Shown here: in pieces, positions 1 through 37,400 of the stretch
Layout: every line of letters begins with the position of its first letter
Numbering within the stretch: position 1 is the first letter of the stretch
Assembly (NCBI GenBank): GCA_937873795.1
Contig: CALMWE010000314.1
Coordinates: 1 to 37,400 of the forward strand
Origin: an uncultured Caryophanales bacterium
Lineage (GTDB): Bacteria > Bacillota_I > Bacilli_A > RFN20 > CAG-826
Direction: 5' to 3'
DNA length: 37,400 nt
Translations under genes and position numbers: made by a program
The notes under the pieces: model-generated
The model's input: the letters and a program-made list of their open reading frames with translations, nothing else
Database searches by the model: none
Told to the model about the DNA's origin: nothing

Positions 1-14
1 GTCAAATCGCCGCA

Positions 15-1803
15 TTGACACGTGACTTGCCTAAAGGTTCCGTTGTTGGGCTTAAATTGAAGAATTGTCCCGAATGGGCCATGGTTTTCTGGGGCATTTT
101 GATGAACGGTTTTGTGCCGTTTCTTATGGATGCCAGAGCTACAGGCGAGGCCAGCGACCATTTCTTAGAGCAAGCCGGAGCGAAAGCCGTCATCGCGGAT
201 GATTTCCATAGCTATTCCCTTCCTCGTTTTACGTTGAGCGAACTCAATTCGCAAATACCCAATTACAGCTATGAACCCACCTGGGAAAACCAAGTGATTT
301 TTGCTTCGAGCGGCACCACCGGCGACGCCAAATTAGTGGTGTTCGATGGAGAGAATCTCTGCGCCCAAATCAATGCGGCGTTAGAAATGCCCAATACCAC
401 CTCGGATATCATGTATCCCCCGACGATGGGCAACCTCAAAATCTTAGCCTTTATCCCGTTCCACCACATTTTCGGATTTGTGGCGGTTTTCCTTTGGTAT
501 ACCTTCTTCGGCAAAACGCTTGTTTTCCTTCATGAATTAGCCCCCCAAAGAAATCTTGATGACCTGCCAAAAACTTCGGGTCAGCCATGTTTACGCCGTG
601 CCTTTGTTCTGGGACAACATCGCGACGACCTTAAAAAGGACCGCCGCCTTACAAGGACCTGAACGCGCTGCATTACTGGAAAAAATCATCGCCTATCGCA
701 CCCGCAAGATTTCCAAAGCCGAAGCCGGCATTGGCGCGAGCAACATTGCATTACGCAAACTGCACCATCAACTTTTAGGACACCATATCCGCTACTGCAT
801 CTCCGGAGGCGGCGCTTTGTCGTATGAAACATTAAAAACCATCAACGGCATCGGCTACCCGCTTTATAACGGCTACGGTTTAACCGAAGTCGGGGTGACG
901 TCGGTCGAATTAGTCCCAGATGTCATTCAAAGACTAAAAAGTTCGATTGGAAAGCCTCTTTTCAAAGTGGAATACAAGATTTTGCCCTCGGAAAATGACC
1001 AGCCTTTGTTAGGAGAATTACTGATTAAATCGCCCACCATCCACCGCTACGAAATTAAAAACGGAGTCATGGTTCCCACCGTGTTAGAAGACGGCTATTT
1101 CCATACCGGCGATATTGCCCTCACCGATGCTTCCGGAAATTACTGGATCAAAGGCCGTATCAAAGACATCATCATCAACCCGAATGGGGAAAATGTTTAT
1201 CCCGAAGAAATCGAGATGCATTTTAAGTCCATTGCTAACGTCTCAAATTGTGCGGTTTTAGGCATTCCGAGTGCCGGGGCCAAAGAAAAGATTACGTTAG
1301 TTTTGGAATTATCCGTCAAACCTACACCCGAACAACTCGAAGAGCTTAAAACAGCGATTAAAAATGTGAATGTCACATTGCCGGGTTATAAACAAGTCGA
1401 AACCACATACATTATCCAAGACAAACTCCCCATTTCGGCCTCGATGAAAGTGCAAAAATTCTTGCTCCGCGAAGGCTTGCTCCAACAAAGCGAACGTTTC
1501 CAAGAAATCGGCGAGGCACGCTTCATCGATTTTGCCTCTTTTGATCCGGATTTAATCGACACCCTTTTGAAACAGGTTCGAACCCTTTTTGCCGCTGCCC
1601 TATTGCTTCCTGAAGCTTCATTAAGCGACGCCGGCCATTTCGTCAACGATTTCGGCGGGGATTCACTTTCCTATACTGAACTGATTTCGAACATCGAAGA
1701 GAAGTTTGCAATCGCGTTTCCCGAAGAAGTCTTTGGCCAATTGGCCAGCATCAATGACTTTGTCGGTGAAATCGCGAAATATAAAACAACCATAAAATCA
1801 TAG
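15..1803 (+). pseudogene. AMP-binding acyl ligase (acyl-CoA/acyl-ACP synthetase type) with C-terminal acyl-carrier domain; reading frame interrupted near 541-546 and 5' end possibly outside the window
   Basis: ORF 15-662 has the SSGTTGDAK adenylate-forming motif; ORF 556-1803 continues the same protein in the +1 frame (GYGLTEVG, YFHTGDIA, KDIIINPNGENVYPEEIE) and ends with a carrier motif FGGDSLSYTEL. Removing one C from the 6-C run at 541-546 joins the frames as ...HELAPKEILMTCQKLRVSHVYAVPLF. Confidence 0.8.
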
Positions 1804-1816
1804 GAGGACATGTTTT

Positions 1817-3229
1817 ATGCAGCCGATCAAGAAATGGCAAGAGCCGCTTTTCGCTTTAGGAGGATTCGGGACCGCGTTCGTCTATACGATTCAATCTGCT
1901 TGGCTTTACGACCGCTATAACAGCGGCGTTTTATTGGTACTGCCGCTTTTATGGATGATTTTGCTTACGGTCGCCAGCGTTTTGGATGGCTTGGTCGATG
2001 TTCCCATCGCTACCTTATCCGACCGTCTTCAAGCGAAAACGAAAAACCGCTATATCTTAATCGCCATCGCGATTATTCCATGCCTTCTGTCGTTCATCGG
2101 GATGTGGATTCCCGTCGGTGGATCGATTGCTTGGCTCAACGTCGTTTGGGTCTTCTTCTGTTCCATCATCTTCTTTGCTTCCTATACCCTCTTAGCGGTC
2201 CCTTATTTGTCCGCCCTTTCGGATATGGTCGATGGTCCCAGAGCACGTATCCGCGTGACCACCTGGCAAGCGTTTTTCAACACCATCGGTTATTGTATGG
2301 CGTACGCCTTGATGCCGTTGATGTTTACGCTTGTAGCGAAAACGCAGGCTTTAGGTATTGAATACATGAACGCGATTATGTACGTCGCGCTCGCCTGCTC
2401 CCCCTTTATTTTATTGATGCTCATCCCTTACTTCGTGATCTTCCGCAAACGGGCCAACCTTGAAGCGATGTCCCCCACCGCGGAGAGCATTGAAAAGGCC
2501 AAACATTTGTCGATTCTCGAAAGCCTTAAAGTCGTGTTCAAAAACAAAGAGTTCCGCAACTATGTGATTGTGCTCGTTTTCTATTTCACCGGACTGCAGA
2601 TTTTCCTCGGTGGCATGGGCCATTTGAACAAAGCCGTGATGGGTTTGGACGGATGGCTGATTACCGTGATGAACACCGCTGCTTTCGCCCCGATCCCGTT
2701 GATGCTTTGGCTCTATAACCGGATCAACCGGAAATGGGGTCTACGCGTCGCGCTTCGTTGTGCGTTCGTGGCGTTTGCCTTAGCCATGGCCGGATTCAGT
2801 GCCGCGTGGATTCAATGGACCGGTTCGCAAATGGTTTCCTTCTACATCGGTTTGGGCGCTTCCACCATCGGCAGTTTTGCCATCGGTGCGTTCTTCTCGA
2901 TTCCGTATATGATGCCCAGCCAAATTGCTGCGGATGAAGCTCAAATCACGGGCACCAACCGTGCCGGTATGTATTTTGCCGTCCAAGGTTTAATCAACCA
3001 AATCGTCGGCGCCGTGGCCGGTTCGGTCATCGTTCCGCTCTTGCTTTTGATTCACCCCTCGGGTCAAGCCACTTATGTCGAAGGCGGGGAAACCTTAATT
3101 GACTATTCCGGAGCCGTTTTATACGGTCCCGTCGCGATTTTATTGATGGTCGGCGCGTTTATTTTCGTGGGTCGCTTCAAAGACTATCGGGTTACAGCTT
3201 CAACGGAAGCTAAAGTCAAAAAGGAATAA
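1817..3229 (+). CDS. MFS transporter, GPH (MelB-like) type
   Basis: 470 aa multi-spanning membrane protein; D-x-x-x-D-x-P-x-x-x-x-x-D-R loop (LDGLVDVPIATLSDRLQAKTKNR); SD AGGAGG at 1802-1807. Confidence 0.8.
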   Translation: MQPIKKWQEPLFALGGFGTAFVYTIQSAWLYDRYNSGVLLVLPLLWMILLTVASVLDGLVDVPIATLSDRLQAKTKNRYILIAIAIIPCLLSFIGMWIPVGGSIAWLNVVWVFFCSIIFFASYTLLAVPYLSALSDMVDGPRARIRVTTWQAFFNTIGYCMAYALMPLMFTLVAKTQALGIEYMNAIMYVALACSPFILLMLIPYFVIFRKRANLEAMSPTAESIEKAKHLSILESLKVVFKNKEFRNYVIVLVFYFTGLQIFLGGMGHLNKAVMGLDGWLITVMNTAAFAPIPLMLWLYNRINRKWGLRVALRCAFVAFALAMAGFSAAWIQWTGSQMVSFYIGLGASTIGSFAIGAFFSIPYMMPSQIAADEAQITGTNRAGMYFAVQGLINQIVGAVAGSVIVPLLLLIHPSGQATYVEGGETLIDYSGAVLYGPVAILLMVGAFIFVGRFKDYRVTASTEAKVKKE

Positions 3230-3232
3230 AAC

Positions 3233-3841
3233 ATGTTTCTGGTTTGGTTCGTCAAGATTACCGCCGCTCCTTTTCTCCTCCTGTTTTTTAAATTGAAACT
3301 GCGGGGCAAAAAGCGCGTCGGTAAAATTCAAGGAAAAACGATTATCATCGCCAATCACACGTCCACGTGGGATGCCGTTTTGATGAACTACATTTTTCCG
3401 ACGAAACGAATCTATTTCATGACGGCGGATCGGATGTTTACGTTCACGCCGATCTTCAGTTGGTTCTTAAAAGTCTTGGGTGCGTTTCCGACGCATCGCG
3501 ATCGAACCGATTTGAGTGCAATTTCCAGTGGCACCAACATCTTAATCAAAGAAAAAATCTTAGGTATCTTTCCCGAAGGGAAACGTTCGTTGAATAACGA
3601 GATGCTCAAGTTCAAACCCGGGGTTGCCCTGTTAGCGTTGAATAACAACGCCCCGATCATTCCGATTTATCACACCGGCAAATATGGCTTTTTCCATCAA
3701 AAGAAAGCCGTCGTTGGTGAACGAATTTATCTCAGCGATTATTGCAGCGAAAAACATCCCAGCGAAGCCACCGTCCGTTCGTTATGCACGATGATCGAAC
3801 AAAAAATGGAACTGCTCAGGGTCGAAGCGGAGCGTTTATAA
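3233..3841 (+). CDS. 1-acyl-sn-glycerol-3-phosphate acyltransferase family protein (PlsC-like)
   Basis: NHTSTWD (NHX4D-type) motif and FPEGKRS motif. Confidence 0.88.
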   Translation: MFLVWFVKITAAPFLLLFFKLKLRGKKRVGKIQGKTIIIANHTSTWDAVLMNYIFPTKRIYFMTADRMFTFTPIFSWFLKVLGAFPTHRDRTDLSAISSGTNILIKEKILGIFPEGKRSLNNEMLKFKPGVALLALNNNAPIIPIYHTGKYGFFHQKKAVVGERIYLSDYCSEKHPSEATVRSLCTMIEQKMELLRVEAERL

Positions 3842-4468
3842 ATGAAAAAGTCTTGGCGCATCACGCAGTCGGCAATGGCCGCCGCACTGGGTTCTTTGGT
3901 CCTCTTTTTGGGCCATTCCCTGCAATTCGGCGAGTTTTTCTGGTATTTGCTCGCGTCTGCCCTGCTTTTGGTGGCCCTGGTGCAAACCGGATACCTCGGT
4001 GGATTCATTGCTTATGTCTCCATACTCGGTGTGACGTTTCTATTGACCAGCGACCTCTTTTTCATCATTCCGTTTGCGATTTTGGGGCTCATTCCCTTTG
4101 TCGAAAAGTTCTTACGCGAAGCTCATGTAGGAAGAGTCCCCACGTTTATCTTAGGAATGCTATTATTTGATGCCACGATTGCCGCAACCTTTATAATCTT
4201 CGAGAACCGTCTTCTGTCCTATCTTCCGAATGCTTTAGAAGCGCTTTATCCGACCGAGCACCACATCGTTCTCTATTTGATTTACCTCGCGGAAGCTTTC
4301 GTCATCGGTATTCCCTCGTATTTGGTTTACAGTTTCGGTCTTGCCAAAGCCAACCTTAAATTGCAATTCCTTTTAAAAAAGGACGTCCGCCGTGAAGCCA
4401 AAACAGACAAACGCGAAGAAAAAAGACGTCAAAAAGAGAAAAATCGACTTTCCAAAAGGAACAAATAG
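3842..4468 (+). CDS. Multi-spanning membrane protein with highly basic C-terminal tail
   Basis: ORF starts immediately after the acyltransferase stop; several hydrophobic segments; tail DVRREAKTDKREEKRRQKEKNRLSKRNK. Confidence 0.6.
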   Translation: MKKSWRITQSAMAAALGSLVLFLGHSLQFGEFFWYLLASALLLVALVQTGYLGGFIAYVSILGVTFLLTSDLFFIIPFAILGLIPFVEKFLREAHVGRVPTFILGMLLFDATIAATFIIFENRLLSYLPNALEALYPTEHHIVLYLIYLAEAFVIGIPSYLVYSFGLAKANLKLQFLLKKDVRREAKTDKREEKRRQKEKNRLSKRNK

Positions 4469-4541
4469 AACATCGGATAAGTTAGACTCAATCGAAACTT
4501 TTCATTGTTTTTTGGTTTTTAAGGGGAACAATGAAAATCCC

Positions 4542-4570
4542 TTGCATGACCCACTTTGTTATGATACAAT
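4542..4570 (+). promoter_or_regulatory. Promoter for rpsT
   Basis: TTGCAT (4542-4547), 17 nt spacer, TACAAT (4565-4570) preceded by TGA (extended -10). Confidence 0.65.
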
Positions 4571-4599
4571 TCATAAGCGTATCGAAAGAGGTGAAAACT

Positions 4600-4866
4600 A
4601 TGGCCAATATTAAATCACAAGTCAAGCGTATTGAAACGAATGAAAAAGCCCGTGCCCGGAACTCTGCGGTTAAATCCGAAGTCCGTACCGCCGCTAAGAA
4701 AGTTCGTTTAGCAGTCAGTGAAGGCAAAGTAGAAGAAGCGAAAGCTGCTCTCTTAGTCGCCGTCAGCTTGATCGACCAAGCGGTGAGCAAAGGCGTCGAG
4801 CACAAAAATACAGCTGCGCGCCAAAAATCTCATCTCCAAACCTTAGTCAACAAGTTACAAAAATAG
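4600..4866 (+). CDS. rpsT: 30S ribosomal protein S20
   Basis: MANIKSQVKRIETNEKARARNSAVKSEVRTAAKK...; SD AGAGGTG; start at 4600 rather than the listed 4531. Confidence 0.96.
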   Translation: MANIKSQVKRIETNEKARARNSAVKSEVRTAAKKVRLAVSEGKVEEAKAALLVAVSLIDQAVSKGVEHKNTAARQKSHLQTLVNKLQK

Positions 4867-4888
4867 TTGCCCCACGGCAACTTTTTTT
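4865..4888 (+). terminator. Intrinsic terminator of rpsT
   Basis: AGTTGCC-CCAC-GGCAACT followed by a T run; stem begins inside the stop codon. Confidence 0.85.
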
Positions 4889-4894
4889 ATGCCT

Positions 4895-4928
4895 TACAAA
4901 AAAAGGAATCCTTTCGGGGGTTCCTTTA
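4895..4928 (-). terminator. Intrinsic terminator of holA
   Basis: AAAGGAATCC/GGGTTCCTTT stem (4902-4911/4918-4927) followed by a T run on the minus strand; overlaps the holA stop. Confidence 0.8.
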
Positions 4929-5888
4929 AAATTCCGCTAAAAACATTTCAAATCCGTAGAAGCGATCGACTTGCCCGCTTTTAATACGGTAATCCAGTAA
5001 ATAGAGTTTATCCAAATACTCCAACAATTGTTGGGCACTGATCTTCCGTTTCATATCCAGCGCGAGTTTCACGCGGTACTCGTTGACTTTCAGCTTGTCG
5101 GCGATGGCAAAATTTGATAGCCCTTGACCATTCAGGAAGTAACATTCGCTCATCAGTCGGAACTGGTTGGCCAACAGCGTTATCAAACGAACCGGTTCTT
5201 CGTTTTGAACGAGTAAATCGCGGAAAATCGCGATGGCTTGGTCATTATTGCCTTTTAAAAGCGCGTTACTGATGGCAAATGCATTCTCTTCCAAAGGACG
5301 GCAAACGAGAAGTTCGACATCGGCCAGCGTGACATGGTTGGTATAAAGCGCTAACTTATTGGCGTGGTTATTGAAGTTGGTGGCATCGCCTTGAACGCGG
5401 GCAATGATTTCGCTGACGGCGTCATCATCGATCTTGGTTTCTAATTTCTCGAAATAGCGACGGACATAAATCGGCCAATCATTTTTAGATATATCGGTCA
5501 ATTCAAGAATCGTTCCTTCTTTTTCGCGGATGATTTTGACAAACTCGCTTTTTTCATCAATCGCGGGAGCGTTCAGGCATAAGAATAAATCGGTTTGTTC
5601 GTTGGAATTCTTTAAATAGGCCGAAAAAACTTTAAAATCTTGTTCTAAGCTGGCTTTTTCTTTGACCGCGGTTTTCCCGATGTAATACGCATTATCGACA
5701 ACGACCGCTTTGCGGTCATAACCTAAAGGCAATAAGGTACATTCGTAAACGATGTCTTGAACCGGGGTTTCCACGGCATCAAAACGGACACAGTTAAAAT
5801 CATCGATCGTTTCGAGGCGTTCGCGGAGCAATTTATTGATACGATTTTTAATCATCAAGGCTTGGGAGCCAAAGAGAATGTAAATCAT
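4926..5888 (-). CDS. holA: DNA polymerase III subunit delta
   Basis: MIYILFGSQALMIKNRINKLL... with HolA-like architecture; conserved comEA-comEC-holA / rpsT neighbourhood. Confidence 0.9.
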   Translation of the reverse strand: MIYILFGSQALMIKNRINKLLRERLETIDDFNCVRFDAVETPVQDIVYECTLLPLGYDRKAVVVDNAYYIGKTAVKEKASLEQDFKVFSAYLKNSNEQTDLFLCLNAPAIDEKSEFVKIIREKEGTILELTDISKNDWPIYVRRYFEKLETKIDDDAVSEIIARVQGDATNFNNHANKLALYTNHVTLADVELLVCRPLEENAFAISNALLKGNNDQAIAIFRDLLVQNEEPVRLITLLANQFRLMSECYFLNGQGLSNFAIADKLKVNEYRVKLALDMKRKISAQQLLEYLDKLYLLDYRIKSGQVDRFYGFEMFLAEF

Positions 5889-5913
5889 GGAAACCTCACG
5901 GGAAAATTATACC

Positions 5914-7935
5914 TTAAAAAGCAGGCTCTGTGTAACAAATCGTTCCTTCCAAATCAGTTCTGCGGATGTTCGCGCCGACCTTCTTCAAACGGGCCAGAAC
6001 CTCACTGGTCGGATGGCCAAAACTGTTCTTTCCCACCGAGATGATGGCGTCTTTGGGTGTAATTGCCTTTAAGAATCCATAAGAGCTCGAAGTATCGGAT
6101 CCGTGATGCCCAACCTTCAAAATGTCCACATCCAGCTCAGGATTGTTTCTCAAAATCTTCTTTTCGACCTCAATTGGGGCGTCTCCCATGAATAACCACG
6201 TCCGACTCATAAAATTAAGCTTAAGCACCAAAGACCGGTTATTGGACTCGTTTTCACCTTCTTCGTAATCGTTGAGATTCTCGAAAACCATGTTTCCGAC
6301 GCTTAAAGGAAAAGCATCTTTTTCCGTTACGTAATTTTTAACCTCAAATTCACTCATGAGGTTTTCGACGCCACCATTATGATCGAAGTCATCGTGGGTA
6401 GTAATTAGGGTGTCGATTTGGTGTATTTTTTGAGATTTAAAATAGGGAATCAAGCAATCCAAAGCGACATCAAAAAATAGACTTCCGCCGGTATCGATAA
6501 GAACCGTTTTTTCACGTTCTCGGATGAGGATGCTGTCACCTTGCCCGACGTTAATAAAAGTCACCGAATTCGTGAGCGTGTTTTTAATAGGTAAAGATTG
6601 AAAGCAAAAAGCCATGATGATGAGACTGAATGCGGCCCCTGTTTTCTTATAATGTTTACTCTCTAATCCCACCATCATAACGAGGACTAAAAAGTAGTAG
6701 ACCAAAAGGAATATTAAACTCGGTTTCCCAACAATCCATGAAGTATCCAGGCCGGCGAAAAAACGAACGCAAAAAAGAAAGACATTCACGACGAACTCAA
6801 TGATCTTTTTCAACGGGAATAAATAAAAGCTGAAACAACCTATCGAAAAAATGCCCAAAATCAGAGGAGAAAGTATCATTTGTGAGAGAATACTGAGAAA
6901 ATTAACCTCGAAATGGGTCAATAGGTTCACTGGTAACACAAAAAGGAAGATAATAACGGGATATAAGAAGGGCCTTTTCCTTTTAGGAAACGTTTGGAAG
7001 AGATTCCGAGAGAACAAAAAGACGATGGGAATCGAAAAAGTTAACAGAAAGCCAGTCGAATATACTATATATCTACTAATTAAACAACAAATAACGCCTA
7101 ACGAGCATAAAAGCGTTAATGAGTCGAACTTCTTGTTTAAAAGATATTCATTACCCCATCTGAGTAACCCCATCAATAAAACTCTGAGGATACCGATTTT
7201 GCCAAGGGAGAAGATGGCTAATGGAAGAAGGGTTCCAACTGCTATTAGTTTGGCCCATTTATCCTTGAGAATCAAGGTCAATAGGAAAGTCATGATCTGG
7301 AGTAGAAAACTAAGGTGAATACCAGAAGCCGAGAGAAGGTAACTGACCTGCAAATTTTCCATGTCTTGTGACGCCGGATTATCGTCTTCGATTTCACCGA
7401 AAAGAAGCCCTGCCAATATAGCCTTTGATTCACCTTTGAAACTTGATAGGAAACGGTCTTGAATTTGATGGCATCGGATCGGGTTTTGAAAGCGCACTTC
7501 AAGGGTACTCACAAAGAGCTGTGCCACCACCCCTTTATTCTCCAAATATTCTTGAAAATCAAACTGGGATTCCACATGTGAAAATTTAAGGGCGGAAAGA
7601 CTGCCTTCAATGTGCAAAATGTCCCCTACTTCCCTAGGACAATTTTTCTCATAAACATAATAGGTTTGTAGACCTGACCGGTAAAGAAAATAGTTATCAT
7701 TTGAATCCGTCACAAGACCCGAAAATTCCGTTTTCGTTTGGCTGTAGGGAATCTTGACCGCACCGACCACCGCACCCAAAACAAAGAAAATGAGCCCAAG
7801 CCAAAAACCGTTTTTGGAAAAACGCCATACCAGGAAAAGCAACCATCCCCCGCTCAGGGCTAAAAAGACATAAATGTTTCCATGGGTTAGCCATAATCCC
7901 AAAACGAGGCTGACCAACCCGATTAAGGCACTCAT
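5914..7935 (-). CDS. comEC: DNA internalization-related competence protein ComEC/Rec2
   Basis: 673 aa; competence membrane domain (SASGIHLSFLLQ) and C-terminal metallo-beta-lactamase domain (THDDFDHNGG, KVGHHGSDTSSS). Confidence 0.93.
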   Translation of the reverse strand: MSALIGLVSLVLGLWLTHGNIYVFLALSGGWLLFLVWRFSKNGFWLGLIFFVLGAVVGAVKIPYSQTKTEFSGLVTDSNDNYFLYRSGLQTYYVYEKNCPREVGDILHIEGSLSALKFSHVESQFDFQEYLENKGVVAQLFVSTLEVRFQNPIRCHQIQDRFLSSFKGESKAILAGLLFGEIEDDNPASQDMENLQVSYLLSASGIHLSFLLQIMTFLLTLILKDKWAKLIAVGTLLPLAIFSLGKIGILRVLLMGLLRWGNEYLLNKKFDSLTLLCSLGVICCLISRYIVYSTGFLLTFSIPIVFLFSRNLFQTFPKRKRPFLYPVIIFLFVLPVNLLTHFEVNFLSILSQMILSPLILGIFSIGCFSFYLFPLKKIIEFVVNVFLFCVRFFAGLDTSWIVGKPSLIFLLVYYFLVLVMMVGLESKHYKKTGAAFSLIIMAFCFQSLPIKNTLTNSVTFINVGQGDSILIREREKTVLIDTGGSLFFDVALDCLIPYFKSQKIHQIDTLITTHDDFDHNGGVENLMSEFEVKNYVTEKDAFPLSVGNMVFENLNDYEEGENESNNRSLVLKLNFMSRTWLFMGDAPIEVEKKILRNNPELDVDILKVGHHGSDTSSSYGFLKAITPKDAIISVGKNSFGHPTSEVLARLKKVGANIRRTDLEGTICYTEPAF

Positions 7936-8456
7936 TGAAGCGTGATTGAGTTTCTCATCCGGATGAATGTGGCGTTTCCGATGCCACTGACATCCATGAC
8001 TTCTTCTAAGTATTGGTAAGGTCCATTCTCATCGCGATATGAAATAATCGCCGAGGCAATACTGGATCCAATGCCGTCGATCGTCATAAAATCTTCCTTT
8101 TGTCCTTTGTTCAAGCCGACTTTCACCAGCAATTCGCTATTACACACATCATCCTCGTCATACAGCGGAGCGATGTAATAGGTCATATTGTCAACTAAGT
8201 CTACGGAGACATTAAATGCGAGTTCATCGGCATTATCCGTTTGTCCACCTGCGGCTTCAAGCAGGTCGCCCATGTCCGCACCGACATCCAAGAGATACGT
8301 TCCTTCACGGGTGACTTCGCCTTCGACCGAAACCGTCAAAAACTCGCTTTCGGATCCCGAGCCCGAGGAATTGGACGATAAATTCGGATCCATCTTTGTA
8401 AAAAGGAAAATAACCACAAACATCGCAATTAAGACCCCAATGATGACTTTGTACAT
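7932..8456 (-). CDS. comEA: Competence protein ComEA (helix-hairpin-helix DNA receptor)
   Basis: N-terminal TM helix, SLBB-like region (VEGEVTREGTYLLDVGADMGDLLEAAGG) and HhH repeats (IDGIGSSIASAIISYR, VSGIGNATFIRMRN). Confidence 0.93.
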   Translation of the reverse strand: MYKVIIGVLIAMFVVIFLFTKMDPNLSSNSSGSGSESEFLTVSVEGEVTREGTYLLDVGADMGDLLEAAGGQTDNADELAFNVSVDLVDNMTYYIAPLYDEDDVCNSELLVKVGLNKGQKEDFMTIDGIGSSIASAIISYRDENGPYQYLEEVMDVSGIGNATFIRMRNSITLQ

Positions 8457-8462
8457 AAAAAT

Positions 8463-8497
8463 ACCCCCTTACCACTAAATAGCGGGTCCAAGGGGGT
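8463..8497 (-). promoter_or_regulatory. Possible 5'UTR hairpin sequestering the comEA SD
   Basis: ACCCCCTT (8463-8470) and AAGGGGGT (8490-8497) are perfect reverse complements; on the minus strand the proximal AAGGGGG is the only SD-like element, 5-7 nt before the comEA ATG. Confidence 0.5.
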
Positions 8498-8527
8498 TTT
8501 ATGCGGTTTTGGGATAAAGATGAAATA

Positions 8528-8550
8528 AAAAGGCACTGCGTGAGTGCCTT
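8528..8550 (-). terminator. Intrinsic terminator of greA
   Basis: AAGGCACT-CACGC-AGTGCCTT followed by TTTATTT on the minus strand. Confidence 0.85.
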
Positions 8551-8560
8551 GATACGTCAA

Positions 8561-9037
8561 TTAAGCAAGATCAATACGGACGATTTGGACTTGGTAGGGT
8601 TTAGCAACCTTGACCATGGCTTTGTCGCCGACGTGTTTGCCAATGATAGCTTCTCCTAACGGAGAGGCATTGGAAATCCGGTTGTTGATTGGATCGGCTT
8701 CAACGGTTCCGACGATTTTGTATTCGACCGTGGCGTTGTCGCTGAGATCAAGAATCGTGACTTTCGTTCCGAGAGCAACGGTCTTGGCGCTGGTCGGAGT
8801 GTCATCGATGACGGTTGCGATGGCAAGGATGTCTTCGATTTGTTTGATGCGGCCTTCGACTTCAGCTTGTCTGGCCCGGGCAGCATCATATTCGGCGTTT
8901 TCACTTAAGTCGCCTTGAGCGCGGGCAAAGGATAATTGTTCAATGACTTCGGGGCGGGTAACGTCAATAAGTTGGCGTAATTCCGCGGTTAATTTGGCTT
9001 CACCGTCTTTGGTGAGAATGACTTTTTGCATTTCCAT
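8561..9037 (-). CDS. greA: Transcription elongation factor GreA
   Basis: MEMQKVILTKDGEAKLTAELRQL...RPEVIEQLSFARAQGDLSENAEYDAAR; start at 9037 with SD AGAGGAAA rather than the listed 9082. Confidence 0.96.
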   Translation of the reverse strand: MEMQKVILTKDGEAKLTAELRQLIDVTRPEVIEQLSFARAQGDLSENAEYDAARARQAEVEGRIKQIEDILAIATVIDDTPTSAKTVALGTKVTILDLSDNATVEYKIVGTVEADPINNRISNASPLGEAIIGKHVGDKAMVKVAKPYQVQIVRIDLA

Positions 9038-9130
9038 GAGTGTTTCCTCTTCGATACGTTGCCTATTATAGCAAGTTAGCATAAAAAATACTACAACAAA
9101 GTTTGGCCGTAGACAATGGAGACGTTTAAA

Positions 9131-9161
9131 TTGACAATTCCTCTTTTTACTATAATATAGT
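9131..9161 (+). promoter_or_regulatory. Promoter for the chrA pair
   Basis: TTGACA at 9131-9136 with overlapping -10 candidates (TATAAT 9151-9156; TATAGT 9156-9161); spacing is not ideal for either. Confidence 0.4.
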
Positions 9162-9181
9162 AAGGGTCAGGAGGAAAAGGC

Positions 9182-9763
9182 ATGAAAAAATCAAAAACGT
9201 ATTTGACATTGTTCTGGACATTCTTCAAGCTCGGCCTTTTCACCTTCGGCGGCGGCTACGCCATGATTCCCTTGATTCAAGCGGAAATCGGCGAACGCAA
9301 AAAATGGATGCGGACCGAGGAAATCCTCGATATTGTCATCATTGCCGAGTCCACTCCGGGTCCGATCGCAGTCAATGCGGCGACCTATGTCGGTTATAAA
9401 GTCGGCGGTTTCTTTGGGGCGCTTTTTGCCACCCTCGGTTTAGTACTTCCGTCTTTAGGCATCATCTTTGGAATCTCGCTTTTCTTCGATGAATTCTTAC
9501 AATTCTCGATCGTTCAAAGCGCGTTTAAAGGCATTGAAGTCGCCGTCGCTATCCTTATTTTAAACGCCGGTCTTAAACTTTTAAAAATCTTGAAAAAGGA
9601 TTTATACAGCATCATCACGTTGGTTCTCATTTTTGTTTTGATGATTGCCATGGATGTGTTTGCGTTTGACTTCTCCAGCATCTATTTGATTTTAATCGGC
9701 GCAGGCTTCGGATTATTCCTTGAAGCACTCCGAAAACAACCGAAAAAGGAGGAAAAACAATGA
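9182..9763 (+). CDS. Chromate transporter family protein (ChrA half-domain)
   Basis: FKLGLFTFGGGYAMIPLIQ and ESTPGPIAVNAATYVGYKVGG motifs. Confidence 0.92.
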   Translation: MKKSKTYLTLFWTFFKLGLFTFGGGYAMIPLIQAEIGERKKWMRTEEILDIVIIAESTPGPIAVNAATYVGYKVGGFFGALFATLGLVLPSLGIIFGISLFFDEFLQFSIVQSAFKGIEVAVAILILNAGLKLLKILKKDLYSIITLVLIFVLMIAMDVFAFDFSSIYLILIGAGFGLFLEALRKQPKKEEKQ

Positions 9764-10332
9764 TTTTTTGGCAATTATTCTATGTTTTCTTCACCATCGG
9801 TTTATTCACCTTCGGCGGCGGCTACGCGATGATTCCGCTGATCAAAAGCGAAGTCGTTTCACGCGGTTGGTTGACCGAAGAAGGTGTCATCCAGTTCATT
9901 GCCGTCAGCGAATCCACGCCGGGTCCCTTCGCGATTAACATTGCGACCTTCATCGGGACTGAGCAAGGCGGTTTCCTCGGCGCGGTTGTAGCGACCTTAG
10001 GGGTCGTCCTTCCCTCATTCATCGTCATTTTATTGGTCGCGGCGTTATTCTCCGCGATGGCCAAAAACCGATATGTCCAAGGAGCCATGAACGGCATCCG
10101 TCCGGTCGTTGTCGGACTGATCGGGGCGACGGGCGCACTGCTCGTGTTAGCCCTTGTCTGGACCTCATTCCCATCCACCCAATCGGGAACTTTCAACCGT
10201 TCGGGTTTAGTTCTTCTGATTGACCTGGCTACACTGTTCTTCGGTTACAAATTGATACGTAAGAAAAGTCTACATCCCATCGCGCTTATCGTAATATCGG
10301 CAGCGCTTGGAATTCTCGTTTACGGACTGTAG
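9760..10332 (+). CDS. Chromate transporter family protein (second ChrA half-domain)
   Basis: FTIGLFTFGGGYAMIPLIK and ESTPGPFAINIATFIG; overlaps the previous stop by 4 nt. Confidence 0.92.
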   Translation: MIFWQLFYVFFTIGLFTFGGGYAMIPLIKSEVVSRGWLTEEGVIQFIAVSESTPGPFAINIATFIGTEQGGFLGAVVATLGVVLPSFIVILLVAALFSAMAKNRYVQGAMNGIRPVVVGLIGATGALLVLALVWTSFPSTQSGTFNRSGLVLLIDLATLFFGYKLIRKKSLHPIALIVISAALGILVYGL

Positions 10333-10335
10333 AAG

Positions 10336-10362
10336 AAAAGGCGATTTTACTCGCCTTTTTTT
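10336..10362. terminator. Bidirectional intrinsic terminator between chrA and DUF1292 gene
   Basis: AAAAGGCGA-TTTTAC-TCGCCTTTT then T run; A run at the 5' side for the minus strand. Confidence 0.75.
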
Positions 10363-10622
10363 GTCGGATCATTCAATTCGGGATCTTCGAGGAACGCATT
10401 GAGCACTTCCTCGACTTCGTCGTATTCTTCTTCATCGGTAATTTCGATGAGTTCTTCGCCATCGTATCGGGCGGCAAAAATCTCTTCGGGATTCTCGGGA
10501 AGGTAATACAACACGTACTGCGCATGGCGTTCTTCGTTTTCGTAGGTGAAGAGAATCTCCACCATGTGTTCGACACCTTTGTCGTCAGTCAGAAGCATTT
10601 GATTGTCTTTGGTGAATTGCAT
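10347..10622 (-). CDS. DUF1292 (YrzB-type) protein
   Basis: Short acidic protein located after alaS-ruvX, matching the conserved alaS-yrrK-yrzB order. Confidence 0.8.
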   Translation of the reverse strand: MQFTKDNQMLLTDDKGVEHMVEILFTYENEERHAQYVLYYLPENPEEIFAARYDGEELIEITDEEEYDEVEEVLNAFLEDPELNDPTKKGE

Positions 10623-10623
10623 A

Positions 10624-11055
10624 TTATTTTCTCCTTTGTGCGAGATAAGTCTCTAAAATCGCGACCGCACTCATCGTATCGATGACTTCGTGGCGTTTGG
10701 CGCGGCTGAGGTCGGCTTCCAATAAGCGTTTGTTGGCCAACATCGTCGTCATCCGTTCGTCAATCATGACAATCGTGAGTTCCGGCATCATCGCTAACAG
10801 GTCATCACGGAACCGAAGCGCGCTTTCGGAACGTTCGGACGGTTGACCGCTCATATGAAGCGGCAAACCTAAGGCGATTTCGCGGATGTTTTCTTTTTGG
10901 ACGTAGGCAATCACATGCTCGCGTGCTTTTTTATACGCGCCGCTTTCAAAACGGAACGTTTCCACGCCATGAGCGGCAATGCCCAGCGAATCACTGACGG
11001 CCATGCCGATGGTCTTGGTTCCTAAATCCAGTCCTAATGCCCGTGGGACGCTCAT
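10624..11055 (-). CDS. ruvX: Putative pre-16S rRNA nuclease RuvX/YqgF
   Basis: RALGLDLGTKTIGMAVSD, ALGLPLHMSG, IDERMTT. Confidence 0.93.
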   Translation of the reverse strand: MSVPRALGLDLGTKTIGMAVSDSLGIAAHGVETFRFESGAYKKAREHVIAYVQKENIREIALGLPLHMSGQPSERSESALRFRDDLLAMMPELTIVMIDERMTTMLANKRLLEADLSRAKRHEVIDTMSAVAILETYLAQRRK

Positions 11056-13664
11056 GCGGAAAGGGTTCCTTTCACGGCTTCGAGGGCTTCAAGGACCTTG
11101 TCCTTGTTTTTACCGGCGCCTGAGGCTAAATCGGGACGTCCGCCACCCGAACCGCCTAAGCTGGTGGCTAATTCTTTGACGATCGTTCCGGCTCTTAAAC
11201 CATCTTTGAGGGCCATGCCGGTGACGGCACAGACGATGGGTAAGGATTCTTTGTCTTCACCCACCAAAAGAAGGATGCTGTCGGCATAAAGCGTCTTGAG
11301 CGAATCGACGATTTTCATCAATGTCTCGCGGTTGGTGGAAGGAATGTGTTTGACGAGTAAACGATAGCCGTTGAAGACCGAGAATTCGTCTTTAAGGCTC
11401 TTGGCCAATAAGGCGGCTTGACGATCCAAAAGGATACGGTTTTCTTTCTTGAGTTCGTCTTTTTCACTTAGGAGCGCTTTGATGCGGTCATTGACTTCAT
11501 AGACGGAGGTCGAACCGACCAGGTCGCGGGTTTGCGCGAGCAAGCGTTCTTTATGTTTTAAGAATTCATACGCCCGTAAGCCGGTGCAGGCTTGGATACG
11601 GCGGATGCCGGCGGCGATGCTTTCTTCGTATTCAATCGCGAACACACCGATATCAAGGGTGTTCGAAACGTGGGTTCCGCCACAGAATTCCATGGACACA
11701 TCGCCGAAACTGACGACGCGGACGATGTCGCCGTATTTTTCATCAAATAAAGCGATCGCACCGAGTTTTTTGGCTTCTTCGATGGGAAGCACTCGGGTGG
11801 TTTGGACGAGAGCCGCTTGAATATATTCATTGACTTTCTTTTCGATGAACAGAAGGTCGTTTTCTTTGACTTTCTCGGAATGGGTGAAGTCAAAACGCAT
11901 GTAGTCTTCGGAGACGAAGCTGCCTTGTTGATGGACGCCATCGCCGAGGACTTCTTTCAAGGCTTTTTGTAATAAGTGCGCGCTGGAGTGGTTTCGACGG
12001 GTTAACAGCCGTTTGACGGCATCGATCTTCAGGGTGAACACATCGCCGACGGAAACAGAACCGAACCGGACACGGACGTGATGGAGATGTTGATGGTTCG
12101 GGGCTTTTTGGACATCCAAAACTTCCAAGGAGGTCGTCTTGTTGGTCATTTCGCCTTTGTCGGCGACTTGGCCGCCGCTTTCGGCGTAGAAATTGGTGTG
12201 ATCGAGGATGACGTCGCCTTCTTCATCCAGGCTGTCGACTTGGACGCCGTCTTTGAATAAAGCGATGACTTTGCCTTGAATGTCATGGCCTTCGTAATGG
12301 AATTCGGAAGGTTGCGCGAACGCCATCAAGTCTTTGGCTTGTTTGTTCATGCTTTGGAGATTGGCGCGGGCTTGACGGGCGCGTTCTTTTTGCTTTTCCA
12401 TCTCCGCTTTAAAGCCTTCGAGATCGACGGAAACGCCGATTTCATGGGCAATTTCGACCGTTAACTCAATCGGGAAACCGTAGGTATCGTAAAGACGGAA
12501 GGCTTCTTCGCCCGAGAGCGCGGTTGTATGTACTAGCATGTTGCGAAGGTTGGCTTCGCCGCTATTGAGCGTGCGTAAGAATTTTTCTTCTTCGGAAAGA
12601 ATCATCTTGCTGACGAATTCGACTTTACCTTGTAAATAGGGATAGAAGTTTTTCATCATCTCGGCAACGACCGGGACGAGTTTGTATAAGAACGGTTCGG
12701 TAATGCCGATTTTCTTGCCATAACGCATCGCACGGCGGAGAATTCTCCGTAACACGTAGCCGCGGCCTTCGTTGGAGAAGGAAGCGCCATCGCTGAGCGC
12801 GAAGGTGCACGTGCGGACGTGGTCGGCAATAACGCGGTACGGCATCAGGTTGCCTTCGCCATACGGAATCTTGGCGAGTTTTTCGGTCGCTTTGATGAGC
12901 GGCATGAATAAGTCGGTTTCAAAGTTGGTGACGGTTTCTTGTAAAACGCAGGCAATGCGTTCAAGACCGGCGCCGGTATCGATGTTTTTGTTGGGAAGTT
13001 CTTTGTAGTCTTCGCGTTTGACGCCTTCCACCGCGTTATATTGGCTGAAAACGATGCCCCAGATTTCGATGTAGCGGTCGTTTTCCATATCTTCAGCGAG
13101 AAGTTTGATGCCGATGTGTTCAGGATCGTATTTTTCGCCGCGGTCAAAGAAGACTTCGGTGTTGGGTCCGCAGGGACCTTCGCCGATTTGCCAGAAGTTG
13201 CCTGATAAAGGAATCAGGTGATCTTCGGCGACGCCATGGGATAACCAGCATTGTTTGGTATCCATGTCGCTGGGTAAATAGGTAAAGTAAAGACGGTCTT
13301 TGGGCATTCCGAAATACCGTTCGTCGGTCAAGATTTCATGCGCAAAGGCAATCGCTTCTTTACGGAAGTAATCGCCAATCGAGAAGTTACCGAGCATTTC
13401 AAAAAAAGTATGATGCCGTGCGGTATGTCCGACGTTTTCGATGTCGTTGGTACGAATCGATTTTTGCACGTTCGTGATGCGTTTGTTCTTGGGCATTTCG
13501 CTGCCATCGAAGTATTTCTTCAAGGCGGCGACGCCGGAGTTGATCCACAGTAAGGTGGGATCATCATGCGGGACTAAGCTGGCCCCGGGTTCGATGTCGT
13601 GACCTTTGCTTTTAAAGTAGTTTAACCAGGTTTGCCGGATTTGATCGGCACTCATCTTTTTCAT
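11052..13664 (-). CDS. alaS: Alanine--tRNA ligase
   Basis: 870 aa; MSADQIRQTWLNYFKSKGH, NSGVAALKKYFDG, HSSAHLLQKAL, FCGGTHVSNT, GGSGGGRPDLASGAG. Confidence 0.98.
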   Translation of the reverse strand: MKKMSADQIRQTWLNYFKSKGHDIEPGASLVPHDDPTLLWINSGVAALKKYFDGSEMPKNKRITNVQKSIRTNDIENVGHTARHHTFFEMLGNFSIGDYFRKEAIAFAHEILTDERYFGMPKDRLYFTYLPSDMDTKQCWLSHGVAEDHLIPLSGNFWQIGEGPCGPNTEVFFDRGEKYDPEHIGIKLLAEDMENDRYIEIWGIVFSQYNAVEGVKREDYKELPNKNIDTGAGLERIACVLQETVTNFETDLFMPLIKATEKLAKIPYGEGNLMPYRVIADHVRTCTFALSDGASFSNEGRGYVLRRILRRAMRYGKKIGITEPFLYKLVPVVAEMMKNFYPYLQGKVEFVSKMILSEEEKFLRTLNSGEANLRNMLVHTTALSGEEAFRLYDTYGFPIELTVEIAHEIGVSVDLEGFKAEMEKQKERARQARANLQSMNKQAKDLMAFAQPSEFHYEGHDIQGKVIALFKDGVQVDSLDEEGDVILDHTNFYAESGGQVADKGEMTNKTTSLEVLDVQKAPNHQHLHHVRVRFGSVSVGDVFTLKIDAVKRLLTRRNHSSAHLLQKALKEVLGDGVHQQGSFVSEDYMRFDFTHSEKVKENDLLFIEKKVNEYIQAALVQTTRVLPIEEAKKLGAIALFDEKYGDIVRVVSFGDVSMEFCGGTHVSNTLDIGVFAIEYEESIAAGIRRIQACTGLRAYEFLKHKERLLAQTRDLVGSTSVYEVNDRIKALLSEKDELKKENRILLDRQAALLAKSLKDEFSVFNGYRLLVKHIPSTNRETLMKIVDSLKTLYADSILLLVGEDKESLPIVCAVTGMALKDGLRAGTIVKELATSLGGSGGGRPDLASGAGKNKDKVLEALEAVKGTLSA

Positions 13665-13680
13665 ATCTTTTCCTCCAAAA

Positions 13681-13890
13681 AATAAAAAAGCGTTTCACCC
13701 TAAGGAACGAAGCGCTCGCGGTACCATCCTTATTCATTACAAAGTAATGCTCTTAATTAGGCCTTAACGCGGCAGACGGCGAGGATTAATCGCTCTCGGA
13801 AGTGGCACCTTACTTCGTTTCGGCCGTTTGCACCGGTAGGCCGTCTCTACAATAAACTTAGAAAGTTTAACTTCGTCATCGAATTGCTTC
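13681..13890 (-). ncRNA. T-box leader (riboswitch) of alaS
   Basis: Minus-strand AAGGATGGTACCGCG (13717-13731) matches the T-box antiterminator consensus; followed by a terminator-like AGCG...CGCTTTTTT; candidate Stem I helix AGACGGC/GCCGTCT followed by GCC (Ala) at 13771-13773; -10 TATAAT at 13892-13897. Confidence 0.92.
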
Positions 13891-13939
13891 CATTATAGCA
13901 TTGTGCTTTCACGAATCTATATAGTTTTTTCGAAAAGTG

Positions 13940-13967
13940 TTGCATTTATCGGCGGGATTGGTATGAT
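13940..13967 (+). promoter_or_regulatory. Promoter of the Tyr-rich leader / ABC transporter operon
   Basis: TTGCAT (13940-13945), 16 nt spacer, TATGAT (13962-13967) with extended -10 TGG. Confidence 0.65.
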
Positions 13968-13996
13968 TTTCTTATCAATTAAAAGGAGGACGTCTC

Positions 13997-14080
13997 ATGA
14001 TTTACAGAACCAACATCAAGTCGTCGGCCTTTTATTATAGCTATTATTACTATCCCTCAAGATCGTTTCCGAAATCTTGA
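13997..14080 (+). CDS. Tyr-rich leader peptide (27 aa): MIYRTNIKSSAFYYSYYYYPSRSFPKS
   Basis: ATG at 13997 with SD AGGAGG at 13984-13989 (7 nt spacing); 7 Tyr codons, six within 14033-14053; TGA stop at 14078; followed by alternative RNA hairpins and a terminator. Confidence 0.82.
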   Translation: MIYRTNIKSSAFYYSYYYYPSRSFPKS

Positions 14081-14188
14081 CCTTTTAGTCATAATAGACA
14101 AAGGCTTTGGTGGAAACGATGAAACAATCGTGAACACCGAAAAGAAACAAGCATAAGGCTTCGGTGTTCGACACACCAAGCCTTTTTT
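14057..14188 (+). promoter_or_regulatory. Transcription attenuator (alternative hairpins plus intrinsic terminator) upstream of the ABC transporter operon
   Basis: Terminator AAGGCTT(C)GGTGT-TCGAC-ACACCAAGCCTT (14155-14184) plus U run; perfect competing pairing GAACACCGAA (14132-14141) with TTCGGTGTTC (14160-14169); further competing pairs upstream (see findings). Confidence 0.75.
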
Positions 14189-14218
14189 CATTCATACGCC
14201 TTAAAGGAGGAAAAAGTT

Positions 14219-15280
14219 ATGAAAATGAAACATGTGGTCCTGTCCGCTGTCGCCCTGGCATCCCTGGCCGGTCTTGCTTCCTGCCAAAGTGATGTTCTAC
14301 AAATCGGAATTCTGCAATTTGTCACCCATGATGCTTTGGACGCCGCCAAAGACGGATTCGTCCAAGCGCTCGAAGACGCCGGGTTCGTCGATGGCGAAAA
14401 CATCGAAATCACCGTCTCTAATCCGCAAACCGACCCCACCATCATGGCCTCGGGTGCCGCTCAACTCGCACGGAAAAGCGATTTGATCTTGGCGATTGCC
14501 ACGCCGGCCGCGATTTCGGCCAAATCGGCAATTGAAGATGCGGGTAAAGAAACACCATTACTGTTTACCGCGGTCACCGATCCCGTTGCTTCAGGTCTGA
14601 TTGCTTCCCCCGAACTTCCCGGCGGATTCGTCACCGGGACCAACGATATGAACCCCGTTGCGGATCAAATCGCCTTGTTCGAAGAATTCCCCGGCATCGA
14701 AAAAATCGGGCTTTTGTACTCGTCCGCGGAAAGCAATTCGGTCATCCAAATCAACTTGGCCAAAGCTAAATGCGAAGCGCTCGGATTAGCGTTTGTCGAT
14801 CAACCGTTGACCGGCGATGAAGCCACGATTCAATCCACGATCAACCAACTCTTTGCGAATGAAAGTATTGATGGCGTCTACATTCCCACGGATAACTACT
14901 TAGCTTCGGCGATGACCTCGGTTTCCTCCAAAGCGATTGAAAAGGGTCTTCCTTTAATCGTCGGTGAAGCCGGACAAGTCACCAATGGCGGTTTCTTAAC
15001 CTTAGGCCTTTCCTACTTTACGTTAGGCGAGACCACCGGCGAAATGGCCGTGCAAATTCTTAAAGACGGCGTCGAACCGAAAGATATTCCTTCGACCGGT
15101 GCGTCGTCATTCCCGCTCGTGGTCAGCCAAGTGTTTGCCACAGCTGCCGGGATTACGATTCCCCAAAGTATCTTGGATAGAGCCGACACGATCATTACCG
15201 AGTCCTCGGAATCCTCCGCGGTTTCGCTGCCGTTGGTCGATGTCGATTTTCTTAAAAAAGCATCAGTAGCAAGCCGCTAG
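14219..15280 (+). CDS. ABC transporter substrate-binding lipoprotein (TrpX-like, ABC_sub_bind family)
   Basis: Signal with lipobox LAGLASC; VLQIGILQFVTHDALDAAKDGFVQALEDAGF..., IPTDNYLASAM; SD AAAGGAGG. Confidence 0.9.
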   Translation: MKMKHVVLSAVALASLAGLASCQSDVLQIGILQFVTHDALDAAKDGFVQALEDAGFVDGENIEITVSNPQTDPTIMASGAAQLARKSDLILAIATPAAISAKSAIEDAGKETPLLFTAVTDPVASGLIASPELPGGFVTGTNDMNPVADQIALFEEFPGIEKIGLLYSSAESNSVIQINLAKAKCEALGLAFVDQPLTGDEATIQSTINQLFANESIDGVYIPTDNYLASAMTSVSSKAIEKGLPLIVGEAGQVTNGGFLTLGLSYFTLGETTGEMAVQILKDGVEPKDIPSTGASSFPLVVSQVFATAAGITIPQSILDRADTIITESSESSAVSLPLVDVDFLKKASVASR

Positions 15281-15290
15281 GAGGCCTTTT

Positions 15291-16217
15291 ATGGATTTCA
15301 CTTTCATTGTCACGGACATGCTCGAACAAGGGCTCATATGGGCCATCTTGGCGTTAGGCGTGTTCATTGCTTACCGGGTTGAAGACATCGCGGACTTAGG
15401 CGCCGAGGGAGCCTTTCCTTTGGGTGCGGCGGTCACTGTTGTGTGCCTCAATGCCGGATTTCATCCCGTACTGGCCATCCTTCTAGCGGTCATCGCCGGT
15501 TCCTTGGCGGGTTTATTCACATCCTTACTTCATACCCTTCTTAAAATACCCCCATTACTTGCAGGGATTGTCACGATGGTTGGGCTCTATTCCGTTATTC
15601 TTCGTATTCTTGGAAAAGCCAATTTGGCGATCAGCAACTCCGCCACCACGGCGTTTGATTTTACGCAGACGCTCTTGGGCAATCGGTACTGGGGTATCGT
15701 CGTCACGATGGGCGTGGTCGTCATTGCTTTGTTCTTCGCGCTTTATTGGTTCTTCGGCACCGAAATTGGAATCAGCGTTCGGGCCACGGGAAAAAATAAG
15801 GCGATGGCCAAAGCGCAAGGCATCCATACCAGCGTGATGATCGTATTGGGACTCGTCATTTCGAACGCTTTAATCGCACTTTCGGGCAGTTTCTATGCGC
15901 AGCAGGCGGGATACGCCGATGTGGGCATGGGACGCGGAACGATCGTGGTCGGTTTAGCGGCCATCTTCCTAGGCGAAGCGGTCTTTGGAAAAAGGACCTT
16001 CAAAAATACGCTCATCAGCGTCATTTTGGGTGGGTTCATCTACTTCCTGATCATCGATGTGGCCTTGGAGCTTGATATGAATCCCAACGATTTAAAACTG
16101 CTTCAATCCGTGATTATCGTGTTGATGATTTCGTATCCGTTAATTCAAAAAAGCCTCAAAGAACCACTGGAAAAAGTCAAAAGTTGGTTCAAACGCGGAC
16201 GAAAGGAGGCGGTCTAA
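15291..16217 (+). CDS. ABC transporter permease (TrpY-like)
   Basis: Hydrophobic permease; DLGAEGAFPLGAAVTV, GLAAIFLGEAVFGKRTFKNTLISVILG. Confidence 0.88.
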   Translation: MDFTFIVTDMLEQGLIWAILALGVFIAYRVEDIADLGAEGAFPLGAAVTVVCLNAGFHPVLAILLAVIAGSLAGLFTSLLHTLLKIPPLLAGIVTMVGLYSVILRILGKANLAISNSATTAFDFTQTLLGNRYWGIVVTMGVVVIALFFALYWFFGTEIGISVRATGKNKAMAKAQGIHTSVMIVLGLVISNALIALSGSFYAQQAGYADVGMGRGTIVVGLAAIFLGEAVFGKRTFKNTLISVILGGFIYFLIIDVALELDMNPNDLKLLQSVIIVLMISYPLIQKSLKEPLEKVKSWFKRGRKEAV

Positions 16218-17015
16218 ATGCTTACCCTTTCGCACGTCAGCAAGACCTTTAAAGTCGATGATAACAAAGACAACGACCGCAAAGCACTCATTGACGTTTC
16301 CTTGGAAGTCGCCGAAGGCGAGTTCCTCACCGTCATCGGCGGGAACGGCTCGGGCAAGACGACGCTTCTCAACGTCATCGCCGGGGTGTTCATGAGCGAT
16401 GAGGGAAGCATCATCCTCAACGGCGTCAACCTTACGAAAGTCAAAGAACACCGCCGGGCCAAAGCCATCGGCCGCGTGTTCCAAGATCCGATGGTCGGCA
16501 CCGTTGCCGGCATGAGCGTCGAAGAAAACATGTCGTTAGCCCTACGGCGCGGCACAATCCCTTCGCTTCAATGGGGATTGACCGCCAAAAATCGTACCTT
16601 GTTTACCAACGAACTCAGCAAACTTCAATTAGGTTTAGAAAAACGTCTGTTTACGAAAGCCGGCTTGTTGTCGGGAGGGCAACGCCAAGCCCTGACGCTG
16701 GTGATGGCCACCTTGCGCCGTCCGGAACTCCTCCTTCTGGACGAACATACGGCGGCCTTGGATCCCAAAACGGCGAAAACGGTCATGGACCTGACCGAAC
16801 GCTTGATTCAAGAACAACATTTGACCGCGATCATGATCACCCATAACATGAAAGACGCGATCCGTTACGGAAATCGTTTGGTGATGATGAGCGAGGGTCG
16901 TATTATCTTGGACGTCAAAGGGGAAGAAAAAGCCAACTTGACGGTGGAAGAATTGATTCAAAAATTCCAAAGCGCCGGGGACGTCCTTCCCGATGACATG
17001 CTGCTGAGTAAATAA
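16218..17015 (+). CDS. ABC transporter ATP-binding protein (TrpZ-like)
   Basis: Walker A GGNGSGKTT, signature LSGGQRQALT, Walker B LLLLDEHTA. Confidence 0.93.
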   Translation: MLTLSHVSKTFKVDDNKDNDRKALIDVSLEVAEGEFLTVIGGNGSGKTTLLNVIAGVFMSDEGSIILNGVNLTKVKEHRRAKAIGRVFQDPMVGTVAGMSVEENMSLALRRGTIPSLQWGLTAKNRTLFTNELSKLQLGLEKRLFTKAGLLSGGQRQALTLVMATLRRPELLLLDEHTAALDPKTAKTVMDLTERLIQEQHLTAIMITHNMKDAIRYGNRLVMMSEGRIILDVKGEEKANLTVEELIQKFQSAGDVLPDDMLLSK

Positions 17016-17018
17016 CGC

Positions 17019-17045
17019 AAAAGAGTGGGTCTCCCCACTCTTTTT
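17019..17045. terminator. Bidirectional terminator between ABC operon and mnmA
   Basis: AAAAGAGTGGG-TCTC-CCCACTCTTTTT. Confidence 0.82.
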
Positions 17046-18186
17046 ATATGTCGATACGTTTTCCTTTGTAATAGATCTGATCGATGAGTCCGCCACCGAG
17101 GCAGATATCGCCTTGATAGAACACGGCGGCTTGTCCGGCGGTCACTGCTTTTTGCGGAGCGTCATAGACAAGTTTAACAGAGGTCGGAGTAAGCGGATAC
17201 AGCGTCAGCATCGCATCTTTTTGGCGGTAACGGAATTTCGTTCCGACGTGAAGAGGACCATTGGGTACATAACTGATCCAGTTGACATCGGTGATGATGG
17301 CTTCGTCGCTGAGTAAGTGTTCGTCTTCGTTACCGGAAGCGACATAAAGGATGTTCTGTTTGACGTCTTTTTTGACGACGAACCAACTCTTGGCTTCACG
17401 TCCGGAGATGCCTCCGATGCCCAGGCCGCGACGTTGGCCGATGGTGTAATAAAGGACCCCGTCATGGGTGCCTACTTTCTCATTGGTGGCAATGTCCACG
17501 ATTTTGCCTTGATGCGCGGGTAAATAGTTTTGTAAGAACTGCTTGAAATTGCGTTCGCCGATGAAGCAGATGCCGGTGGAATCTTTCTTCTCCGCCACCG
17601 CTAAACCAAGGGTTTTGGCGATGCGTCGGACTTCGGGTTTATCGATATCGCCCAAGGGGAAAAGGCAATCCGCTAACTGGGCTTGGCTGATTTGGCTTAA
17701 GAAGTAGGTTTGATCTTTATTTTGATCATAGCTTTTGAGCATATAGGCTTTGCCGTCTTTATCGATGCGTTTGGCATAGTGGCCCATGGCGATGAGGTCG
17801 CAGCCATGTTCTTTGGCAAACGTCCGGAATGCGGCAAACTTGATGTATTTGTTGCAGAAAACATCCGGGTTGGGTGTCCTACCGCGGGCATATTCATTAA
17901 GAAAGTACGAAAAGACGTCGTCCCAATATTCTTTGATAAAATCCGCCCGTAAGAGAGGAATTCCCAATTTATCGGCCACTTTTTTGGCATCTTCGTAGTC
18001 TTGTTCCTGCGGACACATCGGGTCGTCAAGGGTGGGATTCCCTAAAACATCGTTGTTGGTAAAGGCATCCCAGTTGCGCATGAACCCGGCGATTACGTCA
18101 TAGCCTTGTTGAATTAATAAGTACGCCGCAACCGCGGAATCGACACCGCCGCTGAGACCGATCATGACTTTCTTTTTATTTTCCAT
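17044..18186 (-). CDS. mnmA: tRNA-specific 2-thiouridylase MnmA
   Basis: VMIGLSGGVDSAVAAYLL, GHYAKR, DSTGICFIGERNFKQFL, YYTIGQRRGLGIGG. Confidence 0.96.
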   Translation of the reverse strand: MENKKKVMIGLSGGVDSAVAAYLLIQQGYDVIAGFMRNWDAFTNNDVLGNPTLDDPMCPQEQDYEDAKKVADKLGIPLLRADFIKEYWDDVFSYFLNEYARGRTPNPDVFCNKYIKFAAFRTFAKEHGCDLIAMGHYAKRIDKDGKAYMLKSYDQNKDQTYFLSQISQAQLADCLFPLGDIDKPEVRRIAKTLGLAVAEKKDSTGICFIGERNFKQFLQNYLPAHQGKIVDIATNEKVGTHDGVLYYTIGQRRGLGIGGISGREAKSWFVVKKDVKQNILYVASGNEDEHLLSDEAIITDVNWISYVPNGPLHVGTKFRYRQKDAMLTLYPLTPTSVKLVYDAPQKAVTAGQAAVFYQGDICLGGGLIDQIYYKGKRIDI

Positions 18187-18631
18187 AGAGCTCCTTACTA
18201 TCCAGCATCAACGTAAAGGGCCCGTCATTGATTAAGCTGACTTTCATATCGCCGCCGAAAACACCTTTTTGAATCGGACCGCGAAGGGTTTCGAGACATT
18301 CATTGAAATAATCGTAGAGATGTGTGGCTTCAAGAGGCGCCAACGCATGCGTGAACGAAGGGCGGCGGCCTTTGACCACATCGCCATAGAGGGTAAACTG
18401 CGAAACACTCAGGATTTCGCCATGGATATCGTCGATGGAGAGGTTGGTGAGTCCGCGTTCGTCATTGAAAAGACGCAGTCCGACGACCTTTTCCGCCATA
18501 AGGCGGCATAAGGCTTCGTCGTCGCCTTGGGTGAAGCCGACAAACAGCAAAAAGCCCCGACCGATATGGCCGACGGTTTTGTCATGGATGCGGACTTCCG
18601 CGGAAACAACGTTTTGGACTACGATACGCAT
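18176..18631 (-). CDS. dtd: D-aminoacyl-tRNA deacylase
   Basis: MRIVVQNVVSAEVRI, SVSQFTLYGDVVKGRRPSF; start taken at 18631. Confidence 0.93.
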   Translation of the reverse strand: MRIVVQNVVSAEVRIHDKTVGHIGRGFLLFVGFTQGDDEALCRLMAEKVVGLRLFNDERGLTNLSIDDIHGEILSVSQFTLYGDVVKGRRPSFTHALAPLEATHLYDYFNECLETLRGPIQKGVFGGDMKVSLINDGPFTLMLDSKELYGK

Positions 18632-18696
18632 GGAATCACCCATTGCTATTATAGAGAAAAAGAGGATAAATTGGTATACTTGAGCTTGGAGTTGAT

Positions 18697-19965
18697 ATGA
18701 TGCTTGCCCCCTTAGCCTTCCGGATGCGCCCCAAAACCTTGGATGAAGTCATTGGTCAAACCGATTTGGTCGGTGCCAACGGCTTTTTAACCAACTGCGT
18801 GAAAAACCAAACGTTGGTATCAATCATCTTTTATGGTCCTCCCGGAGCGGGTAAAACCACGATTGCCGAAGCATTCGCGTCGTCGATGGGTGTGCATTTC
18901 ATCAAACTAAACGCCGTCACCAGCGGTAAAAAAGAAATCGAAGCGGCCATCGAGGAAGCGAAGTTTTTCCATCCCACGATCGTGATTTTGGATGAAGTCC
19001 ACCGCTTAAACAAAGATAAACAAGACCTGCTTTTGCCGTATATCGAAGACGGCAGTATATATATGCTCGGAGCGACCACCGCAAATCCGTATATCGCGAT
19101 CAACCCGGCTATTCGGAGCCGTTGCCACCTGCTTGAAGTCAAAGCGCTTTCGCAAGAAGACGTCGCTTTGGGTTTAAAACGGGCCAGCGAAAGTCCGCAA
19201 GGATTGAATGGAAAAGTGAAGTTTACTCCGGAAGCTCTGGCATTGATTGCCAAACTCGCGGGAGGCGACCTCCGCTTTGCCCTCAATTATGTCGAAGTCA
19301 GCGCCTTGACGGGCAATAAAAAAGAAATCACCGTGGATGATGTCAAAGCCATTGTCCGCGTGCCGAATTATCTGATGGATAAAGACGAAAGCGAACATTA
19401 TGACTCGGTTTCGGCCTTACAAAAAAGTATCCGCGGCAGCGATGTCGATGCGGCCCTTTATTATTTGGCGCGCCTCTGCATTGCCGGGGATTTGGAAAGC
19501 ATTGAACGGCGGTTGTTGGTCACCGCTTACGAAGATATTGGCCTTGCTAATCCTAATGCCGTACAACGGACGGCGTTAGCTTTGGAAAGCGCGCGCAAAG
19601 TCGGATTCCCCGAAGCCGTGATTCCGTTAGGCTTTGCCGTGTGTGACCTAGCCCTATCCCCCAAATCGAAAGCCAGTTGCAACGCTGTGCATGCGGCAAT
19701 GGACTTAGCTGCCGAAAAACCCTTGGATGTCTTGGATTATCTAAAGTTGACACCGGTGAGTATCGCTTTAGAAGACCGCTACCCCTACGACCGTCCGGAT
19801 TTATGGGATAAAATCCAATATTTACCCGAGATGATCAAGGAAATGCGCTTTTATGAACCTAGCGGTTCGGGCGCTTATGAACGGCAACTCAATGATAATT
19901 ACGCGCGTTTAAAAAAGATCCCCCGCACGAGGAACTTAAGAGAACTGAAGAAAAAGGCACGGTGA
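18697..19965 (+). CDS. rarA: Replication-associated recombination protein A (AAA+ ATPase)
   Basis: LAFRMRPKTLDEVIGQTDLVG, FYGPPGAGKTTIAEAFA, ILDEVHRLNKDKQDLLLPYIEDG. Confidence 0.94.
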   Translation: MMLAPLAFRMRPKTLDEVIGQTDLVGANGFLTNCVKNQTLVSIIFYGPPGAGKTTIAEAFASSMGVHFIKLNAVTSGKKEIEAAIEEAKFFHPTIVILDEVHRLNKDKQDLLLPYIEDGSIYMLGATTANPYIAINPAIRSRCHLLEVKALSQEDVALGLKRASESPQGLNGKVKFTPEALALIAKLAGGDLRFALNYVEVSALTGNKKEITVDDVKAIVRVPNYLMDKDESEHYDSVSALQKSIRGSDVDAALYYLARLCIAGDLESIERRLLVTAYEDIGLANPNAVQRTALALESARKVGFPEAVIPLGFAVCDLALSPKSKASCNAVHAAMDLAAEKPLDVLDYLKLTPVSIALEDRYPYDRPDLWDKIQYLPEMIKEMRFYEPSGSGAYERQLNDNYARLKKIPRTRNLRELKKKAR

Positions 19966-19975
19966 CGTGCCTTTT
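19952..19975. terminator. Bidirectional terminator between rarA and pdp
   Basis: AAAAGGCACG-GTGA-CGTGCCTTTT; the loop contains the rarA TGA stop. Confidence 0.78.
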
Positions 19976-19978
19976 GAC

Positions 19979-21280
19979 TTATTGAACGGTTTCGTGGACG
20001 ATGGGGTTGAGTTTGATTGGGGTCACGCTGAGTTTGAAGCTCTTGCGGACGTCATCCAAGATTTCTTTGTAGCTTTCGATGTTGGTGTAAACATCGCATA
20101 ACTTCTCGCCTTTTTTGACGGCTTCACCGACTTTTTTGTCGACGATGATGCCGGCGGACATATCGATGATGTCATCTTTGGTCGCTCTTCCGGCGCCTAA
20201 GCGCATCGCGCTTTCGCCGATTTCAAGGGCGTCGATTTGACGGACATAACCATCGCTGTCGGAGTAGACTTCGGCGTGGAATTTGGCCACGGGGAACTTT
20301 TCGGGGTGATAGATGTAGGATTCGTCGCCGCCTTGGGCTTTGACGAGGGAGGCGAGTTTCTTGAGACCACTGCCGTCTTTGATTTTGCTTAAGAGTAAGG
20401 CGCGTCCTTCTTCCAAGGTCTTGGTGGCTTTGGCTTGCAGGAGCATGATGGAACCGGCCGATAAGCACAGTTCTTGGAAGTCTTCAGGTCCGTGACCGTT
20501 GAGCGTGGCAATCGCTTCTTTGACTTCGAGGTTATTGCCGACGGCACGTCCGAGCGGTTGATCCATATCCGTTAAGATGGCGCGGGTATCGCGTCCGAGG
20601 GCATTGCCGATGTCCACCATCGTGCGGGCTAAAATGCGCGCGTCTTCGATGGTTTTCATGAACGCACCGCTACCGAATTTGACGTCGAGTAAGATCGTAT
20701 CGGCGCCACTGGCGAGCTTCTTGCTCATGATGGATGCGGCAATCAAGGGAATCGATTCGACGGTTCCGGTGACGTCACGAAGGGCGTAAAGTTTCTTATC
20801 CGCGGGGACAAGGTCGCCGGTTTGGCCGATGATGGCTAAGCCGATGTCGTTGACTTGTTTGATGAATTTTTTGCTTTCGATGGCCACGCTGACGCCGGGA
20901 ATGGATTCGAGTTTATCGAGCGTTCCGCCGGTATGGCCTAAGCCACGGCCGGACATTTTGGCGACTTTGACGCCACAGGCCGCCACAAGGGGTCCCAAGG
21001 CAAGACTGGTTTTATCGCCGACACCGCCGGTGGAATGCTTGTCCACTTTGATGCCTTTGATGAGGGATAAGTCAATGACGTCCCCACTGTGCATCATCCG
21101 ATCGGTGAGTGCGGAAATTTCTTTGGTGGTCATGCCACGGAAAACGATTGCCATGGCTAAAGCGCTGGCTTGGTAATCGGGAATGGTCCCTTTGGTATAG
21201 CCTTCAATGAAAAACGCTATTTCTTCGGGAGTCAGTTCTAAACCTTCCCGTTTCTTAATAATAATATCGATCATGCGCAT
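19979..21280 (-). CDS. pdp: Pyrimidine-nucleoside phosphorylase
   Basis: MRMIDIIIKKREGLELTPEEIAFFI, KVDKHSTGGVGDKTSLALGPLVAACG. Confidence 0.94.
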   Translation of the reverse strand: MRMIDIIIKKREGLELTPEEIAFFIEGYTKGTIPDYQASALAMAIVFRGMTTKEISALTDRMMHSGDVIDLSLIKGIKVDKHSTGGVGDKTSLALGPLVAACGVKVAKMSGRGLGHTGGTLDKLESIPGVSVAIESKKFIKQVNDIGLAIIGQTGDLVPADKKLYALRDVTGTVESIPLIAASIMSKKLASGADTILLDVKFGSGAFMKTIEDARILARTMVDIGNALGRDTRAILTDMDQPLGRAVGNNLEVKEAIATLNGHGPEDFQELCLSAGSIMLLQAKATKTLEEGRALLLSKIKDGSGLKKLASLVKAQGGDESYIYHPEKFPVAKFHAEVYSDSDGYVRQIDALEIGESAMRLGAGRATKDDIIDMSAGIIVDKKVGEAVKKGEKLCDVYTNIESYKEILDDVRKSFKLSVTPIKLNPIVHETVQ

Positions 21281-21372
21281 GTTATGAATACCTCGTTTCC
21301 ATTATAGTGAATGTCCCCCTTGTTAAGCAAACAAAAAAAGGAAAAAGAATGCCTAAAAAGATATTAATATCT

Positions 21373-22167
21373 TTATTTCTTCCCTTTGGGGGATTTCTTC
21401 TTGTTTTTGCCGAGTGTGATTTCGGCGATGTAATCGACGTCTTTGGCCCGTAGAGCATCCACTTCGGGTTGCAAGCGGGCGTACACCATTTCGGCAATGT
21501 CGATGGTCGTACGGCCTTGCATTTCTTCATAAGGAATCGGTTGCAGATAACGGACTTGGATCGGGAACCGTTTGAGGTTGATTTTGAAGCTCAAAGGACG
21601 GAAATTACCGAACGACGCAAACGGGATGATGGTCGTCTTGGTGTTTAACGGAATGCGGAAGGTTCCGGGTTTAAACGGAAGCATCGGGGCATAAGGATCT
21701 TTGTTGCGGGTGCCTTCGGGATAGATATACCAGCTGTGTTCATGGTTGAGCAAAGAGGCTTCGACTTTACGGGCGACTTTGAGTTCTTGCTTGAGATTAT
21801 CGCGTTCAATGAATTCCCCGCTGAGGGCACGGAAAACACGGCCCACGAACGGATATTTGCGGGATTCAATCTTACCGACGAATTTCACGGGGTGTTCGTT
21901 GACCGCCAAAATCATGATGGCGTCAAAGAAGGATAAATGGTTGCCGACGAAGACATAGACCTCACCGGGTTTGATGACTTCGCGGTTCTCAATATGAAAA
22001 TCGATGCGGCAAGCCCGCACCAGACGTAAAACCAATTTTCGTGCTTTTTTATAACGCAACTCTAAGGGATAACGTTCGGGGTGACGTGAATAAGGGAGCA
22101 TCCAGGCGAAGTAATCCCAAATGATGAAGATACCCATAAGGAACAACAAGCGGATATATTTGAACAT
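21373..22167 (-). CDS. Lysophospholipid/glycerolipid acyltransferase (PlsC family)
   Basis: GNHLSFFDA and YPEGTRNKD motifs. Confidence 0.88.
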   Translation of the reverse strand: MFKYIRLLFLMGIFIIWDYFAWMLPYSRHPERYPLELRYKKARKLVLRLVRACRIDFHIENREVIKPGEVYVFVGNHLSFFDAIMILAVNEHPVKFVGKIESRKYPFVGRVFRALSGEFIERDNLKQELKVARKVEASLLNHEHSWYIYPEGTRNKDPYAPMLPFKPGTFRIPLNTKTTIIPFASFGNFRPLSFKINLKRFPIQVRYLQPIPYEEMQGRTTIDIAEMVYARLQPEVDALRAKDVDYIAEITLGKNKKKSPKGKK

Positions 22168-22200
22168 GTTCTAACTCCTTCATTCAAGAATATATCTATA

Positions 22201-22506
22201 TTACACCACTTTTCGAGAAGCTTCGATAGTATCCGTTGCTTTGTTGCTCATGACTTCGAGCGTATCGCAAACAACACCGACGCCCACATTGCCTAAATGT
22301 TCGAGCCGGCCGTGGAGGGCGACATAGGCGCCTTCTCTAAGGTTCATCAAATAGTTACTGGAGGTCCGAGTCCAAAAAATGACGGGGATGATGTCTTTGG
22401 CAAACTTTCCCTCATGATCTTTATAGCTTCGTTCAACTTCAAGATATCGGATCGTGTCGGAAGCATTTCGCCCGACGATACCGACGACGACAACATTGGT
22501 AAACAT
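22201..22506 (-). CDS. Short single-stranded DNA-binding (SSB-like) OB-fold protein
   Basis: NVVVVGIVGRNASDTIRYLEVERSYKD...DIIPVIFWTRTSSNYLMNLREGAYVALHGRLE pattern. Confidence 0.75.
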   Translation of the reverse strand: MFTNVVVVGIVGRNASDTIRYLEVERSYKDHEGKFAKDIIPVIFWTRTSSNYLMNLREGAYVALHGRLEHLGNVGVGVVCDTLEVMSNKATDTIEASRKVV

Positions 22507-22568
22507 GCACTCACCTCTTCCCCATTATAAGAGATACAATGGGTAAGAAAGTCTCGATATTATCACAA

Positions 22569-24710
22569 CTATTTGCGTGCAACGACCATGAACGAAATGC
22601 CATTGACGATAAGGTTTTTGGCAAACATTTCTTTGCCCTCGGTCATGCCTGAGGAAGCAAAGATGACTTGGTAATAATCATCCAACTCATAATAGAGCGT
22701 TTCTTTGGAGGGATTCATGATGACTTTGAAGGCTTTCCAAGGGGCAATCTTTTCGTGGTCGACATAATCGATGATCAACCCGGCATCGTTGAGGTCTTCG
22801 AAGCGGATCATGTTTTCGATATCGGAACTCTTGTCCAAGCGTAAGAAAGCATGCTTTTTACGGAACTTGATGAGGTCGGCAAAGTAAAGGCCTAAAGCCG
22901 GCCGTTCATCGAGCATGCGGTAGTCGAACTTATTGACTTTATCGCCCGAACGGTAGGAATTGGTGTCTCCGCCCTTGGATAAGCCGATTTCTTGGCCCAT
23001 ATGGAAGAAGGGAATGCCAAACGCGAACATCACCGCTGCATTGGCGAGTTTGACGCGCTTGAGTTTGAGTTCGACATCGTCGACCTCATGGCATTTTTCG
23101 AGTTTATCGAAGAACGTCTCGTTATCGTGGCATTCCACGTAGTTGATGGTTTGAAGCGCACTTTTGAATTTGGCCGGGAAAATCAGGTCCATGCACGAAC
23201 CGACATAGGCAAATTTGAAGCCGAGACGGTAATGACTGGCGCCTAAGAGATACCCCGGTTCAGTGATTTTATCGCCCAACGTTCCGCCTTTGGAAATATC
23301 GCGGAAGGCATCGTTAAAGAAGGCAAAATCAGGCAACCGGTCCGCATTATTCATCGAGGATTTGAGTTCACTAGGCAGTTCGGTGGGCATATCCCAACCT
23401 TCGCCGTACATCATGAAATCCGGTTTGATTGCACGGCAGGCTTTCCAAATCGCTTTGGTGGTCTCGGTATCGATAATACCCATGAGGTCAAAACGATAGC
23501 CGTCGATGCCATATTCTTTGACCCAATACGCACAGGCGTCGATAAGCATCTTACGCACCATCGGACGTTCGCTGGCGATGTCGTTGCCACAGAAGGAACC
23601 GTCGCTCATCTTGCCATTTTTCTTTCTGCGGAAGAAGTAATTGGGAACGACTTTTTCAAACGTTGAGTATTGGTAAAGGTAGACATGGTTATACACCACA
23701 TCGAGGTTGATGCGGATGCCGATGTCGTGGAAACTGGAGACCAAAAGTTTCAAGTCGCGGATGCGGCTGGCGGGGTCTTCAAGGTTACTGGCAAAACTGC
23801 CTTCGGGGACAAAATATTGCGCCGGGTCATAGCCCCAATTGTACGACCGCGACGGATCTTTTTCATCGACGGTCTTGAAATCGTAGACCGGCATCAATTG
23901 GATGTGGGTCATGTTAAGACCTGCCAAATAATCGAATCCGGCGGGATAACCTTTTTGGGTGGTCCGCCCTTTTTCGATCATGCCCAGGAAACGCCCTTTG
24001 TGGACGATGTTGGTGGACGGATCACTGGTGATATCGCGGACGCTGGTTTCGTAAATGATGGCGTCCGTATACTTTTCGAATTTCGGGAGTTTGTCGTGAT
24101 GGAAATCCACGGCAAGTTTGGAAAAATCCAAGACCACAGAGTCTTCTCCGTTTTGGGTCGAGGCTTTGGCGTAGAGGTCGGTGACTTCCCGTTCAATCCC
24201 GGAGTTGACGATGAGATAGCGGTAACGGGCGTTCTCCCAGTTGCCCTTTAAGACCAATCGGTAGGTGCCTTTTTCGCCGCGTTCCATCACAAAAAAACTT
24301 TCTTTTTGATCGAGCACGATGCGAAGCGTGACTTTGCTGGCCAGAGGCGCCCAAATGACGAATTTGGTTTCTTGGGGCGAATAGGTACAGCCTAAATCAT
24401 CGCCTTCATAGAAGGTATCGGTGTCGAAGTTAGGAAAATCAATCGCCGAAGAAACATCCAACGGCGTACTTCCGAACTGTTCGATCACGACGTCATAGGC
24501 GTGGCCGAGCACTAACGGCTCGCGAAGTTTAAGGTCATAAATAAAGGCCCCCGCATGGGTCGAAGCTTTATCGACTTTCAGCGTTTCGACAATCTTTCCG
24601 TCACACAATAAAACAAAGTCGTTACGGTCTTCTTTGCCAAACGGAGAAAGTAAAATCACGCGGATAGCGGACGGTCCGGTGAGTTTGGCGATAAAGGTCA
24701 TATCTTTCAT
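22569..24710 (-). CDS. pulA: Type I pullulanase (GH13)
   Basis: YNWGYDPAQYFVPEGSFA, DVVYNHVY, GYRFDLMGIID, GEGWDM; start taken at 24710 (MKDMTF), just after acpS. Confidence 0.93.
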   Translation of the reverse strand: MKDMTFIAKLTGPSAIRVILLSPFGKEDRNDFVLLCDGKIVETLKVDKASTHAGAFIYDLKLREPLVLGHAYDVVIEQFGSTPLDVSSAIDFPNFDTDTFYEGDDLGCTYSPQETKFVIWAPLASKVTLRIVLDQKESFFVMERGEKGTYRLVLKGNWENARYRYLIVNSGIEREVTDLYAKASTQNGEDSVVLDFSKLAVDFHHDKLPKFEKYTDAIIYETSVRDITSDPSTNIVHKGRFLGMIEKGRTTQKGYPAGFDYLAGLNMTHIQLMPVYDFKTVDEKDPSRSYNWGYDPAQYFVPEGSFASNLEDPASRIRDLKLLVSSFHDIGIRINLDVVYNHVYLYQYSTFEKVVPNYFFRRKKNGKMSDGSFCGNDIASERPMVRKMLIDACAYWVKEYGIDGYRFDLMGIIDTETTKAIWKACRAIKPDFMMYGEGWDMPTELPSELKSSMNNADRLPDFAFFNDAFRDISKGGTLGDKITEPGYLLGASHYRLGFKFAYVGSCMDLIFPAKFKSALQTINYVECHDNETFFDKLEKCHEVDDVELKLKRVKLANAAVMFAFGIPFFHMGQEIGLSKGGDTNSYRSGDKVNKFDYRMLDERPALGLYFADLIKFRKKHAFLRLDKSSDIENMIRFEDLNDAGLIIDYVDHEKIAPWKAFKVIMNPSKETLYYELDDYYQVIFASSGMTEGKEMFAKNLIVNGISFMVVARK

Positions 24711-24714
24711 AAAT

Positions 24715-25035
24715 TCATTCCTCAATATGGACGATGGCGACGGCATAATCGCCGTCATGGCTGATGGACACGGGGTAACGTTTTCCCTCGTAAGTCAACA
24801 CGGGCGCACCGCTGTCGTCGTTAATGGTCGAGACGGCGCGGAACGGGATGGTATTCAGTTTCTCATGCATGGCTTTAAAGAACGCTTCTTTGGCAGCGAA
24901 ACGTCCCGCCAGGAAGGTATCTTTGTCGAGGCGTTTTTGGTAAATCGCCAACTCTTCCGCGGATAAAACCCGTTTAGCCAAGGTTGCTTTGCCGCGAACT
25001 CTCGGGATATAGACTAAATCAATGCCGATGCCCAT
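24715..25035 (-). CDS. acpS: Holo-[acyl-carrier-protein] synthase
   Basis: MGIGIDLVYIPRV, FAAKEAFFKAM, SISHDGDYAVAIV; start at 25035 rather than the listed 25116. Confidence 0.93.
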   Translation of the reverse strand: MGIGIDLVYIPRVRGKATLAKRVLSAEELAIYQKRLDKDTFLAGRFAAKEAFFKAMHEKLNTIPFRAVSTINDDSGAPVLTYEGKRYPVSISHDGDYAVAIVHIEE

Positions 25036-25036
25036 C

Positions 25037-27718
25037 TTATTGACCTCCGAAATCAGGGGTCGGGGGTTTGAGAGTAGGAACCGTTTCGGCGGGTTCTGCT
25101 TCCGCACTGGGGGCACGCATCAAAACCTTGCATCCTTTAGCGGTCGCACCGTTTTCGACGGTTTTGGCCACAACCCCATCGGCTTGCAGTTGCGCAAAGA
25201 TTTTTCCGGCTCTGGGGAATCCGAAACCGAATTCACGTTGAATCGAGCTGATGGACGTAGCCTCACGGGTCATAATGATGGATTTGACTTGTTCGTACAT
25301 GTCATCTTCGAATTTGACGGTCCGTAAGCCATCGGCGGGGTTATAAGCCGGTCCGGCGGCGGTATGATCGGTCAGATCGAGGAATTCAGGCTTATAGACG
25401 AGCGGATAACGTTCTTTGATAAAATCGACGACGCGTTTGATTTCTTTGTTATCGACGAAACAGCCTTGAACGCGGGTAAAGCCGGAACGGGAAATCTTGG
25501 CGCAGTCGACGAGCATATCGCCGTTACCCAAGAGTTTTTCGGCACCGCCTTCACCTAAAATCGTGAGCGAGTCGGTGGTCGAAGCCACGGATAAGGCCAC
25601 ACGGGTCGGGAGGTTGGCTTTGATAACGCCGGTAATGACGTTGACGGATGGACGTTGCGTGGAAATGATCAAGTGAATGCCGGCGGCACGGGCTTTTTGG
25701 GCCACGCGGACAACCGGTGTGGCGATTTCTTTGCAGCCTTCGACAAGGTCGGCGTATTCATCGACCACCACGAGGATCGTGGGAAGCTTTTCACGGCCGT
25801 TTTCTTTGGCGGCATCGTTGTATTGATAGATATCGCTGACGTAGGTTTCTTCAAATAAGGTGTAACGGTTTTCCATTTCACCCACTAATTTATCCATCGC
25901 CACTTTGGCTTTGTCGTATTCGGTGATGATCGGGCAAAGAAGGTGCGGCATCTCGCGGTATTTGCTCATTTCAACCCGTTTCGGGTCGATGATGATGAGA
26001 CGTAATTCTTCCGGTGTGTTGCGCATAATCAAGGTCATGATCATGCTGTGCATAAAGATGGATTTACCACTACCGGTCGTACCGGCGACGAGTAAGTGCG
26101 GGAAGTCTTTGACGCTGGTGGCCAAGACATCGCCTGAAATATCTTTACCGAAGGCAATCGTAAGACGGCCTTTTTTGGTCGGATCTTGTTTTTCAAGCGC
26201 GGTCAGCACTTCTTTAAAGCCGACGGTCGTGGGCACGGCGTTTTGAATTTCAAGTCCGGAGGTTGACTTACCGCGGACCAGCGCTTCAAACCGGGCGGGA
26301 ATGCCGCCTAAACGCATCGAAAGGTCGGTGATGACTTTGGCAACGTTGACGACTTGGACATCTTTATCGGGTTGGACGTCGAATCGGGTGACGGACGGTC
26401 CTACTTTATAGGAGGTAATCATGGCACCGACGCCTAAATCTTCAAACGCTTTATTGATGACGGCCATGCGTTGAATGCTGACTTCATCGTTGCGGGCATC
26501 GTCTTTGGCAGTTTCGTAATCCGAGAGTAAATTCAAAGGCGGATAAACGTAATTGGCATAGGGATTGGGAGCGGGCTTTTTCGGCGCTGCCGGTTTTTCC
26601 ACCACCGGTTCGATGGGCTTGGGCGGAGTGAAAACGGTCGGCGCAAAAGCCGCTGAGTTGGAGAAATCGGGTTTGGGAGGGGCCGCCGGAGTCGGTGTTT
26701 GGACAAAGGCCGGGACAATCGGTTCTTCCTCTTCCACTTGAGGCTCGACAACAGGTTGCGGAATCGGTTTGGCTACCGGAATCACTCTTTCGGGCATGGG
26801 TGTCGGCGTCGGAACAGGGTTCGGAGTCGGCACAGGAGCGGAATAGCCCGAGAATGAAGCAGGTCGGGGTGAGGTCGAGGCAGCCACGGTCGGTTGATTC
26901 GTCGGGAACGGCATCGCATTTCCGGAAGCGCGTGAAAAAACGGCTTTGGTTAAACCGCTGGAAGGCGTCGCCGGACGGGAATAAAACGTGTATTGCACGG
27001 GAGCCGCTTGACGATGCTCCTCGGTAATGACCGGTTGGGGTTTTTCTTCGATTTCATCGGGTAAAGCGCGCGCGGCTTGGTAGGTTTGTTTCTCTTCTTT
27101 GGCGGCTTGTGAACGGGATTTGAGATAACTGAAAAAGCGACGGATCAATTTTTCAAAGCAGAGGACGATGCCGAGGCTCATGAAAACGCCAATCACGATT
27201 TGGGTTCCTAACGGGGTAATGGTCGAATTGAGCAGGCCGGCAAAGAAGAAGCCGATGATGCCACCGCCCAAGTTGTTGGTCGTGCTGGTAATTTCAACGG
27301 GTAAAAGGTCCAAGGTACCGATTTGGTTTTGGAAATATTCGAGGAAGTTTTGAAGCGTGATGTTTTCAAGTCCGCTGGCTTCGGTGGGCGTGCTGGAGGC
27401 GATCAGAACCGCCAAGAAAATAAGCAAAATACCCAAAAGCACGAGGTCATAGTGGACGACGAACGCTTTTTTCTTGAAAATGAGGTAAAAAGCAAGGAAA
27501 AACAGGTAGAGCAAAGCGATGAAATAAAAAATGCCGAAGAAGCAAATGAAGCAATAAGCAATGAAGGAACCCACCGGAAGGTGGTTGGGGTCTCCTTGGT
27601 TCAATAATCCGAGCAAAGCGACGAGGGCTAAAAGAATTCCGGAGAGGGTCATTTCCCCGTCATGATTGATGACATTTTTAGGTTTGGCGCTTCGTTCACT
27701 GGCCATAGGTTTCTCCAA
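25037..27718 (-). CDS. ftsK: DNA translocase FtsK/SpoIIIE
   Basis: N-terminal TM segments, Pro-rich linker, VAGTTGSGKSIFMHSMIMTL, winged-helix gamma domain (SISSIQREFGFGFPRAGKIFAQL). Confidence 0.95.
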   Translation of the reverse strand: MEKPMASERSAKPKNVINHDGEMTLSGILLALVALLGLLNQGDPNHLPVGSFIAYCFICFFGIFYFIALLYLFFLAFYLIFKKKAFVVHYDLVLLGILLIFLAVLIASSTPTEASGLENITLQNFLEYFQNQIGTLDLLPVEITSTTNNLGGGIIGFFFAGLLNSTITPLGTQIVIGVFMSLGIVLCFEKLIRRFFSYLKSRSQAAKEEKQTYQAARALPDEIEEKPQPVITEEHRQAAPVQYTFYSRPATPSSGLTKAVFSRASGNAMPFPTNQPTVAASTSPRPASFSGYSAPVPTPNPVPTPTPMPERVIPVAKPIPQPVVEPQVEEEEPIVPAFVQTPTPAAPPKPDFSNSAAFAPTVFTPPKPIEPVVEKPAAPKKPAPNPYANYVYPPLNLLSDYETAKDDARNDEVSIQRMAVINKAFEDLGVGAMITSYKVGPSVTRFDVQPDKDVQVVNVAKVITDLSMRLGGIPARFEALVRGKSTSGLEIQNAVPTTVGFKEVLTALEKQDPTKKGRLTIAFGKDISGDVLATSVKDFPHLLVAGTTGSGKSIFMHSMIMTLIMRNTPEELRLIIIDPKRVEMSKYREMPHLLCPIITEYDKAKVAMDKLVGEMENRYTLFEETYVSDIYQYNDAAKENGREKLPTILVVVDEYADLVEGCKEIATPVVRVAQKARAAGIHLIISTQRPSVNVITGVIKANLPTRVALSVASTTDSLTILGEGGAEKLLGNGDMLVDCAKISRSGFTRVQGCFVDNKEIKRVVDFIKERYPLVYKPEFLDLTDHTAAGPAYNPADGLRTVKFEDDMYEQVKSIIMTREATSISSIQREFGFGFPRAGKIFAQLQADGVVAKTVENGATAKGCKVLMRAPSAEAEPAETVPTLKPPTPDFGGQ

Positions 27719-27810
27719 ATTTTACTTGTAAAATTATTATAGCAAAGAAACTTCAAGGGAGTATGGAAATGTTGCAATTCTTGCAATCGAGGCATACGCC
27801 AATTTTACAA

Positions 27811-27834
27811 AAAAACCCGCTCAACGGCGGGTTT
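27811..27834 (-). terminator. Intrinsic terminator of the RNase J gene
   Basis: AAACCCGC-CGTTGA-GCGGGTTT followed by a T run on the minus strand. Confidence 0.85.
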
Positions 27835-27854
27835 AGTAGTTTTATAGTACCTTT

Positions 27855-29534
27855 TTAGTCGATTTCTACCACAATTGGCAAAATCATCGGGGATTTTCCG
27901 GTTTCGCGGCGAACATAACGGAAGCACTTGTCGGCGATCGTCGTCTTCAAATCGTCCATACTGCCCTTGGGGTTGGTAAGGTAATCTGTGACGCCATTGA
28001 CGAAGAGACTGGTCAATTCACGGAGAATGTTATCCGATTCCTTGACGAACACGAAACCGCGCATTTGGACATCGGGTCCGGCCACGATCTTGTTTTCGGT
28101 TTTGCTGACGGTCAGGCCCATCACGATGACACCATCGTCACTGAGCTTTTGACGTTCGCTGATGACCGTTGCGCCGACGTCACCGACGCCGATGCCATCG
28201 ATCAGCAAGTCACCGCTTTTGATGTTATCGAGAGCCGGTAAGATACGACCTTTGCGGTTTTCGATTTGCAGCACCATGCCATTATCCATGACGAAGATGT
28301 TGTTATGGGAAAGTCCGACGCCCATGCCCACCGCAATCTTGGCGTTGGCAATGAGTTGGCGATATTCACCCTTAATCGGGAGATAGAAACGCGGTTTTAA
28401 CAGGGACAGCATCATCTTCAAATCTTCTTCTTGCGCGTGCATGGAGGCGATTTGTTTACGTTTGATGTTGACGACATCCGCACCGGTCCGGTAGAGTTCG
28501 TCCACCGCATCCGTGGCTAAGATTTCAAACGCCGGGGCACTGGGGCACGCGACGATGAAGGTATCGCCGGGGCCGACGACGACGCGTTTGTCTTCGTTTT
28601 CGTGCGTGGCCAATTCGGCGATCTTGTTATAGACGCGTTCACCGGGGCTCATCATCACGACGACGATGTCTTGCGCGCGTAATCTTAATAAATCATCCAG
28701 CGAGGCTAAATTGGCTTTGGGGATGTTGATGCCGCCGAAGTCGGTAAAAGTCTTAATGAAATCGGCTGTTTCGTTATCGTAGAAGATAATCTTCTTGCCG
28801 GAGCTGACACACAAGGCAACGACTTCTTCGAAGTTATAGACCGATTGGTTGAATAAGGCGATGAAGACACGGCCTTTGGCGTCTTGCAGAAGATTGGAAA
28901 TATGCGGGGTCAACCGGTGGTTCGGCGAAGTATAACCGGGCTTATCGGCACCGGCGGATTCGCTTAAGAGCAAGAGAATATCCTTTTCGGCAATACGGGC
29001 CAGGGCATTCAAATCGTGTTTGTAGTTCTTGTTGGCGTTATATTCAACCAGGAAGTCGCCAGAATAGACGACATAGCCTTGATCGGTGGCCATGGCGAAA
29101 CCGCTGCTGTCCATGATTGCGTGGACGGTTTGGAAAAAGTTGAATTCACGTCCCGCCACTTTAAAGGTGGACGTCGGTAAGACCGGGAAGAATTGGTAAT
29201 TGTTTTCGATGTTGAGCCGTTTGGAATAGGCTTTGATGATGGCGATGGTCGCCGCCGACGCATAAATCGGCGCGGGGACATCACGGTAAATGAACGGCAA
29301 CGAACCGATTTGGTCATCGTGGCCGTGGGTGATGATATACGCTTTGACACGGTCTTTGTTTTCCTTTAGAAAACTATAATCCGGGATGATGGCGTCGACG
29401 CCCGGGTTGGTGCGGTCAGGGTATTTAAGCCCCGCCTCGATTACGAAAAGGTCTTTATTGACTTCGATGATGTAAAGACATTTTCCGTTTTCGTCCATAC
29501 CTCCCAAAGCAAAAACGCGAATGATTTCCGACAT
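27855..29534 (-). CDS. rnj: Ribonuclease J
   Basis: FALGGMDENGKCLYIIEV, ITHGHDDQIGSLPFI, VYSGDF, HAQEEDLKMML. Confidence 0.93.
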   Translation of the reverse strand: MSEIIRVFALGGMDENGKCLYIIEVNKDLFVIEAGLKYPDRTNPGVDAIIPDYSFLKENKDRVKAYIITHGHDDQIGSLPFIYRDVPAPIYASAATIAIIKAYSKRLNIENNYQFFPVLPTSTFKVAGREFNFFQTVHAIMDSSGFAMATDQGYVVYSGDFLVEYNANKNYKHDLNALARIAEKDILLLLSESAGADKPGYTSPNHRLTPHISNLLQDAKGRVFIALFNQSVYNFEEVVALCVSSGKKIIFYDNETADFIKTFTDFGGINIPKANLASLDDLLRLRAQDIVVVMMSPGERVYNKIAELATHENEDKRVVVGPGDTFIVACPSAPAFEILATDAVDELYRTGADVVNIKRKQIASMHAQEEDLKMMLSLLKPRFYLPIKGEYRQLIANAKIAVGMGVGLSHNNIFVMDNGMVLQIENRKGRILPALDNIKSGDLLIDGIGVGDVGATVISERQKLSDDGVIVMGLTVSKTENKIVAGPDVQMRGFVFVKESDNILRELTSLFVNGVTDYLTNPKGSMDDLKTTIADKCFRYVRRETGKSPMILPIVVEID

Positions 29535-29599
29535 AAAATAGCCTCCTAAAAGTTTGTTTCGAATCGACCATTATGACATGAACGACTGATTACTTTATG

Positions 29600-29628
29600 A
29601 TAATAGACTTTTTTTCATCTTTTTACAA
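29600..29628 (-). promoter_or_regulatory. Promoter for the RNase J gene
   Basis: Minus strand TTGTAA-17 nt-TATTAT. Confidence 0.5.
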
Positions 29629-29656
29629 CCAAATTGCCTTATGTGACAAAGTTTTC

Positions 29657-30187
29657 CTACAGGTTTTGGGACATGAGTACATTTCTGTCGCAATCGTAAA
29701 GAACGATTTGGTGTTCATCCATGAGCATAAAGGTCGGTTTTGAACCCCCTCTTGGCCACGAAAGCGAACCCGGGTTGGCAAAGAGGATGCCGTCGCGTTT
29801 CGATAGGTTCGGAATGTGCGTATGGCCGCTGAGCAGGATGTCGCCCGGAGCAAGCGGTTCTTCCAAGGTGCGTTGGTCATGCACCATGAAAAGGATGTGA
29901 TCGCCGTTTCGGAGATGACGGACATCGGGACAAATAAGGCCGGACTTTTGCAGATCTTCCTCGCGGTCGCAGTTGCCGCGGATGGCAATGATCCGGTCGG
30001 CAAGTGACTTAAGGATAACGAATGTTTCTTCGGGGTTGTAGGTATCGGGAAGACTCCACCGCACACCGGAATAAAAAAGGTCTCCCAATAGGAGAATCCG
30101 ATCCGGGTGATAGTGGCCGACTAGACGGACTAAACGCTTGGCTCCCAAGGCATCGCCGTGGAGGTCACTGCAAATCAGGGAAATCAT
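29657..30187 (-). CDS. YfcE/MJ0936-family metallophosphodiesterase
   Basis: MISLICSDLHGD, ILLLGDLFY, AIRGNCDRE, SGHTHIPN, NPGSLSWPRGG; start taken at 30187. Confidence 0.9.
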   Translation of the reverse strand: MISLICSDLHGDALGAKRLVRLVGHYHPDRILLLGDLFYSGVRWSLPDTYNPEETFVILKSLADRIIAIRGNCDREEDLQKSGLICPDVRHLRNGDHILFMVHDQRTLEEPLAPGDILLSGHTHIPNLSKRDGILFANPGSLSWPRGGSKPTFMLMDEHQIVLYDCDRNVLMSQNL

Positions 30188-30779
30188 CCACGGGGTCCTC
30201 GTCGTAACGGACGCTATGACCTTCTCCGACATAGTAACGCATCGACATCCCGTCATCGTTGACAAGCGTCTTGCGCGGGTTTTTCAGCAAAAGGATAATC
30301 ACGTAATAATCGCCGACCGCACCGGCAATATTCTGGCCTTGGATGATGAAAAACGCCCAGAACCAGCTTTCGGGTAAGAAGATATTCAAACAAACCAACA
30401 CAGCGCCTAAAAGCACCACCGGGGCTAAGGCGATGATGATGTATTCGGCTTTGGTGAAATAGCCTTGTTTCATCCCGGCATAGGCGGCATAGGTATGAAA
30501 GCCGAAATTGACCTTGGCCTTACAGAATAGACGCATGAAAAAGGCATGGATCAATTCATGGAGGATGATGTAAACAAATAAGCCTAAAACCAGAGCCAAG
30601 ACTTGGTAAAGATCAAAGCTCATCCAGTCGGTGACGGGGTGAATCAAATAACCCACCACACCGGTCACTAAAAAGACCAGCGTCCCGACAAGGTTCAGCC
30701 AGAATGCGATCCGCTTGTCTTTACGCATATCGATCTCACGGGTGAGATGGTAGTTTTCAGGCAGGTGGTTGAACGCCAT
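30165..30779 (-). CDS. DUF3267-type membrane protein with HExxH motif
   Basis: YIILHELIHAFFMRLF and multiple TM segments. Confidence 0.78.
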   Translation of the reverse strand: MAFNHLPENYHLTREIDMRKDKRIAFWLNLVGTLVFLVTGVVGYLIHPVTDWMSFDLYQVLALVLGLFVYIILHELIHAFFMRLFCKAKVNFGFHTYAAYAGMKQGYFTKAEYIIIALAPVVLLGAVLVCLNIFLPESWFWAFFIIQGQNIAGAVGDYYVIILLLKNPRKTLVNDDGMSMRYYVGEGHSVRYDEDPVDDFPDLQ

Positions 30780-30780
30780 G

Positions 30781-31128
30781 TTACTCCTCGACGGTCCTCG
30801 TAGCGACGATGTTGACGCCTAAATGGCAGACATCCGCGATGATCACGTCGCCGCATTTAACGGGGGCTTTGACCGTCACGCGGTTAATTTCTTTCATGAT
30901 ATCAAACATACGTCCCTTGGGGACTTCGTGGCTGGTAATGACCGGTAAACGGGGTAAATGCTTGGATTCGAGTTTCACGGTCGAGGTCAACATTCTCACG
31001 GGGTTGGTGACTTCGGCTTTGCCGTAGACGGATCCACGGATGCAGCCATTGCCTTGGACGTTGAGATTTTCATCGACGCTTAAATGGCAGCCTTTGGGAC
31101 AGACGGTACAAATGACTTCGCGGTTCAT
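30781..31128 (-). CDS. DUF1667 protein
   Basis: CTVCPKGCHLSVDENLNVQGNGCIRG Cys pattern; follows an FAD oxidoreductase pair. Confidence 0.88.
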   Translation of the reverse strand: MNREVICTVCPKGCHLSVDENLNVQGNGCIRGSVYGKAEVTNPVRMLTSTVKLESKHLPRLPVITSHEVPKGRMFDIMKEINRVTVKAPVKCGDVIIADVCHLGVNIVATRTVEE

Positions 31129-32381
31129 GCTTTGACCTCCGTTTCGATGGTCAGTTCTTGGTTTTCTTCTTTAAACAGACCTTTTTCGAGACTGACGTTC
31201 ACCATTTCCGAGGGAATGAGGAACGGTTTGAGTTGCTTTTTGACGACCACACCGTCGATTTTGGTGATCAACCAGACATCTTTCATGGGCTTGGAAGGAC
31301 GGAATTTGAGTTCCACTTTGTCTTCCAGATTGGTGATGTTGATGTATTGGGGAACGATGTAGGAAATACCGGCTAAAGGAATGGTTTTCAAGTAGTTGCC
31401 CGTCTTCACGAGCTTGCCGTTAAGATACATCGCCGCGGAGTGTCCGGCAAGGCGGCCTTCCGCACTGACGAAGTCGACGAGGTCGTGGACATGGAGGACG
31501 TTACCCGCGCTGAAGACCCCGGGAATCATTGTTTCGAGGTGTTCGTTGACGATAGCGCCCCGAGTCTTGCTGGGGATCACACCGATGTCATCGAGAAGGT
31601 AGTTATTCGGCAGAAGCCCCACCGAGAGCATTAAGGTATCGGCTTCGAATTCTTTTTCGGTGCCGGGGATGAAGTTGAGGGTATTATCGACTTGACTGAT
31701 GACGACTTTTTCGAGTTTTTCTCGGCCCACGATTTTAGACACCGAGTGGCTGAGATAAAGCGGGATATCAAAGTCCATCAAACATTGGACGATGTTGCGG
31801 GTTAAGCCGTTGGAATAAGGCATGAGTTCGGCAACGCCGAGGACTTTAGCGCCTTCCAGGGTTAACCGACGGGCCATGATGAGACCAATATCTCCGCTTC
31901 CGAGGATAAAGACGCGTTTACCGACCATGTAGCCTTCCATGTTCATATAGCGTTGGGCGGTTCCGGCGGTAATCACGCCGACGGGACGGTCGCCGGGAAT
32001 GGCGATGGCGCCGGCACTGCGTTCGTAGCATCCGGTGGCCATGATGATGGCACGCGCTTGAATTTCGACGATGCCATCGGTTTCATTGGCGTATCGTACA
32101 TGTTTATCGCGGGAAACGGAAATGACCATCGCTTTGAGTTTGTACTCGATGCCACGGTCTTTGATTTGGTTGATGAAGCGTTCGGCGTATTCGGGACCGC
32201 TGAGCTGTTCTTTGAATTCATGCAATCCAAAGCCGTTATGGATGCATTGATTGAGGATCCCCCCGAGATACTCATCCCGTTCGAGAATGAGGATATCGCG
32301 TATTCCTTCGTCGTAAGCGCTGACGGCAGCGGCTAAACCGGCGGAACCTCCGCCGATGATGACAAGTTCACGAGTTTGCAT
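31125..32381 (-). CDS. FAD-dependent pyridine-nucleotide oxidoreductase
   Basis: VIIGGGSAGLAAAVSAYDEG, ATGCYERSAGAIAIPGDRP, VFSAGNVLHVHDLVD. Confidence 0.88.
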   Translation of the reverse strand: MQTRELVIIGGGSAGLAAAVSAYDEGIRDILILERDEYLGGILNQCIHNGFGLHEFKEQLSGPEYAERFINQIKDRGIEYKLKAMVISVSRDKHVRYANETDGIVEIQARAIIMATGCYERSAGAIAIPGDRPVGVITAGTAQRYMNMEGYMVGKRVFILGSGDIGLIMARRLTLEGAKVLGVAELMPYSNGLTRNIVQCLMDFDIPLYLSHSVSKIVGREKLEKVVISQVDNTLNFIPGTEKEFEADTLMLSVGLLPNNYLLDDIGVIPSKTRGAIVNEHLETMIPGVFSAGNVLHVHDLVDFVSAEGRLAGHSAAMYLNGKLVKTGNYLKTIPLAGISYIVPQYINITNLEDKVELKFRPSKPMKDVWLITKIDGVVVKKQLKPFLIPSEMVNVSLEKGLFKEENQELTIETEVKA

Positions 32382-32383
32382 GG

Positions 32384-33817
32384 TTACTCACCGACTTCCT
32401 TGGTTGCACCTTTGACAATGTTGGTGCCGGGTTCATCGTAAGGAACCTCGGTTAACGGGATATGGTAGTGATCGGCTAAGATGGCCACCACATTGGGACC
32501 ACAGAAACCGCCTTGGCAGCGTCCGAATCCGGCGCGGGAACGTTTCTTCACGCCTTTGACGGTATGGGGCGGGCAATTACGCGCCAGCATATCGCGGATT
32601 TCGCCTTCGGTCACGGATTCGCAGCGGCACACCATTCTCGCATACCGGCGGTCTTGGGCAATGAGCTTGGACCATTCTTCTTCGCTGGTTTTCTTAAAGC
32701 GATGATAGGGACGGACATTCGGATTAAAGCTGGCTTTGGCGAAGAGTTTCAGTTTCGGGGCGATGAATTCCTCGATGACTTTTTTGGCGATGGCCGGAGA
32801 AGACGCCAAGCCGGGCGATTCGATGCCGGCGACGTTGATGAAATTGGGCGAGGCTTCTTCAATCACGAAGTCATGCGTCGAAGGTGTGGCACGGAGGCCG
32901 CTGAAGACGCGTATCACTTTATGGAAAGGAATGTTTTTCACCATCAGCGAGGCACTTTTCTTGATTTCGTCGAGGGTGGGTTTATCGGTGCTTAAGTCTT
33001 CTTTGTCGTCAATCACCGTGGACGACGGACCGACGATGTAGTTGCCGCCATAGGTGGGACTGACAAGAATGCCTTTACCTAAGCTGCTGGGTAAGGGGAA
33101 AATGGTGTGTTTGACTAAGGCAGGTTGGGTGTAGTCAATGACAAAATATTCGCCTTTACGGGGCGTGATTTTAAAGGTTTGAGGGGCCACTAAACCCGAG
33201 ATGTGGTCGGCTTGAAGGCCACTGGCGTTAATCACGTATTTGGCGTGATAGGTATTCTTTTTGGTGCGGACTTCCCAGATACCGCCGAAGGAACGGATAT
33301 CCACGACTTCTTCGTTGAGTTTGAGGGTGACGCCGTTATCGATCGCGTTTTCCATGAGGTGGACGCACAGTTCAAACGGATCAATGACACCCGCCGTTGG
33401 GGCCCATAAGGCACCTTTGACGTTGTCACTCAAATTGGGTTCCATGGCTTTGGCTTCCGCGGGAGTAAGAAGTTTGACGGGGACACCGTTGAGAGTGGCC
33501 CGTTTGACTAAATCAGCGAGTAACGGTAGTTGTTCGTCATAGATGGCGACGGTCAAGGAACCGATGCGTTCGAATTGGACATCCAATTCCTTGCACACTT
33601 GGTCATACATCGCATTGCCCATGACGTTGAGTTTGGCTTTGAGACTGCCCGGCTCGGGGTCGTAACCGCTATGGACGATGGCGGAGTTGGCCATCGACGA
33701 AAAGTTCCCGACATCGTTTTCTTTGTCGAGGACCGTGACTTTGACTTGATAGCGGGACAGTTCGCGGGCGATAAAGCACCCGGTGACGCCTGCCCCTATA
33801 ATGAGAATTTCATCCAT
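32384..33817 (-). CDS. FAD-dependent glycerol-3-phosphate dehydrogenase-like (GlpA/LhgO-type) protein with C-terminal BFD-like [2Fe-2S] domain
   Basis: ILIIGAGVTGCFIARELSRY, HSGYDPEPGSLKAKLN, CRCESVTEGEI...GRCQGGFCGPNV. Confidence 0.88.
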   Translation of the reverse strand: MDEILIIGAGVTGCFIARELSRYQVKVTVLDKENDVGNFSSMANSAIVHSGYDPEPGSLKAKLNVMGNAMYDQVCKELDVQFERIGSLTVAIYDEQLPLLADLVKRATLNGVPVKLLTPAEAKAMEPNLSDNVKGALWAPTAGVIDPFELCVHLMENAIDNGVTLKLNEEVVDIRSFGGIWEVRTKKNTYHAKYVINASGLQADHISGLVAPQTFKITPRKGEYFVIDYTQPALVKHTIFPLPSSLGKGILVSPTYGGNYIVGPSSTVIDDKEDLSTDKPTLDEIKKSASLMVKNIPFHKVIRVFSGLRATPSTHDFVIEEASPNFINVAGIESPGLASSPAIAKKVIEEFIAPKLKLFAKASFNPNVRPYHRFKKTSEEEWSKLIAQDRRYARMVCRCESVTEGEIRDMLARNCPPHTVKGVKKRSRAGFGRCQGGFCGPNVVAILADHYHIPLTEVPYDEPGTNIVKGATKEVGE

Positions 33818-33887
33818 AAAGATTCCTCACTGAAAGTAGTTTTTTACATCGTTCAATGTTAGTTTAGCACCCTTTTTACTAAAGTAA

Positions 33888-33923
33888 ATAAAAAGGTCGG
33901 AAATGACAATTATTCCGACCTTT
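33888..33923 (-). terminator. Intrinsic terminator of pnp
   Basis: AAAGGTCGGAA/TTCCGACCTTT 11-bp stem then TTTATTT on the minus strand. Confidence 0.85.
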
Positions 33924-33941
33924 AACCGTGAGTGAGACAGT

Positions 33942-36074
33942 TTACTTGTGTTCTTCGGGTTTCGGTTCGAACTCTTTGTGGGAGCAGGCGACACGGCCCT
34001 TTTCATCGATCTCGGTGACGACGACTTTGAGTTTTTGACCCATCTTGACGACGTCTTTCGGGTTTTCGATGCGTTTCCAGGCCAGGCGCGAGACGTGAAC
34101 CATGCCGTCGACATCGCCGAAGAGGTTGACGAACACACCGTAAGCTTCGATGCGGACGACTTTGCCTTCGTAGATTTCGCCGACTTTGGCTTCGCGGGTG
34201 ATGCCTTCGATGATGGCGACCGCACGGTCGATAGGTTCTTTCTCGGCGTGGTAGATCATGACACGGCCATCGTCTTCGATGTCGATCTTGACGTTATCGC
34301 ACTTGGCAATGATGTCGTTGATGACTTTGCCACCGCTGCCGATGACATCGCGGATCTTGTCGACAGGAATACGGAGTTGACGGAGTTTCGGCGCGTATTT
34401 GCCGACTTCGCTACGGGGCGCGGCAATCGCTTTGGTCATGGCGGCGCGGATGATTTCGCGGGCACCGTGAGCTTGAGCAAGCGCTTCTTCTAAGACCGAG
34501 CGGGTAATGCCGCGGATCTTGATGTCCATTTGTAAGGCGGTAATGCCTTTTTCGGTACCGGCGACTTTGAAGTCCATATCGCCGAAGTGGTCTTCAAGAC
34601 CTTGGATATCGGTGAGGACGGTGTAGGGATGTTTGCCATCCAACGGTCCGCTGGTGATGAGACCCATGGCAATACCGGAAACCATCGCTTTAAGCGGGAC
34701 ACCGGCGGCCATTAAGGACATACAGCCGGCGCAGATCGAGGCTTGGCTCGAAGAGCCATTGCTTTCGACGACTTCGCTGACGGTACGGATCGTATACGGG
34801 AATTCGTCTTCGCTCGGGATGACGTAGCTTAAGGCGCGTTCGCCTAAGGCACCATGTCCGATTTCGCGACGTCCCGGAGTGCCCATACGGCCGGTTTCAC
34901 CGACGGCAAAGGGCGGGAAGTTATAGTGATGCATCCACCGCTTGGAATCTTCGTCGGTGAGGTTATCGATGATTTGGACATCGGTTAACGCACCGAGGGT
35001 GGTGACGGAAATGACTTGGGTTTGTCCGCGGGTGAACATGGCGGAACCATGGACGCGCGGGAGTAAATCGACTTGAGCATCGAGCGGACGGATTTCGTCA
35101 ACACGGCGACCATCGGGACGGACTTTGTCTTCGGTGATCAAGCGACGGACTTCATCGGCAACGATGGTTTCCATGACTTCTTTGGCGCCTTGAACGGCGA
35201 GGTCATGGGCCTTTTGATCGGCATAGGTGCGTTTATCGAAATCATCGGCGATTTCCTTTTCGATGTCTTCGATCGCGTGTTGACGTTCGAGTTTATCGAA
35301 GATGGAAACGGCTTTGACTAAACGTTTTTGGGCAAGTTTGCGAACTTCATTTTCAATCTTTTCATCGACGTGGTAGAGCGGAATATCGCGTTTGGCTTTG
35401 CCGACTTCCTTGGCGATTTCGCGTTGGAAAGCGACCAATTTTTGAATCGCCGCGTGGCCGAACATGATGGCTTCGAGAATTTCGTTCTCGGGCACTTGGT
35501 TGGCTCCCGCTTCGACCATGTTGATGGCTTCTTCGGTACCGGCCACCGCTAAGTGAATATCGCTTAATTCATTTTCTTTGATCGACGGGTTGATGATCAG
35601 TTTGCCGTTGACGCGGGCGACATAAACGCCGGCGATCGGGCCGTCAAAGGGGATGTCGCTGATGCAAAGCGCTAAGGATGAACCGAACATGGCGGTCATT
35701 TCCGGCGTGCAATCTTGATCGACGCTCATCACGGTGTTGACGATTTGGACTTCGTTACGAAAGCCTTCGGAGAATAACGGACGGATCGGACGGTCGATGA
35801 GACGGGCGGCTAATGTGGCGTGTTCGCCAGGACGGCCTTCACGGCGAAGGAACGAGCCCGGGATTTTCCCAACCGCATATTGCTTTTCGTCATAAACGAC
35901 GGTTAACGGGAAGAAATCGCCTTCTTTGGGTTCCTTGCTTCCCACCACGGTGGATAAGACCGCCGTTTCATTCAAACGGACTAAAACGGAGCCATCGGCT
36001 TGCTTGGCGATTTCGCCAGTCTCGACGACCAGTTTCTTTCCTTCGAATGCTAATTCGAATACTCTTTTGGACAT
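33942..36074 (-). CDS. pnp: Polyribonucleotide nucleotidyltransferase
   Basis: [52 protein letters not shown] ([15 protein letters not shown]) and S1 domains. Confidence 0.97.
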
Positions 36075-36105
36075 AAATTACCTCTTTCTTTTCTCTTTGA
36101 TTTTT

Positions 36106-36123
36106 ATGAACGCGTTCATTATA
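36106..36123 (-). promoter_or_regulatory. pnp -10 element with overlapping 14-bp palindrome
   Basis: Minus strand TGATATAATGAACGCGTTCAT: extended -10 TATAAT at 36118-36123 overlapping the palindrome ATGAACGCGTTCAT (36106-36119). Confidence 0.5.
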
Positions 36124-36147
36124 TCATATGCTTTGCATAAAGACATT

Positions 36148-36178
36148 AAAAAGCAGAAACGCGGGGGTTTCGGCTTTT
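36148..36178 (-). terminator. Probable terminator downstream of the putative immunity gene
   Basis: Minus strand AAAAGCCGAAACCCCCGCGTTTCTGCTTTTT stem-loop with T run. Confidence 0.55.
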
Positions 36179-36211
36179 GGGAAGGCATGTCGAAGGTGAA
36201 AGAAAACTTGA

Positions 36212-36571
36212 TTATTTGATTCTGAGGCCAAAAAGAGTATTCGTCTTCTCGATGGTACGTCGAATTATAGATGCATGAAAATCCCATAAGTCCGGTTCTT
36301 TGCTTCTTAAAAGCCATTTCAAGCCTGAGTGTTTCTTTTGCCATGCTTGGAAATCTTCAAGATTGTCTTTATAAATATCGATGGTTCTTTTTCCTTGACT
36401 ATCAATGACAAAAAAGCATTTTTCTCGAAATTGAGGAAGCTCTTGATAAACAAACTGGCCATACTGGTTTTCGAAAATATAAAGCGCATTGGGGGAAGTC
36501 CATGAAAAACGAAACTTGAAGTGATACTCATCTATAAGAAACGCTAACTTGTCAGCAATTATTTTTTCCAT
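36212..36571 (-). CDS. Putative immunity protein for the RHS C-terminal toxin
   Basis: 119 aa ORF with SD AGGAGG, starting 9 nt after the RHS-CT stop; classic toxin-then-immunity order; no recognised motif. Confidence 0.6.
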   Translation of the reverse strand: MEKIIADKLAFLIDEYHFKFRFSWTSPNALYIFENQYGQFVYQELPQFREKCFFVIDSQGKRTIDIYKDNLEDFQAWQKKHSGLKWLLRSKEPDLWDFHASIIRRTIEKTNTLFGLRIK

Positions 36572-36580
36572 GATTTCCTC

Positions 36581-37158
36581 CTATAAATAAAAATGTTGAA
36601 TAATCCTAAGGACCTTGTCAAATCGTGCAACTTCTGCAAAAAATCTTTCTGAATAAATAGTGAATTTGCTCCACCACAGGCCCTTTTCACCAACTCTCAA
36701 AAAATCCCATCCCATATCAATAAATCGGGCCCCAGTAAAAGATTTTCCGGAAATGTAAGCCATATGATCGATATAGCCAACTGCATCAGTCAATACAGTA
36801 TTTACTTTTGATAACTCATAATAATGTGAAAATCCTTCATAATATAGAGCTCCAATTTCATCAGCATAGGGGATTACCCGAGTAGCCATACTTTGCCCGA
36901 TAACAACTACATCTTGACCGTGGTTTAACGCGCTGGCAACATCTTGTGCATTATCTATTTTTGCTATTGCTTTCATTCCTTTTCCGATTCCAGGAATAAA
37001 CGGAATTGCTAGAAAAATAAGGTCTAACGCAAGCCAACCTGCGTTCGCCCAAGTTGGGTTTTTGATGAAATCGACCAAACTCCAAATCGCAAATCCAATA
37101 TCTAAGACAGTGTCCCAAAAAGTTCCTTGAGTGTCAGAATACGAAACCGGATTATCCC
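36581..37158 (-). CDS. RHS-associated C-terminal region: pre-toxin segment and putative toxin domain
   Basis: RDNPVSYSD followed by hydrophobic pre-toxin (FLAIPFIPGIGKGMKAIAKI) and a unique C-terminus (VVVIGQSMATRVIPYADEIGALYYEGF...). Confidence 0.65.
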
Positions 37159-37397
37159 TGCAAATACATGAAAAGATTAATTCCAGTTGATGAGCGAAAA
37201 TCAAGATATTTTGGGCTATCAGCGTTCAGCCATCTACACCATGCCGGGACATAATACCGCGTCTGGCAGTAATACATCATCGTCTCGGCGTCATAGTAAT
37301 AGCCTTTATAACGGAAGGGGTTGGCCTGCCCGATGGTATTGGCCCCACTACCGGTAATCGAGACCATATTGCCCCAGGCATCATAATTATACCGCAC
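37152..37397 (-). pseudogene. RHS repeat-associated core domain (3' end; continues beyond the window), ending in an apparent frameshift
   Basis: NPFRYKGYYYDAETMMYYCQTRYYVPAWCRWLNADSPKYLDFRSSTGINLFMY is the RHS core signature; the expected NPVxYSD continues in the next frame. Confidence 0.85.
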
Positions 37398-37400
37398 GAC

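Follow-up and report, generated by a model that had tools for sequence, protein, structure and literature searches.

The window analysed here, a 37,400-nt stretch of DNA from an uncultured Caryophanales bacterium, contains a leader that, judged from comparative sequence analysis, is very likely a his-like, ribosome-mediated transcription attenuator of an importer for tyrosine (perhaps phenylalanine). A short ORF with a Shine-Dalgarno (SD) sequence and a Tyr codon run, mutually exclusive antiterminator and terminator helices, and a predicted cognate importer are all present (Table 1). A preliminary description had already proposed ribosome-mediated attenuation, and this reading is supported by the conserved in-frame Tyr/Phe run, the terminator and the exclusive helices; the exchange of Tyr for Phe and the his-like helix chain are additions to it.

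The unannotated 27-codon ORF was found at exactly the coordinates previously assigned to it, as were the AGGAGG motif 7 nt ahead of its ATG and the seven Tyr codons with their YYSYYYY core. The distance from the end of the ORF to the transporter start, earlier put at about 140 nt, is 138 nt. Folding predicted the leader RNA to be more stable than shuffled sequences (z = -5.0). A putative promoter precedes the ORF, with hexamers and spacing identical in a locus of the same genus, L002; a stricter consensus promoter scan of the window missed it.

Positions 13980-13995 can pair with 14019-14034, that is, the SD of the leader with codons just 5′ of the Tyr run, and L002 keeps this pairing by a compensatory change (TAAAAGG/CCTTTTA against TAATAGG/CCTATTA). 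Such a helix could occlude the SD behind the first ribosome. Many f1 leader ORFs (L009, L142, L159 and others, e.g., CAAGTAAAATTATG) have no SD and begin near an apparent -10 box, and these may be leaderless.

Table 1. Features of the leader and the importer operon in the window, and RF02863 matches overlapping leader ORFs at other loci.
Feature	Position	Strand	Evidence and remarks
Putative promoter	13940-13967	+	TTGCAT, 16 nt, TATGAT
SD of leader ORF (AGGAGG)	13984-13989	+	sequence; also in L002
Leader peptide ORF	13997-14080	+	ATG start, 27 codons, 27 aa, MIYRTNIKSSAFYYSYYYYPSRSFPKS
Tyr codon run YYSYYYY, proposed stalling site	14033-14053	+	sequence; orthologous loci
Helix A:B	14058-14079 (14058-14063 with 14074-14079)	+	directly 3′ of the Tyr run; folding; -3.8 kcal/mol
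Helix B:C, proposed ON state	14062-14120 (14062-14071 with 14111-14120)	+	repeat search, folding, relatives; -10.0 kcal/mol
Helix C:D, proposed OFF state	14106-14141 (14106-14112 with 14135-14141)	+	inner helix 14116-14120 with 14127-14131; -15.2 kcal/mol
Helix D:E, putative antiterminator	14132-14169 (14132-14141 with 14160-14169)	+	relatives, covariation; -13.7 kcal/mol
Helix E:F, putative intrinsic terminator	14155-14188 (14155-14167 with 14173-14184)	+	one bulged base; T run 14183-14188; -14.9 kcal/mol
Substrate-binding lipoprotein (PF04392), predicted tyrosine binder	14219-15280	+	domain match; CD0873-type residues
Permease (PF02653)	15291-16217	+	domain match
ABC transporter ATPase (PF00005)	16218-17015	+	domain match
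RF02863 match, L101	2290-2466		overlaps leader ORF
RF02863 match, L119	2238-2423		overlaps leader ORF
RF02863 match, L246	488-669		overlaps leader ORF
RF02863 match, L249	358-170		overlaps leader ORF
RF02863 match, L079	2208-2398		overlaps leader ORF

The binding protein of the importer is present in 101 of the 281 genomes of the order, and 94 loci had enough upstream DNA for the leader test. A short ORF with a Tyr/Phe run was found ahead of the same transporter at 79 of them, compared with 0 in the antisense-strand control and a mean of 0.2 in dinucleotide shuffles. Because comparable ORFs are this frequent at orthologous loci and so rare in both controls, the comparison excludes a chance origin and indicates that the leader ORF is real. 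Examples of the leader peptides of relatives are MNRKNIIRTSAYYYSYYYYYRLKIVSQ (L002), MFKTLLNKIKSSFYYYFYYYFPSGIVITTLGVC (L004) and MKRAFYYFYSYYYPRGNQ (L142).

Of the 585 codons in the final nine positions of the runs, 343 were Tyr and 136 were Phe (479 together), and both TAT and TAC as well as both TTT and TTC were used in the core. Because nearest-neighbour leader comparisons yielded 52 Tyr-Phe exchanges against 42 synonymous changes, what the run conserves is aromatic codons; sensing may extend to Phe and need not be of Tyr alone. The preliminary description had suggested setting the conservation of Tyr codons against that of nucleotides in relatives, and it was the in-frame Tyr/Phe codons that were kept, while flanking and helix letters changed. 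This conservation extends beyond the order: about 22 of 60 loci fetched from the wider class have Tyr/Phe leaders (e.g., QFYYYYYFPRRCHV), and one locus each from Clostridium and Halobacteroidaceae (L074 and L123) also has a Tyr-rich leader.

The automatic leader test failed at 15 of the 94 loci. At three of these a leader was visible by eye (L194, L017 and L008, the last in a Trp form), and the remaining failures included six in one genus, g6, where transporter genes (L015, L148, L149, L158, L173 and L174) stand without a recognisable Tyr leader; the element was apparently lost in this lineage. On contig 12 of genome G054, the binding-protein gene is present twice in tandem (L008 and L017), once behind the Tyr leader TSYYYYRYCF and once behind the Trp leader MSSINWWRLSAGLLS, which is a natural specificity swap. 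A search of the 281 genomes for the Tyr-run pattern returned mostly low-complexity or coding matches, the reversed control being similarly frequent, and, transporter leaders aside, the 30 loci examined yielded no convincing Tyr leader on any other operon. An MYxYEYW ORF of family f14 was dropped as a candidate because, read by eye, it lies inside an apparent upstream coding region.

The same comparison bears on two readings that centre on the peptide. A nascent YYYY-rich peptide in the tunnel might sense free tyrosine and stall the ribosome, as TnaC does with tryptophan, and the recurrence of S or A before the run and of PR or R after it in many leaders would fit such a sensor. However, the leaders differ freely in length and at both termini, Tyr and Phe replace each other, a Trp-Trp version of the leader stands on a paralogue, and PR is alternatively explained by helix A (CCAAG), so that we consider sensing by the nascent peptide highly unlikely. 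A functional peptide, acting as a small protein that is secreted or serves in signalling, would account for a conserved small ORF, but the aromatic run alone is conserved, with the helix chain, the terminator and the same operon nearly always downstream of it, and the probability of this reading is negligible.

The his attenuator of enterobacteria comprises a His-codon leader whose stop codon lies over the first helices, six alternately pairing segments and an intrinsic terminator, and a ribosome covers about 12-13 nt past its A site. In the mechanism that we propose for the window, segments A to F would adopt two alternative sets of pairings, A:B, C:D and E:F (terminator) or B:C and D:E (antiterminator). 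If charged Tyr-tRNA is scarce, the ribosome would halt in the Tyr run and cover segment A at most, leaving B free; B:C and D:E would then form, and RNA polymerase would proceed into the importer genes. If tyrosine is plentiful, the ribosome would reach the stop codon and, because this codon lies in or beside segment B, would cover A and B; C:D and E:F would then form, and transcription would stop after approximately 210 nt. Measured from where segment B begins, the stop codon is at -6 to +17 nt in the majority of loci, and in nearly all it falls inside or beside this segment. We infer that the leader is translated and that ribosomes stall on it, and likewise which way the operon responds and in what order the RNA folds during transcription; the importer would be ON when Tyr-tRNA is uncharged, which is the expected sign.

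The terminator that belongs to the hallmark of such attenuation is present as a hairpin with a T run, accompanied by mutually exclusive alternative helices. Repeat search and folding revealed the window helices, which were then assigned by hand; the bulged terminator defeats the automatic chain search. In the window, the OFF pairing has an energy of -33.9 kcal/mol (-30.1 kcal/mol if A:B is left out) against -23.7 kcal/mol for the ON pairing, so that the less stable ON state would need co-transcriptional kinetics. Here, B:C overlaps with C:D mainly via the inner helix of the latter.

For the relatives, the chain search was run on 65 distinct leaders, the region from run to terminator being shuffled 60 times for each. 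The helix chain beat at least 57 of the 60 shuffles (≥95%; rank 3 or better) at 52 loci and all shuffles at 45. Helix order and overlap were constant across loci and the helix letters were not, as illustrated by the B:C arms GAGUGAUCAAUAAU/GUUGUUGAUUACUC (L157), AUUUUCCUAUCG/CGGUGGGAAAAU (L137) and GUUUCCUACUU/AGGUGGGAAAC (L136); the equivalents of B:C in relatives comprise 9-15 bp. Within the his-type six-segment scheme, B:C, C:D, D:E and E:F were thus above shuffles as a chain, and A:B as a class was not (17/65 loci); many relatives have a CCAAG/CTTGG-like helix at its position. In an alignable subgroup of 21 sequences, the proportion of paired cells was 96% for B:C, 92.5% for C:D, 90% for D:E and 99% for E:F. 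Covariation of B:C, D:E and E:F in this subgroup was above all 500 shuffles, and that of C:D was no greater than in shuffles.

We initially preferred a geometry in which B:C and C:D coexist as an H-type pseudoknot that constitutes the OFF state, and in which a ribosome stalled at the last Tyr codons covers B, dissolves the pseudoknot and frees D for E. A search demanding that B:C directly adjoin C:D agreed with this model in that 43 of the 65 loci beat all 60 shuffles. It was demoted by a test of the B:C/C:D overlap: the full B:C runs into the 5′ arm of C:D in most loci, which makes the two helices mutually exclusive, and segment B mostly begins 4-12 nt past the run, out of reach of an early-stalled ribosome. 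We therefore regard the pseudoknot as rather unlikely and prefer the his-like alternation.

Strong folding and covariation would also suit an RNA-only element, a riboswitch or T-box variant with an incidental ORF. To this we assign a very small probability, since Rfam gave no match on the plus strand and the in-frame Tyr run persists between families whose helix letters are wholly different. The T-box model (RF00230) had no match on the plus strand upstream of the importer, its only match being a minus-strand alaS T-box, and the Rfam His, Trp, Phe, Leu and Thr leader families gave no covariance-model match in the window leader. The alaS T-box (13700-13888, minus strand, Ala specifier GCC) lies back to back with the Tyr leader and scores 69.9 bits, below the Rfam gathering score of 93.

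The preferred attenuator reading implies a matching substrate for the operon. The operon had been called TrpXYZ-type, which holds for the family only: the substrate-binding protein scored 225.6 bits against the TrpX equivalog model, missing the cut-off of 390, and its nearest solved relative is CD0873 of C. difficile (PDB 6hni). Tyrosine binding by CD0873 has been demonstrated, and its specificity residues are Glu-263 and Tyr-279 (PMC6816091); E250 and Y266 of the window protein align with these. The Glu/Tyr pair also occurs in almost all of the Tyr-leader loci that were examined, L017 having Asp, and in 10 of 10 T-box loci examined. On the basis of these CD0873-like residues, we predict that the window operon encodes a tyrosine importer. 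Because no TyrA was found above the Pfam cut-off in the source genome (assembly approximately 93% complete), the organism is probably a Tyr auxotroph that must import tyrosine. For little-studied bacteria that are probably Tyr auxotrophs, the leader predicts which nutrient is under regulation.

Among known attenuators, that of the enterobacterial his operon (RF00514) shares the amino-acid-run ORF, the stop codon over the first helices, the six-segment alternation and the terminator; it differs in its His codons and biosynthesis operon, whereas the window has Tyr/Phe codons, a transporter and a host of the class Bacilli. The preliminary description had called a Tyr-codon leader unusual in Firmicutes and knew of no described example. 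This stands for the Tyr version, as no Tyr-codon leader attenuator, on a transporter or otherwise, was found in the full-text literature searched, a set mostly without subscription journals in which absence is not proof. It does not stand for leader attenuators as such, as predicted His-leader attenuators have been published for the Bacillus cereus group, Peptostreptococcaceae and Erysipelotrichales (PMC9413887). These belong to the same phylum, where T-boxes dominate, and are of the leader-peptide type as in the window, but they carry three to five His codons on his biosynthesis operons, and the Tyr version and this transporter lie outside that work. The uORFC-13-1 element of Acholeplasma aroF, with 24 sequences, is a uORF before a terminator that is predicted to attenuate the supply of aromatic amino acids (PMC8632094). 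Its aromatic codon or codons ahead of a terminator resemble the window leader; by its description, it differs in having at least one Phe codon from a U run, the aroF gene and no Tyr run described.

A second likeness concerns the Rfam family RF02863, 'Enterococcus sRNA 2410'. The E. faecium sRNA_2410 is 195 nt long and gave two transcripts on Northern blots (PMC5593968). We found RF02863 matches just 5′ of the same transporter in two Enterococcus species and at three other loci, where ORFs ending in RYYFSYFR, SYFFSYFR or NFYFSYFR(...) overlap the start of the match (core (Y/F)(Y/F)FSYFR). Class-wide, the family matched in four genomes, two of them with a match at the transporter, and a plasmid search with an Enterococcus leader matched one E. 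gallinarum plasmid, directly before the substrate-binding gene. RF02863 and the window leader both precede the same transporter and both have an aromatic leader ORF; RF02863 is, however, filed as an sRNA, has no match in the window leader region or the source genome, and the Enterococcus binding-site residue is Ser instead of the Glu of the window. From Enterococcus and other loci besides E. faecium, RF02863 is probably a leader-peptide attenuator and not a trans-acting sRNA, a reading that points to a possible role for this Rfam family.

The expected prevalence of T-boxes in Firmicutes was borne out, as many orthologous operons of other Bacillota carry Tyr or Phe T-boxes and tyrS of the source genome, one of 11 T-box loci there, has UAC (Tyr) at the specifier position. 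T-boxes were present at 16 of the 60 fetched loci of the wider class; ahead of the orthologous importer in other Bacillota, specifiers read off the Rfam alignment were UAC at six loci and UUC (Phe) at four. The trpXYZ operon of Streptococcus suis is under a Trp T-box (PMC9382623). We lean slightly towards the view that, across Bacillota, Tyr/Phe leader attenuators widely take the place of T-boxes at this importer, that the two were repeatedly exchanged in evolution while the sensed signal, charging of Tyr- or Phe-tRNA, remained unchanged, and that Enterococcus sRNA 2410 is the terminated transcript of one such leader. Depending on the lineage, the importer is preceded by a leader peptide with Tyr codons or by a T-box for Tyr or Phe, and one genome has both Tyr systems, the T-box on tyrS and the leader peptide on the importer; what makes lineages change between sensing by translation and direct sensing of tRNA thereby becomes directly testable. 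T-boxes, whether Tyr, Phe or the Trp T-box of S. suis, likewise respond to whether the cognate tRNA is charged, precede operons of the same transporter family and act on a terminator, but they bind the tRNA directly and without translation, whereas the window leader would sense charging through a translating ribosome.
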